From: Candidatus Bipolaricaulota bacterium
Lineage (GTDB): Bacteria; Bipolaricaulota; Bipolaricaulia; Bipolaricaulales; Bipolaricaulaceae
Assembly (NCBI GenBank): GCA_937921255.1
Contig: CAKZSO010000003.1
Span: forward strand, 1-64,000
Direction of reading: 5' to 3'
DNA: 64,000 nucleotides
The position numbers and the translations under genes were made by a program. Positions within the stretch are counted from its first letter, which is position 1. Every line of letters begins with the position of its first letter. A model generated the notes under the pieces. It saw only the letters and a list, made by a program, of their open reading frames with translations. It made no database searches and was not told where the DNA came from. Positions 1 to 64,000 of the stretch are shown here, one piece after another.

Positions 1-870
1 CCGCGGGAGGAAAAACTCCTCAAGGACCTCCTCCTCGTCCAGCACCGCTACGGCTTGGGGATCGACTGGCTCGAGGCCTGGGACCTCCTCCGGATCGTCC
101 CCGACCTGAACCCCGACGGGCTTCTCGGCGGGACCTACAGCCCGGGGGACGGCCACCTCTCCCCCCTCCTCCTCGTCCACGCCTACTACCGAGAGGCGAG
201 GCGGGCGGGGGCGGAGTTCCACTTCCGGGAGCGGGTGACGGGAATCGAGGTCCGAAACGGCTGCGTCCAGGCCGTGGTCACAGACCGGGGTCGGTACCCA
301 GCCGCGGTTGTCCTCAACGCCGCCGGGGCGTGGGCCCGGGAGATCGGGCGGATGGTCGGGGAGGACCACCCCATCGTCCCCGACTCCCACGAGGCGGGGG
401 TGACCGAGCCCGTGGCCCACTTCCTCGACCCGATGGTCGTGGACATCCGCCCCGCCCCAGGGTCCTCCAACTACTACTTCCACCAGCTCGCCTCGGGCCA
501 GCTCACGTTCTGCATTTCCCCAAGTCCCCCCCTGGTCGGGGAGGACTGCCGGGAGACGAGCGCGTTCCTTCCCATGGTCGCCCGACGGATGGTGGAGCTC
601 ATGCCGCGGCTCGCCAACGTCCGGGTCCGGCGAACGTGGCGGGGCCTGTACCCCATGACCCCCGACGGCTCCCCCCTGGTGGGGTGGTCGTCGGAGGTGG
701 AGGGGTACGCGGTGGCGATCGGGATGTGCGGCCAGGGGGTCATGCTCGGGCCGGCGGTGGGGGAGCTCCTGGGGCGGCTCGTGACGGCCCAGCTCCTCCC
801 CGAGGACCACGAGGTACTGGAGATCCTCTCCCCGAGACGAACGTTCGCCGCGCAGGAAGCGCTGAAGTAG
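1..870 (+). CDS. FAD-dependent oxidoreductase, DAO/glycine oxidase-like (5' truncated by window edge)
   Basis: Frame open to position 1 (PREEKLLKDLLLVQHRYGLGIDW...); C-terminal GLYPMTPDGSPLVGW..GYAVAIGMCGQGVMLGPAVGELL typical of DAO family. Confidence 0.8.
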   Translation, partial: PREEKLLKDLLLVQHRYGLGIDWLEAWDLLRIVPDLNPDGLLGGTYSPGDGHLSPLLLVHAYYREARRAGAEFHFRERVTGIEVRNGCVQAVVTDRGRYPAAVVLNAAGAWAREIGRMVGEDHPIVPDSHEAGVTEPVAHFLDPMVVDIRPAPGSSNYYFHQLASGQLTFCISPSPPLVGEDCRETSAFLPMVARRMVELMPRLANVRVRRTWRGLYPMTPDGSPLVGWSSEVEGYAVAIGMCGQGVMLGPAVGELLGRLVTAQLLPEDHEVLEILSPRRTFAAQEALK

Positions 871-947
871 GGCCGGCGGGTACAATGCGCAAGGCCCTGG
901 GGCCATCGGCGTGGCCGCTGCTGCCCCCGGTACCTGAGGAGGAGGAG

Positions 948-1931
948 ATGAACGAAACCGCGACGACCTCTCTCGCCGTAGTCCTCGGACTGGCCATCCT
1001 TTCACCGCTCTGTGGGGTTGCCCAATCCTGCTGCAGTCGACCGGACCTGGCCCTCGCCACGTTCCCGGGTAACGCGTGGTTCTACGGGGTGGCGTGGAGC
1101 CCCCGCGGCGACCTCGTTGCCGCCGCAGCCTGGGACAGCACGGTGCACGTCTGGAACCCTCACACCCGGGAAGAGGTCCACACCCTGAAGGGACACCTGA
1201 GCTGGGTGCACTCGGTCGCCTTCCACCCGGGGGGCGAACTCCTCGCCTCAGGAGCCCGGGACAAAGCAATCTTTCTCTGGGACCTGCAGACGGGGCGGGA
1301 GGTCCGGCGGATCTACGGCCACGGGGGCACGGTGAACGGGGTGGCGTGGAGCCCCGATGGGACGCTCCTCGCCTCGGCCTCCGACGACGGAACGGTCCGG
1401 ATCTGGGAGACCACCGGCTGGACGACGGTCCGAACGCTAGCCGGCCACGAGGGACCGGTGCTGTGCCTCGCGTTCAGCCCCGACGGGACCACGCTCGCCA
1501 CGGGCGGGGAGGACACGACGATTCGGCTGTGGGACGTGGCCTCGGGGCGCCCGATTCGGGTCCTCTCGGGCCATCAGGCCCCGCTCCGCGCCCTGGCGTT
1601 CAGCCCCGACGGCCGCCTCCTCGGAGGTGTGTCCCAGCTCTGGAGCGCGCGACTGTGGGACCTCGCCACAGGCAAGACCCGCTACGAGCTCCCCAGCGGG
1701 ATCTATCGCTCCTACTCCGCGGCGTTCAGCCCAAGCGGCCGCTACCTCGCGGTGGGCCGCCAGGACGCCACGATCCGGGCCTACGATGTGGCCACAGGGC
1801 GGGAGGTCTTGGTCCTCACCGGGCACACCGGGGGCGTGCTCGGGCTCGCCTGGAGCCCGGACGGCTCCCGGCTCGTCTCGGGATCGGCCGATAGCAAGGT
1901 CAAGCTGTGGGACGTGAGCGCCCTGCCCTGA
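948..1931 (+). CDS. secreted WD40-repeat protein
   Basis: ATG at 948 after GGAGGAGG; signal peptide-like N-terminus; about seven GHxxxVxxVAWSPDGxxLASGSxDxTVRLWD repeats. Confidence 0.85.
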   Translation: MNETATTSLAVVLGLAILSPLCGVAQSCCSRPDLALATFPGNAWFYGVAWSPRGDLVAAAAWDSTVHVWNPHTREEVHTLKGHLSWVHSVAFHPGGELLASGARDKAIFLWDLQTGREVRRIYGHGGTVNGVAWSPDGTLLASASDDGTVRIWETTGWTTVRTLAGHEGPVLCLAFSPDGTTLATGGEDTTIRLWDVASGRPIRVLSGHQAPLRALAFSPDGRLLGGVSQLWSARLWDLATGKTRYELPSGIYRSYSAAFSPSGRYLAVGRQDATIRAYDVATGREVLVLTGHTGGVLGLAWSPDGSRLVSGSADSKVKLWDVSALP

Positions 1932-2041
1932 GACCGGCCCCCCAGGGACGGCCCCGCGGAGCGGAGGGCGGCGGCAGGCCCCGGGGGGGGTCGCCCAGCC
2001 CACGGGCGGGTATCCTTCTGGGAGAGCACAAGGAGGAACGC

Positions 2042-2263
2042 ATGGAAGAGAAGGTCCGGGAAGCCCTAGAGGGGATCCGAACGTATCTCCAGGCCGACGG
2101 GGGCGACGTCGAGCTCGTCGAGGTGACGGAGAATGGGGTGGTGCGGGTGAGGCTCGTTGGGGCCTGTCACGGGTGCCCAATGGCAGCGATGACCCTCGCC
2201 CACACGATCGAGCGGATGCTCAAAGAAGAGGTCCCCGAGGTCACCGCGGTCGAGCCCGCGTAG
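2042..2263 (+). CDS. NifU C-terminal-like (Nfu) Fe-S scaffold protein
   Basis: LQADGGDVELVEV...GACHGCPMAAMTL: Nfu domain with CxxC. Confidence 0.85.
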   Translation: MEEKVREALEGIRTYLQADGGDVELVEVTENGVVRVRLVGACHGCPMAAMTLAHTIERMLKEEVPEVTAVEPA

Positions 2264-2280
2264 CGGGAAAGGAGGAGACG

Positions 2281-3726
2281 ATGGAGGAACTCGTCCAGGT
2301 GGGTCTCAACGCCCTCCACGACCTGAGGGTGGACTACGGGGAGGTGCGGGCCGAGGTCCGCACCGAGGAGAACGTCAGCATCAAGAACCGTGAGGTGGAC
2401 GGTCTCTCCCGCCGTGACTCGCGCGGGGTGGGAATCCGCGTCCTCCACAGGGGGGCGTGGGGGTTCGCCGCCACGGGGGACACGGGAAAACGGGCGATCG
2501 CCACGGCCGCCCGGGCAGCCCTTGAGATCGCCCAGGCCACGGCTTCGGTCCGGAAGAAACGGATCGAACTCGCCCCTGAGCCGGCCCACCAGGCCACGTT
2601 CGTCAGCCCGGCCCGGCGCGACCCGCTGGCGGTCCCCCTCGAGGAGAAGCTCGACCTCCTCTTCTCCTGCTCCGACCGGATCCTCGCGGTGCCGGGAGTG
2701 GCGATGGCCAAGGGCGGGATCGCCGCCTGGCGGGTGGAGAAGGTGTTTGGAAACACCGAGGGGGCCCTCATCTGCCAGACCTTGACGAGCTGTGGGGCGG
2801 GGATCGAGGCCTACGCCGCCAGGGCAGGTGAGTTCCAGCGTCGCTCGTACCCCTGTTCGTTCGGCGGCGACCACGCGAACGCCGGCTACGAGTTCATCGA
2901 GGGCCTCCGCCTCCTCGACCACGCAACGGAGATTGCGGAAGAGGCGGTGGCGCTCCTCACCGCCCCGGTCTGCCCCACGGGCACCTTCGACATCCTCCTC
3001 GAGGGATCCCAGCTCGCCCTCCAGGTCCACGAGTCGGTCGGCCATCCCACCGAGCTGGATCGGGTGCTGGGCACAGAGTTGTCCTATGCCGGAGGGAGCT
3101 TCCTCTCTCTGGACAAGCGGGGAGCCTTCCGGTACGGGTCGGAGATCGTCAACCTTGTAGCCGATGCCACGGTCCCCGGGGGACTTGGGACGTTTGGCTA
3201 CGACGACGAGGGCGTCCCCGCCCAGCGGGTGGACCTCGTCCGGAACGGGACCTTCGTCGGCTACCTCTCGTCGCGGGACACAGCCCGCGCCGTCGGGATC
3301 CGGCGGAGCAGCGGGGCGGCCCGGGCGTCGAGCTGGGCCCGGATCCCCCTCGTCCGGATGACGAACATCAACCTCCTCCCCGGGGAGGGCACCCTGGAGG
3401 ACCTCGTTCGGGACACGAAGCACGGGATCCTGTTCGCGACGAACAAATCGTGGTCGATCGACGACCGGCGGGTCAACTTTCAATTTGGGACCGAGATCGC
3501 TTGGGAGATCGAGAACGGCCGCCGGACCCGCGTCCTAAAGAACCCGCTCTACACCGGGATCACGCCCCAGTTCTGGGGCTCCTGCGTGGCGATCGCCGGG
3601 CCTCAGGAGTGGCACCTGTGGGGTCTGCCGAACTGCGGGAAGGGCGAGCCAAGCCAGGTGATGCAGGTCGGCCATGGGGTCGCCCCGGCGAAGTTCGCCG
3701 GGGTTCAGGTGCGGGGGGCGGGATGA
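2281..3726 (+). CDS. tldD: TldD/PmbA-family metalloprotease, TldD-type
   Basis: HESVGH (HExxxH) motif, C-terminal CGKGEPSQVMQVGHGVAPAKF. Confidence 0.85.
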   Translation: MEELVQVGLNALHDLRVDYGEVRAEVRTEENVSIKNREVDGLSRRDSRGVGIRVLHRGAWGFAATGDTGKRAIATAARAALEIAQATASVRKKRIELAPEPAHQATFVSPARRDPLAVPLEEKLDLLFSCSDRILAVPGVAMAKGGIAAWRVEKVFGNTEGALICQTLTSCGAGIEAYAARAGEFQRRSYPCSFGGDHANAGYEFIEGLRLLDHATEIAEEAVALLTAPVCPTGTFDILLEGSQLALQVHESVGHPTELDRVLGTELSYAGGSFLSLDKRGAFRYGSEIVNLVADATVPGGLGTFGYDDEGVPAQRVDLVRNGTFVGYLSSRDTARAVGIRRSSGAARASSWARIPLVRMTNINLLPGEGTLEDLVRDTKHGILFATNKSWSIDDRRVNFQFGTEIAWEIENGRRTRVLKNPLYTGITPQFWGSCVAIAGPQEWHLWGLPNCGKGEPSQVMQVGHGVAPAKFAGVQVRGAG

Positions 3727-4022
3727 TCGTCTGCGAGTTCTCGATCACGCCGATCGGGGCCGGGGAGTCTCTGTCCCCTTACGTCGCGCGGTGCGAGAGG
3801 ATCGTCCGGGCAAGCGGCCTCCCCCACGTCCTCACCCCGATGGGAACGGTCGTCGAGGGGGAGTGGGACGAGGTGATGGCGGTGATCCGCGCCTGCCACA
3901 TGGCCGTTCGCGCCGATAACCGCCGCGTCTCGACCCTGATCAAGATCGACGACCGGGAGGGCCCGGGCGGCCGCCTCGCGGGGAAGGTCCGCTCCGTCGA
4001 GGACAAGCTCCGCAGCCTGTAG
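3723..4022 (+). CDS. MTH1187/YkoF-type thiamine-binding family protein (DUF77)
   Basis: MIVCEFSITPIGAGESLSPYVARC...TPMGTVVEGEWDEVMAVI...RVSTLIKIDDR. Confidence 0.8.
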   Translation: MIVCEFSITPIGAGESLSPYVARCERIVRASGLPHVLTPMGTVVEGEWDEVMAVIRACHMAVRADNRRVSTLIKIDDREGPGGRLAGKVRSVEDKLRSL

Positions 4023-4030
4023 CCAAGTCC

Positions 4031-4061
4031 CCTCTCAACCTCCCGGAAGGGGGGGTAGAGG
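4031..4061. terminator. possible bidirectional hairpin between convergent genes
   Basis: CCTCTCAACCTCCC-GGAA-GGGGGGGTAGAGG; no U-tract. Confidence 0.4.
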
Positions 4062-4086
4062 AGAGATCCCAGGACACAGACCCAGT

Positions 4087-4905
4087 CTAGATGAGGCTGA
4101 GGATGTACCGCAGGTAGAAGAAGTAGAACGGGGCCGCCGCCAGGAGCCCATCGATCCGATCGAGCATCCCCCCGTGCCCGGGGAGAAGCTTTCCCGTGTC
4201 CTTTACCCCCGCCGCTCGTTTGACCAAGGATTCGAACAGGTCTCCCAGCTGGCAGAGCGCCCCGACCGACACGCCGAGGAGCGCGATGTGGGGCGCCCAG
4301 CGGAGGAGATCGCCCCAGAACGCCGGGAGGAGGGCCGCCCCCACCGTGGCGAGGACGAGTCCCCCGACCACTCCCTCCCAGGTCTTGGCGAGCGAGACCC
4401 GCGGGAGAAGCTGGTGCCGGCCGAGGAGGCTCCCCACGAAGTACGCCCCGGAGTCGTACCCCCACACCATGAGGAGGAGGTGGGCGATGTACGGGAACCC
4501 CGCCTTGTGGAGGAGGTACACGAAGCCGATCGTCACCGGGAGGTACAGGAACCCGAAGATCCCCGCAAGCGAGGCGAAGAACCCCTCCCGCGCTCCGCGT
4601 CGGGAGAAGCTGTAGAACACGATCAGGTAGATCACCCCTGCGGCGAGGACGAGCGCGTACTGCCCTCCCCACGGGACGAGGAGCATGAGGTAGGCTGGGA
4701 TCGCAAACATGAACAGCTCACGGGGGAGTGGGATCCCGAGGTTGGCCACGAGGTGGAGGTACTCCCAGCCCGCCTTCATCGTCACCGCGGACAGGAATAG
4801 GCACACCCCCCAGTCCAGCCGGTACCGGTCGAACAGCCAGAACAGGACGAGGACGAGCGGGATGGCGACCGCGGCCGTGAGGAGGCGCTTGGCGAGCGAG
4901 CTCAC
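4087..4905 (-). CDS. cdsA: phosphatidate cytidylyltransferase
   Basis: Polytopic; GTG start overlapping uppS stop; C-terminal GHGGMLDRIDGLLAAAPFYFFYLRY signature. Confidence 0.9.
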   Translation of the reverse strand: MSSLAKRLLTAAVAIPLVLVLFWLFDRYRLDWGVCLFLSAVTMKAGWEYLHLVANLGIPLPRELFMFAIPAYLMLLVPWGGQYALVLAAGVIYLIVFYSFSRRGAREGFFASLAGIFGFLYLPVTIGFVYLLHKAGFPYIAHLLLMVWGYDSGAYFVGSLLGRHQLLPRVSLAKTWEGVVGGLVLATVGAALLPAFWGDLLRWAPHIALLGVSVGALCQLGDLFESLVKRAAGVKDTGKLLPGHGGMLDRIDGLLAAAPFYFFYLRYILSLI

Positions 4906-5657
4906 GGCTCCACCTTCCCGAACCGCCGCCGCCGGCCCTGGTAGTCGCGGATCGCCGCGAGGAGCGCTCCCTCGTCGAAGTCCGGCCACAGGGTCGGGGT
5001 GAAGTAGAGCTCGGAGTAGGCCGCCTCCCAGAGGTAGAAGTTGGAGATCCGCTTCTCCTCGCCCGTGCGGACGATGAGGTCAGGCGCGGGGACAGCCGCG
5101 GTGGGGAGAAGCTTCGCGAACGCCACCTCGTCGAGCTCGGCCGGAGCGAGTTTCCCCGCGCGGGCGAGCTCCACCGCCCGCCGCGCCGCCTGGAGGATGC
5201 TCCACCGGCCGCCGAAGTTGATCCCCACCGCGAGGTGAAGAACGTCCCCTCTCCGAGTCCGCTCCTCAACCTCGCGGATCGCCCGCAACAGAGACGCCGG
5301 AAGGGCCTCGACCGCGCCCAGGACCTGGAGCCGCACCCCCTCCTCCACGAGCTCCTGCGCCTGCTCGCGGACGAACCGCTCGAGAAGGCCGAACAGGTTT
5401 TCCACTTCGTCCCGGGGCCTATTCCAGTTCTCGGTCGAGAAGGCGAACAGGCTTAGGCACGGGACGAGCCGCTCCGCGGCAACGAACCGAACAAGCCGTT
5501 CCGCGGCCTTCACCCCTTGGCGGTGGCCTTCCATCCGCGGGAGCCCGCGCCTCTCGGCCCAGCGGCCGTTCCCGTCCATAATCATGGCGACGTGGCGAGG
5601 CAGCGCCTGGCCCCGCACCCCCGCCAGCCCCTCGGCCACCGTCATGGGTTCGCCCAT
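4902..5657 (-). CDS. uppS: isoprenyl transferase (undecaprenyl diphosphate synthase)
   Basis: HVAMIMDGNGRWAERRGLPRMEGHRQG and DLIVRTGEEKRISNFYLWEAAYSELYF. Confidence 0.95.
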   Translation of the reverse strand: MGEPMTVAEGLAGVRGQALPRHVAMIMDGNGRWAERRGLPRMEGHRQGVKAAERLVRFVAAERLVPCLSLFAFSTENWNRPRDEVENLFGLLERFVREQAQELVEEGVRLQVLGAVEALPASLLRAIREVEERTRRGDVLHLAVGINFGGRWSILQAARRAVELARAGKLAPAELDEVAFAKLLPTAAVPAPDLIVRTGEEKRISNFYLWEAAYSELYFTPTLWPDFDEGALLAAIRDYQGRRRRFGKVEP

Positions 5658-5702
5658 CGCTCCTCCATCTTCCGCGCGAGCCCCCGCGCCGCCAAACGCG
5701 GC

Positions 5703-8330
5703 TCAGTCCTCGAGGTACCGCTCGAGGCGCGCCCGCCGGGACCGGAGCTCCGCCGCTTCGGCCTCAGCCCTGGCGACCACATCCGGGGCCGCCTTCTCGC
5801 GAAACTGCGGGTTGGAAAGCCTGCCCTCAAGCTTCCCGAGCTCGGCCGTCGTCTTCTCCAGGTCGCGCCGCACCCGCTCCCGCACCACCCCCCAGTCCAC
5901 GAGGTCTCCCACCGGGAGGAAGAACGCGATCTCGCCCGCTACCCCCCGCGCTGCACCCTCCGGGGGCCGGGCCCCCAGCGCGTGGCGGACCGCCCCCACC
6001 CGGGCCAATCGCCGGATCGCCGGCGCGAACGCCCCCCCCATCTCCGCGGCGCCCGCCCCGGATACGAGGACTACGTCCACCTCCGTCGCTGCTGGAACCC
6101 CGACCTCGGCCCGCACCGCCCGGACCTCGCGGATGAGCCCCATCAACCGGTCGAGCGTTCGCTCTGCCGCGGGGTCGCTCCACTCCGGACGGGCCCGCGG
6201 GTAGTCGGCCCGGGCGAGCATCCCCTCTCCCCCCAGGTAGCCCCACATCTCCTCGGTGAGGAACGGCATGAACGGGTGGAGGAGCCGCACCACAATGTCG
6301 AGGGCCTCGCGGAGGACGAGCTGGCACGTGGTCCGGGCCTCAACGTCCTCACCTTGGAGCCGCAGCTTGGCCAGTTCCAGGTACCAGTCGCACAGCTCGT
6401 GCCAGACGAAGTGGTACAGGGCGTCGCTCGCGAGGTGGAAGTTGTACCGATCGAGCTCCGTCCGGACCTTCTCCACGAGCCAGCTCAACCGAGAGCGGAG
6501 CCAGCGGTCTTCCGGAGCCAGGGCCCGCCCGTCGAGCGCCGCCCCCGGGGCGAGGTCCTCGGTGTTCGTCAGGATGAACCGAGCCATGTTCCAGAGCTTG
6601 TTTTGGAAGTTGCGGGCTTCGTCCACTTGGCGCATCGAGAAGCTCATGTCCCGGCCCTTGGTCGAGCTCCCGGCCATCGTGAACCGCAGCGCGTCCATCC
6701 CGTGGCTCTCCTTGACCTGGAGGGCGTCGATCATGTTCCCCCGGGACCGGCTCATCTTCTGCCCCTGCTCGTCCACGATGAACGGGGTGATGAGGACATC
6801 GCGGAACGGGACCTCGTTCATGAAGTGGAGGCCCATCATCACCATCCGCGCGACCCAGAAGAACAGGATGTCGAACGCGGTCACGAGGACCGAGGTCGGG
6901 TAGAACGTCCGGAGCTCCTCGGTCTCCTCGGGCCAGCCCATCACCGAGAACGGCCACAGGGCGGAGGAGAACCAGGTATCGAGGACGTCCTCGTCCTGAC
7001 GGAGGGCGACGTCGCGGCCGTAGTGCTCCTTCGCCCGGGCCCGCGCCGCGGACTCGTCCATCGCGATGAACGCCTCCCCGTCCGGGCCGTACCAGGCCGG
7101 GATCCGGTGCCCCCACCACAGCTGCCGGGAGATGCACCAGTCCCGGATCCCCTCGAGCCAGTCGAAGTACACCTTCGCCCACCGCTCGGGGACAAAGCGG
7201 ATCCGTCCCCCGCGCACGGCCTCGATCGCCGGCTCCGCCAACGGCTTCATCCGGACGAACCACTGGGTCGAGATCTTCGGCTCGACCCGCGTCCGACAGC
7301 GCTGGCAGTGCCCGACGGCGTGGCGATAGGGAACGACCTTCTCGAGAAGCCCCTCCGCCTTCAGCTGCCGGACGATCTCCTCCCGCGCCGCGAACCGGTC
7401 GAGACCTGCGAACGGTCCGCCGTGGTCGTTGATCGTCCCGTCGGGGTTGAGGACGTCGATCGCCGGCAGGCCGTAGCGCTTGCCGATCTCCCGATCCACC
7501 GGATCGTGGCCGGGGGTGATCTTGAGGACGCCGGTCCCAAACTGGGGATCGACCTCGTCGGCCCCCACGATGGGGAGCCCTCGCCCAAGCAGGGGGAGGA
7601 CCGCGGTCTTCCCGATGAGGGCCCGGTATCGCTCGTCGCGCGGGTTCACCGCGAGCCCCGTGTCCCCAAGCATCGTCTCCGGCCGCGTCGTTGCCACGGT
7701 GACGTGCCCCCCGCCCGCAAGCGGGTAGCGGACGTGGTAGAGGTGCCCGTCCACCTCCTCGTGCTCGACCTCGATATCGGAGAGCGCCGTCCCGCACCGG
7801 GGGCACCAGTGGACCATGTAGTCCCCGCGGTAGATGAGCCCCTCCTTGTAGAGGCGGACGAACGCGAGCGCCACCGCCCGCGACAGGCCCGCGTCGAGGG
7901 TGAACCTCTGCCGCGACCAATCGCACGAGCAGCCGAGGACCTTCAGCTGGTCCACGATCTCGTTTCCGTACCGCTCCTTCCACTCCCAGACCCGGCGCTC
8001 GAACCCCTCCCGGCCGAGGTCCTGGCGGGTGGTCCCCTCCTGGGCGAGGGCCTTCTCAACCACGTTTTGGGTGGCAATCCCGGCATGGTCGGTCCCAGGG
8101 AACCAACACGCCTCGAACCCCGCCATCCGCTTGTAGCGGATGAGGAGATCCTGGAGGGTGTAGACGAGGTTGTGGCCAAGGTGCAACCGGCCCGTGATGT
8201 TCGGCGGCGGGATGACAATCGAGTACGGGGGCTTCCCACTCTTCGGATCGCACCGCCAGAGGTCGGCCTTCTCCCACCGGGCGAGGATGCGGGGCTCGAC
8301 CTCGGTCGGGTCGTAGCGGGGAGGGAGCAT
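5703..8330 (-). CDS. valS: valyl-tRNA synthetase
   Basis: PPPNITGRLHLGHN, PGTDHAGIATQ, KMSRSRGN motifs, 875 aa. Confidence 0.95.
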   Translation of the reverse strand: MLPPRYDPTEVEPRILARWEKADLWRCDPKSGKPPYSIVIPPPNITGRLHLGHNLVYTLQDLLIRYKRMAGFEACWFPGTDHAGIATQNVVEKALAQEGTTRQDLGREGFERRVWEWKERYGNEIVDQLKVLGCSCDWSRQRFTLDAGLSRAVALAFVRLYKEGLIYRGDYMVHWCPRCGTALSDIEVEHEEVDGHLYHVRYPLAGGGHVTVATTRPETMLGDTGLAVNPRDERYRALIGKTAVLPLLGRGLPIVGADEVDPQFGTGVLKITPGHDPVDREIGKRYGLPAIDVLNPDGTINDHGGPFAGLDRFAAREEIVRQLKAEGLLEKVVPYRHAVGHCQRCRTRVEPKISTQWFVRMKPLAEPAIEAVRGGRIRFVPERWAKVYFDWLEGIRDWCISRQLWWGHRIPAWYGPDGEAFIAMDESAARARAKEHYGRDVALRQDEDVLDTWFSSALWPFSVMGWPEETEELRTFYPTSVLVTAFDILFFWVARMVMMGLHFMNEVPFRDVLITPFIVDEQGQKMSRSRGNMIDALQVKESHGMDALRFTMAGSSTKGRDMSFSMRQVDEARNFQNKLWNMARFILTNTEDLAPGAALDGRALAPEDRWLRSRLSWLVEKVRTELDRYNFHLASDALYHFVWHELCDWYLELAKLRLQGEDVEARTTCQLVLREALDIVVRLLHPFMPFLTEEMWGYLGGEGMLARADYPRARPEWSDPAAERTLDRLMGLIREVRAVRAEVGVPAATEVDVVLVSGAGAAEMGGAFAPAIRRLARVGAVRHALGARPPEGAARGVAGEIAFFLPVGDLVDWGVVRERVRRDLEKTTAELGKLEGRLSNPQFREKAAPDVVARAEAEAAELRSRRARLERYLED

Positions 8331-8331
8331 C

Positions 8332-8781
8332 CTACCCTCCGAGCCAGGCCGCGTCGGCCAGGGGGTAGCTCAGGATCTCGTGGGGGGCGAAGAACAGCGG
8401 GATCTCCCGCGCCGCCGAGGCCGGGGAGTCCGACCCGTGGACGAGGTTCATCCCCACCGAGAGGCCGTGGTCGCCGCGGATCGTCCCCGGGGCGGCGTCG
8501 AACGGGTTCGTCTTCCCCATCAGGACGCGGACGGCCTCGATCGCCCGCGGGCCCTCGACCACGAGGGCGATCACTGGGGCCGAGGTGATGAACGAGACGA
8601 GCTCGTCGTAGAACGTTTTTCCGACGTGTTCCGCGTAGTGGCGTTCGGCGAGGTCGCGCGAGACCTGGAGGAGCTTCATCCCCACGATCTTGAGGCCCTT
8701 CGCCTCGAACCGGGCCAAGATCTGGCCCACGAGCCGCCGTTGGAGCGCATCCGGTTTCAAGAGCACAAGCGTCCGTTCCAT
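8332..8781 (-). CDS. ndk: nucleoside diphosphate kinase
   Basis: [20 protein letters not shown]...[20 protein letters not shown]. Confidence 0.95.
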
Positions 8782-8907
8782 CGTCCCTCCTCGGGGTTCT
8801 CTGCCACGTGCAGCGTCCCGAGTGTACCGGACAGGCGAATCCCCCGCCCACCGCCCGGAGTCAGGCGCCCTTCGGCCCGCAAACTGCGCGTTGACCAGAG
8901 CCCCCCA

Positions 8908-8926
8908 CTCCCCCCTCTGGGGGGAG
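8908..8926. repeat. perfect short palindrome CTCCCCCC-TCT-GGGGGGAG upstream of metK
   Basis: 8-bp stem, 3-nt loop in the 254-bp ndk/metK divergent region. Confidence 0.5.
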
Positions 8927-9035
8927 GAACACGCGGCGGAGGAAACCCCACCGAAACCGAGTGCCCCCCGTCGCCTGGCCGGGCGCCAAGTCAAGCTGTA
9001 CGCTTCGGGATAGGCTTACCCCAAGGAGGGCTGCG

Positions 9036-10199
9036 ATGACCAAGCTCACCACTGCCGAGTCCGTGACCGAGGGACACCCCGACAAGCTGGCGGATCGCGT
9101 CTCCGACGCGGTCCTTGACGCGGTGCTCGCCCAGGACCCCCAGGGCCGGGTCGCGTGCGAAACGTTGATCACGGGAAGCCTCGTGGTCATCGGCGGGGAG
9201 ATCGCCGCCACGGCCCAGATCGATGCGGCGACGCTCGCCCGGCGCGTGATCCGCGACGTCGGGTACATCAAGCCGGAGTACGGCCTCGCGTTCGACTCGT
9301 GCGCGGTGGCGACCCTCCTCCGCCAGCAGTCGCCCGACATCGCCCACGCCGTCCTCCGGTCGGAGGCCGACGACCCCTACGACCGGATCGGGGCCGGCGA
9401 CCAGGGGATCATGTTCGGCTACGCGACCACGGAGACCCCCGAGCGGATGCCGCTCCCGATCACGCTCGCCCACAAGCTCGCCCGGAGGCTGGCCGAGGTC
9501 CGCAAGGACGGATCGCTCCTCTACCTCCGCCCGGACGGGAAGACCCAGGTCACGGTGGAGTACGACAGGAACAGGCCAGTCCGCGCCCACACCGTCCTCC
9601 TCGCCGCCCAACACGCGCCGGAGGCGTCAGCCGACGAGATCGCGGCGGACCTCCGGAGGCTCGTCGTCGAGCCGGTGCTCGACGGGTGGCTCGACGAGAC
9701 GACCCAAGTCCTCGTGAACACCTCGGGGCGGTTCGTCGTCGGCGGTCCGGCCTCGGACACGGGGATGACTGGTCGGAAGATCATCGTAGACACGTACGGT
9801 GGATACGGGTCCCACGGTGGGGGGGCGTTCTCGGGCAAGGACCCGACGAAGGCCGACCGCTCGGGGTGGTACATGGCCCGCTACGCGGCCCTGAACGTGG
9901 TCGCCGCCGGGCTGGCCACGGCGTGCGAGGTCCAGGTCGCCTACGCGATCGGCCGGGCCCAGCCCCTGGCCCTGAACGTGACCGCCCGCGACCCCAAGGT
10001 CTCCGCCGCCGCCCTCGACCGGGCGGTACGGAAGGAGTTCGACTTCCGGCCCGCGGCGATCATCGAGACCCTCGACCTCCGCCGGCCGATCTACGAGCCC
10101 CTCGCCTGCTACGGCCACTTCGGTCGGCTCGACCTCGACGTCCCGTGGGAGAAGACGGACCGCGCGGAGGCCCTCCTCACCGCAGCGAGAGGACGCTAG
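9036..10199 (+). CDS. metK: S-adenosylmethionine synthetase
   Basis: TTAESVTEGHPDKLADRVSDAVLDA, GAGDQGIMFGYA, GGYGSHGGGAFSGKDPTKADRSG. Confidence 0.97.
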   Translation: MTKLTTAESVTEGHPDKLADRVSDAVLDAVLAQDPQGRVACETLITGSLVVIGGEIAATAQIDAATLARRVIRDVGYIKPEYGLAFDSCAVATLLRQQSPDIAHAVLRSEADDPYDRIGAGDQGIMFGYATTETPERMPLPITLAHKLARRLAEVRKDGSLLYLRPDGKTQVTVEYDRNRPVRAHTVLLAAQHAPEASADEIAADLRRLVVEPVLDGWLDETTQVLVNTSGRFVVGGPASDTGMTGRKIIVDTYGGYGSHGGGAFSGKDPTKADRSGWYMARYAALNVVAAGLATACEVQVAYAIGRAQPLALNVTARDPKVSAAALDRAVRKEFDFRPAAIIETLDLRRPIYEPLACYGHFGRLDLDVPWEKTDRAEALLTAARGR

Positions 10200-10210
10200 G
10201 GGCAGGCCCG

Positions 10211-11440
10211 ATGCGGATCGTCGCCGACCTGCATCTTCACTCCCGGTACTCGCGGGCGACGAGCCCGGACATGGACCTCCCCGGCCTCGCCCACGGGGCG
10301 AAGCAGAAGGGAGTTTCCCTCCTCGGAACGGGGGACTTCACCCACCCCGGCTGGTCGGCCGAGCTCACCGCGCACCTCCTCCCCCTCGACGGCGGCCTGT
10401 ACGCCTACGATGGGGTCCTGTTCCTGTACACGGCCGAGGTCGCCGCGATCTGGAGAGGCGACGGCCGAACCCACCGCGTCCACTTCCTCCTCCTCGCCCC
10501 GGACGCCGAGGGTGCAACAAGGATCAGCCGGGAGCTCGCGAAGATCGGGAGCATCGATGCCGACGGGCGGCCAATGCTCGGGATCTCGGGGGAGAAGCTC
10601 CTCCAGGCCGTGCTCGGCACGTCTCCCGAGGCTGTGCTGATCCCCGCTCACGCCTGGACCCCCTGGTACTCGGTGTTCGGATCCCAATCCGGGTTCGACT
10701 CCCTGGAGGAGGCCCTCGGCGCGGCTGCCGTGCACGTGTTCGCGCTCGAAACCGGTCTCTCCTCCGATCCCCCCATGAACTGGCGGGTCTCAGCCCTGGA
10801 CCGCTACGCCCTCGTTTCCTTCTCCGACGCCCACTCCCCGTCCCGCCTTGGCCGCGAGGCAGCTCTCTTCGACCTTCCCGAACTCTCCTACCCCGCGCTC
10901 GTCGCCGCCCTCCGGGAGAAGAACCCGCAGCGGTTCCTCGGGACAATCGAGTTCTTTCCCGAGAAGGGGAAGTACCACTACGACGGCCACCGCGCCTGCG
11001 GGGTCTCCCTGTCCCCCCCGGAGAGCACCGCCCACGGGAGGGTGTGCCCGAAGTGTGGCCGGCCGGTCACGGTAGGTGTGCTGCACCGGGTGGAGGAGCT
11101 CGCCGACCGCCCCCCCGGGGTTCGGCCCGAGGGGGCGATCCCGTACCGATCGCTGGTCCCGCTCCCGGAGATCCTCGCCCAGGTCCTCGGGAGAGGACCC
11201 GCGACCAAGGGAGTGCAGGCCGAGTACAGCCGGCTCGTAGAGAGGTTTGGAAGCGAGCTGACAATTCTCCTCGACCTGTCTCGGGAGGACCTCGCGCCGA
11301 CAACGTCGCCCCGCGTGGTGGAGGCGATCGCCAAGGTGCGGGCCGGGGACCTCGCGATCCGGCCCGGGTACGATGGCCAGTTTGGGGAGATCCGGATCTC
11401 CCTCAAGGAGGAAAGACGTGAGTCATCCCTCTTCGCCTAA
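10211..11440 (+). CDS. Endonuclease Q-like PHP-domain protein
   Basis: MRIVADLHLHSRYSRATSPDM PHP motif; EFFPEKGKYHYDGHRACGVSLSP; CPKCGRPVTVGVLHRVEELADRP zinc site. Confidence 0.8.
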   Translation: MRIVADLHLHSRYSRATSPDMDLPGLAHGAKQKGVSLLGTGDFTHPGWSAELTAHLLPLDGGLYAYDGVLFLYTAEVAAIWRGDGRTHRVHFLLLAPDAEGATRISRELAKIGSIDADGRPMLGISGEKLLQAVLGTSPEAVLIPAHAWTPWYSVFGSQSGFDSLEEALGAAAVHVFALETGLSSDPPMNWRVSALDRYALVSFSDAHSPSRLGREAALFDLPELSYPALVAALREKNPQRFLGTIEFFPEKGKYHYDGHRACGVSLSPPESTAHGRVCPKCGRPVTVGVLHRVEELADRPPGVRPEGAIPYRSLVPLPEILAQVLGRGPATKGVQAEYSRLVERFGSELTILLDLSREDLAPTTSPRVVEAIAKVRAGDLAIRPGYDGQFGEIRISLKEERRESSLFA

Positions 11441-12578
11441 CGGGAAGCCCCTCCGTGGGCTCCGCGTCATCGACCTGTCCCGGATCCTCGCCGGCCCCTT
11501 GGCGGCGATGTGGATGGCCGACCTCGGGGCCGAGGTGATCAAGGTCGAGCGACCGGGAAACGGGGACGAGACGCGCCGGTGGGGGCCTCCGTTCGTGGGC
11601 GGGGAATCCGCGTACTTTCTCTCGGTCAACCGAGGCAAGCTCGGGATCGCCCTCGACTTCGCCTCCCCTGCCGACCGTCGCGTCCTCGAACGCCTGGTGC
11701 AGGAAAGCGATGTCCTCATCCACAACTTCCTCCCCGAGACCGCGGCCAAGCTCGGCCTCGGCTACGAGCGGCTCCAGGAGCTCAACCCGCACCTCGTCTA
11801 CACGTCCGTAGCTGGGTTCCCGCCCGGACCGTACCGGGACGAGCCGGGGTTTGACGCCCTGATCCAGGCCCTGGGCGGGCTCATGGCGATCACCGGGGAC
11901 GGGGATCGCCCGGTGAAGGTGGGGGTGGCGATCGTAGACGTGCTCACCGCCTGGGCGGCCCTCGCCGGGACCCTCGCGGCCCTTCTCGTCCGGGAGCGGA
12001 CCGGGGAGGGGGGGTACGTGGAGGCGACGTTGGTCGAGTCCTCGGCCGCGGCCCTCGCCAACCAGTCCCAGGCGTTTCTCCTCACCGGGGAGGAACCCCG
12101 GCGGCTGGCCACCGCCCACCCCCACATCGTCCCCTACCAGGCGTTCCCCACCGCGGACGGGCTCCTGATGGTCGCCGTGGGGACCGACGCCCAGTACCGG
12201 GCCCTGTGCGGGGCCCTCGGGCGGCCCGACCTCGCCACCGACCCCCGGTTCGCCACGAACCCCGATCGGGTGAAGCACCGCGAGACCCTGATCGAGCTCC
12301 TGAGCGAGGTCTTTCGAGCTCGCCCACGGGCCGAGTGGACGGCCTGCCTCAAAGAGGTGGGGATCCCCGCCGGCCCGGTGAACACCCTCGGGGAGCTCTT
12401 CGGGGACGAGGGCCTCGTGGGCCGGCTCCTCGTGGAGGTGGACCACCCCACCGTGGGGCGGTACACGAGCGTGGGCTGCCCGATGTCCGCGGCCTGGCCC
12501 CCCTCCCCCCTGCCCCCGCCGCGGCTCGGGGAGCACACCGCGGCCTTCCTCGAACGCCTTGGCATCTCCCGTGGCTGA
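11418..12578 (+). CDS. CaiB/BaiF-family CoA transferase
   Basis: LRGLRVIDLSRILAGPLAAMWMADLGAEVIKVERP...; GTG start. Confidence 0.9.
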   Translation: MSHPSSPNGKPLRGLRVIDLSRILAGPLAAMWMADLGAEVIKVERPGNGDETRRWGPPFVGGESAYFLSVNRGKLGIALDFASPADRRVLERLVQESDVLIHNFLPETAAKLGLGYERLQELNPHLVYTSVAGFPPGPYRDEPGFDALIQALGGLMAITGDGDRPVKVGVAIVDVLTAWAALAGTLAALLVRERTGEGGYVEATLVESSAAALANQSQAFLLTGEEPRRLATAHPHIVPYQAFPTADGLLMVAVGTDAQYRALCGALGRPDLATDPRFATNPDRVKHRETLIELLSEVFRARPRAEWTACLKEVGIPAGPVNTLGELFGDEGLVGRLLVEVDHPTVGRYTSVGCPMSAAWPPSPLPPPRLGEHTAAFLERLGISRG

Positions 12579-13728
12579 GCTCCGGAAGCTCTTCCTCCTC
12601 CGGGAGGACGTGGCCTTCCTCAACCACGGCTCGTTCGGGGCCTGTCCGGAGCCCGTGTTCGAGACCTACCAGCACTGGCAGCGGGAGCTCGAGGCGGAGC
12701 CGGTGGAGTTCCTCGGCCGCCGGTTCGAGGGCCTGCTGGCCGAGGCCCGGGGGGCCCTCGCCGCCTTCCTCGGCTGCGACCCCCTCGACCTCGTCTACCT
12801 CCCCAACGCCACGACAGCGATGAACGTCGTCGCCCGGTCGCTTCCCCTCGGGCCGGGGGACGAGGTCCTGTCCACGGACCACGAGTACGGGGCGGTGGAC
12901 CGGATGTGGCGCTACGTGTGCGCCGAGCGAGGGGCGCGCTACGTCCGGGCCGAGGTTCCTCTCCCGGTACGGTCTTCCGAGGACGTGGTCGAGGCCGTCT
13001 TGGCCCGCCGGACCCCCCGGACGCGGGTCCTGTCGCTTTCCCACATCACCTCCCCCACCGCCCTCCTCGTCCCCGTGGAGGAGCTCGTCCGGCGGGCCCG
13101 GGAGGAGGGGGTCCTCACCGTGGTCGACGGGGCCCACGCCCCGGGCCAGATCCCCCTCGACCTGGAGCTCCTGGGGGCCGACTTCTACGCCGGGAACTGC
13201 CACAAGTGGCTCCTGAGCCCCAAGGGGGCGGGGTTCCTCTACGCCCGGCGAGGGGTCCAAGGGCTCCTCCGGCCCCTCGTGGTCTCCTGGGGCCCGGAGG
13301 GATCGCGTGGCCCGGGGCCGTCGCCGTTCCTGGACGAGCTCGAGTGGACGGGGACCCGGGACATCAGCGCCTACCTCGCCGTCCCGGCGGCGATACAGTT
13401 CCTGAAGGAGCACGACTGGGACACCGTCCGCGCCCGGTCTCGGGAGCTCCTTACGGAGTTCAGCTGGGCGGTGGAGCTTGGGCTTCAGCCGGTAGGCGCG
13501 GGGCCGGAACCGTGGCCCCTCCAGATGCGGTCGTTTCTCCTCCCCCCCTGCGACGGCCGGGCCCTCCAACGGGGGCTCTTCGAGCGGTGGAAGGTCGAGG
13601 TCCCGGTGATCCCCTGGAACAGCCGGCTCCTGCTGCGGGTCTCGGTTCAGGGGTACAACACGGGGCACGACCTGGACAGCCTGGCCGAGGCCCTCGCCCG
13701 CGAGCTCCCGCCTCGGCCCGCCCCCTAG
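12571..13728 (+). CDS. class V (isopenicillin-N-epimerase-like) aminotransferase
   Basis: FLNHGSFGACPEPVFE, VVDGAHAPGQIPLDL, GNCHKWLLSPKGAGFLY. Confidence 0.85.
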   Translation: MAELRKLFLLREDVAFLNHGSFGACPEPVFETYQHWQRELEAEPVEFLGRRFEGLLAEARGALAAFLGCDPLDLVYLPNATTAMNVVARSLPLGPGDEVLSTDHEYGAVDRMWRYVCAERGARYVRAEVPLPVRSSEDVVEAVLARRTPRTRVLSLSHITSPTALLVPVEELVRRAREEGVLTVVDGAHAPGQIPLDLELLGADFYAGNCHKWLLSPKGAGFLYARRGVQGLLRPLVVSWGPEGSRGPGPSPFLDELEWTGTRDISAYLAVPAAIQFLKEHDWDTVRARSRELLTEFSWAVELGLQPVGAGPEPWPLQMRSFLLPPCDGRALQRGLFERWKVEVPVIPWNSRLLLRVSVQGYNTGHDLDSLAEALARELPPRPAP

Positions 13729-14861
13729 CACCCGCCCGCGAGGGACAGCCCCTGGACGAACTCCTCGACAATCCCTGCCAGCTCGGCCAGGCCGTCCAGC
13801 CTGACCTCGGCCGGGACGTCCCGCCTGGAGTGCACCCACCCCAGGTCCAGGGCCCAGAACCGGTTCGCCCGGACAAACGACACCGCCTTCCACCAGGGGC
13901 GGAACGCCAGATGATCCGAGGGGTAGAGCCACGTCCGGCTCACCCCGAGCGCGCGTGCTGCCGCGGTGCGGAGCAGCCGTTCCCTCAATCGCCGACTCCC
14001 CCCGATGAACAGGCGCTTTCCGCGCCCCACGCAGTCGAAATTGGCCACGTAGGTGTTCTTGCGATCCAACGTGATGCCAGAGAGTCCCTGGCCCTTCTGG
14101 CTGAGGTGCCTTCTCACCCACGTCCGCGACCCAAGCAGTCCCTGTTCCTCGAAGTTGAAGAACACGGGCACGACGTTCACACCGTCTGGATGTCCGAGCC
14201 GGTTCACGCACTCCAGCACCGCGAACACGCCCGACGCGTTGTCGTCCGCCCCGGGCGATGCGTTTCCACCCAGGAGGGCGAACGCGAAGGCGCCGAGGAC
14301 GAGGAGGGCGGCGAGGAACCCAGCCGCGGGGTGCAGGGCTCGGAGGAAGCCCACCGCAACCATCACCACGCCCGCGCTCAGGGTGACCCGAGCCACAGAC
14401 CCAGAGAACGGGAACGGCACGGAAACGGCGTCGTAGTGGGCGCACAGGATCACCGTAGGTCGGATCCCGCCGCCCGCGGAACTGGGGTCGGTCCGGGCGA
14501 AGCTCCCAGGATCCTCCGCCGACCCAAAGCCACCGCGCACGCCGTAGACTGCAGCCGGGGTCTGCCTGCGCCTGCCCCACCACACCCTGAGCAGGGGACC
14601 CGCTGCCACGACGAAGAGGACGAGGGACAACGGGTCTCCCAAGCGGACGGTGAGAGCGGCGACGAACGCTGCGCTCACGGCGAGACGCCATCGCGAGAGG
14701 GTGAAGATCGGTTCCTCGAAGGGAGTGAAGCCCGTACGCTGAAGCTGCTCCTTGAGAAAACCGGCGGCGCTGCGGTTGTCCTCGGTGCCGGCCAGACGTC
14801 GTTTCCGGCAAAAACCGTCGAACTGCTCACGGAGCCAGCCTGTAGCCTCCGTCCGCTCCAT
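13725..14861 (-). CDS. M28-family metallopeptidase with transmembrane segments
   Basis: LCAHYDAVSV, GADDNASGVFAVLE, FFNFEEQGLLGSR. Confidence 0.8.
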   Translation of the reverse strand: MERTEATGWLREQFDGFCRKRRLAGTEDNRSAAGFLKEQLQRTGFTPFEEPIFTLSRWRLAVSAAFVAALTVRLGDPLSLVLFVVAAGPLLRVWWGRRRQTPAAVYGVRGGFGSAEDPGSFARTDPSSAGGGIRPTVILCAHYDAVSVPFPFSGSVARVTLSAGVVMVAVGFLRALHPAAGFLAALLVLGAFAFALLGGNASPGADDNASGVFAVLECVNRLGHPDGVNVVPVFFNFEEQGLLGSRTWVRRHLSQKGQGLSGITLDRKNTYVANFDCVGRGKRLFIGGSRRLRERLLRTAAARALGVSRTWLYPSDHLAFRPWWKAVSFVRANRFWALDLGWVHSRRDVPAEVRLDGLAELAGIVEEFVQGLSLAGGC

Positions 14862-14921
14862 CGGTCCCCCCTCTGCCGCGTGATCAGGGCGGCCGGCGGC
14901 CCGTGCCGCGTGCGTGGAGTG

Positions 14922-14997
14922 TGGTGGAGATGAGCGGAGTCGAACCGCCGACCTCCGCGTTGCGAACGCGGCGCTCTCCCAACTGAGCTACATCCCC
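14922..14997 (-). tRNA. tRNA-Ala (CGC)
   Basis: Cloverleaf by eye; anticodon loop TTCGCAA, acceptor GGGGATG/CATCTCC, CCA encoded. Confidence 0.93.
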
Positions 14998-15019
14998 GGA
15001 ACTACGGTTGGGCGGTTGC

Positions 15020-15072
15020 CAGTCGCAGGTTCGTCAGTTTTCGAAACCATCAGCCGCTGAACCTGCGAACTG
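15020..15072. repeat. imperfect inverted repeat between tRNA genes
   Basis: CAGTCGCAGGTT (15020-15031) versus AACCTGCGAACTG (15060-15072), one bulged base. Confidence 0.6.
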
Positions 15073-15078
15073 TCCCTC

Positions 15079-15152
15079 TGGCGGCGCAGGGAGTCGAACC
15101 CTGAACCTCGCGGTTATGGGCCGCGCGCTCTTGCCGGTTGAGCTACACCGCC
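15079..15152 (-). tRNA. tRNA-Met (CAT), elongator-type
   Basis: Acceptor GGCGGTG/CGCCGCC, anticodon loop CCCATAA, CCA not encoded. Confidence 0.88.
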
Positions 15153-15156
15153 CCTC

Positions 15157-15233
15157 TGGTTGCGGGGGCTGGACTTGAACCAGCAACCTCCGGGTTATGA
15201 GCCCGGCGAGCTGCCTAATTGCTCCACCCCGCT
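15157..15233 (-). tRNA. initiator tRNA-fMet (CAT)
   Basis: Unpaired 1-72, CCGGG-CTCATAA-CCCGG anticodon arm with GC pairs, CCA encoded. Confidence 0.93.
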
Positions 15234-15235
15234 TG

Positions 15236-15319
15236 TGCCGAGGGCGGGAGTTGAACCCGCACGAGCTTTCGCTCTGGGGATTTTAAGTCCCCTGCGTCTG
15301 CCGGTTTCGCCACCTCGGC
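15236..15319 (-). tRNA. tRNA-Leu (TAA)
   Basis: Acceptor GCCGAGG/CCTCGGC, loop CTTAAAA, long variable arm, CCA not encoded. Confidence 0.92.
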
Positions 15320-15325
15320 ACGGCT

Positions 15326-15401
15326 TGGAGCGGGAAACGGGATTCGATCCCGCGACCTCCACCTTGGCAAGGTGGCGCTCTACCAACTGAGCTATTCCCG
15401 C
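15326..15401 (-). tRNA. tRNA-Gly (GCC)
   Basis: Acceptor GCGGGAA/TTCCCGC, loop TTGCCAA, U73, CCA encoded. Confidence 0.93.
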
Positions 15402-15442
15402 TTGACCCTTGGATTATACGGGCGAATCCCCACCGGACCAGG

Positions 15443-15527
15443 TGGTGCGAAGGGCGGGACTCGAACCCGCACGCCTTGCGGCACTGGCTCCTAAGGCCAG
15501 CGCGTCTGCCAGTTCCGCCACCTTCGC
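15443..15527 (-). tRNA. tRNA-Leu (TAG)
   Basis: Acceptor GCGAAGG/CCTTCGC, loop CTTAGGA, long variable arm, CCA encoded. Confidence 0.92.
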
Positions 15528-15534
15528 CCCGCCG

Positions 15535-15563
15535 GTTGTAGCCACCCCTCCCCTCCCCGTCAA
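15535..15563 (-). promoter_or_regulatory. sigma70-type promoter of the tRNA array
   Basis: TTGACG - 17 nt - TACAAC, ending 7 nt before tRNA-Leu(TAG) 5' end. Confidence 0.8.
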
Positions 15564-15979
15564 CCCTCGGCGGCCTCGGGGTAGAGGCCGAGGAGGCCTG
15601 TTGGGTCCCGCCGCCGGGCGAGGTGGACCCCCGGGAGCCGGAGGAACACGATCTCCGCCGTGTTGTGGACCGTGGCCGAAAGGAGATGGCCCCCGAGGGC
15701 CGCCCCGCTCTCCCGTCCGGCAACGATGTGAGCGTGGAGAACGGGTTTCCCCCCTTCATCCCCGAGGTTCCCTTGGAGGGAGAGGAGCTCCAGGGGCTCG
15801 GGGATCCGTTCCTCGACGTACTGCGTCCCGTCCCAGTACCCGAGGACGAGGCCGCGGACCATCCCAATCCCGGCCACAAGCCCGAGCGACCCCCACTCGG
15901 GCCGCAGAAGGACCTCGGGGAGCCTCTCCCCATCCTGGCACCGCACGACGACCGCTGAACCCGTCTCGACCTTGAGCAC
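15560..15979 (-). CDS. PPC/DUF296-domain DNA-binding-like protein
   Basis: LLSLQGNLGDEGGKPVLHAHIVAGRESGAALGGHLLSATVHNTAEIVF. Confidence 0.8.
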   Translation of the reverse strand: MLKVETGSAVVVRCQDGERLPEVLLRPEWGSLGLVAGIGMVRGLVLGYWDGTQYVEERIPEPLELLSLQGNLGDEGGKPVLHAHIVAGRESGAALGGHLLSATVHNTAEIVFLRLPGVHLARRRDPTGLLGLYPEAAEG

Positions 15980-15991
15980 CGTCTCCTCCTC

Positions 15992-16019
15992 TTGCGGGGC
16001 CGGCCTGGCCCCCTATCCT
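15992..16019 (+). promoter_or_regulatory. putative promoter upstream of nth
   Basis: TTGCGG - 16 nt - TATCCT; 8 nt from -10 to ATG. Confidence 0.45.
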
Positions 16020-16027
16020 TCCCGGCC

Positions 16028-16708
16028 ATGAACCCCAAAGACCGGATGACGGCCGTGGCCCGGCGCCTCCGGACCCACTACGGCCCCGTCCGGCCTCCCC
16101 GACCTGAGCCCCCCCTGGATCTCCTCGTCCGGACCATTCTTTCCCAGCACACCTCGGACCGCAACCGCGACGCCGCCTACGCCCAGCTCCGCGAGGCGTT
16201 CCCCACCTGGGACTGGGTGGCGACCGCCCGAACGAAGGCGGTGGCGGACGCGATCCGGGGAGCGGGGCTCCACCATCAGCGGGCGGCGCGAATCCAGGAC
16301 GTGCTGCATCGGGTACAAGACGAGCGGGGAACCCTGTCCCTGGATTTCCTCGCGAAGCTCTCCGACGACAGGGCCGTGGAGTGGCTTCTCTCCCTGCCGG
16401 GGGTGGGGAAGAAGACGGCGTACGTCGTCCTCCTGTTCGGGTTCGGGCGCCCGTTTTTCCCGGTGGACACGCACATCGCCCGGGTCACGCAGCGCCTCGG
16501 GTTGTGGGACGGCCGGGGAGACCCCCACAACCTCCTCGCTCCGCTTGTCCCGCCGGGGGCGGAGTTGGAGCTCCACCTTCAGCTCATCCGGCTCGGCCGG
16601 GAGCTGTGCCGACCCCGCGCTCCGCGCTGCCCCGACTGCCCGCTCCTCGGTCTCTGCCCCTCCGGGAAGCAGAGCGTACAATCCCCGCCGGGAAAGGAGA
16701 CCCGATGA
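16028..16708 (+). CDS. nth: endonuclease III
   Basis: Helix-hairpin-helix LPGVGKKTAYVVL, VDTHIARVTQRLGL, Fe-S cluster Cys motif CRPRAPRCPDCPLLGLC. Confidence 0.93.
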   Translation: MNPKDRMTAVARRLRTHYGPVRPPRPEPPLDLLVRTILSQHTSDRNRDAAYAQLREAFPTWDWVATARTKAVADAIRGAGLHHQRAARIQDVLHRVQDERGTLSLDFLAKLSDDRAVEWLLSLPGVGKKTAYVVLLFGFGRPFFPVDTHIARVTQRLGLWDGRGDPHNLLAPLVPPGAELELHLQLIRLGRELCRPRAPRCPDCPLLGLCPSGKQSVQSPPGKETR

Positions 16709-17246
16709 ACCGACAGGAAGCCCTGGCCCTCGTCCAGGAGAGGGTGAAGACGAAGAACCTCGTGAAGCACATGCTCGCCGTGGAGGCGGGGATGCGGGCC
16801 CTCGCCCCGCGGTTTGGGGAGGACCCGGAACGGTGGGGACTGGCCGGCCTTGTCCACGACCTCGACTACGAGGAGACGAAGGACCGACCGGACGTCCACG
16901 GCCGCAAGACGGTTGAGTTCCTGCGGGCTCGCGGGTTCGCCGACGCGGGGATCCTCGACGCAATCCTCGCCCACGCCGGGCACAAGGAACCGGAGACCCC
17001 CATCGAGATCGCCCTTACCGCGGTGGACCCCTTGACCGGCCTGGTCGTCGCCGCGGCGCTCGTCCACCCCGACAGGATCGGGGGGCTTACCCCCCAGAAC
17101 GTCCTCAACCGCTACCGGGAGAAGGGGTTCGCCCGCTCAGCGTCGCGGGAGGGGATCGCCCTCGGGGCCAAGCTCGGGATGTCCCTCGACGAGTTCGTCG
17201 GCGCCGTCCTCTCCGCGATGCAGGCGGCCCGAGCCGACCTCGGGCT

Positions 17247-17250
<4 letters not shown>
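16705..17250 (+). CDS. HD-domain phosphohydrolase-like protein
   Basis: [28 protein letters not shown]...ILAHAGH. Confidence 0.85.
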
Positions 17251-18422
<1,172 letters not shown>

Positions 18423-18519
18423 CTCTCCTCCTCGGGGCCAGCTTACCGAGCCTCCCTCGCCCGTTCAAAGGGGGACGGGTAGAATGCCGACCGGATCACA
18501 CCGACCACAGGGGGGAGCG

Positions 18520-19494
18520 ATGCGCATTCTCGTCACAGGGGCCACAGGGCAGATCGGATCAGAGCTCACACTCGAGCTACGCCAGCGCTACGGGGGAGAT
18601 CAGGTCGTCGCTGCGGGGCACCGCAAGCCGGCGTCGGACGACCTCACGACGTCGGGGCCGTTCGTCACCCTCGACGTCGCGGACCGAGACGCGCTGGCCC
18701 GCGTCCTCCGCGACCACAAGATCGAGGTCGTCTACCACCTCGCCGCGGTCCTGTCCGCCACCGGCGAGCAGAACCCCCAGCGGGCGTGGGAGGTCAACGT
18801 GAACGGGCTGTACAACCTCCTCGAGCTCGCCCGCGAGGGCGGGATCGCCCAGATCTTCCACCCGAGCTCGATCGCCGTGTTCGGCCCTCGCACCCCCCGC
18901 GACCGCACCCCCCAGGACACGGTCCTCTCCCCGACGACGATGTACGGGGTGACGAAGGTCACGGGGGAGCTCCTCGCCGACTACTACGCCCACCGCTACG
19001 GCCTGGACATCCGCGGGCTCCGCTACCCGGGGATCATCTCCAGCGTCACCCCGCCGGGAGGCGGGACCACGGACTACGCCGTGGAAATGTTCTACTACGC
19101 GGTGGAGGGGAAACCCTACACGTGCTTCGTCCGCGACGACACCGCCCTTCCGATGATGTACATGCCGGACTGCCTGCAGTCGGCGATCGACCTGATGGAG
19201 GCGCCGTGCGCGCGGCTCCGCTACCGGACGTACAACATCACCGCGATGAGCTTCACCGCCGGCGAGCTCGCCGCCGAGATCCGCACGCACGTGCCGGGGT
19301 TCCGGGTCGAGTACGTGCCCGACTTCCGCCAGGCGATTGCCGACTCGTGGCCGCGGTCGATTGACGACTCGGCGGCGCGAGCGGAGTGGGGGTGGGCGCC
19401 CCGGTACGGGCTACCGGAGATGGTAACGGAGATGCTCCAGGCCCTCCGGGCCCGGCACGCCGCGGGAAAGCTCTACCCCGCGGAGGGGAGGTAG
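18520..19494 (+). CDS. NAD-dependent epimerase-like L-threonine 3-dehydrogenase
   Basis: [37 protein letters not shown]; divergent from kbl. Confidence 0.8.
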
Positions 19495-19859
19495 GCGACG
19501 GCCTCGATCTCGATCCGGGCGTCCTTGGGGAGGCGCCTCACCTCGACGCACGCCCGGGCTGGCGGGTCGCGGTCGAAGAACGTCGCGTAGACGGAGTTCA
19601 CCGCCCCGAAGTCGTTCATGTCGGCGAGGTAGATCGTGACCTTGACGAGGTCCCGGAGCGTCCCCCCGGCGGCCTCCACGATCCGGGCGACGTTCTCCAG
19701 GCACAGCCGGGTCTGGTCCCCAATCGGCCCGTGGAGGAGCTCCCCCGCCGGCAAGGCCGGGAGCTGGCCGGAGACGAACAGGAACGGGCCCGCCTGTACC
19801 GCAGGCGAGTACGGGCCGTAGACCGGGGCTCCACGGGGAACGACCGCCCGGCGGGCCAT
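19473..19859 (-). CDS. RidA/YjgF-family protein
   Basis: [20 protein letters not shown]...[26 protein letters not shown]. Confidence 0.9.
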
Positions 19860-20209
19860 CACACCCAGGTGAGGCGGGCCATCTCCGCCCCGTCCCCGCG
19901 GCGGGGCCCCAGCTTGAGGACCCGGGTGTAACCGCCGTCGCGGTCCTTGTACTGGGGGCCGAGCTCGGTGAACAGCTTCGCTGTCGCCTCCTTGCTCTGG
20001 AGGACGGAGTACGCCCGGCGCTGGGATGCCTGATCGCCCTTCCGGGCCCAGGTCACGAGCCGTTCCACCAACGCCTGGGTCGCCTTGGCGCGGGAGGGGG
20101 TGGTGTCCACCTTCCCGTACAGGATGAGGTCCTTGGCCTGCCCAGCCAGCACCGCCTTGCGGCGGTCGCTCGTCATGCTGAGCTTGGGTACCTTGCAGCG
20201 ATGGCGCAT
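19859..20209 (-). CDS. rplQ: 50S ribosomal protein L17
   Basis: [21 protein letters not shown]...[22 protein letters not shown]. Confidence 0.95.
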
Positions 20210-21144
20210 CAGTCCTCCTTCTCCGAACGCAGGGTGTAGCCGAGCTCCCCCAGACGCTCCTCCAGGCGGGCGAGCGTCTTCTCGCCGAACCCGTGGATGT
20301 CGGAAACCTCCTCGCGGGTTTTCGCGAGAAGGTCTCCCAGGGTGATCACTCCTTCCTCCCTGAGGAGGTTGCAGGCGCGGACCTCGAACCCCAGCTCGCC
20401 CAACGGCTGGAGCATCTCCTCGGACACGGCCGCCTGGGCCTCGCCGGACGGGTGCTCGCCCGGGGCCCCCTCGAGGAGCGCGAGGTGCTCGCGCAGAACC
20501 TTCACCGCCTGCGCAACCGCCTCCGCCGGGGAAACCGCCCCGTTCGTCCACACATCCAGGAGCAGGCGCTCGTACCCCGACCGGCCCCCGACGCGGGTCG
20601 TCTCGACCGTGAAGTTGACGCGCTCGATGGGGGAGAAGTCCGCGTCCACTGGGATCAGGGACAGGGGCGCGTCGTCGCGCTTGTTCTCCTCTGCCGTGCG
20701 GAACCCCCGCCCGACCTCCACCTCCATCTCCAGCTCAAGCTTCGCCTTCTTCTCGAGCGTGGCGATGTGCAGCTCGGGGTTGGCAATCTCAACCCCCGTC
20801 GGCACCTCGATGTCGCTCGCCCGCACCTCTCCCGGTCCGGTCGCGTTGAGGTAGAGGCGATGGAGCGATTCGTCCTGGCACCGGATCGCGAGGTCCTTCA
20901 GGTTGAGGATGAGGTGGAGCACGTCCTCGCGCACACCGGCGATCGTGTCGTACTCATGGAAGTGGCCGGGGAACAGCACGCGCACCACCGCCGCCCCGGG
21001 GATCGCCGAGAGGAGAACCCGGCGCAGGGCGTTGCCGAGCGTTGTGGCGTACCCCCGCTCGAGGGGCGCCACCACCAACCGCCCGTAGCGGGGGTCGGTC
21101 GCGTCCTCCCACGTTGCCGTCTCTGGGTAAACAAAGGGGGCCAT
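20209..21144 (-). CDS. rpoA: RNA polymerase alpha subunit
   Basis: [24 protein letters not shown]-terminal HhH alpha-CTD. Confidence 0.97.
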
Positions 21145-21145
21145 C

Positions 21146-21769
21146 TTACCTCGAGTAGAACTCCACAATCAGGTTCATCTTGATGGACTGCTCGATCTCC
21201 TCAACGCTCGGCTCGGCGTTGACCTGGATCCTCAGCCCTTCAAGATCCCGTGTCAGCCAGGTGGGGACGGGGCGCCGCTCGGCCGCCTCTTTGATCTGGA
21301 GCCGCAGCTTGTCGCGGGACTGCGGCCGCACCTCAACGATGTCCCCTTCCGCAAGGAGCTGCGAGGCGATGTCGGACCTCCGTCCGTTCACGAGGATGTG
21401 GCCATGGCCGACGATCTGCCGGGCCTGGTTCCGGGAGTGGGCGAACCCTGCCCGGTAGATCACGTTGTCCAGGCGCGTCTCAAGCTGCTTGAGGATCGCC
21501 TCGCCCGTGACCCCCTTCCACTTCTTCCCCGCCTCCACGTACCGCCGGAACTGTGCCTCCCGAACGCCGTAGATCCGCTTGAGCTTCTGCTTCTCGCGGA
21601 TCCGAATCGCGTACGGAGTGGCCCGCCGCCGGAACCGGCTGTGCTGGCCCGGGACCTGAGGCCGCTTCGAGACCGGGCACTGTGCTGAGTAGCAGCGATC
21701 CCCACGCAGGAACAGCTTCACGCCCTCCCGCCGACACATCCTGCACTTCGGACCTGCGTACCTGCCCAT
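21146..21769 (-). CDS. rpsD: 30S ribosomal protein S4
   Basis: MGRYAGPKCRMCRREGVKLFL, zinc-binding form. Confidence 0.96.
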   Translation of the reverse strand: MGRYAGPKCRMCRREGVKLFLRGDRCYSAQCPVSKRPQVPGQHSRFRRRATPYAIRIREKQKLKRIYGVREAQFRRYVEAGKKWKGVTGEAILKQLETRLDNVIYRAGFAHSRNQARQIVGHGHILVNGRRSDIASQLLAEGDIVEVRPQSRDKLRLQIKEAAERRPVPTWLTRDLEGLRIQVNAEPSVEEIEQSIKMNLIVEFYSR

Positions 21770-21781
21770 CCTCGCCGCCTC

Positions 21782-22129
21782 CTAACTGTGACTCACGGGA
21801 GTCACGTTCCGCACTTCTTCGACCTGGATCCCAAGCGAGCGCAGGGTCTGCACGACGGCCTGCCGCCCCGACCCCGTCCCGTCCACGGTCACGATCACCG
21901 ACCGCACCCCATAGTCCTTCAGGTCGCGTACGAGGGCCTGGGTCGCCAGCTGCGCCGCGTACGGGGTCCCCTTCCGCGAACCGGTGAACCCCGCCGTGCC
22001 CCCCGACTGCCAACCGACGGCATTGCCCATCGGATCGGTCACGGTGATGATCGTGTTGTTGAACGTGGAGTGGACGTGCACCCGCGCCCGGTCGAGACGA
22101 ATTGCCTTCTTCTTCCGCGCCTGAGCCAT
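21782..22129 (-). CDS. rpsK: 30S ribosomal protein S11
   Basis: HVHSTFNNTIITVTDPMGNAVGWQSGG. Confidence 0.96.
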   Translation of the reverse strand: MAQARKKKAIRLDRARVHVHSTFNNTIITVTDPMGNAVGWQSGGTAGFTGSRKGTPYAAQLATQALVRDLKDYGVRSVIVTVDGTGSGRQAVVQTLRSLGIQVEEVRNVTPVSHS

Positions 22130-22494
22130 TACTTCCTCTTCCCGGCTTTGGCCGGCCGTGGACCCTTCCAGGTTCGGGCGTTCGTCCGCGTCTTCTGGCC
22201 CCGCACGGGGAGGCCCACCTTGTGCCTAAGACCCCGGTAGCAGCCGATGTCGATCATGCGCTGGATGTTCGCCTTGACCTGCCGCCGGAGGTCGCCCTCG
22301 ACGAGCTGCGACTCCACCTCTCGCCGGAGGGCCGTCACCTCCTGCTCTGTCAGATCCATCACCTTCGTATCCGGAGCGACGCCGGTCCGCTCCAGGATCT
22401 CCCGCGCCCGGGAGGGCCCGATCCCGTAGATGTACGTCAGGGCCACGGCAATCTGCTTTTTCGCCGGTAGGTTGATGCCCGCGATCCGCGCCAT
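22129..22494 (-). CDS. rpsM: 30S ribosomal protein S13
   Basis: [26 protein letters not shown]. Confidence 0.96.
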
Positions 22495-22497
22495 GCT

Positions 22498-22611
22498 CTA
22501 TCCCTGCCGCTGCTTGTGCTTGGGGTTGCGGCACACCACCCACAACCGTCCCGTGCGGCGGATGACCCGGCACTTCTCGCAGATTTTCTTCACCGAACTC
22601 CGGACCTTCAT
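22498..22611 (-). CDS. rpmJ: 50S ribosomal protein L36
   Basis: [37 protein letters not shown]. Confidence 0.96.
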
Positions 22612-22622
22612 CCTCGCCTCCT

Positions 22623-22841
22623 CTACGTTTCCCGGTACACAATCCGTCCCCGCGTCAGGTCGTACGGGGAGAACTCCACGACCACCCGGTCCCCCACGAC
22701 CACCCGGATGAAGTTCTTCCGCATCCGGCCCGACGACACGCACAGCGCGTCGTGGTCGTTATCCAGCCTCACCCGGTACATCGAGTCGGGCAGCACTTCG
22801 ATCACTTCCCCGCGCGCCCGGATCACGTCCTTCTTCGACAA
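22623..22841 (-). CDS. infA: translation initiation factor IF-1
   Basis: [17 protein letters not shown]...[35 protein letters not shown] start inside map. Confidence 0.9.
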
Positions 22842-23599
22842 TAGGCCTCCCACATCCCGCCAGTCAGGACCCGCGGTCCGTCCGCGGTAACCACAACCAT
22901 CTCCTCGTAATGGGCTGCGAGCGCCCCACTGGCCGTCACCGCGGTCCACCCGTCGTCCCGCACGCGAACGGGAAGGTCATCGCCCTTCACCATCGGTTCC
23001 GGGCAAAGAACCATCCCCTCCCGCAACATGGTCCCTTTTCCTGGCTCTCCCCAGTTCGGAATCTGCGGGTCCTCGTGCAGATCGCGGCCAATGCCGTGCC
23101 CCACGAACTCCCGCACCACATGAAACCCATGGCCCTCGACGTAGCGGCCGATGGCGTGAGATAGATCCGAAACGTACCCGCCGAGTTTAGCTTCCCGGAT
23201 CGCGGCCCGCAAGGCGTCGCGCGTGACGGCAAGGAGCCGCGCGGCCTCCGGGGAGATCGGCCCCACCCCGACCGTCAGCGCAGCGTCGGCGAAGTACCCG
23301 GCGCGCTTGAGCCCGAGGTCGAGGGACACGATGTCGCCCAGCCGCACCCGCCGCGGCCCGGGGATCCCGTGAACGATCTCCTCGTTCACCGACACGCAGA
23401 GGGTCGCCGGGTAGCCGTGGTAACCCTTGAACGCCGGCTCCGCCCCTTCCGCCCGAATCCGCCGTTCGGCCAGCCGGTCGAGCTCGCTCGTCTCGACCCC
23501 CGGCTCCACAGCGAGCGCGACGTCGACGAGGATCTCCGACAGAAGCTGCGCGTTCTCAGCGACAACGTCGAGCTCGGCCTCCGTCTTCAGAGCGATCAC
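22823..23599 (-). CDS. map: methionine aminopeptidase type I
   Basis: GYHGYPATLCVSVNEEIVHGIP, FVGHGIGRDLHEDPQIPNWG. Confidence 0.95.
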   Translation of the reverse strand: MIALKTEAELDVVAENAQLLSEILVDVALAVEPGVETSELDRLAERRIRAEGAEPAFKGYHGYPATLCVSVNEEIVHGIPGPRRVRLGDIVSLDLGLKRAGYFADAALTVGVGPISPEAARLLAVTRDALRAAIREAKLGGYVSDLSHAIGRYVEGHGFHVVREFVGHGIGRDLHEDPQIPNWGEPGKGTMLREGMVLCPEPMVKGDDLPVRVRDDGWTAVTASGALAAHYEEMVVVTADGPRVLTGGMWEAYCRRRT

Positions 23600-24219
23600 G
23601 ATCGGAGCAGGGCGACGACGTCGGCGGCAACCCGGTCGGGGGGCCGTGCCCCGTCCACCGACCGGAGGAGCCCCTGGCGGGCGTAGTAGTCAACGAGAGG
23701 GCGCGAGTCCCGCTCGTAGACCTCGTACCGCCGGGCCACGACCTCTGGAGCGTCATCGGGGCGCTGGACGAGGGCCCCTCCGCACCGATCGCACTTCCCC
23801 TCGACCCGCGGGCGCTGGGTGACGAGGTTGTACACCGCTCCGCAGGCCGAGCACACCCGGCGGTTTCCCAGCCGTCGCACGACCTCGTCCTTCGTCACCA
23901 CGAGGTCGACCACCGCGTCCACCCGCAGGAAACCCGCCAACCCCTCGGCCTGAGCGAGCGTCCGCGGGAACCCATCGAGGAGAACGCCCGGCTGATCCCG
24001 CACCCGGTCCCGCACCATCGCCAGAACGACGTCGTCCGGAACGAGCTCGCCCCGTCCCATGAACGCCTGGGCAAGCTTCCCGAGCTCGGTCCCCCGCGCC
24101 ACCTCGTCGCGCAGCACCTCTCCCGTCGAGAGGTGGAGCAGCCCCAGGGCCTCGGCCACCCGGACGGCGATCGTCCCCTTTCCGGCCCCAGGCGGCCCAA
24201 GCAAGACCACGTTCCTCAC
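23596..24219 (-). CDS. adk: adenylate kinase (Zn-lid form)
   Basis: LLGPPGAGKGTIA, LLDGFPRTLAQAE, CSACGAVYN..CDRCGG. Confidence 0.95.
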   Translation of the reverse strand: MRNVVLLGPPGAGKGTIAVRVAEALGLLHLSTGEVLRDEVARGTELGKLAQAFMGRGELVPDDVVLAMVRDRVRDQPGVLLDGFPRTLAQAEGLAGFLRVDAVVDLVVTKDEVVRRLGNRRVCSACGAVYNLVTQRPRVEGKCDRCGGALVQRPDDAPEVVARRYEVYERDSRPLVDYYARQGLLRSVDGARPPDRVAADVVALLRS

Positions 24220-25508
24220 AGGCCCTTCCTCCCCAAGAACGCCGAGCCCTTGATCAACGACTCGTACTGCCGCATCACGAGGTGCGCCTCGATTTGCATG
24301 ATCGTGTCGATGCCCACGCCCACCAAGATCAGGATCGACGTCCCACCGATCGAGAACCCCCGCATGCCCGATAGCGACGAGAAGATGAATGGCAGGACGG
24401 CGATCCCGGCCAGGAACACCCCCCCCACGAGAAGGAGCCGGTTCGTCACCGTGCTCAGGTAGTCGGCGGTCGGCTGCCCGGGCCGGACGCCCGGGACGAA
24501 CCCCCCGGCCTCGCGCAGGTTCTTGGCGATGTCGTTCGGGTCAAACACGAGCGACGAGTAGAAGTACGTGAAGAAGAAGATGAGGAGGACGTAGGCGACG
24601 AGGTAGATCGTGCTCCCCGGGGACACGTAGCTCTGGAGCCAGTTCAGTTGGGGAACCCAGGTCGCGATCGAGCTCGGGAGGGTGAGGATCGCCGAGGCGA
24701 AGATGATCGGAATCACGCCGCCTTGGTTCACCCGCAACGGGAGGTGGGTCGTGTGCCCGCCGTACACCCGACGGCCCGAGGTCCGTTTTGCGTACTGGAT
24801 CACAATCTTGCGCTGCCCTTGCTGGATGATGACCGTGAGGGCGACCACGGCCACGAACAACCCAATCAGGCCGATCCCCCACAACGGATGGACCGTGCCG
24901 GCCGAGATCTCGAGGACCGCCTGTTGGATCTCGGCTGGGAACCGGGCCACGATCCCGGCCATGATGAGCATCGAGATTCCGTTTCCCACCCCGTTCTCGG
25001 TCATCCGTTCCCCAATCCACATCAGAAAGACGGACCCCGCGGTGAGGGTGATGATCGTGCTGACGAAAAAGCCCACCGACGGCTGGGCAAGTCCGTACTG
25101 AACGACAAGCACGCCCATCGCGTAGGACTGAACGAGGGCCAGCCCCACAGTCCCCCACCGGGTGTACTGGGTCAACTTCTTGCGGCCCTCGCGGCCCTCC
25201 TCCTGGAGCTTCTTGAGCTTGGGGAACGCCGGGATGAGGAGCGACAGGATGATCGAGGCATTGATGTACGGGATCACGCCGAGCGAGAAGAGGGAGAACT
25301 GCTGGAGCGCCCCCCCTGTGAACAGGTTGATGAACTGGAACAGCCCCGCTCCGAACGCCCCGGAGAGGACTTCCGCCAGTTGCCTCGTGTCGACCCCCGG
25401 CACGGGGATGTGGGCCCCGATCCTGAACACAAGGAGCATCCCCAACGTGTAGAGGATCCTCCGTCGCAGTTCCTCAACGGCAAACAGTTGCTGAACGCGC
25501 CCCAGCAC
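24216..25508 (-). CDS. secY: preprotein translocase subunit SecY
   Basis: Polytopic; FRIGAHIPVPGVD, GVIPYINASIILSLL. Confidence 0.95.
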   Translation of the reverse strand: MLGRVQQLFAVEELRRRILYTLGMLLVFRIGAHIPVPGVDTRQLAEVLSGAFGAGLFQFINLFTGGALQQFSLFSLGVIPYINASIILSLLIPAFPKLKKLQEEGREGRKKLTQYTRWGTVGLALVQSYAMGVLVVQYGLAQPSVGFFVSTIITLTAGSVFLMWIGERMTENGVGNGISMLIMAGIVARFPAEIQQAVLEISAGTVHPLWGIGLIGLFVAVVALTVIIQQGQRKIVIQYAKRTSGRRVYGGHTTHLPLRVNQGGVIPIIFASAILTLPSSIATWVPQLNWLQSYVSPGSTIYLVAYVLLIFFFTYFYSSLVFDPNDIAKNLREAGGFVPGVRPGQPTADYLSTVTNRLLLVGGVFLAGIAVLPFIFSSLSGMRGFSIGGTSILILVGVGIDTIMQIEAHLVMRQYESLIKGSAFLGRKGL

Positions 25509-25988
25509 CTACGCCTCCTCGCCCGAGCCGGCCGCCGGCGCCCCGCCCTCGGCGCGGCCGCCCGCTGCCTCGATCTTCTCCCGCGCCTTTTCGCTGAACC
25601 GGTCCGCCTTCACCACGAGCGCCTTCGTGAGCTCGCCGTGCCCAAGGACCTTGAGCCCGCCTTTGGGGTCCTTGACGATCCCCCGTCGGACGAGCTCGTC
25701 CAGCGACACCTCCTCGCCCGCGGCGAACCGGGCGTCGAGGTCGCCCACGTTCACCACCGCGTACTCGACGCGGCCCACGTTGTGGAACCCCCGCTTGGGG
25801 AACCGCATCCAGAACGGCGTCTGCCCGCCCTCGTACCCCGGGCGGACCGTGACCCCGGACCGGGAGTTCTGCCCCTTCGTCCCCTTGCCGGACTCGTGGC
25901 CGCCGTGACCCGAGCTGTAGCCCCGTCCGACGCGCTTTCGGCCCTTCTTGCTTCCCGGGGTCGGCCGCAGGTTATCGAGCCTGAGCAT
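25509..25988 (-). CDS. rplO: 50S ribosomal protein L15
   Basis: LRPTPGSKKGRKRVGRGYSSGHGGHESGKGTKGQNSRSG. Confidence 0.95.
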   Translation of the reverse strand: MLRLDNLRPTPGSKKGRKRVGRGYSSGHGGHESGKGTKGQNSRSGVTVRPGYEGGQTPFWMRFPKRGFHNVGRVEYAVVNVGDLDARFAAGEEVSLDELVRRGIVKDPKGGLKVLGHGELTKALVVKADRFSEKAREKIEAAGGRAEGGAPAAGSGEEA

Positions 25989-26484
25989 CCTCAACCTCCA
26001 AGATCTCCTCGACGGTCTTCCCCCGTCGGGCCGCGACCATCTCCACTCCCTCGATCTGGCTGAACCCATCGAGCGTTGCCCGCGCCAGGTTGAGCGGGTT
26101 CGTGGACCGGAGGGCCTTGGTGAGGATGTTGCGGATCCCCGCGATCCGGCACACCGCCCCCACCGTTCGCCCGGCGATGACCCCGGTCCCGGGGTACGCC
26201 GGCCGCAGCAGCACCTTGGCCGCCCCGTACTGACCCCGCACCTCGTGGGGGATCGTCCCGTCCTGAACCGGGACCGAAACGAGATGCTTCATCGCGTCTC
26301 GAATCGCTTGCTGCACGGCCTGGGGGATCTCGACGGACTTGCCGACTCCCACCCCGACCTGCCCCGCGCCGTCGCCCGCGACGACCACAACGCGGAACCG
26401 AAGACGCTTTCCGCCCTTGGTGACCTTGCCCACCCGACGGATGTCGATGACCTCGTGCGCTGGCTGCTCCGGGTACCTCGCCAT
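25972..26484 (-). CDS. rpsE: 30S ribosomal protein S5
   Basis: VTKGGKRLRFRVVVVAGDGAGQVGVGVGKS. Confidence 0.95.
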   Translation of the reverse strand: MARYPEQPAHEVIDIRRVGKVTKGGKRLRFRVVVVAGDGAGQVGVGVGKSVEIPQAVQQAIRDAMKHLVSVPVQDGTIPHEVRGQYGAAKVLLRPAYPGTGVIAGRTVGAVCRIAGIRNILTKALRSTNPLNLARATLDGFSQIEGVEMVAARRGKTVEEILEVEDAQAR

Positions 26485-26846
26485 CAGAACTCTAGCCCTC
26501 CCTCGCGGGCCGCCTCGGCCAAGGCGCGGACCTTGCCATGGTACGGGTAGCCCGAGCGATCAAACACAACCTGGCGGATTCCGCTCTCCCGCGCCCGTCG
26601 CGCCACGAGCGCTCCCACCGCGCGCGCCCCGTCCACTGTGTTCCGCACCCCCTGCTCCCGCAGCTCCGCGCACAGCGTGGACGCCGCGGCCAGGGTCCGC
26701 CCCGCGCTGTCGTCCACGACCTGGGCGTAGACGTGGTGGAGGCTCTTGTACACGTTGAGGCGCGGGCGGACCGGCGTCCCCTGCACCCGGCGCCGAATGC
26801 GCGCCTTCCGCTTGAGTCGGTGTTCCTTACGCGTTTTTCTCGCCAT
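26484..26846 (-). CDS. rplR: 50S ribosomal protein L18
   Basis: [31 protein letters not shown]...[28 protein letters not shown]. Confidence 0.95.
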
Positions 26847-26851
26847 GGCCG

Positions 26852-27397
26852 TTACGCTTTCGCCCCCAGTTTGCCCGCTTTGCGGATGATCTCCTCGCCG
26901 CGGTACCGAATCCCCGTCCCCCGATACGGTTCCGGCGGCTTGAACGCCCGGATGTCCGCCGCCACCTGGCCCACGAGCCGGTTGTCGATCCCCCGCACGA
27001 CGATCCGGTTCGGCTCCGGCACCGAGAACTCGATCCCATCGGGGACCTCGTACCGTACGGGGTGCGAGTAGCCGATCTCGAGGATGAGGGCCCGCCCCTC
27101 CGCCCGCGCCCGGTACCCCAAGCCCTGAATCTCGAGCTCCTTCTGCCACTTCTCCGTGACGCCGCGGACCATGTTCGCAAGGAGCGCCCGGTACAGGCCG
27201 TGCCGTGCCCGAAACGGAGCGCGCTCCGCCTTGCGGGCCACGCGCACCTCTCCGCCCCCGACCTCGATCGAGACGAACTCCGTCTCGTACGGGCACTCGA
27301 GGGTCCCGTGCGGGCCGCGAACCGTCACCCTCCCGGGGTGAACCTGAACGTCGACGCCCGGCGGAATCCGAATCGGTTTCTTCCCGATCTTGGACAT
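26852..27397 (-). CDS. rplF: 50S ribosomal protein L6
   Basis: [17 protein letters not shown]...[24 protein letters not shown]. Confidence 0.96.
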
Positions 27398-27398
27398 C

Positions 27399-27806
27399 TC
27401 ACCACACCTCGTACAGAAGTTCCCCGCCGATCCCCCGTCGTCGGGCCTCGCGGCCGGTCATCACGCCCTGCGAGGTCGAGACGACGGCCGTCCCAAGCCC
27501 GCCCCGGGTGTTCGGGATCTCGTCCGCGCCCAGGTACACCCGGCGGGCGGAGGTGCTGACCCGCCGCAGACCCTGGATCGCTGGCCGACGAACCCGCGTT
27601 CCCTCGCGCCGGTACTTCAGCTTGAGCCGCAGCGTCGGGCAGGGGTCACCCTCCTCCACAACGTAGGACTCGATGTACCCCTCTTCGGCCAAAATCCGGG
27701 CAATCTCCACCTTCGTCCGCGACGAGGGCATGGCCACTTCCTCCTTGGAGCGAGCCAAGGCGTTGCGGATCCGAGCCAGCATGTCAGCAATCGGGTCGCC
27801 AACCAT
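27399..27806 (-). CDS. rpsH: 30S ribosomal protein S8
   Basis: DPIADMLARIRNALARSKEEVAMPSSRTK. Confidence 0.96.
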   Translation of the reverse strand: MVGDPIADMLARIRNALARSKEEVAMPSSRTKVEIARILAEEGYIESYVVEEGDPCPTLRLKLKYRREGTRVRRPAIQGLRRVSTSARRVYLGADEIPNTRGGLGTAVVSTSQGVMTGREARRRGIGGELLYEVW

Positions 27807-27819
27807 TATCGCACCCTCC

Positions 27820-28005
27820 TCACCACGCGGCCTTTTTCACACCCGGGAGCTGTCCGTCCAGCGCAAGCTTGCGGAAGCAGAGCCGGCACAGGCCGAAATC
27901 CCGGATGTAGGCCCGCGACCGCCCGCACAGCTGGCACCGGTTGTGCTTGCGGACGGCGAACTTCGGGCGCCGGGCCGCCTTCTCGATCATCGCCTTTCGC
28001 GCCAT
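27820..28005 (-). CDS. rpsN: 30S ribosomal protein S14 type Z
   Basis: [49 protein letters not shown]. Confidence 0.96.
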
Positions 28006-28013
28006 CTCTCCCC

Positions 28014-28547
28014 CTAATCCCTGCGAAACGCACAACCCAACGCAGACAAAAGCGCCGTGCCCTCGCGGTCGGTCCGGGCCGTGGTCACAATCGTGATGTC
28101 CATCCCCTGCGCGCGCACCACGTCATCGTACGACACCTCGGGGAACACCATCTGTTCCGTGAGGCCAATCGAGAAGTTCCCCCTCCCGTCGAACGCGTCG
28201 GGCGAGACTCCCTTGAAGTCGCGAATCCCCGGTAGGGCCACGTTGAAGAGCTTGTAGAGGAACTCGTAGGCCCGTGGGCCGCGCAGGGTCACCATGCACC
28301 CGATGGCATCCCCTTGGCGGATCTTGAAGTCGGACACCGCGCGCTTGGCCCGCGTCACAACCGGCTTCTGGCCCGCAATCTGGGCGAGGTTCTTCACCGC
28401 CCCCTCGAGGACCTTCGGGTCGTCGTGCTTGCCGACGCCCATGTTGATGACCACCTTGGCTACCCGGGGAACCTCCATCACGTTGGACAGCCCGAGCTCC
28501 TTCGCAAGCTTCGGAACGATCTCTTCTCGGAACCGTGTGTAGAGCAT
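28014..28547 (-). CDS. rplE: 50S ribosomal protein L5
   Basis: [17 protein letters not shown]...[16 protein letters not shown]. Confidence 0.96.
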
Positions 28548-28551
28548 GGCC

Positions 28552-28860
28552 TTAGAACGTCGCCCCGCACTGCTTGCAGCGACGGAGCTTCTGGTTCTCC
28601 ACGGTCACCACAGCCAACCGGGTGGGAACGCTGCACTCCGGGCACACGACCTTCACGTTCGACACGTGAACGGGGGCCTCCCGCTTCACGATCCCCGGCT
28701 CGCGCACCGCCTGCGTCGGGCGCTGGTGCTTGGTCACGATGTTGACCCCCTCCACCAGAACCCGGTTCTTCTCCGGAAACACCTGGAGGATCTTCCCAAC
28801 TTTGCCCCGGTCTTCCCCCGAGACAATCTTGACCCGATCCCCCTTGCGCACCTTCCGCAT
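28552..28860 (-). CDS. rplX: 50S ribosomal protein L24, C-terminal zinc ribbon form
   Basis: [24 protein letters not shown]...[30 protein letters not shown]. Confidence 0.94.
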
Positions 28861-28877
28861 CGTTCCTCCCCGCTTCC

Positions 28878-29240
28878 TTACACGACCTCCGGGGCGACGG
28901 AGATGATCCTCATCATCCCCCGCTCCCGCAGCTCGCGCGCCACGGGCCCGAACACCCGCGTCCCGAGCGGTTGCAAGGTCTTGTCCACCAGCACAACCGC
29001 GTTGTCGTCGAAGCGAATCGTGCTCCCATCGTCGCGACGGAAGGCGACCCTCGTCCGCACAACCACCCCGCGCACGATGTTCCCCTTCGTGAACTCCGAG
29101 GTGGGGATCCGCTTCTTGACCGAGGCCACCACGATGTCGCCGATGCCCGCCTCGCTCTTTTTACCGAGGACGTTGATGCACTCGACCTCTTTGACCCCGG
29201 TGTTGTCGGCCACAGTCAGCCGTGTCGTTGGGAAGATCAT
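28878..29240 (-). CDS. rplN: 50S ribosomal protein L14
   Basis: TRLTVADNTGVKEVECINVLG. Confidence 0.96.
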   Translation of the reverse strand: MIFPTTRLTVADNTGVKEVECINVLGKKSEAGIGDIVVASVKKRIPTSEFTKGNIVRGVVVRTRVAFRRDDGSTIRFDDNAVVLVDKTLQPLGTRVFGPVARELRERGMMRIISVAPEVV

Positions 29241-29244
29241 CGTC

Positions 29245-29490
29245 TCACCCTTCCGCGCGGCGCACGACCTCGAGGAGCCGCCACCGCTTGAGCTTAGACA
29301 GAGGCCGCGTCTCCTCGATCCGCACGACGTCCCCGACCCGCGCCTGATGGGTCTCGTCGTGCGCGTAGTACTTTGTCCGCCGCCGCTGTCGCTTGTGGTA
29401 AAGGGGGGCCTCGACGAGGCGCTCCACGACCACCACCACCGTCTTGGACATCGAGGTGCTGATCACCCGGCCCATTCTTTGTTTACGCAT
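29245..29490 (-). CDS. rpsQ: 30S ribosomal protein S17
   Basis: GRVISTSMSKTVVVVVERLVEAPLYHKRQRRRTKYYAHDE. Confidence 0.95.
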   Translation of the reverse strand: MRKQRMGRVISTSMSKTVVVVVERLVEAPLYHKRQRRRTKYYAHDETHQARVGDVVRIEETRPLSKLKRWRLLEVVRRAEG

Positions 29491-29674
29491 GTTCTCGCTC
29501 CTCGAGGAGGGTCAGCGCCCGCGCGATCGTGCGCTTCGTCTTCTCGATCTCGGCGGTGTTCGTGAGCCGCCCGGAGGCGAGCTGAAACCGCAGCGTGAAG
29601 AGCTTCTTCTTGCCCTCGCGCACCTGGGCCTGGAGCTCGTCGGCCGAGAGTTCCCGCAGTTCGCGCGCCTTCAT
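29483..29674 (-). CDS. rpmC: 50S ribosomal protein L29
   Basis: [43 protein letters not shown]. Confidence 0.95.
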
Positions 29675-30099
29675 CGTTCCCCTCCCAACTGGAACCGGGC
29701 CCGAAGCTGGGTCGGGATCGGCAGCTTGCAGGACACGCGGCGGTGGATCTCCTTGGCCTCGGCCTCGGTCACGCCGGAGAACTCGAACATCACCCGGCCC
29801 GGCCGCACCACCGCCACCCAGTTCACCACCTCACCCTTGCCTTTCCCCATCCGCGACTCGGCGGCGATCTTCGTGTAAGGCTTATCAGGAAAAATTCGGA
29901 CCCACACCCGGCCGCGGTGCGTGCCCCGGGCCAGTGCGGTGCGCACCGCCTCGATCTGCTGGCTCGTGATCCACGCTGGAGCCAGGGCCTGGATCCCGAA
30001 CTCGCCGAACGACACCTCGGCCCCGCGGCGGGCGATCCCCTTCATCCGCCCCCGGTGTTGCTTGCGGTACTTCGTCCGCTTGGGAAACAGGGCGGGCAT
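29671..30099 (-). CDS. rplP: 50S ribosomal protein L16
   Basis: [36 protein letters not shown]. Confidence 0.96.
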
Positions 30100-30100
30100 C

Positions 30101-30766
30101 TCACTTCACCTCCGACGATCCACGGTGGTCGGACATGGACCAAACCTCGCCGCGGAACACCCACGCCTTGACCCCGATCACCCCGTACTTCGTCCACGCC
30201 TCAGCGAGGCCGTAGTCAACGTCGGCCCGCAGCGTGTGGAGGGGGACACGCCCCTCCTTCATCTCGACCGACCGGGAGATCTCCGCTCCCCCGAGGCGGC
30301 CGGAGATGCGGATCTTCGCCCCCTGGGCCCCGGCGGCGATGATCCGGCGCAGCGTTTCCTTCATCGCCCGATACGGGTTGATTCGGTTCTCGATCTGAAA
30401 CGCGACGTCTTGAGCCACAAGCGGGGCCTCGAGCTCGGGGTGCTCGACCTCCATCACGCCGATCCGCACCTCGCGCCCCATGGCCTTGGAGAGCCTGTCC
30501 TGCAGCGCCGCGATCTCCGCCCCTCCCCGCCCGATGATGATCCCCGGCCGGGCAGCGCGGATCGTCACCGTGACCCTCCCCTCCGTCGTCCGCTCGATGA
30601 GGGTCTCAGCCAGACCCGATCCCTTGTACGCCTTGTGGATCTCGGCCCGCAGGCGGAAGTCCTCGGCCACGTACTCCGGGACCTGCGCGTCGGTGGCGAA
30701 CCAGTTCGAGCGCCACTTCCTCAGCACCCCAATCCGGAATCCGACCGGATGCGTCTTGTGACCCAC
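30101..30766 (-). CDS. rpsC: 30S ribosomal protein S3
   Basis: [26 protein letters not shown] domain. Confidence 0.96.
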
Positions 30767-31107
30767 TACTCCTCCTTCTCCGCTACGGCCACGGTGATGT
30801 GGGCCATCGCCCGCCGCACGATGTCCGCCCGCCCGAACGCCCGCGGGTTCAACCGCCGGATCCGCGGCCCCTCGTCGACCACCGCCCGCACCACGGAGAG
30901 CTTCTCCACGTCGAGCTCGAAGTTGTGCTCCGCGTTCGCCACCGCCGAGTCCAGCACCTTGCGGATGTGGCGGCTCGCCTTCTTCGGGGACAGGGCGAGA
31001 ATCCGCCGCGCCTCGGCCACCGACTTGCCCCGGATCTCGTTGATCACGAGGCGGGCCTTGAGCGGGGACATCCGGACAAACCGCGCCTTCGCTACTGCTT
31101 CCCGCAT
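30766..31107 (-). CDS. rplV: 50S ribosomal protein L22
   Basis: RMSPLKARLVINEIRGKSVAEARRIL. Confidence 0.95.
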   Translation of the reverse strand: MREAVAKARFVRMSPLKARLVINEIRGKSVAEARRILALSPKKASRHIRKVLDSAVANAEHNFELDVEKLSVVRAVVDEGPRIRRLNPRAFGRADIVRRAMAHITVAVAEKEE

Positions 31108-31120
31108 CCCGTCACCTCAC

Positions 31121-31402
31121 CTACTTCGGCACCGCGGTCTTCTTCTTCACGCCGCCGTGCCCGCGGAACACGCGGGTCGGGACAAACTCCCCCAGGCGGT
31201 GCCCGATCATGGCCTCGGTCACGCGGACTGGAACGTGCGTCCGCCCGTTGTGAACGCGGATCGTGACCCCGACCATCTCCGGCGTGATCATCGAGCTCCG
31301 GGCCCAGGTGACGATCTCCGTGATCTCGCCGGCCTTGAGCTTGGCGAGCTTCTTCAGGACATCGGGGGCCACGAAGGGTCCCTTCTTTTTGGACCGCGCC
31401 AT
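31121..31402 (-). CDS. rpsS: 30S ribosomal protein S19
   Basis: [19 protein letters not shown]...[19 protein letters not shown]. Confidence 0.96.
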
Positions 31403-31403
31403 G

Positions 31404-32225
31404 TCACTTCCTCCTCTTGAGGATCTTGCTGTCGCTTGATTTGCTCTTGCGCGTGGGGACACCGCGGGCGAGCTTTCCCCACGGGGTCTTCGACGGGCGG
31501 CCCTCGCCCGTGCGACCCTCGCCGCCTCCGTGCGGGTGGTCGTCGGCCCCCATCGCCACGCCCCGCACGCTCGGCCGGCGGCCGAGGTGCCTCACCCGGC
31601 CCGCCTTGCCGTGGCGGACGTTCTTGTGATCCGGGTTGCTCACCCGACCTACGGTTGCCATGCACCCGAGGGCGAACACACGAATCTCGCCCGAGGGAAG
31701 ACGGAGGATCGCCCGGTCCTCCTCGCGCCCCAAGAGCTGGGCCGCCGTGCCCGCCGCGCGCGCGACCTTGCCCTTCGATCCGGGCCGCAACTCGACGTTG
31801 TGGACAAACGTACCGGCCGGGATCCGCTCGAGCGGCAGGGCGTTGCCCGCCTTCGGTTCGGCCCCCGGTCCCGCCTCCACCGTGTCCCCCACCCGCAGCT
31901 CCAAGGGCGCCAGGATGTACCGCTTTTCTCCGTCGGCGTAGTGGAGAAGGGTGATCCACGCGGACCGGTTGGGATCGTACTCCACTGCGGCCACCCGCGC
32001 GGGAACCCCGGTCTTCTCCCGCGCGAAGTCGATCCACCGATACCGCCGCTTGTGGCCGCTGCCCCGATGACGGGACGTGACCCGCCCCTGGCTGTTGCGG
32101 CCCACGCTCCGGTGGTGCGGAACGACGAGCCCCTTCTCGGGTTTGTCCCTCGTCAGCTCGGCGTAGTCGGGGACCACGGCGTGTCGCTGCCCAGGCGTAA
32201 CCGGCTTGAGCTTCTTCAGGCCCAT
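31404..32225 (-). CDS. rplB: 50S ribosomal protein L2
   Basis: [22 protein letters not shown]...[17 protein letters not shown]. Confidence 0.96.
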
Positions 32226-32229
32226 CTCA

Positions 32230-32529
32230 TCACCCCACGAGGTCGATCTTGTGGCCCGGGGCCAGCTTGACGATCGCGCGCCTCTCCCCCGACGTCCGCC
32301 CGTGACGGCGGTCCATGCGGGTCCGGCGCGGCTTGCCCGACCGGTTCATCACCCACACCCGGGCAACCTTCACCCCAAACAGGGCTTCGACCGCGGTCCG
32401 CACGTCCTGCTTGCCCGCCCCCGCGGCCACCTCGAACGTGTACTTCCCCTCTTCCATCCCCCGCCAGGTCTTCTCGGAGAGAATCGGGCGCAGGACGATG
32501 TCCTCGAGGTGCCTCTCTCTATCCGCCAT
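32230..32529 (-). CDS. rplW: 50S ribosomal protein L23
   Basis: [27 protein letters not shown]...[13 protein letters not shown]. Confidence 0.94.
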
Positions 32530-33163
32530 GGCTCAGCCGCTCCTCCAAAGCTCGGACCGCTTCCTTCGTCAGGAGAACCCCCTCGTGCCCCAACACCTCG
32601 TACACGGTGACCGCGTCGGCCCGGGCACACGTCACCCCGGGGATGTTGGTAAACGACCGCGCCACCGGGGCCACGTACTCCTCGGGGGCAACGATGACGA
32701 GGGTCTTCGCTGGGCAGGACATCCGCGCGAGCAACGCCACCGCATCCTTCGTCCGCGGCTTGGGGAACGCGATCCGGTCGATAACCTGAACCTTCCCCTC
32801 CTCGACGCGAGACGAGAGCGCGCTCGCGAGGGCCTTCCGTCTCATGCGGGTGGGTAGGGTAAGGTCCCACTCCCGGGGCTGGGGGCCAAACGTCACGCCG
32901 CCGTGGCGCCAGATCGGGGACCGCGTCGAACCGTGACGGGCGCGTCCGGTGTGCTTCTGGGCCCACGGCTTGCGACCGCCCCCCGACACCTCGCCCCGCG
33001 TCTTTGTGGCCGCTGTGCCCTGGCGCCTGTTCAAAAGCCCGATCCGCACCGCGCGGTGAAGGAGGTCGGCCGACACGGGCTGACCGAACACCGCCTCCGG
33101 CAGCGAAGCTTGACCAGGCCGGCCCGCTGGATCGTCGAACGCGTACAGGGGTACGTTAGGCAT
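32519..33163 (-). CDS. rplD: 50S ribosomal protein L4
   Basis: NRRQGTAATKTRGEVSGGGRKPWAQKHTGRARHGSTRSPIWRHGGVTFGPQPR. Confidence 0.96.
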   Translation of the reverse strand: MPNVPLYAFDDPAGRPGQASLPEAVFGQPVSADLLHRAVRIGLLNRRQGTAATKTRGEVSGGGRKPWAQKHTGRARHGSTRSPIWRHGGVTFGPQPREWDLTLPTRMRRKALASALSSRVEEGKVQVIDRIAFPKPRTKDAVALLARMSCPAKTLVIVAPEEYVAPVARSFTNIPGVTCARADAVTVYEVLGHEGVLLTKEAVRALEERLSHGG

Positions 33164-33776
33164 CCTGCTTCCTTATCCGCAACACGCCCGAGCGCGGGCC
33201 GGGCACGGATCCCCGCACCACGAGAACCCCCCGCCCCGGGTCCACGGCGAGCACCGCCACGTTGCGGACGGTGACGCGGTCCGTTCCGTCGTGGCCGGGG
33301 TACTTCCGCCCCTTGACCACCTTCCCCAACCCGCGGCCCGCCGCCCCAGGGCGGCGGAACCACTTGTGGCCGTGGGAGCGGGGGCGGGAGTGGAACCCCC
33401 ACCGCTTGATCGTCCCCTGAAACCCCTTGCCCTTGGTGGTCCCCGTGATGTCCACCTTCTCTCCAGTGGAGAACAGGTCGATCTTGACCTCCGAGCCCAC
33501 GGAAAACTCGCCGGGGTTGTCCACCCGAACCTCGTAGAGGTGTTTCCGCGGGACAACCCCCAGCTTGCGGAACTGGCCCCGCAGGGGGCGGCTGACCTTT
33601 CGCTCCGGAACCGCGCCGGATCCCAGCTGAACCGCCGCGTACCCGTGGCGCTCAGGGGTCCTCACGTCGACGATCACCGCTGGCTCGACCTGGATCACGG
33701 TGGCGGCCACCGCGCGGCCATCTGGATCGAACCACTGCGTCATCCCAACCTTGCGCCCGATCAGTTCAAGTGGCAT
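33156..33776 (-). CDS. rplC: 50S ribosomal protein L3
   Basis: MPLELIGRKVGMTQWF...TGTTKGKGFQGTIKRWGF. Confidence 0.96.
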   Translation of the reverse strand: MPLELIGRKVGMTQWFDPDGRAVAATVIQVEPAVIVDVRTPERHGYAAVQLGSGAVPERKVSRPLRGQFRKLGVVPRKHLYEVRVDNPGEFSVGSEVKIDLFSTGEKVDITGTTKGKGFQGTIKRWGFHSRPRSHGHKWFRRPGAAGRGLGKVVKGRKYPGHDGTDRVTVRNVAVLAVDPGRGVLVVRGSVPGPRSGVLRIRKQDA

Positions 33777-33784
33777 CTCATCCC

Positions 33785-34093
33785 TCACAGCTTGATCTCG
33801 ATGTCGATTCCGGTCGGGAGCTCCACTTCCATGAGCGCGCTGATCGTGGCCGCCGTGGGCTCCTTGATGTCGATCAGCCGTCGGTGAACCTTGCGCTCAA
33901 AGTGCTCCATCGAGCGCTTGTCGACGTGGGGCGAGCGGAGAACGGCGTACAGCCGCCGCTCCGTGGGCAACGGAATGGGGCCGCTCACCTTGGCCCGGCT
34001 CGCCATCGCGGTATCCACAATCTTGCGCACGGCGGCATCTACGAGCTCGTGGTCGTAGCTCTGTACCTTGATCCTGATCTTTTGCCTAGCCAT
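33785..34093 (-). CDS. rpsJ: 30S ribosomal protein S10
   Basis: QKIRIKVQSYDHELVDAAVRKIVDTA...SGPIPLPTERRLYAVLRSPHVDKRSMEHF. Confidence 0.96.
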   Translation of the reverse strand: MARQKIRIKVQSYDHELVDAAVRKIVDTAMASRAKVSGPIPLPTERRLYAVLRSPHVDKRSMEHFERKVHRRLIDIKEPTAATISALMEVELPTGIDIEIKL

Positions 34094-36167
34094 CGTACCC
34101 TCGACTCCTCAACACCTCACGCGCCATTCCTTCCGGCACCGCGTCGTAACGGGTCACCCGAAGGGTATGAACCGCACGCCCCTGCGTTAGGGATCTCAAC
34201 TGGGTGGCGTACCCGAAGGTCTCCCCCAAAGGGATGGAACACCGGACGACCTCCACCACCCCCCGGGTTTGAATGGACTGGATCTCGCCTCGCCGGCGAC
34301 CCAGATCCGAAACCACCTCACCGAGATACTCGGTGGGCGTGATTATATCCCCCTCCGCAACGGGTTCCAGGAGGACGGCCCCCCCTTCCTCGACCGCCCG
34401 TCGCAGCGCTTGGGTCCCACACGCTTCAAACGCTACCTCAGAGGAATCCACGGGGTGGGACCGTCCACCATGGAGCACCGCCCGAAGATCGGTCAGGGGG
34501 AACCCCCCGATCGGGCTCGCCCCCAGCCCACCCTCGATCCCCCGCCGCGTCGCCGCGACGAACTCCGGCGCCAGCACCCCGGGCGGCACGGTCGACTCAA
34601 ACCGGAACCCCGCTCCACGCGGCAGCGGCTCGAACCGGACCAGGATCTTCGCGTACTGTCCGCGACCGGAGAGCGTCTGCTCCCACTCCTCCACGATGTC
34701 CACCGCGCGGGACAGGGTCTCGCGGTAGGCGACGATCGGCTTCCCCACTCGATGGGGAACGCCAAACTCCTCGTGAACCCGCCGCAGCTGAACCTCGAGC
34801 TGGAGCTCGCCCATCCCGCCCACCAGGACCTGGCCCGTCGCCTCGTCGTCCCGCACCTGGAACGTGGGGTCCTCCTGGGCAATCCGATCCAGGGCCTCGC
34901 GCAGCGCCCGCTCCTCGCGCTCGGAGCGGGCCTCCACCGCAAAGAACACCACCGGTTCGGGGAACGCGATCCGCTCCAGGAGCACGGGGTGGTCGGGATC
35001 AGCGAGCGTCTCCCCAGTGGACACGGGGCCCGACGCGATCACCCCCACGATCTCCCCCACCCTAGCCTCGCTCAGCCGCTCGCGGCGGTTGGCGTGGAGG
35101 CGGAACAGGCGAACCAAGCGCACGCTCCGCCCTGTCGCGGTGTTGACCACGACCTCGCCCTCCGCGGCCCGCCCGGAGTAGACCCGGGTGTAGAGGAGGC
35201 GGTCGGCGTAGGGATCGGCCGCCACCTTGAACACGAGCGCCGCGAACGGGTCATCGGCTGAAGGCCGCCGCTCGACGCGCGTTCCGTCGGGGGCAAACCC
35301 CTGGACCGGGGGCACATCCACCGGGGACGGCAGGTACGCCACCACCGCGTCCAGGACGGGCTGAACCCCAACGTTGCCCAACGCCGACCCCCCGAGGACG
35401 GGCACCCACAGCCGATCGAGCGTCGCCGTCCGGATCGCCGTGCGAAGCGCGTCCTCGGGGACGTCCTCACCCGCCAAGTACCATTCGGCCACCGCGTCCG
35501 ACACCTCGGACAGGTTCTCAAGCAGCCGCTCCCTCCACTCCGCGGCTTCCGCCTCCGCCTCCGCTGGAACCGGCAGAACCTCGACCCTCCGCCCCGACTC
35601 CTCGGGGTCCCACCGCAGCGCCCTCCACCGCACGAGGTCCACCATCCCCAGGAGCCTGCCCTCCCCATCGCGCCACGGGGAGACGAGGGGGAGCACAGTC
35701 GCTCCGAGCTTGTCCACCATGTCCTGCACGGCGCGCGCAAAGTCCGACCCCACGCGATCGAGCTTGTTCACAAACGCCACGCGGGGGACGCGGTAGCGAT
35801 CGGCCTGACGCCACACGGCCTCGGACTGGGACTCCACCCCTTCCACACCCGAGAACAGGACCACGGCCCCATCGAGCACTCGTAGGCTGCGCTCGACCTC
35901 CGCCGTGAAGTCCACGTGCCCCGGGGTATCGATGATGTTGATCGCGTGCCCCCTCCACTCCACGGTGGTCGCGGCGGCGGTGATCGTGATCCCCCGCTCC
36001 CGCTCCTGGTCCATCCAGTCCATCTCCGTGGTCCCGTCGTGGACCTCGCCCATGCGATGGATCTTCCCGCTGAAGTACAGGATTCGCTCGGTGAGGGTGG
36101 TCTTCCCGGCGTCGATGTGGGCGATCACGCCGATGTTGCGGATTCTACGGACGTCCCCCTCCGCCAT
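34086..36167 (-). CDS. fusA: elongation factor G
   Basis: RNIGVIAHIDAGKTTLTERIL, DTPGHVDFTAEVERSLRVLDG, 693 aa. Confidence 0.96.
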   Translation of the reverse strand: MAEGDVRRIRNIGVIAHIDAGKTTLTERILYFSGKIHRMGEVHDGTTEMDWMDQERERGITITAAATTVEWRGHAINIIDTPGHVDFTAEVERSLRVLDGAVVLFSGVEGVESQSEAVWRQADRYRVPRVAFVNKLDRVGSDFARAVQDMVDKLGATVLPLVSPWRDGEGRLLGMVDLVRWRALRWDPEESGRRVEVLPVPAEAEAEAAEWRERLLENLSEVSDAVAEWYLAGEDVPEDALRTAIRTATLDRLWVPVLGGSALGNVGVQPVLDAVVAYLPSPVDVPPVQGFAPDGTRVERRPSADDPFAALVFKVAADPYADRLLYTRVYSGRAAEGEVVVNTATGRSVRLVRLFRLHANRRERLSEARVGEIVGVIASGPVSTGETLADPDHPVLLERIAFPEPVVFFAVEARSEREERALREALDRIAQEDPTFQVRDDEATGQVLVGGMGELQLEVQLRRVHEEFGVPHRVGKPIVAYRETLSRAVDIVEEWEQTLSGRGQYAKILVRFEPLPRGAGFRFESTVPPGVLAPEFVAATRRGIEGGLGASPIGGFPLTDLRAVLHGGRSHPVDSSEVAFEACGTQALRRAVEEGGAVLLEPVAEGDIITPTEYLGEVVSDLGRRRGEIQSIQTRGVVEVVRCSIPLGETFGYATQLRSLTQGRAVHTLRVTRYDAVPEGMAREVLRSRGYDG

Positions 36168-36194
36168 CGGCGCGTCCCGCGGAAGTGCGGCCCG

Positions 36195-36668
36195 CTACCA
36201 GCGGTAGTGGGCGAACGCCCGGTTGGCCTCGGCCATGCGGTGGGCTTCCTGCCGCTTTTGGTACGCGCCCCCCTCCCCGCGGGCCGCGGCGGCGATCTCG
36301 CCCGCCAGCCGCTCGGCCATCGTGCGCTCGGAGCGGGCCCGCGCCGCCTGGATCAGCCAGCGCAGGGCAAGCATGGTCTGACGGTGCCCCGGCACCTCGA
36401 ACGGAACCTGGTACGCCGCACCGCCCACCCGCCGGGAGCGGACCTCGATCTTGGGCATGCAGTTCTGCACAGCCTTGACAAACGTGTCCAGCGCCGGGCC
36501 CTCGCCGCGGCGGTCGAGAAGGTCGAACGCCGCGTACACGGTCCGTCGGGCAAGCGACTTCTTCCCGTCCCACATCACGTAGTTGATGAGCTTTTCGACC
36601 AGCTTGGACCCCTGACGGATGTCCGCCGCTGTGTCGCGACCGGGGATGACGACGTCGAACGTGGGCAC
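36195..36668 (-). CDS. rpsG: 30S ribosomal protein S7
   Basis: KLINYVMWDGKKSLARRTVYAAFDLL...EVRSRRVGGAAYQVPFEV. Confidence 0.95.
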   Translation of the reverse strand: MPTFDVVIPGRDTAADIRQGSKLVEKLINYVMWDGKKSLARRTVYAAFDLLDRRGEGPALDTFVKAVQNCMPKIEVRSRRVGGAAYQVPFEVPGHRQTMLALRWLIQAARARSERTMAERLAGEIAAAARGEGGAYQKRQEAHRMAEANRAFAHYRW

Positions 36669-37046
36669 CTAACCCTCCTTGGGACGGCGCATGCCGTACC
36701 GCGACCGGCCCTGACGGCGGCCCTCGACCCCCGCGGCGTCGAGCGCCCCGCGGATGATGTGGTACTTGACGCCCGGGAGGTCCTTCACCCGGCCCCCCCG
36801 GACCAAGACCAGGGAGTGTTCCTGAAGGTTGTGCCCCTCACCGGGGATGTACGCCGTCACCTCGCGCCCGTTGGACAGGCGCACCCGGGCCACCTTCCGC
36901 AGCGCGGAGTTGGGCTTCTTGGGGGTTCGGGTGAACACGCGCAGGCACACCCCTCGCCGCTGGGGGCAGCTAGCGAGGGCCACGGACTTGCTCTTCGACC
37001 GCTGCGGCTTGCGTCCACGTCGCACAAGTTGATTGAACGTTGGCAT
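36669..37046 (-). CDS. rpsL: 30S ribosomal protein S12
   Basis: [13 protein letters not shown]...[37 protein letters not shown]. Confidence 0.96.
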
Positions 37047-37085
37047 GTCTCCTCCCAGGGATTCTAGGTTCCCCTACCCCGAGTT

Positions 37086-40000
37086 TCAACTCTGGGGAGC
37101 AGGACTGGCCTCTTCGGGTCGCGGAAACCCCGTTCCCACGGGAATCCTCTTCCCGACCATGAGGCACGGCTTCAGGCCGTCGAGGGGGTCTTCCTCACCG
37201 CGCAGCGCGGCGTCGGCCAAGACCTTCGTCGTCCGCTCAAACGACGCCGCGGCAAGCCACGACTTCCGGAGGAGCGCCGCGCGGGAAATCCGGAGGAGCT
37301 CCCGCTCCCCCTCGGGGAGACGGTACTCGACAAGCCGCACCGTGCGGGCCTCGCCGTGGATCTCCACGCGGGCCTGCCGGATTCCCAGGGCAACCGCCCG
37401 GTCCAGCGCCTCGCGGGTCAGCTCCTCATTCGCCTCAGCGACCGTGGTCCCGCCCCGGACCAGCGGGGCGAGGAGCTTCGCCCCGACGAGCTCGCTGCGG
37501 CTGCGCCGGATGTCCTCGTTTTCGCTGGTCAGGCGCCGCACCTCGCGCTGGAAGATCTCGAGTGGGACGACGTCGTTCAGGAGGAACTCCGATTCGCCCG
37601 GATCAACGATCCGCACGTTGTTGAGGATCTGGCGGATCACGACCTCGAAGTGCTTGTCGTTGATGTCCACCCCCTGGGACCGGTAGACCTTCTGAAGCTC
37701 GACGAGCAGGTACTCGCGCGTCTTCTGGACGCCGGCCACCTCCATCAGGTAGTGGGGCGGGATCACGCCCTTGGACACGGGTTCGCCCCGCTCGACCTTG
37801 TCACCGACCCGCACGATCGTCCCCTCGGCGCACTCGACCTGGGCCCGGTGCCGGTAACGGACCGCCACCCGTTCGCCGGTGGCCTCCAAGCGGTCGATCA
37901 GCACGACCTCGCCCGGGGAGACGTTCACCTGGAAGAGCTCCTGGCCCTCGCGGACCGGGGCCCCGTGCTCGACCATCGGGAGGACGTCTGCCGTAACTGG
38001 GGCGAACACGGCGCGGCTCTTCTTCGTACAGACCGCAAGCGAACCCTCTCCGACGAGCACGGTCCCCTTGACCTCGGCGCGCACGGTCAGCGCCCTCGAC
38101 CGCGTCGCGAGCTTCTTCCCCTCTTCGACCCAATCGCCGTCCTGAACCAGAACCTGGGACCCATAGGGGATGTCGTACTCCCGGACCTCGCCCCGCTCTC
38201 CCCGGACGACCAGCCGCCGCGCCGCGCCTTCGTGCCGGAGCTCGACCCGGCCGGGAATCGTTGCCACGGGGGCCTCGAGGTGGTACTCCGTGGTCAGCGC
38301 CTCGCCCTCCTCCACGGCGGCGCGGTGCGCGACCACGACCTCGGCCTCGGGGGGGACAATGTATATCTGGTCGAGGTTTGCCTCGTCCACCACCGCGAGG
38401 TACCGCTCTCCCCCCTCCTCGAAGAAGAACGCCTTCCCCTCGATCGGGCTCCGCAGGGACCGGAACCGCGCCCCATCGACCTCTTCGCCCTCCGCCACCT
38501 GAACCAGGGCGCGCGGCAGGACCACGGTGTGGGGCTCGGACGTGATCTCCACGAGCTCCCGACCCGTGCGGGTGGTCTCGATGCCGGTGATCCGCCCCGC
38601 GAGGGGGGCGACCGTGGCGTGAGCGGCCTTCGTCGTCTTGCGCGCCTCAAACAGCTCCTCAGCCCGAGGAAGGCCCTGGGTGATGTCGAGGCCGGCCACC
38701 CCCCCGGTGTGGAAGGTCCGCATCGTGAGTTGGGTCCCCGGCTCGCCGATGGACTGGGCCGCGATCACGCCCACCGTCACCCCGAGGTCGACCAGGCGGT
38801 GGAACGCAAGATCGAGACCGTAACACATCTGGCACAGCCCGCCCGGGGTCTGGCACAGCGCGGGAGAACGGACGACGATCCGCGGCCGCACCCGCACCTC
38901 GCGGATCCCGGCGTCGCGGAGCTCTCCCACGAGTTCGGGAGTGAGGAGTTCCCCGTCGCGGACGAGCAACGCGCCCGTCTCCGGGTGGTACAGGTCACCG
39001 ACCGCCTTGCAGAAGCCAAGCCGCTCGTCGACTCCCGGTTCGTCGAGATCGAGCGACGCCTCCATCGTACCCACCCGACGCGAGGTGGCCCGATCGAGAA
39101 GGATCCCCGCTTCGACCACAATCTCCCCGGTTCTCGGGTCCCGGACCGGTTCCACCGCGACTCGCCCGTAGATCCGCTCCGCGATGTCCTCCATCACCTG
39201 GCCCTTGGGGGCGAAGTACAGGGGGTCGATCTCCACCCCCTGCCGGGTGCCGCAATCCCGTTCCTTCACGATCGCGTCAACACAGGCGTCCACCAGGCGG
39301 CGGGTGAGGTACCCCGCGCTCGCCGTGCGCAGCGCCGTGTCCGCCGTACCCTTCCTCCCGCCGTGGGTAGAGATGAAGTACTCGAGGATCGACAGTCCCT
39401 CGCGGAAGTTCGAGATCACGGGCCACTCGAGAACCCGCCCCTGGGGGTCAGCCATTGGTCCCCGCATCCCGGCGAGCTGCTTCACCTGGCCGGCCGAGCC
39501 CCGCGCCCCCGACGCGACGATGGAGTACACGGGGTTGAACGGCATCCGGGACAGGTTTTCCATCGTCGCCTTCTCCACCGCATCCACCGTCTCCCGCCAC
39601 ACCCTCGTCACCGACTGGTACCGCTGCTCCTCGGTCGCCAGGCCCCGCTCGAACATCCGGTTGATCTGGTCCACTTTCGCCTGGGCGGCCTCGACCAGCG
39701 CGGCCTTCTCCGCGGGGATCGCGCAGTCCGGAACCGAGATCGTCAGGCCAGAGAGGGTTGCGTAGCGAAACCCCAGCGACTTCAGCTCGTCGAGCACCAC
39801 CGCTGCCCGCTCCCACCCGTAGCGGAGGTAGCACTCCTCGAGCTTGCGTCGGATCTGCCGGACGTCGAGGGTCAGACCGTAATCCCGGAGCTCGGGGGGG
39901 AGAGCTTGGTTCAGGATCGCCCGCCCGAGCGTGGTCTCCACGATCTCCCCGCCGATCCGGACCCGGATCGGGGCGTGGAGGCTGACCACCCCCTGCTCGT

Positions 40001-42011
40001 GGGCGCGGACGGCCTCGTCGATCGAGCGGAACGCCTTCCCCCGCCCTTTTCCGGCGGGGTCGAGGATCGTCAGGAAGTAGAACCCATAGACCTGGTCCTG
40101 GGTCGGGAGGGCGAGCGGCCGCCCGTGGGCCGGAGAAAGCGTGTTGCGGGCCGAAAGCATGAGCTCCCACGCCTCCTTCACCGCTTCCTTCCCGAGCGGC
40201 AAGTGGACCGCCATCTGGTCCCCGTCGAAGTCCGCGTTGTACGACGGGCAAACGTGGGGGTGGACCTGGATCGCGTCTCCGTCTACAAGCACGGGCTGGA
40301 ACGCCTGAATCGACAGGCGGTGCAAGGTCGGCGCCCGGTTCAGGAGCACGGGGTACTCCTGGATGAGCTGGTCCAGGGCATCCCATACCTCGGGGAGCTC
40401 GCCGGCGAGGGCCTTGTTCTTGATCTCGTCGTAGTCCGCGTACGGAAGGCTCTCCAGGCGAGCGAGGATGAACGGCTTGAAGAGCTCGAGGGCCATCTTC
40501 TTCGGGATCCCGCACTGGTGGATCTTGAGCTGGGGGTTGACCACGATCACGGCCCGCGCCGAGTAGTCCACCCGCCGGCCGAGGAGGTGCCGGCGAAGGC
40601 GGCCCTGCTTCCCCTGGATCCGCTCGGAGAGGGACTTGAGCGGGCGGTTGTCCCGGCCCCGGATCGGGTTGTCCTTCTTTTCGTTGTGGATGAGGGCGTC
40701 CACCGCCTCCTGCAGCATCCGCCGCTCGTTGCGGAGGATGATCTCCGGAGCCCCCATCTCCCGGAGTTTTTTCAGCCGGTTGTTGCGGTTGATGATCCGG
40801 CGGTAGAGGTCGTTCAAGTCCGTGGTCGCGAACTTGCCCCCCTCGAGCTGGATCATCGGCCGGAGGGCCGGAGGGAGGACGGGGATGACCTCGAGGACGA
40901 GGTCACCGGGGTTGTTCCCCGACTGCCGAAGCTGATCCACGACCTCCAGCCGGTGGAGGATCCGCCGCCGCTCCCCCTGGTTGACGGTGTGGTCGAGCTC
41001 CTCCCACAGCTCATCGGCGAGGGCGTCGAGGTCGAGCGCCTCGAGCAGCCGCTCGATCCCCTCGGCGCCCGTCGCGGCCTCGAACCCGCTGGGGAAACAG
41101 CGCTCGTAGGCGCGGGCCTCGAGCGTGGACAGCTCTTGGCCCAACCGCAACGGGACGTTCTCCCCTACCCGGACCACGAGGTGGGCGAGGTTGTCCACCA
41201 CCTCCTGGATCGGGGTCCCCTCCACCCCCTCGTAGCGCGCCCGCAGCATCTCGAACATCGTCTGCGAACAGAGCTCGCCCGCCGGCCTCTCGCACAGGGC
41301 CTCACCGACCTCGACCCGGTCCCCTTCCTCGACGAAGACCTCGGCGTCGGAGGCCACGGGGTACTCGTGACGCCCGATCACCAGGGCCCGGAACGTCTCC
41401 CCGTTGGCGAGCTTCCGCGTCTCAAACTGGACCTCTCCCTCCTCCTCGGCCACCACCTTCGGGGCCTTGGTCACGAGGTGCGCCTGCTCCACCTGGAACG
41501 TGAACGCTGTCGCCAGGATCCGCACTTCTGTCCCGTACAGGGTTTCCCCGGTGCGAACCTTCGGAGATCCTGACTGGGTCACGATAAACAGGTCCTCGCG
41601 CGAGGTCTCGGTCTCGTAGTACGCGATCCGCCGGAGATCCCGGCGTTTGATCCCCAGGAGGCGCGACAGGGGGCTGGCCACCCCCTTGAGGTACCAGAAG
41701 TGGACGACCGGGCTCGCCAGGCGAATATGGCCCATGTTCACCCGGCGGACCGAGGAGTCGGTGACAAGGACCCCGCACTTGTCGCAGGTGATCCCCTCGT
41801 ACTTCTTCCCGCGGTACTTGCCGCACGAGCATTCGTAGTCGTTCTCCGGGCCGAAGATCTCCTCGGCGTAGAGCCCGCCCCGCTCCGGCTTGTGGCTGCG
41901 GTAGTTGATCGTCTCGGAGTTCGTCACCTCGCCCCGCGACCACGACAGCATCTCCTCGCTTGACGCCAGACCCAGTTTGATTCGCTTGATGTCATCCCCG
42001 GAAATGACCAC
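37086..42011 (-). CDS. rpoC: RNA polymerase beta' subunit
   Basis: [16 protein letters not shown] active site; [32 protein letters not shown] trigger loop; 1641 aa. Confidence 0.97.
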
Positions 42012-42042
42012 CGGCTATCACCTCGACGGCCGCACGGGCCGG

Positions 42043-42267
42043 CTACCCTTCTGTGGAGTTGCTGGACGAACCGCTCTCCGTGCGCGCCCGCCGGTAGTCG
42101 GTCGTGTAGAATCCGCTTCCCTTGTACACCACACCGAAGCGCGGCAGAAGCCGCGTCACATCTCCTGCACCACACCCAGGGCAACGAACGAGGGCCCGAT
42201 CGCGAACCGGGCGGAGCTCGCGGAACTCGTTGCCACACCGTGAGCACCGGTAGCGATACATGGGCAT
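42043..42267 (-). CDS. FmdB-type small zinc-ribbon protein
   Basis: MPMYRYRCSRCGNEFRELRPV..VRCPGCGAGDVTRLLPRFGVVYKGSGFYTTDYR. Confidence 0.85.
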   Translation of the reverse strand: MPMYRYRCSRCGNEFRELRPVRDRALVRCPGCGAGDVTRLLPRFGVVYKGSGFYTTDYRRARTESGSSSNSTEG

Positions 42268-42339
42268 AACCTAGCCTCCTTACTTTGCCTGCGCTTCTGG
42301 GGTATCCCGCCGCACGATCCAACCAATCGTACCTTGGGC

Positions 42340-43308
42340 TTAGGAGGAGATCAAGGCGGGCAGGGGCTCTCCTTCGATGGGAAGCCTCATCCGACGCGTT
42401 TCCCCCTCCCACTCGCAGCGGAACCGGACCACCCACGCCGTCGCACGGGGCAGCCCGGCGGCCTCCGCCATCCGCTCCGCCGCCGCGGCGATGATCGCCT
42501 CCCGCTCCCCGGGGCTATAGTCCGCCCACGGCGCGCGGACGAGCGCCAGCGGCGAGTGGGGAATCTGCACGTACAGACGGACGTCCGAGGGGAGGAAGAG
42601 AGGCTGCAGCCTAGCCTGCTCTTCGGCGCTCCGGGCGATCACGACCTGCGCCGCCGTTCCGATCCGATAGATGTGGTCAAACTGGAGCAGCTGCACAAGG
42701 TTCTCGGTGACGGGGGCGTCGGGCGCGATCTCCGCCCACCGCCGCACGAACGCCCTGTCGGAGAGGACGCACCGCCGCCCGCCGGCCCACGGCTCCACGC
42801 CCAGCTCCCTCGCCACCGCCCGCAGCCCATCCTCGGGATCGCGTTCGCCGGTGAGGCCAAGCAGGGACAACCGGTCCACCATCCCATCGCGTTCGGCGGC
42901 CGTTGGCGGGAGGAGGTGGGCTGAAAGCGGCCGCAAGACCCGTCCCGAGAGGCCGAGAGCCCGATCCAGCTCCACAAGCTCCTCCACTCCCAGGCCGCCC
43001 CGTCCCACCACTTCTCCCGTCACCAGGAGGTCGGCCCGAGCGCGCCGGGCAAGGCGCTGCACGCGCCCGAGGAGGGATCTCCGGCACACGGGACACACGG
43101 CCCCCCCCCGATTCACCGCGAGCCCCTCCCGTTTCAGCGCCACACTCTGCAGCCGGAACTCGCCCAGCCACCGGTGAGCCCGGGAAACCACCTCGTCCTC
43201 GCCCAAGAACAACGGGGACCGAAAGTAGACCAGCCGCAGATGCGCGACCCCCGCCCGGTGGGCCAGCCGCGCCGCCACGGTGCTGGCCAGGCTTCCCGAG
43301 TACAGCAT
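42340..43308 (-). CDS. PP-loop tRNA-thiolation-like protein with degenerate P-loop
   Basis: MLYSGSLASTVAARL (SGGxDS replaced), CPVC, GEVVG..VLRPLSAHLLPPTAAE architecture. Confidence 0.65.
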   Translation of the reverse strand: MLYSGSLASTVAARLAHRAGVAHLRLVYFRSPLFLGEDEVVSRAHRWLGEFRLQSVALKREGLAVNRGGAVCPVCRRSLLGRVQRLARRARADLLVTGEVVGRGGLGVEELVELDRALGLSGRVLRPLSAHLLPPTAAERDGMVDRLSLLGLTGERDPEDGLRAVARELGVEPWAGGRRCVLSDRAFVRRWAEIAPDAPVTENLVQLLQFDHIYRIGTAAQVVIARSAEEQARLQPLFLPSDVRLYVQIPHSPLALVRAPWADYSPGEREAIIAAAAERMAEAAGLPRATAWVVRFRCEWEGETRRMRLPIEGEPLPALISS

Positions 43309-43336
43309 CAGTGCTACCGTCGGCCCTCCCTCAGCA

Positions 43337-43858
43337 CTAGCGACGGGGGATCACCAAGCCGTACGAACCATCGCCGCGGCTGAACAAGACGGCGGGTTGG
43401 TCATCCTCAGCCTGGAAGAACACGAGGAACTCCCGGCCGCCCCGCTCCAGCTCCCGGATTGCCTCCTCCAAAGTCAGAGGCTGACGCGGAAAGTCATCCA
43501 CGACCTCGACCTGCGGTCCAACCGGCGCCTTCCGCGCCCCGCCGGGAGCGGTAGCAGGGCTCGTCTTGCGCGACACCCGCAACCGTTCCTTGTAGCGGAC
43601 GAGCTGGCGCTGCATCTTGTCCACCGCCTGGTCGATCGAGGCGTACATGTCGTTCGTCTCAACCTTGGCCTTGACGACCTTGTGGTTGACGAGGTACCCC
43701 ATCATCTGCACCCGCTGCGCTGGTCCCTCGACCTCGAGGATCACGTCCAACTTCGAGATCCGATCGAAGTAGCGCGACAAGACCTCAACTTTCTTTTCGA
43801 CGTATTTTGTCAAAGCGTCCGAGTCCGAAGCGTACCTCTCCTCGATGTGCAGCCTCAT
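43337..43858 (-). CDS. hpf: long-form ribosome hibernation promoting factor
   Basis: MRLHIEERYASDSDALTKYVEKKVEVLSRYFDRI..., C-terminal PLTLEEAIRELERGGREFLVFFQAEDDQPAVLFSRGDGSYGLVIP. Confidence 0.9.
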   Translation of the reverse strand: MRLHIEERYASDSDALTKYVEKKVEVLSRYFDRISKLDVILEVEGPAQRVQMMGYLVNHKVVKAKVETNDMYASIDQAVDKMQRQLVRYKERLRVSRKTSPATAPGGARKAPVGPQVEVVDDFPRQPLTLEEAIRELERGGREFLVFFQAEDDQPAVLFSRGDGSYGLVIPRR

Positions 43859-43886
43859 GATTCGGTCTCCTCCCTCGGCCAACCCC

Positions 43887-43916
43887 ATCCTACTACACTT
43901 AAGGGCCAATCGTCAA
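43887..43916 (-). promoter_or_regulatory. putative hpf promoter
   Basis: TTGACG - 18 nt - TAGGAT upstream of hpf. Confidence 0.5.
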
Positions 43917-45274
43917 GGGGTGTACGCCAGATTACGCTCAGCCGGGGCAAGAGCAGCGATTTGCTGACGGAGATAGGAGACCAGCTGTCGCGTTCCCTCG
44001 GGACCAAGTGCGGGGATAAACCCAGAGAACGCCTCGTCCACGTACTGGCGGACCCCTCCCCGGTAGGTGACCCCCCGCGCGAGGCGCTCGCAGGAGACCA
44101 GACCGAGGTCGAGGGCATCAACCGGTGGCTCGACGCGGAGCAGGGCCTCCGGGCAATCCACCCACGCCGCGAGCTCGTGTGTGGTGTAGGCCTGCGGTTC
44201 CTGGCCAACGAGGAACCCAATCACCCTCTGCTGCACCGCGGGCAGCCTCCGCAACCGACAGAGGAGCCGCTCGACGCGGACAACGACGGGCTCAGGAAGG
44301 TCCGGCCGGGGGAGAGCGTCCGTGTGGTAGGGAAGGCTCGCGTCGGAAAGCTTGTCCAGGAAAGCTTCAGGCATCTGGGCAACGCCCACCGGTTCTCTCG
44401 CCCAGGTGGAGCCCGGGCTCACCGGGAGGTCGGTGGGGGGCACCTCGGTCGTGGCCGCCAGAATCCGCCTCCGCACCTCGCGCAGCTTGGGGGACTCCAC
44501 GGGGCGGAAGGTGGGGGTGTACCCCCCGTGGAACGTGTCGCGGAGGCGCACCTTCACCTTCCGCGCTGTCGAGCCGGTCATGAAGATACACTCCCCCACC
44601 TCAAGCTGGGTCACGACCTCCTTGGCCTCGGTCTTCCGCCAGGGGAGGAGCTCGCCGTAGACGCGCATGTCCGCCTCGTGAACCACCCGGTGCAGGAAGA
44701 GCATCCCGGCCTGGGTGAGGACGTCCTTCTCCACCTTGGCCGAGCGCTGGGAGATGATCACCGCCCCCAATCCCCGCTTCCGACCCCGCAGGGCAATCCG
44801 GGAGATGACGTCCTTCATCCGCGTCCGCACGCCCTGGGGGATGAACTCGTGGCACTCCTCGATCCCGATCATGTACGGGCTCCGCAGCCGGCCCGCGAGG
44901 GCCCACAGCCGGGTCAGGTACTCGAACAGTACCGCCTCGCGCTCCCCGCCGAGCATGTCCGAGACGTCGAGGATCACCGGTACCCCCTCGCGGAGGGACA
45001 GCTCCGCGACCTCTCCGACCGAGCTCATGTTGAGCTCGACGTCGGCGTGGTCCCCTCCGCCGGCAACGAGCACCTCGAACCTCTCCTTGAGCCCGAAGTA
45101 CTCGCCGTCGATGTCCACGAGGGACAGCGGGTAGCGGGCAGAAAGGAGCTCCTCGAAGATCACCCCCGCCGTGTTCGACTTCCCCGATCCACGGATCCCC
45201 AGGATCGCCACGCACTGACCCACGACATCGTCGACCGCAACCGCCAATTCAGCACCAAGATTGAGAACGCTCAT
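43913..45274 (-). CDS. HerA-like (DUF87) ATPase
   Basis: AILGIRGSGKSNTAGVIFEELL Walker A; DIDGEYFGL; MIGIEECHEFIPQG; VIISQRSAKVEKDVLTQAG. Confidence 0.85.
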   Translation of the reverse strand: MSVLNLGAELAVAVDDVVGQCVAILGIRGSGKSNTAGVIFEELLSARYPLSLVDIDGEYFGLKERFEVLVAGGGDHADVELNMSSVGEVAELSLREGVPVILDVSDMLGGEREAVLFEYLTRLWALAGRLRSPYMIGIEECHEFIPQGVRTRMKDVISRIALRGRKRGLGAVIISQRSAKVEKDVLTQAGMLFLHRVVHEADMRVYGELLPWRKTEAKEVVTQLEVGECIFMTGSTARKVKVRLRDTFHGGYTPTFRPVESPKLREVRRRILAATTEVPPTDLPVSPGSTWAREPVGVAQMPEAFLDKLSDASLPYHTDALPRPDLPEPVVVRVERLLCRLRRLPAVQQRVIGFLVGQEPQAYTTHELAAWVDCPEALLRVEPPVDALDLGLVSCERLARGVTYRGGVRQYVDEAFSGFIPALGPEGTRQLVSYLRQQIAALAPAERNLAYTP

Positions 45275-45355
45275 CGCTGCCACCGTAGCCGCGAACCGCC
45301 CCGGCCGCGAGGGGGCGTGCCAGCGCGAGAAGGGACATCCGGACCCGAACCCCGC

Positions 45356-46783
45356 TTACCTCTGACCCCACACCAGCGCCCGGGCGAGCGCAAGCGCTTC
45401 GGCGCGCGTGGCGATCTCCCCGGCGAGAATCCGCTCATGCACGAACTCCAAGACCTCCCGAACCCGAGGGCCCGGACGGAGGCCCATCGCGAGGAGGTCG
45501 TCCCCGGTGAGCAGGTCGCGGGCGCAGCGGATCCCCTGGATCCGACGCAGGTGAACGAGGAGCTCGACCGCGCGCGCGAGGAGAGGAAGCCAGGCCCGCG
45601 CCCGATGAACGCTCGCTTCGGCATCGCAGACCACGAGGCGGAGGAGGTCAGCGAACAGGGGGAACCGCCTCGTCAGGTCGGCCAGGGGGTAAGCGTCGTC
45701 CTCGCCCTCGCCCAGGAGCCGGACCTGTTTCCCCACCCCCATCTCGGGGAGGCAGGCCACCCGCATGTGCTCCCGCACAAGGTGGGCTACCCACTCGATC
45801 TCGCGGTTGGGGAGCCGCAACCGAGCGAGAGCGCGGGCCGCAATGTCCGCACCAAGCCCACAGTGTCCCCCCATGTTCTCCCCCCCCGACCGCTCGAGCG
45901 CGGAGGGCTTCCCCACGTCGTGAAAGAGGAGGGCCAGCTTGAGGCGCGGATCGTCCCACAGGCCGTCTGCCGCCCGGAGGGCGGCCACCGTGTGCTCGAA
46001 CACGTCGCCCTCGGGGTGGTACTCCGCGGGCTGGGGGACACCCCGCAGGGCGGCGATCTCGGGTAGGACGTGCTCGAGGAGGCCGAGGTCGGCGAGGGCG
46101 CGGATCCCCTCTCCCGACCGCGCCGTCCTGAGGATGCGCAGGATCTCGTCACGGATCCGTTCCCACGACACGGTGGTGATCCGGGGGGCGTGATCGCGGA
46201 TCGCCCGTGCCGTCCCGTCCTCGATCGCGAACCCCAGCTGGCAGGCGAACCGAACGGCGCGCAGCATGCGCAGGCGGTCCTCGGCAAACCGCGTGGCGGG
46301 ATCGCCGATCGCCCGCACCAGGCCAGCCCGCAGGTCGGACAACCCGCCCACGAGGTCGATCACCTCCCCCTCCAGCGTGGCGACGAGCCCGTTCACGGTG
46401 AAGTCCCGGCGGCGCACGTCGTCAGCCAGGTCTCCCCACTGCACCTCATCCGGCCGACGGCCGTCGCTGTACCCCCGCTCGGTGCGGAAGGTGGCCACCT
46501 CGTACGATCTCCCCCCCGGATCAACAACAACCACCACGCCGAAGCTCTCCCCCACCAACACGACGCGCTGATCGGCAAACAGCCGCTTGACCTCATCCGG
46601 GGAAGCCGACGTGGCGATGTCCACGTCCTGGACCGCGCACCGCTCCCCCCGGAGCTCGGCGAGGATGAGATCCCGGACCGCTCCCCCCACGAACACCGCG
46701 ACGTGCCCCGCCCGACGAAGGCGGCGGACGACCTCCCCCGCAAACGGGTGATCGGTCAAGACGTGCTCGATCCGAAGCTCCAC
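45356..46783 (-). CDS. cca: CCA tRNA nucleotidyltransferase / poly(A) polymerase family with HD domain
   Basis: VFVGGAVRDLIL..DVDIATSASPDEVKRLF, RRDFTVNGLVA, RMLRAVRFACQLGF, HDVGKP. Confidence 0.88.
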   Translation of the reverse strand: MELRIEHVLTDHPFAGEVVRRLRRAGHVAVFVGGAVRDLILAELRGERCAVQDVDIATSASPDEVKRLFADQRVVLVGESFGVVVVVDPGGRSYEVATFRTERGYSDGRRPDEVQWGDLADDVRRRDFTVNGLVATLEGEVIDLVGGLSDLRAGLVRAIGDPATRFAEDRLRMLRAVRFACQLGFAIEDGTARAIRDHAPRITTVSWERIRDEILRILRTARSGEGIRALADLGLLEHVLPEIAALRGVPQPAEYHPEGDVFEHTVAALRAADGLWDDPRLKLALLFHDVGKPSALERSGGENMGGHCGLGADIAARALARLRLPNREIEWVAHLVREHMRVACLPEMGVGKQVRLLGEGEDDAYPLADLTRRFPLFADLLRLVVCDAEASVHRARAWLPLLARAVELLVHLRRIQGIRCARDLLTGDDLLAMGLRPGPRVREVLEFVHERILAGEIATRAEALALARALVWGQR

Positions 46784-46800
46784 GCCCCATTATCGCCCGC

Positions 46801-46829
46801 TTGCAGTTCCGGTGCAGCAGGGCTAGCAT
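46801..46829 (+). promoter_or_regulatory. putative frr promoter
   Basis: TTGCAG - 17 nt - TAGCAT. Confidence 0.5.
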
Positions 46830-46850
46830 TCCCCGGCAAGGGGGTCGGTT

Positions 46851-47408
46851 ATGGAACACGAGCTACTCCGTCAAGCCCGCGGGCACATGGTGCGTACCCT
46901 GAGCGTGCTCCAGGGCGAACTCGGCAAACTCCACACCGGGCGTGCCAACCCCGCTCTGGTCGAGACGGTGGCGGTGGACTACTACGGGACGCCCACCCCC
47001 CTCAAGCACATTGCGCACGTTGTGGCTCCAGATCCCGATGTGATCATGATCCGACCGTTCGACCGCTCCCAGATCCCGGCGATCGAGAAGGCCGTGCTCG
47101 CCGCCGACCTCGGACTCAACCCCCAAAACGATGGCCAGGTGGTCCGAATCAAGGTCCCCCGCCTGTCCGAGGAGCGGCGGAACGAGCTCGTGAAGCTCGT
47201 CGGGAAGAGGGCCGAAGAGGCGAAGGTCGCCCTGCGTAACGTGCGGCGCGACGCCCGCGAGAAGCTCGACCTCGAGAAGAAGGAGGGCCGGCTGGGGGAG
47301 GACGATCACCACCGGCTCCAGAAGGCCCTCGACGACCTCACGGCCGAGCACGTGAAGCAGGTCGACGAGCTGGCGGAGAAGAAGGCCCAAGAGATGCGCA
47401 CCCTGTAG
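46851..47408 (+). CDS. frr: ribosome recycling factor
   Basis: GRANPALVETVAVDYYGTPTPLKHIA...IRPFDRSQIPAIEKAV. Confidence 0.96.
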   Translation: MEHELLRQARGHMVRTLSVLQGELGKLHTGRANPALVETVAVDYYGTPTPLKHIAHVVAPDPDVIMIRPFDRSQIPAIEKAVLAADLGLNPQNDGQVVRIKVPRLSEERRNELVKLVGKRAEEAKVALRNVRRDAREKLDLEKKEGRLGEDDHHRLQKALDDLTAEHVKQVDELAEKKAQEMRTL

Positions 47409-47415
47409 GCCGATC

Positions 47416-47766
47416 GTGCGCGACGCACTGGGGCTGGGAATGGCGGAAGGCTTGGGGCTCGCCCTGCCTGCGGCGGTGGGGCTCCTCGTCCTGGGCTGGC
47501 CGTGGTCCTTGGGCCTTCTCGTGGGGGTTGCCGCGGTGGGCGTTGGCCGGCTCGTCCGGTGGGGACTGGTGGGTGTGCTCCTTCGTGAGGGAGGGGGAGG
47601 GATCGCGGCCGGGCTGGCCGGTGTTGCCCGCCACCTCCTCGTGACGATCCTGGCCGTGGGGGGAGTCCTCGCTGGGCTGCCGCCCCTCGCGGTCGCCGCC
47701 GGGCTCCTCGTCCCCTCGGTTGGCCGGTGGATCTGGACGGTGAGGCTTGCTCGAACAGCTGGGTAA
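47416..47766 (+). CDS. small hydrophobic AtpI-like protein
   Basis: Membrane protein directly preceding and overlapping atpB; assignment by position and hydrophobicity only. Confidence 0.45.
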   Translation: MRDALGLGMAEGLGLALPAAVGLLVLGWPWSLGLLVGVAAVGVGRLVRWGLVGVLLREGGGGIAAGLAGVARHLLVTILAVGGVLAGLPPLAVAAGLLVPSVGRWIWTVRLARTAG

Positions 47767-48493
47767 GGAACTCGCCCTCCGGTTCACCGTCGGGGGGGTG
47801 GAGATCGCGTTCAACCTCGTCGTGGTGGCGGTGGCAGTGGCCGTGGGCGGGATCCTCCTCGCCACTGCCAGCTGGCTCACGCGCGGCCTGCCCCGCGACC
47901 CCGACGCCCCCCTCACCCGGCGGGCGGCGGTCCTGGTCACGGTGGTGGACGTCTTTCAGAACCATCTCCTCGGCGGCGTGTCCCCGCGGCTCGCGCGCCA
48001 GCTCCTCCCGTTCGTCGCAACCCTGTTCTTCTACGTTCTCCTCTGCAACTGGGTGGGCATCCTCCCCCTCCCGTACATCGTTTCGCCCACCCAAGACCTG
48101 AACGTCACGTTGGGGCTCGCCTTCCTCGTGTACGGGTTGACGCACTACTACGGGATCCGGTCCAAGGGGATCGCCCGCCACCTCAAGGGGTACCTCGAAC
48201 CGTTCCCGTTCCTCCTCCCCCTGAACGTGGTCGGCGACCTCGGGCGGACGCTCTCCCACGGCTTCCGTCTGTTCGGGAACATCCTCGGGGGGGCCCTCCT
48301 CACCACCGTGGCCCCGGTCGTGGCGATGCAGATCGCAAGCCTGATCCCAGCCGTGGGAGTGGTACTGGGGTGGGGGGCGCGGGTTCCGCTCATGCTCCTC
48401 CTCAACGCGTGGTTTGGCCTGCTCATGGGCGCGATCCAGGCGCTCGTGTTCGCACTGCTCGCGGTGGCGTACATCCAGGTCACCGCTGACTAG
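47747..48493 (+). CDS. atpB: ATP synthase F0 subunit a
   Basis: LGRTLSHGFRLFGNILGG, MLLLNAWFGLLMGAIQALVFALL; TTG start. Confidence 0.93.
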   Translation: MLEQLGKELALRFTVGGVEIAFNLVVVAVAVAVGGILLATASWLTRGLPRDPDAPLTRRAAVLVTVVDVFQNHLLGGVSPRLARQLLPFVATLFFYVLLCNWVGILPLPYIVSPTQDLNVTLGLAFLVYGLTHYYGIRSKGIARHLKGYLEPFPFLLPLNVVGDLGRTLSHGFRLFGNILGGALLTTVAPVVAMQIASLIPAVGVVLGWGARVPLMLLLNAWFGLLMGAIQALVFALLAVAYIQVTAD

Positions 48494-48503
48494 GAGGTTC
48501 GAC

Positions 48504-48746
48504 ATGGAAGGAGAAGCACTCGTCGCAGCAGCGAAGTACCTGGCAGCCGGAATCTGCATGGGCATCGGCGCGATTGGACCCGGCGTCGGGGAAGGCATCA
48601 TCGGCGCCCACGCCCTAGACGCGATGGCCCGCCAGCCGGAGATGGCGAACAGCCTCCTGCGAACGATGGTCATCGCCGACGCGATCGCCGAGACAACGGG
48701 CATCTACTCGCTCGTGGTGGCCATTGTCCTGATCTTCGTCGTCTAG
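48504..48746 (+). CDS. atpE: ATP synthase F0 subunit c
   Basis: GIGAIGPGVGEGIIGAHALDAMARQPEM...ADAIAETTGIYSLVVAI. Confidence 0.96.
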   Translation: MEGEALVAAAKYLAAGICMGIGAIGPGVGEGIIGAHALDAMARQPEMANSLLRTMVIADAIAETTGIYSLVVAIVLIFVV

Positions 48747-48755
48747 GAGGCCGCC

Positions 48756-49271
48756 GTGGCGCTGGAGTGGGGCACGATCGTCAAGAACCTGAACTGGACC
48801 TTCCTGTTCAACCTCGCCGTCTTCGCCCTGCTCCTCTGGCTTCTCAAACGGTTCCTCTACAAGCCCCTCCTCGCCTGGCTCGACCGCCGGCGCGAGGTCG
48901 AGGACGCGCGCCTGCGGAGCGCCCAGGAAGCTGAACAGAAGGCGAGGGCCCTTCTCTCCGAACGGGAGGCCGAACTGGCCGAGGCCAACCGGAGGGCCCG
49001 CGAGATCGTGGCCCAGGCAGAGGCCGAAGCCCAGGCGATCCTCCAGGACGCGCGCCGCGAGGCGCGTGTTCAGGCCCAGGCGATCCTCGCCGAGGCGGAG
49101 AAGGCGGCAGAGCGCGTGGGGGAGGAAGCCCTCGCCCGCCTGCGCGCCTCCTACGCCGAGCTCGTGGTCCTGGGGGCGTCCCGGGTCCTCGCCCGCGAGG
49201 TCCGGGAGACGGACCACGACCGCCTCCTCGCCGAACTCACCGCGCGCGTGGACGCCCGCCTCCTCCAGTAA
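48756..49271 (+). CDS. atpF: ATP synthase F0 subunit b
   Basis: N-terminal TM, long Ala/Glu/Arg coiled coil. Confidence 0.9.
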   Translation: MALEWGTIVKNLNWTFLFNLAVFALLLWLLKRFLYKPLLAWLDRRREVEDARLRSAQEAEQKARALLSEREAELAEANRRAREIVAQAEAEAQAILQDARREARVQAQAILAEAEKAAERVGEEALARLRASYAELVVLGASRVLAREVRETDHDRLLAELTARVDARLLQ

Positions 49272-49273
49272 CC

Positions 49274-49807
49274 ATGGCCGACGCCGTCCGCCCCTATACC
49301 CGCGCCCTGTACGAGGTCGCCTCCGCCCAGGGGGTCGAGGGGCGGATTGGACAGGACCTCGCCCTCCTGCGCGCGCTGTGGGAGGGCGATCCGGACTTCG
49401 CCCAGCCGTTCATCACCCATCCCTTGGTCCACGCGGCTGCGAAGGAAGGAGTTCTCGAACGGGCCCTGGGAGGGGTTGTCCACCCGCTCACCCTGAACCT
49501 CCTGCGGATCCTCGTCCGGCGGGGGAAGGCATCGCTCATCCCCGAGCTCGCCCCGGCGTTCTACCGGGAGCAAGAGGAGCACGGAAAAGCGCTCCACGTC
49601 GTGGCCCGCACGGCGCGGCCCCTCACCCCGGAGGCGCGGGCCTCCCTTCAGTCCCACCTCGCCGAGGTCCTCGGGAAGTCGGTGACCGTCGAAGATGTGC
49701 TTGACCCCGACCTGTTGGCGGGGGTCGAACTCGTCGTGTCCGGACGTCGGTTGGACACGTCGCTTCGCGGGCGGCTGGACGAGCTCGCAGCCGAGCTCAA
49801 GGGGTAG
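49274..49807 (+). CDS. atpH: ATP synthase F1 subunit delta
   Basis: VRPYTRALYEVASAQG...LDPDLLAGVELVVSGRRLDTSLRGRLDEL. Confidence 0.92.
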   Translation: MADAVRPYTRALYEVASAQGVEGRIGQDLALLRALWEGDPDFAQPFITHPLVHAAAKEGVLERALGGVVHPLTLNLLRILVRRGKASLIPELAPAFYREQEEHGKALHVVARTARPLTPEARASLQSHLAEVLGKSVTVEDVLDPDLLAGVELVVSGRRLDTSLRGRLDELAAELKG

Positions 49808-49810
49808 ACG

Positions 49811-51318
49811 ATGAGCCCACGCACAGACGAAATCGCAGCGATTCTCCGAAAGCAGATCCAAGAACTGGACATTGACCTCAAGATGGAGGAGGTGGGGGTG
49901 GTCGTCGAGGTCGGGGACGGGATCGCCCGGGTGTGGGGGCTTCGCTCGGCGATGGCGTCCGAGCTCCTCCTCTTCCCAGCGGGTATCCACGGCCTGGTCC
50001 TCGACCTGGCCGAGGACTCGGTGGGAGTGGCAATCCTCGGCTCCGACCGCGGGATCAAGGAGGGGGACGAGGTCCGGCGAACGGGCCGCGTCCTGTCCAC
50101 ACCCGTGGGGAAGAGGTTTCTCGGCCGGGTGGTCGACCCGTTGGGGGCCCCCCTAGACGGGGGAGAGCCGATCGAGCCCGAGGGGTACCGGAAGACCGAC
50201 GACAAGGCCCCCGGGGTGATCGCCCGCCAGCCGGTGAACACGCCGCTGCAGACCGGGATCAAGTGCATCGACGCCCTGACCCCGATCGGCCGAGGGCAGC
50301 GGGAGCTCATCATCGGGGACCGCCGGACCGGGAAGACGGCGATCGCCCTGGACACGATCCTTCACCAGAAGGGCCAGGGCGTGTACTGCATCTACGTCGC
50401 CATCGGCCAGAAGTCGTCCACGATCGCCAAGGCGATCGACGCCCTCCGCCGACACGGGGCGATGGAGTACACGATCGTCGTCGTCGCCTCCGCGGAGGAC
50501 CCGACCCCGCTTCAGTACATCGCCCCCTACGCCGGGTGCGCGATGGGAGAGTACTTCCGCGACCGGGGAGAGGACGCACTCGTCATCTACGACGACCTCT
50601 CCAAGCACGCCGTCGCCTACCGGGAGATCTCCCTCCTCCTCCGCCGGCCCCCGGGCCGGGAGGCGTACCCGGGGGACATCTTCTACACCCACTCCCGGCT
50701 GCTGGAGCGGGCGGCGCGGATGAGCAGCGAGCACGGGGGCGGATCCCTAACCGCCCTCCCGATCGTCGAGACCAAGGCCGGGGACATCACCGCCTACATC
50801 TCCACGAACCTCATCTCGATCACCGACGGTCAGATCTACCTCGAGGCGGACCTGTTCAACAAAGGGCAGCGGCCGGCGATGAACGTGGGGCTGTCCGTGT
50901 CCCGGGTCGGGGGCGCGGCCCAGGTCCCGGCGATGAAGGAGGTCGCGGGCCAGCTCCGGCTTGAGCTCGCCCAGTACCGGGACCTCGCCGCGTTCGCCGA
51001 GTTCGCCCAGGAGCTCGACGAATCGTCCCAGGCCCAGCTCGCCCGCGGGGAGCGGGTGATGGAGATCTTGAACCAAGACCAGTACCGACCGCTTCCCGTC
51101 GAGGCCCAGGTCGTCGCCCTGTACGCGGCGGTGGGCGGCCACCTCGACGACGTGCCGGTGGAGGCGGTCCGCGCCTTCGAGCGGGGGTTCCTCGCCTTCC
51201 TCGGCGAGCACTACCCGCACCTCCTCCGGAGCCTCACCGCCGAGCGGCGCCTCACCGACGAGATCCGCTCCGAGCTCGACACCGCCCTCGGCCGGTTCCG
51301 GGAAGGGTTCAGGGCCTG

Positions 51319-51319
<1 letters not shown>
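49811..51319 (+). CDS. atpA: ATP synthase F1 subunit alpha
   Basis: [15 protein letters not shown]; 502 aa canonical. Confidence 0.97.
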
Positions 51320-53576
<2,257 letters not shown>

Positions 53577-53627
53577 CGCCCCGCAGATGGTGGCGCACCG
53601 CAGAAGCGGTTCCTACAATCGCCGCAC

Positions 53628-55586
53628 ATGGCTAGGCCGCAGGTGACCTCCAATCTTCTTCGGTGGCTGGCGATCGGCGCCCTGCTTCCCCTCCTCTCGT
53701 GCTCCCGGCCCCCCTCCGAGGAGAGGGTTCCCTGCTCGGTGACTGTCCAACCCGGGGCGTCGATCCAGGCCGCGCTCGACGGGGCGCCCCCCGGTGCGGT
53801 GATCTGCCTCCCCGCCGGCACCTGGACGGAAAACCTCGACGTGACCAAGCCCGTCACCCTGCGCGGGGCGGGGCCAGCCCGGACCGTGATCCGCGGGAAG
53901 GACCTGGCCCGCCCCGTGCTCGCCGTAGCATCACCCGAAGGGACGGTCATCCTCGCCGGGATCGCGCTCGCCGGTGCCACCGGTGCCTGCTCCGAGCCCG
54001 CCGGCTGCGCCCACGGCCTCTTGGTGTCAGGACGGGCGACGGTCGCGGCCGAGCGGTGTACGTTCTCCGGAAACACGGGAAGTGGCGTGGCCGTTCGGGA
54101 CCAGGCGCGCGTGGAGCTGCGTGACTCCACCCTCACGGGCAACATCGGCTACGGGCTGCACGTGCAGGACCGGGGGGAGGTCGTTCTGACCTCCGTCACC
54201 GTGTCCGAGAACCGCAGCACCGGGATCTGGATCGCCGATCAGGCCCACCTCAGAATCGCCTCCTCCACCGTAACGAAGAGCGAGGGCCATGGCCTGTGGG
54301 TCCGCGGCGAAAGCCGCCTCACCGCCACCGATTCAGTCGTCTCGTCGTGCGCGGGCCATGGGCTTTGGGTGCAGGACAGGGCATCGGCCGATCTCTCGGG
54401 CTGCCAGATCACCAACCATCGGGACAGCGGATTGTGGGTCGAGCACAGTGCCCAGGTCGCCCTCTCCTCGTGTACGATCGCGCAGACGTGGGATGGAGCC
54501 GTAGCAAGAAACAACGCTCGGCTGCAAGTCCAGAATTCGACAGTCTCCGCCGTTCGCTGGGACGGGATCAAGCTCCAGGGGACGGCCGCGGGGTCGGTCG
54601 TCGGGTCCGCGCTCCGCGGTGGACGGGGCTCGGGCATCCACGTGGGAGGGGCAGCGCAAGTCGAGATCCGCGACAACCGCATCGAGTCCTGGATCGCCCA
54701 CGGGGTCCTCGGCCTCTCCCCGATCCCGCCCACCGGCGACGGAAACCGGTTCGCGAACAACGGGGTGGACCTGTCGGGGAACGTCCCCAGCACCCTCCGC
54801 GTCCCCCTTTCCCTCCCTGACCAGGAGGTCGTACGGTTCCCGAACCGAGACCACACCACGCTTCAGCAGGCCGTGGACGCCGTCCGGCCGGGGGGACGGT
54901 TGATCCTCGCCGAGGGGATCTACACCGGCGGGATCACGCTCGGCAAACCGCTCTGGATCGAATCCGAAGGGATTGTCCTCCTCACCGCGAAGTCAGGCGG
55001 CGAGTCCCCGGTCCTATCCCTGATCGACGGGGCCGACCTCGTGATGTCCGGCGTCGCCCTGGGGTACGGCTCGGAGGGAATCGTCCTCGGGGGGAATGCC
55101 CGGGCCGCCCTCACCGACTGCGTGATCTCCGACAACGTCCACGGCGTCCACGCCACGGGCACAGCGCGTGTGACCCTCGTCCGGTGCAGCCTGTCCCGCA
55201 ACCAGCAGGGAGGCGTATGGCTATGGGAAAACGTCCACGGGGACATCCGCGAGACCTCGTTCACCTCCAACGGACTGTGCGGGATCGGCCTCGGCGGTTC
55301 GTCCACCACCTCGATCGAACGGTGCCGGATCACCGAGAGTGGCTGGACAGCGGGGGTTGCCGTGCGCGATTCGGCCCAGGTCCACCTGGTGGGGAACACG
55401 ATCGTGGGGAACTACGGGGTCGGCGTGGCCCTGTACCACGAGCTGTGCGTGGGACCCCGTTACGTTTTCACCGGCCGGGTGACGGGGGGAGGGAACGTGT
55501 TCGCCAACAACAACAAGGGCCCCGTCTGCCCGGCCGAGCTGGCGTTCCTATGGGGCGAGGGTGGCGAGCTCGACTTCCGCCGCTAG
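53628..55586 (+). CDS. right-handed parallel beta-helix lipoprotein
   Basis: Lipobox LLPLLSC; repeated coils such as GHGLWVRGESRLTATDSVVSS / GHGLWVQDRASADLSGCQITN. Confidence 0.85.
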   Translation: MARPQVTSNLLRWLAIGALLPLLSCSRPPSEERVPCSVTVQPGASIQAALDGAPPGAVICLPAGTWTENLDVTKPVTLRGAGPARTVIRGKDLARPVLAVASPEGTVILAGIALAGATGACSEPAGCAHGLLVSGRATVAAERCTFSGNTGSGVAVRDQARVELRDSTLTGNIGYGLHVQDRGEVVLTSVTVSENRSTGIWIADQAHLRIASSTVTKSEGHGLWVRGESRLTATDSVVSSCAGHGLWVQDRASADLSGCQITNHRDSGLWVEHSAQVALSSCTIAQTWDGAVARNNARLQVQNSTVSAVRWDGIKLQGTAAGSVVGSALRGGRGSGIHVGGAAQVEIRDNRIESWIAHGVLGLSPIPPTGDGNRFANNGVDLSGNVPSTLRVPLSLPDQEVVRFPNRDHTTLQQAVDAVRPGGRLILAEGIYTGGITLGKPLWIESEGIVLLTAKSGGESPVLSLIDGADLVMSGVALGYGSEGIVLGGNARAALTDCVISDNVHGVHATGTARVTLVRCSLSRNQQGGVWLWENVHGDIRETSFTSNGLCGIGLGGSSTTSIERCRITESGWTAGVAVRDSAQVHLVGNTIVGNYGVGVALYHELCVGPRYVFTGRVTGGGNVFANNNKGPVCPAELAFLWGEGGELDFRR

Positions 55587-55970
55587 CGCCCCACGAGGCG
55601 AACGGCGAACCGGCAACTTGAGGCTCCCCCGAGGATCGCGGACGGGAGCTCCACCTCGACGTCCCGCCTGAGGAGGGCCGCAAACAGCTCGCCCCCCCGG
55701 GAGCAGTGGCAGTAGGTGGGCGAGATCGGCGCCGGGCCCGAGCCACCCCGTCGCTCCCCAGGCAGACTCGGCCGCAGGGCTCACGGACCGCGGCGCGGGT
55801 TGCCGGGTCGAGGTCCCGGTCCAGCCACGTCATCGCCTCCTCGCCCCAGCTCACCTCCTCCGCGGAGTCCGCAAGCCCCCCCGCCCGCACAGGATGCGCT
55901 CTTAGTCCGCTTTCCCCGCGATCCGTTCCAGGGCCTCGACGAACGTCTTCTCCCGATCCCCCGTCGCCAC
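55583..55970 (-). pseudogene. decayed small Cys-rich protein gene (family not firmly identified)
   Basis: Coherent protein pieces in three minus frames: VATGDREKTFVEALERIAGKAD*, LADSAEEVSWGEEAMTWLDRDLDPATRAAVREPCGRVCLG, PAPISPTYCHCSRGGELFAALLRRDVEVELPSAILGGASSCRFAVRLVGR*. Confidence 0.75.
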
Positions 55971-55981
55971 GGCCCCTGACC

Positions 55982-57184
55982 TCAGACCACGAGCCGGGCA
56001 AACCGGAGCTTCCCCGCCCGCAACACGGCCCCTGCCCGCACCGGGACCCGATCCCGGCTCGATTTCACCCGCTCCCCGTCGAGCTCCACCCCGCCCCCAT
56101 CGACCAGCCGCCGCGCCTCGGACCGGGACGAGGCCATTCCGGCCTCGATGAGGAGGTCGACAATGCTCGCCGCCCGCTCCGAATCCAGGAGGTCGCCCAC
56201 CACCACCTCAGGCATGTCCGCAGGCGGCTGCTCGTCCTCGAACACCCGCTCGAAGTGCGCACGCCCCCTCCGCGCCGCGTCCTCATCGTGCAACCACGCC
56301 ACAAGGGTCGAGGCGAGCCGCTTCTTGGCTTCCTTGGGGTGGAGCGAGGCCACCTCCTCCCACGGGGTGTCGGTGAGGAGCGTGTAGTACTGCGGCATGA
56401 GCTCATCCGGGAGGGACATGATCTTCCCGAACTGCTCCTCCGGCTCCTCGGCGACCCCGATGTAGTTCCCCCGCGACTGGGACATCGCGAACGTCCCATC
56501 GGTCCCGATGAGGAGGGGCACCGTGAGGATGACCTGGGGATCCTGGCCGTACGCCTCCTGGATGTCCCGCCCAATGAGGAGGTTGAACCGCTGGTCCGAG
56601 CCCCCGAGCTCGATGTCGGCCCGCACCGCCACCGAGTCGTAGGCCTGGGCGAGCGGGTAGAGGAACTCCATGATCGTGATCGCCGATCCCTCGCGGAACC
56701 GGCGCTGGAAGTCCTCCCGCTCGAGCATCCGGGCCACGGTGTACCGGGCGGTGAGCCCCACCACCTGGGCCAGGGTCAGCTTCTCCAGCCACTCCGAGTT
56801 GTAGCGCACCTCGGCCCGGCGGGGATCGAGGATCCGGAACGCCTGCTCGCGGTAGGTGCGCATGTTCCGCTCGATCTCCTCGGGGGACATCGGCTCCCGG
56901 GTTTTCGATTTGCCCGAGGGATCGCCGATCCGCCGCGTGAAGTCCCCCACGACGAGGACCGCGGTGTGCCCGAGGTCCTGGAACGCCCGGAGCTTCCGTA
57001 GGACCACCGCGTGCCCCAAGGTGAGCTGTGACGCTGAGGGGTCGATCCCCAGCTTCGCCCGCAGGGGCCGCTCTTGCCGGAGCGACCGCTCGATCTTCCG
57101 AGCCAGTTCATCCCGGGGGAGAACGGTCTCCGTGTTGCGCTCGATGATCGCCAGTTGTCGGTTAACTTCCGCCTTGATCTCCAT
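55982..57184 (-). CDS. tyrS: tyrosyl-tRNA synthetase
   Basis: LGIDPSASQLTLGHAVVLRKLRAFQDLGH, ELGGSDQRFNLLIGRDIQ, C-terminal S4 domain. Confidence 0.95.
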   Translation of the reverse strand: MEIKAEVNRQLAIIERNTETVLPRDELARKIERSLRQERPLRAKLGIDPSASQLTLGHAVVLRKLRAFQDLGHTAVLVVGDFTRRIGDPSGKSKTREPMSPEEIERNMRTYREQAFRILDPRRAEVRYNSEWLEKLTLAQVVGLTARYTVARMLEREDFQRRFREGSAITIMEFLYPLAQAYDSVAVRADIELGGSDQRFNLLIGRDIQEAYGQDPQVILTVPLLIGTDGTFAMSQSRGNYIGVAEEPEEQFGKIMSLPDELMPQYYTLLTDTPWEEVASLHPKEAKKRLASTLVAWLHDEDAARRGRAHFERVFEDEQPPADMPEVVVGDLLDSERAASIVDLLIEAGMASSRSEARRLVDGGGVELDGERVKSSRDRVPVRAGAVLRAGKLRFARLVV

Positions 57185-57248
57185 CCTCACCCTTCCTGTC
57201 TCCCCATCGCTGCGCCACGGGGGACTCAGCCGCACGCACCCGGCCAGA

Positions 57249-59648
57249 TCACACCACCACCGCCGACACCACGCGGTCGTCCGGCTCGACCTGGATCAGC
57301 CGCACCCCCCGCGCGTACCGGGAGAACGTGCTCACCTGAGAGGCGGGGAACCGGATCACCTTCCCCCCCGCGGTGGACAGGGCGACCTCATCCCCGTCGG
57401 CGACGAGGATCGCCGTGACGAGCGACCGGACGTGATCGTCGAGCCTGATCCCGATCACCCCCCGTCCGCCGCGACCCTGGGCGGGGAGGTCCCCAAGCTC
57501 CACGCGCTTCCCTTGCCCCCCTTCGGTCACGAACAGGAGGCGCTTCTCCGTCTCGCCAGGGGGAAGCCAGACCATCCCCACCACCGCGTCCCCCGGAGCG
57601 AGGCGGATCCCGATCACGCCCTTGGAGGGCCGTCGCGTGAGCCGCACCTGGTCCTCCGGAAAGCGGATCACGTGCCCGCCCGCAGTGGCGAGGACCATGT
57701 GCCCCCCACCGTGGGTGATCGCCACGTCCACAAGCCGGTCCTCCTCGGGGATCGAGTGGGCGAGGATCCCCTTCGTGTTCGCATTCGCGTAGTCGGAGAG
57801 GGCGTTGCGGTTCACGATCCCGTGCCGGGTGGCGAGGAGGGCGTACCCGGTCCCGTAGCTCTCCACCGGGAGGACCGCCCGGATCTCCTCGTCGAGCTCC
57901 ATCTCCAGGAACTGGCGGAGGTTCTTCCCGACCGAGTCCCGGTCCCCGAGCTCGAGGCGCCCGAGGGGGAGCTTGAACACGCGGCCGCGGTCGGTGAACA
58001 CAAGGAGGTCCTGGTGGGTGTGGGCAGCGACCATCGTCCGGAGGTAGTCCCCGTCCTTGGGGCGGATCCCGATCACGCCCTTTCCACCCCGCCCCTGGGC
58101 CCGGTACGCCTCACAGCCGGTCGTGTTCACGTACCCCTTCCCCGTCACGCAGAGGATCACGTCCTGGCGGGGGGCCTCGAGGGCCGAGAGCTCGATCGCC
58201 TCCGACGACTCGACGATCGCCGTCCGCCGCGCGTCCCCGTACTGGCGAGCGATCTCCTGGAGCTCGACGCGGATCAGCGCGTCCAACCGCCCCGGGTCGG
58301 CGAGCACCCCCTCGTACTCGGTGATGTTCGCCTTGAGCTCGGCGAGCTCTTCCTCGATCTTCCGCCGCTCGAGCTTCGTGAGCTGGGACAGGCGCATCTT
58401 GAGGACCGCATCGGCCTGCTTGGCGGAGAGGCCGATCTCCGCGGCGAGAAGCGCCTCTGCTTCCGCGGGCTCGGCGGCCCCGCGGATGATCTCGATCACC
58501 TGATCGAGGTTCGCCAGGGCCAGTCGGAACCCCTCGAGGAGGTGGGCCCGCTCCCTCGCGACCTTCAGCCGGTGCTCGGTCCGCCGTCGCACCGTGGTCC
58601 GCCGGAAGGAGAGGAACGCGCGCAGGATCTCGGGGAGCGCAAGGGTGCGGGGGTTCCCGTCCTGGATCACGAGGAAGTGGCAGGAGAAGGTGCGCTCGAG
58701 CGGGGTCAGCTTGAGGAGGCGCGGCAACAGGCGATGGCCATCCACGCCCCGCTTGAGCTCGACCACGACCCGCAACCCTTCCCGGTCCGACTCGTCGCGG
58801 AGGTCGGCGATCCCATCCAGCGACCCGTCCTTGGCCTTGGCCGCGATGCTCTCCAGGATCGTCGTCTTCCGCACCTGGTACGGGATCTCCGTGATCACGA
58901 TCCGGTCGTCCTCCACGAACGCCCGGGCGCGGAGGGTGAGCTTCCCTTCCCCGGTTTCGTACGCAGCACGGATCCCCTCCCGTCCGACGAGGATCCCGCC
59001 CGTTGGGAAGTCGGGGCCGGGAACGAGGGAGAGAAGATCGTCCACCGCGGCCTCGGGGTGGTCGAGGACGTGGAGCGTGGCCGCGATCAGCTCCCCCAGG
59101 TTGTGGGGCGGGATCTGGGTCGTCATCCCGACCGAGATCCCCCACGCCCCGTTGGCGAGGAGGTGGGGAAACCGAGCGGGGAGGACCTCCGGCTCCTCGA
59201 GCGAACCGTCGAAGTTGGGGAGGAAATCGACCGTCTCCTCGTCGAGCTCGTCGAGGAACTCCCGGGCGATCGGGGCGAGGCGGGCCTCGGTGTACCGCAT
59301 TGCCGCCGGATCATCCCCATCAACCGACCCGAAGTTCCCCTGCCCGTCCACAAGGGGGTAACGGGTCGAGAAGTCCTGGGCGAGTCCCACCATCGCCTCG
59401 TACACGGCCATGTCGCCGTGGGGGTGGAACTTACCCATCACCTCACCGACGATGCGGGCCGACTTGCGGGGGGGCTTCCCCGGCATGAGCCCAAGCTCGC
59501 GGAATCCGTACAGGATCCGGCGCTGGACGGGCTTCAGCCCGTCGCGGACGTCGGGGACGGCGCGGGCGCGGATGACCGAGACGGCGTAGTCGATGTACGA
59601 CTGCTCCATCTCGTCTTCAATGAATGCGGTCTCGATCCGTTCAGGCAT
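57249..59648 (-). CDS. gyrA: DNA gyrase subunit A
   Basis: [42 protein letters not shown]; GyrA-box-like QGRGGKG. Confidence 0.93.
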
Positions 59649-59660
59649 GGGGACTTCTGA

Positions 59661-59689
59661 ATCTTACGTCAGGGAAAGCGTTACGGCAA
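59661..59689 (-). promoter_or_regulatory. putative gyrA promoter
   Basis: TTGCCG - 17 nt - TAAGAT, 12 nt before ATG, no Shine-Dalgarno. Confidence 0.6.
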
Positions 59690-59759
59690 GTTCGGTCCCC
59701 GGACGGACCCCCGGCGGCGGTTGGACGGGGCTCAGCCTGGCACGGTACCCTTGGCGGCG

Positions 59760-61469
59760 ATGGGCCGGGCGTGGCTGGCGGTGCTCCTCGTGGGGTTGGG
59801 ACTGGGGTTGTTTGCCCTCATCCTCGCCCTTGTGGGGCCCGACGCCGTGTGGCAGCAGGTCCAGACCCTCGGTCCCGTCGGGTTCCTGGCGATGGTGGGA
59901 AACGACGCCGCCGCAACCCTGTTCTGGGTCGCGAGCTGGGCGGTCCTCCTCCACGCGTTCAGGGTTCGCCTGCGTTTCCGCGAGGTAGCGGGGATCGGTG
60001 TAGCCGGGTTCGCCCTCTCCTACCTCACCCCGGTGGCCTACGCCGGCGGGGAACCCGTCCGGGCGTGGCTCGGGTCCCGCAAGAGCGGCGCGACCCTGAC
60101 GACCCTGTTTGCGACCCTGTTCGTGGACCGCCTGCTCGCCGGGCTGAGCCTGGTTCTGTTTGCCGTGCTCGGGGGAGCGTTCACCCTGACCGGGACACAG
60201 TTCGCCCCCGCGGCGAAGGTCAAGATCGGGGCCGGCCTCCTCGTGGTGGCGACCGCGGTGGGGTTGGGGGTGCTCAGCTTCGCCCGCAACTACCACTGGC
60301 TATCGCGAATCGTGGCCTCGCTCGGGCGCCTCCGGCGGTCGTGGAAGTGGCCGGCGGCGTGGGGCGAGAGAGTCCACGCGATGGAGGACGAGATGCACGC
60401 GGCGTTCACCCGCCACCTCCCCCTCACCGCCCTCGCGTTCCTCCTTCAGCTGGCGAGCTTCTTCTGCACCTACCTGCGGCCCCAGCTGTTCTTCTACTTC
60501 ACCGAGGGGCGCCTGTTCTCTCTGGGCGAACTCGCGGTGTACTTCAACCTGAACGCGATCTTGACCACGCTCCTCTGGCTCACCCCGGCCGGGATGGGCA
60601 CCGCCGAAGGGGGGCGGGTAGGGATTCTCGGATTGGTGGGGATCTCGCCCCAGGGGGCGATGGCGTTCTCGCTCACGGTGCGGTTCCTCGAGCTCCTGCT
60701 CGTGGCGGGAGGGGTCATCTACCTGTCCCGGGAGGGGATGCTCTCGTTCCTCGGCCAGAAGCTCCGGCCAAGGCCAGGCGGGATCGGCGCGCGCCTCAGG
60801 GGCGCGCTCGGGCTCGCCCGGGGTGCGCTCGAGGTGGGGGTGCTCTACCTGTGGGCACTCGTTCCCCCCCGCTGGCGCGGCGCGATCTTCTCCCGCCGGT
60901 TCCGGACCCCAGACCCCTGGGACTACGCCACGAGCCCCTACGAGGCGGAGAAGTACAGGCGCACGCTCGGGATCCTCCCTCGGCAGGGCAGCCCGGACCG
61001 CCCGCCCTACGACCGGGTCCTCGAGATCGGGTGCGCGGAGGGCCGGTTTACCTGCCTTCTCGCCCAGGCCGGGGTGGGACGGATGGTCGTGGGGGTGGAC
61101 TTCGCTCCCGAGGCCATCGCCCGCGCGCGGGTCCACTGCCCCCGCCCGGACGTCGAGTTCGAGCTCCTGGACGTTACCACCCGCCTGCCAGATGGGGAGT
61201 TCGACCTCGTGTTCTGCTCGGAGATCCTCTACTACTTGGGGTCGCTGCGGAGGATCCGCGACCTCGCCCAGCGCCTCACCCCCAGACTCCAGCCCGGCGG
61301 GCACATCGTCCTTGTCGGCCCGTGGCCCGCGGGGTGGCTGTTCCACCGGCCGTTTCTCTCCCGTCCTGATCTGCGGATCGTCGGCGAACACCGGGAGCAG
61401 GGAGCACTCCGGCCCTACGTCATCACCTGCCTGGAACGGGCAGCCCGATCGGCCGGACCGGTGGAGTGA
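59760..61469 (+). CDS. fusion: UPF0104/LPG-synthase-TM-type flippase-like domain + NodS-like SAM methyltransferase
   Basis: Polytopic N-terminus (PVAYAGGEPVRAWLGSRKSG..LFVDR; TPAGMGTAEGGRVG) then DPWDYATSPYEAEKYRRTL...VLEIGCAEGRFTCLLA..VVGVDFAPEAI. Confidence 0.8.
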   Translation: MGRAWLAVLLVGLGLGLFALILALVGPDAVWQQVQTLGPVGFLAMVGNDAAATLFWVASWAVLLHAFRVRLRFREVAGIGVAGFALSYLTPVAYAGGEPVRAWLGSRKSGATLTTLFATLFVDRLLAGLSLVLFAVLGGAFTLTGTQFAPAAKVKIGAGLLVVATAVGLGVLSFARNYHWLSRIVASLGRLRRSWKWPAAWGERVHAMEDEMHAAFTRHLPLTALAFLLQLASFFCTYLRPQLFFYFTEGRLFSLGELAVYFNLNAILTTLLWLTPAGMGTAEGGRVGILGLVGISPQGAMAFSLTVRFLELLLVAGGVIYLSREGMLSFLGQKLRPRPGGIGARLRGALGLARGALEVGVLYLWALVPPRWRGAIFSRRFRTPDPWDYATSPYEAEKYRRTLGILPRQGSPDRPPYDRVLEIGCAEGRFTCLLAQAGVGRMVVGVDFAPEAIARARVHCPRPDVEFELLDVTTRLPDGEFDLVFCSEILYYLGSLRRIRDLAQRLTPRLQPGGHIVLVGPWPAGWLFHRPFLSRPDLRIVGEHREQGALRPYVITCLERAARSAGPVE

Positions 61470-62427
61470 ACACCGCGTAGAGCTCGTTGGGGCGGACAAA
61501 GCTCGCCAGAAACCGCCCGTTCGTGATCCACTGAGAGCTGTAGGCGCGGATCGCCCTGAGTTTCACCTCCATGAGCTCGTCGGTCAGGTCGTGGCTGTGC
61601 CACGTCCAGCTCCCGAGCGCGGCCGGCACGGTGAGCGACCGGTCGGTGGCCAACCGCCGGGGGGCCGGCCAGCTCGGGGCGTGGACGATGTACAGGCGAA
61701 GCCGCGGATCCTCGGGGAGATCCACCGCCGCCAGAGCCGCGAGCGTGAGCTGAACCGCGGCTCGGTGGTCGGGGTGGCCGTCCTCGGGGTGGGGCATGTA
61801 GATCACCGTGGGACTGAACCGGCGCAAGATCAGGGCCAGGTCGGCCACGAGGTCCTCCCCGCAGTACAGGGCGCGGGCGTTGAAGCTGTTCCGGTAAAAC
61901 GCGTGGTTCGCCTTCGTAAACGGGCTCGTGTACGGCTCCTCGCGCTTCCAGTGCTTGCCGAGAAGTGCCGTCAGCCCCCCGTCCGGGTAACCGAGGAACA
62001 GGACCGAACCCACCGGCACCCCCAAGACCCGGAGCGACGCGACCGCCTCCTTCTGGCGGCGGTACCCGAGGGCCCGGAAATCCTCGGCGCGGCGGAGGGG
62101 GTTGAGCGTGAACACGCTCTTGGCCGCCCGGTTGGCATCTCCGTTCGTGAGGAAGACCACCAGGACCTGGTGGCCCGTCGCCTTGAGGTGGGCGATCGTC
62201 CCCCCGAGGGCCAGAAGCTCGTCGTCAGGATGGGGAGCGATCACGATGACCCGCTCCACGCCAGGGAGCGGGGCGGGGACCTCGACCCGCGGCGGGGAAG
62301 GGACCCACCACAGGAAGAAGCTCAGGAACGGGTGGGGAACACCGGGGATGAACCCAAGCGCCACGGGGAGGAGAAGGATTCCCCCCGCAATCCACGTCCG
62401 CCGCGAAACCCGCCGTCTGCGCACCAC
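61423..62427 (-). CDS. membrane-anchored PIG-L family deacetylase
   Basis: N-terminal TM; VIVIAPHPDDELLALGGTIA; YMPHPEDGHPDHRAAVQL. Confidence 0.9.
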   Translation of the reverse strand: MVRRRRVSRRTWIAGGILLLPVALGFIPGVPHPFLSFFLWWVPSPPRVEVPAPLPGVERVIVIAPHPDDELLALGGTIAHLKATGHQVLVVFLTNGDANRAAKSVFTLNPLRRAEDFRALGYRRQKEAVASLRVLGVPVGSVLFLGYPDGGLTALLGKHWKREEPYTSPFTKANHAFYRNSFNARALYCGEDLVADLALILRRFSPTVIYMPHPEDGHPDHRAAVQLTLAALAAVDLPEDPRLRLYIVHAPSWPAPRRLATDRSLTVPAALGSWTWHSHDLTDELMEVKLRAIRAYSSQWITNGRFLASFVRPNELYAVFTPPVRPIGLPVPGR

Positions 62428-62501
62428 AAGACCTCCGCCATTATATACCCGACTCCACGCGCCCCCGTTCGGCACTGGCTCGGGCCGGTAAGATCAGGGC
62501 G

Positions 62502-63392
62502 ATGGACCGGACAATCGGCGTGGACGTCGGCGGTACCCAGACCCGGGTCGCAGCGGTCGAGGGAGGGCACCTCCGGGTCCGGCGGGCGTTCCCCACTCGA
62601 GGGATCCGCGAGGTCGAAGACGCTATTCGCGTGGTCCTGGCCGCGGCGGGCTGGCCCAAGCCCGGGACAATTGGGGTCGGAGCACCGGCCCCCCTCGACA
62701 TGCGCGCGGGGCGAATCCTCACCTGCCCAAACCTCCCGGGGTGGGAGAAGGTCGGGGTGCGCGAGGAGCTTGGGCGGGCGTTTGGGTGTCCGGTGTACCT
62801 CGCGAACGACGCCACGTGCGCGGCGATCGGCGAGCTCGCGTTCGGAGGGCGGGGCCGCGACTTCGTCTACGTGACCTGGTCCACGGGGATCGGCGGAGGG
62901 GTGGTCGCGGGGGGAGAGGTCGTGTGGGGAGCAACCGGGGCCGCGGGAGAGATCGGACACATCGTGCTCCAGGCGGAGGGACCTCCCTGCGCCTGCGGGA
63001 AGAAGGGGTGCCTGGAGGCGCTCGCCGGCGGGGCCTCGCTCGCCCGTCGGGGATCGGAGGCGCTCGGGGTTCCCCTATCCGCCCAGGACCTCGTCCGCCT
63101 CGCCCAAGCGGGGGATCCCGTTGCGAGAGACCTCGTCCTCACCGCATGTCAGGCCGTTGGCCAGGGCCTGGCGATCGTCCACGAGGTCCTCGAGCCCGAG
63201 CGGATCGTACTCGGCGGGGGGATCACCCGGTCGTGGGAGTTCCTCGGTCCCCACGTCCTCTTTGCCCTCCAGGGGATGGCCCGCACGCCCCCCCAGGTCA
63301 CGCTGACCCCGCTCGGCGACGACGCGGGGCTCCTCGGCGCAGCGGTCCTTCCCGCCTACATCCCCAACGAGTGGCGCGGCCCGCAGACCTAG
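62502..63392 (+). CDS. ROK-family sugar kinase / glucokinase-like
   Basis: IGVDVGGTQTRVA; GAAGEIGHIVLQAEGPPCACGKKGCLEALAGG. Confidence 0.92.
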   Translation: MDRTIGVDVGGTQTRVAAVEGGHLRVRRAFPTRGIREVEDAIRVVLAAAGWPKPGTIGVGAPAPLDMRAGRILTCPNLPGWEKVGVREELGRAFGCPVYLANDATCAAIGELAFGGRGRDFVYVTWSTGIGGGVVAGGEVVWGATGAAGEIGHIVLQAEGPPCACGKKGCLEALAGGASLARRGSEALGVPLSAQDLVRLAQAGDPVARDLVLTACQAVGQGLAIVHEVLEPERIVLGGGITRSWEFLGPHVLFALQGMARTPPQVTLTPLGDDAGLLGAAVLPAYIPNEWRGPQT

Positions 63393-64000
63393 TTGCCGAG
63401 CGTGTACCGCACCTCCGCTGTGACCTTGTCCAGCCCCCCCCCTGACAACGACACGATCACCGAGCCCAACCACGGTGCCTCGGCTGCTGTCACGGTGATG
63501 CTCCCCAGCACTGGCCCCTGGGGTCGAACCGTGACCCGTCCCTGGATCCGCACCCGTTCGGCCCGGATCCCAATCGCAACCGTCTGGAAAACGGGATGGA
63601 GAGAAAACGAGCTCTGGACCGTCCACTCCCGCGTCTCCGCCCCCAGCTCAAGCCCCGCTCCCGACGTTGACAGCGTCAGGCTTGCCCAGCTCGCTCCGCT
63701 CAGGCCCACCCGAACCTCTCCAAACGGGTTGCCCCCCGGCCAGCCCAGGTTGGCGTTCGCCTCCGTCCACCACGGGTCGCGGTCCAGCCGAACGGAGATC
63801 CACCCCGTCCCCGATAGAAACCGCGCGCCCAGGACGTCGGCGACCGTCCCCTTGCCGCCCGCCTGAAAGGCAACAGGGCCGAGGTTCGTCCCCCACACGG
63901 GTTTGTACGACCCGGTCACCGACAGGTCGACCCGTCCCGTGGCAAGAACCCCCATCTCAACCCCCGTGGACACGTCCCCCCACCCGGTGGTCGCCCCAAG
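63389..64000 (-). CDS. beta-strand-rich hypothetical protein, 5' truncated by window edge
   Basis: Frame open to window end (LGATTGWGDVSTGVEMGV...); alternating polar/hydrophobic strands. Confidence 0.5.
   Translation of the reverse strand, partial: LGATTGWGDVSTGVEMGVLATGRVDLSVTGSYKPVWGTNLGPVAFQAGGKGTVADVLGARFLSGTGWISVRLDRDPWWTEANANLGWPGGNPFGEVRVGLSGASWASLTLSTSGAGLELGAETREWTVQSSFSLHPVFQTVAIGIRAERVRIQGRVTVRPQGPVLGSITVTAAEAPWLGSVIVSLSGGGLDKVTAEVRYTLGN

Follow-up and report, generated by a model that had tools for sequence, protein, structure and literature searches.

The locus raises the question of whether two adjacent genes, one encoding a flippase-like membrane domain fused to a NodS-like methyltransferase and the other a membrane-anchored PIG-L/LmbE deacetylase, act together on an amino-sugar lipid or are merely neighbours. 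Both genes lie on contig C3 of a draft genome of 1.29 Mb, within a stretch of 64,000 nucleotides that we refer to as the window (Table 1). The initial annotation had described a single ORF that joins the two domains and overlaps a convergent PIG-L gene by 47 nt. Pfam matches to both domains bear out the fusion, and the overlap is exactly 47 nt, both stop codons counted, with the convergent arrangement present in 16 of 16 genomes. Among the orthologous loci of these 16 genomes the overlap spans 23–104 nt; because its length drifts, it is probably a side effect of tightly packed genes and not a signal in its own right. Next to the two genes we recognised no glycosyltransferase. A ROK-family sugar kinase, said to follow them, is indeed present at 62502–63392 (+ strand; Pfam E = 2.1e-57), beginning 74 nt from the PIG-L start and divergent from it. 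However, its linkage is limited to the window's genus and one further genus (G020), and no ROK gene was found adjoining PIG-L in the two other fusion-bearing genera where the flank is long enough; the kinase was therefore dropped as a member of the module.

Table 1. Features of the fusion/PIG-L locus (positions in the window)
Feature	Position	Strand	Details
Fusion gene: flippase-like membrane domain and NodS-like SAM methyltransferase	59760..61469	+	569 aa, ATG...TGA; ORF, Pfam, orthologues
LPG_synthase_TM (PF03706) domain	59790..60704	+	aa 11-315; Pfam E 1.4e-25; ~8-10 predicted membrane helices (AF2 model, hydropathy)
Fusion junction: hydrophobic helix and basic stretch	60783..60899	+	aa 342-380; AF2 helices 342-365, 370-380
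Class I SAM methyltransferase, NodS type	60894..61439	+	aa 379-560; motif I LEIGCAEG
Motif DPWxYxxSxYExxKYxxxLxILP in the methyltransferase	60912-60980	+	
Tail-to-tail overlap of fusion and PIG-L genes	61423..61469	.	47 nt
PIG-L/LmbE deacetylase, N-terminal membrane anchor	61423..62427	-	334 aa, GTG 62427 to TGA 61423
PIG-L catalytic domain	61735..62247	-	Pfam aa 61-231, E 3.2e-30; PHPDDE aa 65-70, HPDH aa 218-221
Arg-rich N-terminus and hydrophobic anchor of PIG-L, conserved GxPHP break	62290..62427	-	aa 1-46

A search of 60 genomes of relatives recovered full-length fusion orthologues (48–78% identity) that are open in 15 other genomes. The order of gyrA, the fusion and the convergent PIG-L gene is kept in all 16 genomes measured, which belong to four genera of Bipolaricaulota. 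Within the window's genus the fusion occurs in 10 of 12 genomes, the window's own counted; outside that genus it was found in three more genera of the family (G015 and G025; G020; and G022, G028, G030, G036 and others). Wherever the flank is visible, gyrA lies upstream and divergent with tyrS beyond, and at one locus (L052) a few genes intervene before gyrA. The concern that the fusion might be a frameshift or an assembly artefact is thus rejected by open, syntenic orthologues in close relatives. The split in one copy (G005) lies at contig ends, and the apparent in-frame TGA in some matches is only the natural stop, beyond which the match ran. As far as the collections searched show, the locus is restricted to Bipolaricaulota; no flippase fusion was found in plasmid records, in which no place covers 80% of the fusion.

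The synteny of PIG-L with the fusion, also expected from the initial annotation, stands wherever the fusion exists with both flanks visible, whereas three genomes depart from it. The sister genomes G004 and G007 (gyrA 97% identical) lack the fusion and retain PIG-L and the flanking genes, which looks like one loss. In G004 the gap between PIG-L and gyrA (L063 9997–10204) may still hold remnants of the methyltransferase 3′ end: weak matches in collinear position (E = 0.02 and 0.1) suggest decay after loss of the fusion. In G021, from a related genus, each half is a gene of its own; the two stand in tandem, in different frames, at the position beside gyrA that the fusion has in other genomes, and the anchored PIG-L is on another contig. 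PIG-L also sits elsewhere in G016. A second arrangement is found in G040, from another family, in which a free NodS-like methyltransferase gene lies 7 nt behind PIG-L on the same strand; in G072 and G073 a free methyltransferase and PIG-L are on different contigs. A right-handed beta-helix (NosD-like) protein with a lipobox-like N terminus is encoded at 53628–55586 (+ strand) in the window, syntenic next to tyrS–gyrA. The best genome-wide beta-helix match in G040 directly follows the PIG-L–methyltransferase operon, with a DsbA/thioredoxin-like part in the same ORF; an old linkage of the beta-helix gene with the pair is possible.

The membrane half of the fusion scores well above the cut-offs of both PF03706 (90.8 bits against 33.4) and TIGR00374 (72.0 bits against 43.2), and presumably translocates a lipid. 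The AlphaFold2 (AF2) model of the fusion has a mean pLDDT of 77.5 and was built on 11 sequences. Because the free-standing methyltransferases of G040 and G072 carry a hydrophobic N-terminal helix like that at the fusion junction, the junction helix probably belongs to the methyltransferase module, which suggests that this methyltransferase family works at the membrane surface.

The best Pfam family for the methyltransferase is NodS (PF05401; aa 379–517, E = 1.2e-14), with 55.1 bits against a gathering score of 24. It reaches 68.5 bits against the curated cut-off of 300 for the Nod-factor N-methyltransferase equivalog (NF041650), and we therefore call it NodS-like rather than NodS. Crystal structures of NodS (3ofk/3ofj) provide the five best PDB fold matches to the AF2 model (target TM-score 0.77–0.81), followed by a putative methyltransferase (4isc) and then a phosphatidylethanolamine N-methyltransferase (8ys9). 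A profile built from 16 orthologues likewise has NodS as its best solved relative (E = 3.9e-19). This match starts at profile position 375 and spans the segment DPWxYxxSxYExxKY, whereas nearly all other solved matches listed end before it; the segment is common to NodS, the fusion, and the Deinococcus and trifunctional enzymes described below. Sequence profile and fold thus agree on a NodS-like enzyme rather than one from an unrelated small-molecule family, and we would expect N- rather than O-methylation. In a tree of NodS-like domains, considered for the placement of these enzymes relative to the PIG-L-linked ones of Deinococcus, branches are long and only a few forks are supported.

The convergent gene product belongs to PF02585 (105.7 bits against a gathering score of 28.2) and retains the catalytic motifs (A/P)HPDD and HPDH, with residues H66, D68, D69, E70, H218, D220 and H221 invariant in 15 homologues. 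Its model matches the folds of MshB, teicoplanin deacetylase and diacetylchitobiose deacetylase, and it is predicted to de-N-acetylate an amino sugar. Scores are far below the BshB and MshB equivalog cut-offs (TIGR04001, 60.6 bits against 182.5; TIGR03445, 41.4 against 224.35). The first 11 residues contain 3–6 Lys/Arg in all 15 aligned homologues and are followed by one hydrophobic stretch, and the positive-inside rule accordingly predicts an extracytoplasmic catalytic domain. Relatives in G040 and G042 have a classic single N-terminal helix; those in family f5 have no membrane segment at all and look as if they were cytoplasmic. In the AF2 model of PIG-L, a low-confidence one built on nine close sequences (mean pLDDT 63), short helices span residues 9–23 and 35–40, and, given the conserved GxPHP break, a re-entrant, one-sided hairpin anchor is possible. 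PIG-L of G040 (L061 7933–9312) and of family f5 is extended at its C terminus by a further domain of ~120 aa that Pfam does not match.

We also examined co-occurrence across 100 genomes of the phylum, scoring the methyltransferase as present at E ≤ 1e-14 (26 genomes) and PIG-L at E ≤ 1e-12 (50 genomes). PIG-L is present in 25 of the 26 methyltransferase-bearing genomes compared with 25 of the 74 others, so that the methyltransferase nearly implies PIG-L and PIG-L does not imply the methyltransferase. In the one exception (G051) the methyltransferase match is weak and divergent. At the genus level, PIG-L occurs in 8 of 9 genera with the methyltransferase and 11 of 30 without it (Fisher P = 0.008, with no correction for phylogeny); taken by itself, the part of the phylum outside the window's family shows no significant association (P = 0.14). 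Families f4 and f6 show a perfect match of presence and absence, although the genomes are few (3 with both genes, 4 with neither).

Two ordinary methyl acceptors were considered. Phosphatidylserine decarboxylase was detected in 0 of 36 genomes, the window's included (the E. coli and B. subtilis controls were positive), so the canonical route to phosphatidylethanolamine appears to be missing; LpxC was detected in 0 of 60 genomes, with its positive control detected. Candidatus Bipolaricaulis anaerobius has been reported to have no lipopolysaccharide genes and possibly a simple diderm envelope (PMC6092417). Judged from gene content, both phosphatidylethanolamine and lipid A are weakened as candidates and seem unlikely acceptors, which leaves an amino sugar freed by PIG-L as the simplest candidate.

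We tentatively favour, at somewhat short of an even chance, a model in which an MprF-like protein N-methylates and exports an amino-sugar lipid deacetylated by PIG-L. The fusion would 'modify and flip' its lipid in the membrane as MprF does, with a NodS-type N-methyltransferase in place of the aminoacyl transferase. An amino sugar, GlcNAc or one like it, within a membrane glycolipid or a polyprenyl-linked sugar would lose its N-acetyl group to PIG-L; the freed amine would be methylated by the methyltransferase domain on the cytoplasmic side, where SAM is found, and the LPG_synthase_TM domain would carry the methylated product to the outer leaflet. We infer both the substrate and the order of these steps. 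The occurrence of the same partners in two arrangements within the phylum (the convergent fusion and the G040 operon) supports the model; the convergent orientation of the fusion and PIG-L genes, which are not co-transcribed, counts against it, as do the genomes G004, G007 and G021, the non-significant association outside the window's family, the failure to recognise a neighbouring glycosyltransferase, and NodS-like enzymes elsewhere (Nonomuraea) that have no deacetylase next to them. The deacetylation, N-methylation and translocation proposed in the initial annotation therefore gain from independent PIG-L/NodS-like pairs and from the undetected phosphatidylserine decarboxylase, and are called into question by a PIG-L topology that may be on the wrong side.

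This topology matters because a SAM enzyme must face the cytoplasm: with the PIG-L domain outside, the simple NodB–NodS order would break. The same glycolipid might instead be handled in the opposite order and from opposite sides, the fusion methylating and flipping it from inside and an outward-facing PIG-L deacetylating the finished glycan. The Arg-rich N terminus and single hydrophobic segment of all anchored orthologues aligned, and the classic helix of the G040 and G042 relatives, point in this direction. We nonetheless give it little credence: the family f5 relatives look cytoplasmic, the GxPHP break and the two short helices of the low-confidence model would permit a one-sided anchor, and N-methylation of Nod factors strictly needs prior deacetylation (PMC5080398). 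Comparably improbable is an MprF-like modification and flipping of an ordinary lipid amine such as phosphatidylethanolamine, with PIG-L as an unrelated neighbour. The pairing of a flippase domain with a C-terminal head-group enzyme is MprF architecture, and the solved relatives that come closest after NodS include N-methyltransferases of phosphoethanolamine and phosphatidylethanolamine; however, NodS is nearer by both profile and fold, no decarboxylase was detected in the 36 genomes, and the association with PIG-L is seen in two different gene arrangements.

A functional link may also be absent altogether, the two genes having separate envelope targets and being neighbours through a vertically inherited gyrA–tyrS region. 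Convergent orientation, a drifting overlap, the persistence of PIG-L in G004 and G007 after fusion loss and its location elsewhere in G021 and G016 all fit this explanation, as does the largely conserved synteny of the neighbouring gyrA, tyrS and beta-helix genes. It is unlikely in our judgement, though less so than the two preceding alternatives, because the methyltransferase rarely occurs without PIG-L (1 of 26, and that match divergent) and because the pair is operonic both in G040 and in unrelated phyla. A broader proposal is that Bipolaricaulota, which seem to have neither lipid A nor the canonical route to phosphatidylethanolamine, make an undescribed N-methylated amino-sugar membrane lipid by means of an MprF-like methyltransferase-flippase; this is possible, if rather doubtful. 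The favoured model, if right, would add a second enzyme chemistry to the principle by which one protein both makes and flips a head group, open a way into the membrane lipids of a phylum of which one described member is without lipopolysaccharide genes (PMC6092417), and give a function to the PIG-L/NodS-like pairs seen repeatedly in Deinococcus and alphaproteobacteria, for which we found no description.

These pairs came from plasmid records searched with the methyltransferase domain, and the neighbourhoods are those of the best matches, not a random sample. Genes for an acyl-CoA dehydrogenase, PIG-L, a NodS-like methyltransferase and a glycosyltransferase follow one another in this order in Deinococcus sp. 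NW-56, D. radiophilus, D. gobiensis, Deinococcus sp. AJ005 and Novosphingobium resinovorum; loci L081, L082, L093, L094 and L096 represent this recurring cluster, with an acyl-CoA dehydrogenase-like first gene. In D. radiodurans a helicase gene lies between PIG-L and the methyltransferase, and the NodS-like matches in Sphingobium and Nonomuraea have no deacetylase neighbour. Like the locus here, the plasmid clusters pair PIG-L with an adjacent NodS-like methyltransferase, which in them directly follows PIG-L; in contrast, the proteins are separate and soluble-looking, are encoded on the same strand with glycosyltransferase and acyl-CoA dehydrogenase partners, and include no flippase fusion. 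Our literature searches found no description of the Deinococcus and Novosphingobium clusters, and nothing on PIG-L with NodS or a flippase.

Among described deacetylases, MshB, BshB and the diacetylchitobiose enzymes share the fold and metal-site motifs of the PIG-L protein here, which differs in its N-terminal anchor and in falling far short of the BshB1 and MshB equivalogs. The rhizobial NodB/NodS system, in which nodS and nodB occur together (nodA, nodB, nodC and nodS are consecutive in Rhizobium etli), likewise couples a deacetylase with a PF05401 SAM methyltransferase, and NodS gives the best structural matches. NodB belongs to the polysaccharide deacetylases, a family different from PIG-L; here, by contrast, the deacetylase has the PIG-L fold, a membrane anchor and a convergent gene, a membrane domain is fused to the methyltransferase, and no nodA- or nodC-like neighbour was recognised at the locus. 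Proteins annotated as trifunctional NodC–NodS–NodB-like glycosyltransferase/SAM methyltransferase/polysaccharide deacetylases in Gloeothece and Sulfitobacter resemble the fusion in joining a NodS-like domain to partner functions of amino-sugar chemistry, but those partners are a glycosyltransferase and a deacetylase rather than a flippase-like membrane domain. MprF combines lipid head-group synthesis and translocation in one protein (PMC8131360). Like the fusion, it carries an LPG_synthase_TM membrane domain with a head-group-modifying enzyme behind it at the C-terminal end; unlike in MprF, the C-terminal domain of the fusion is a methyltransferase, and Pfam finds in the protein no aminoacyltransferase domain such as an aminoacyl-PG synthase would have. 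The locus is best read as uniting the MprF principle with chemistry of the NodS type.
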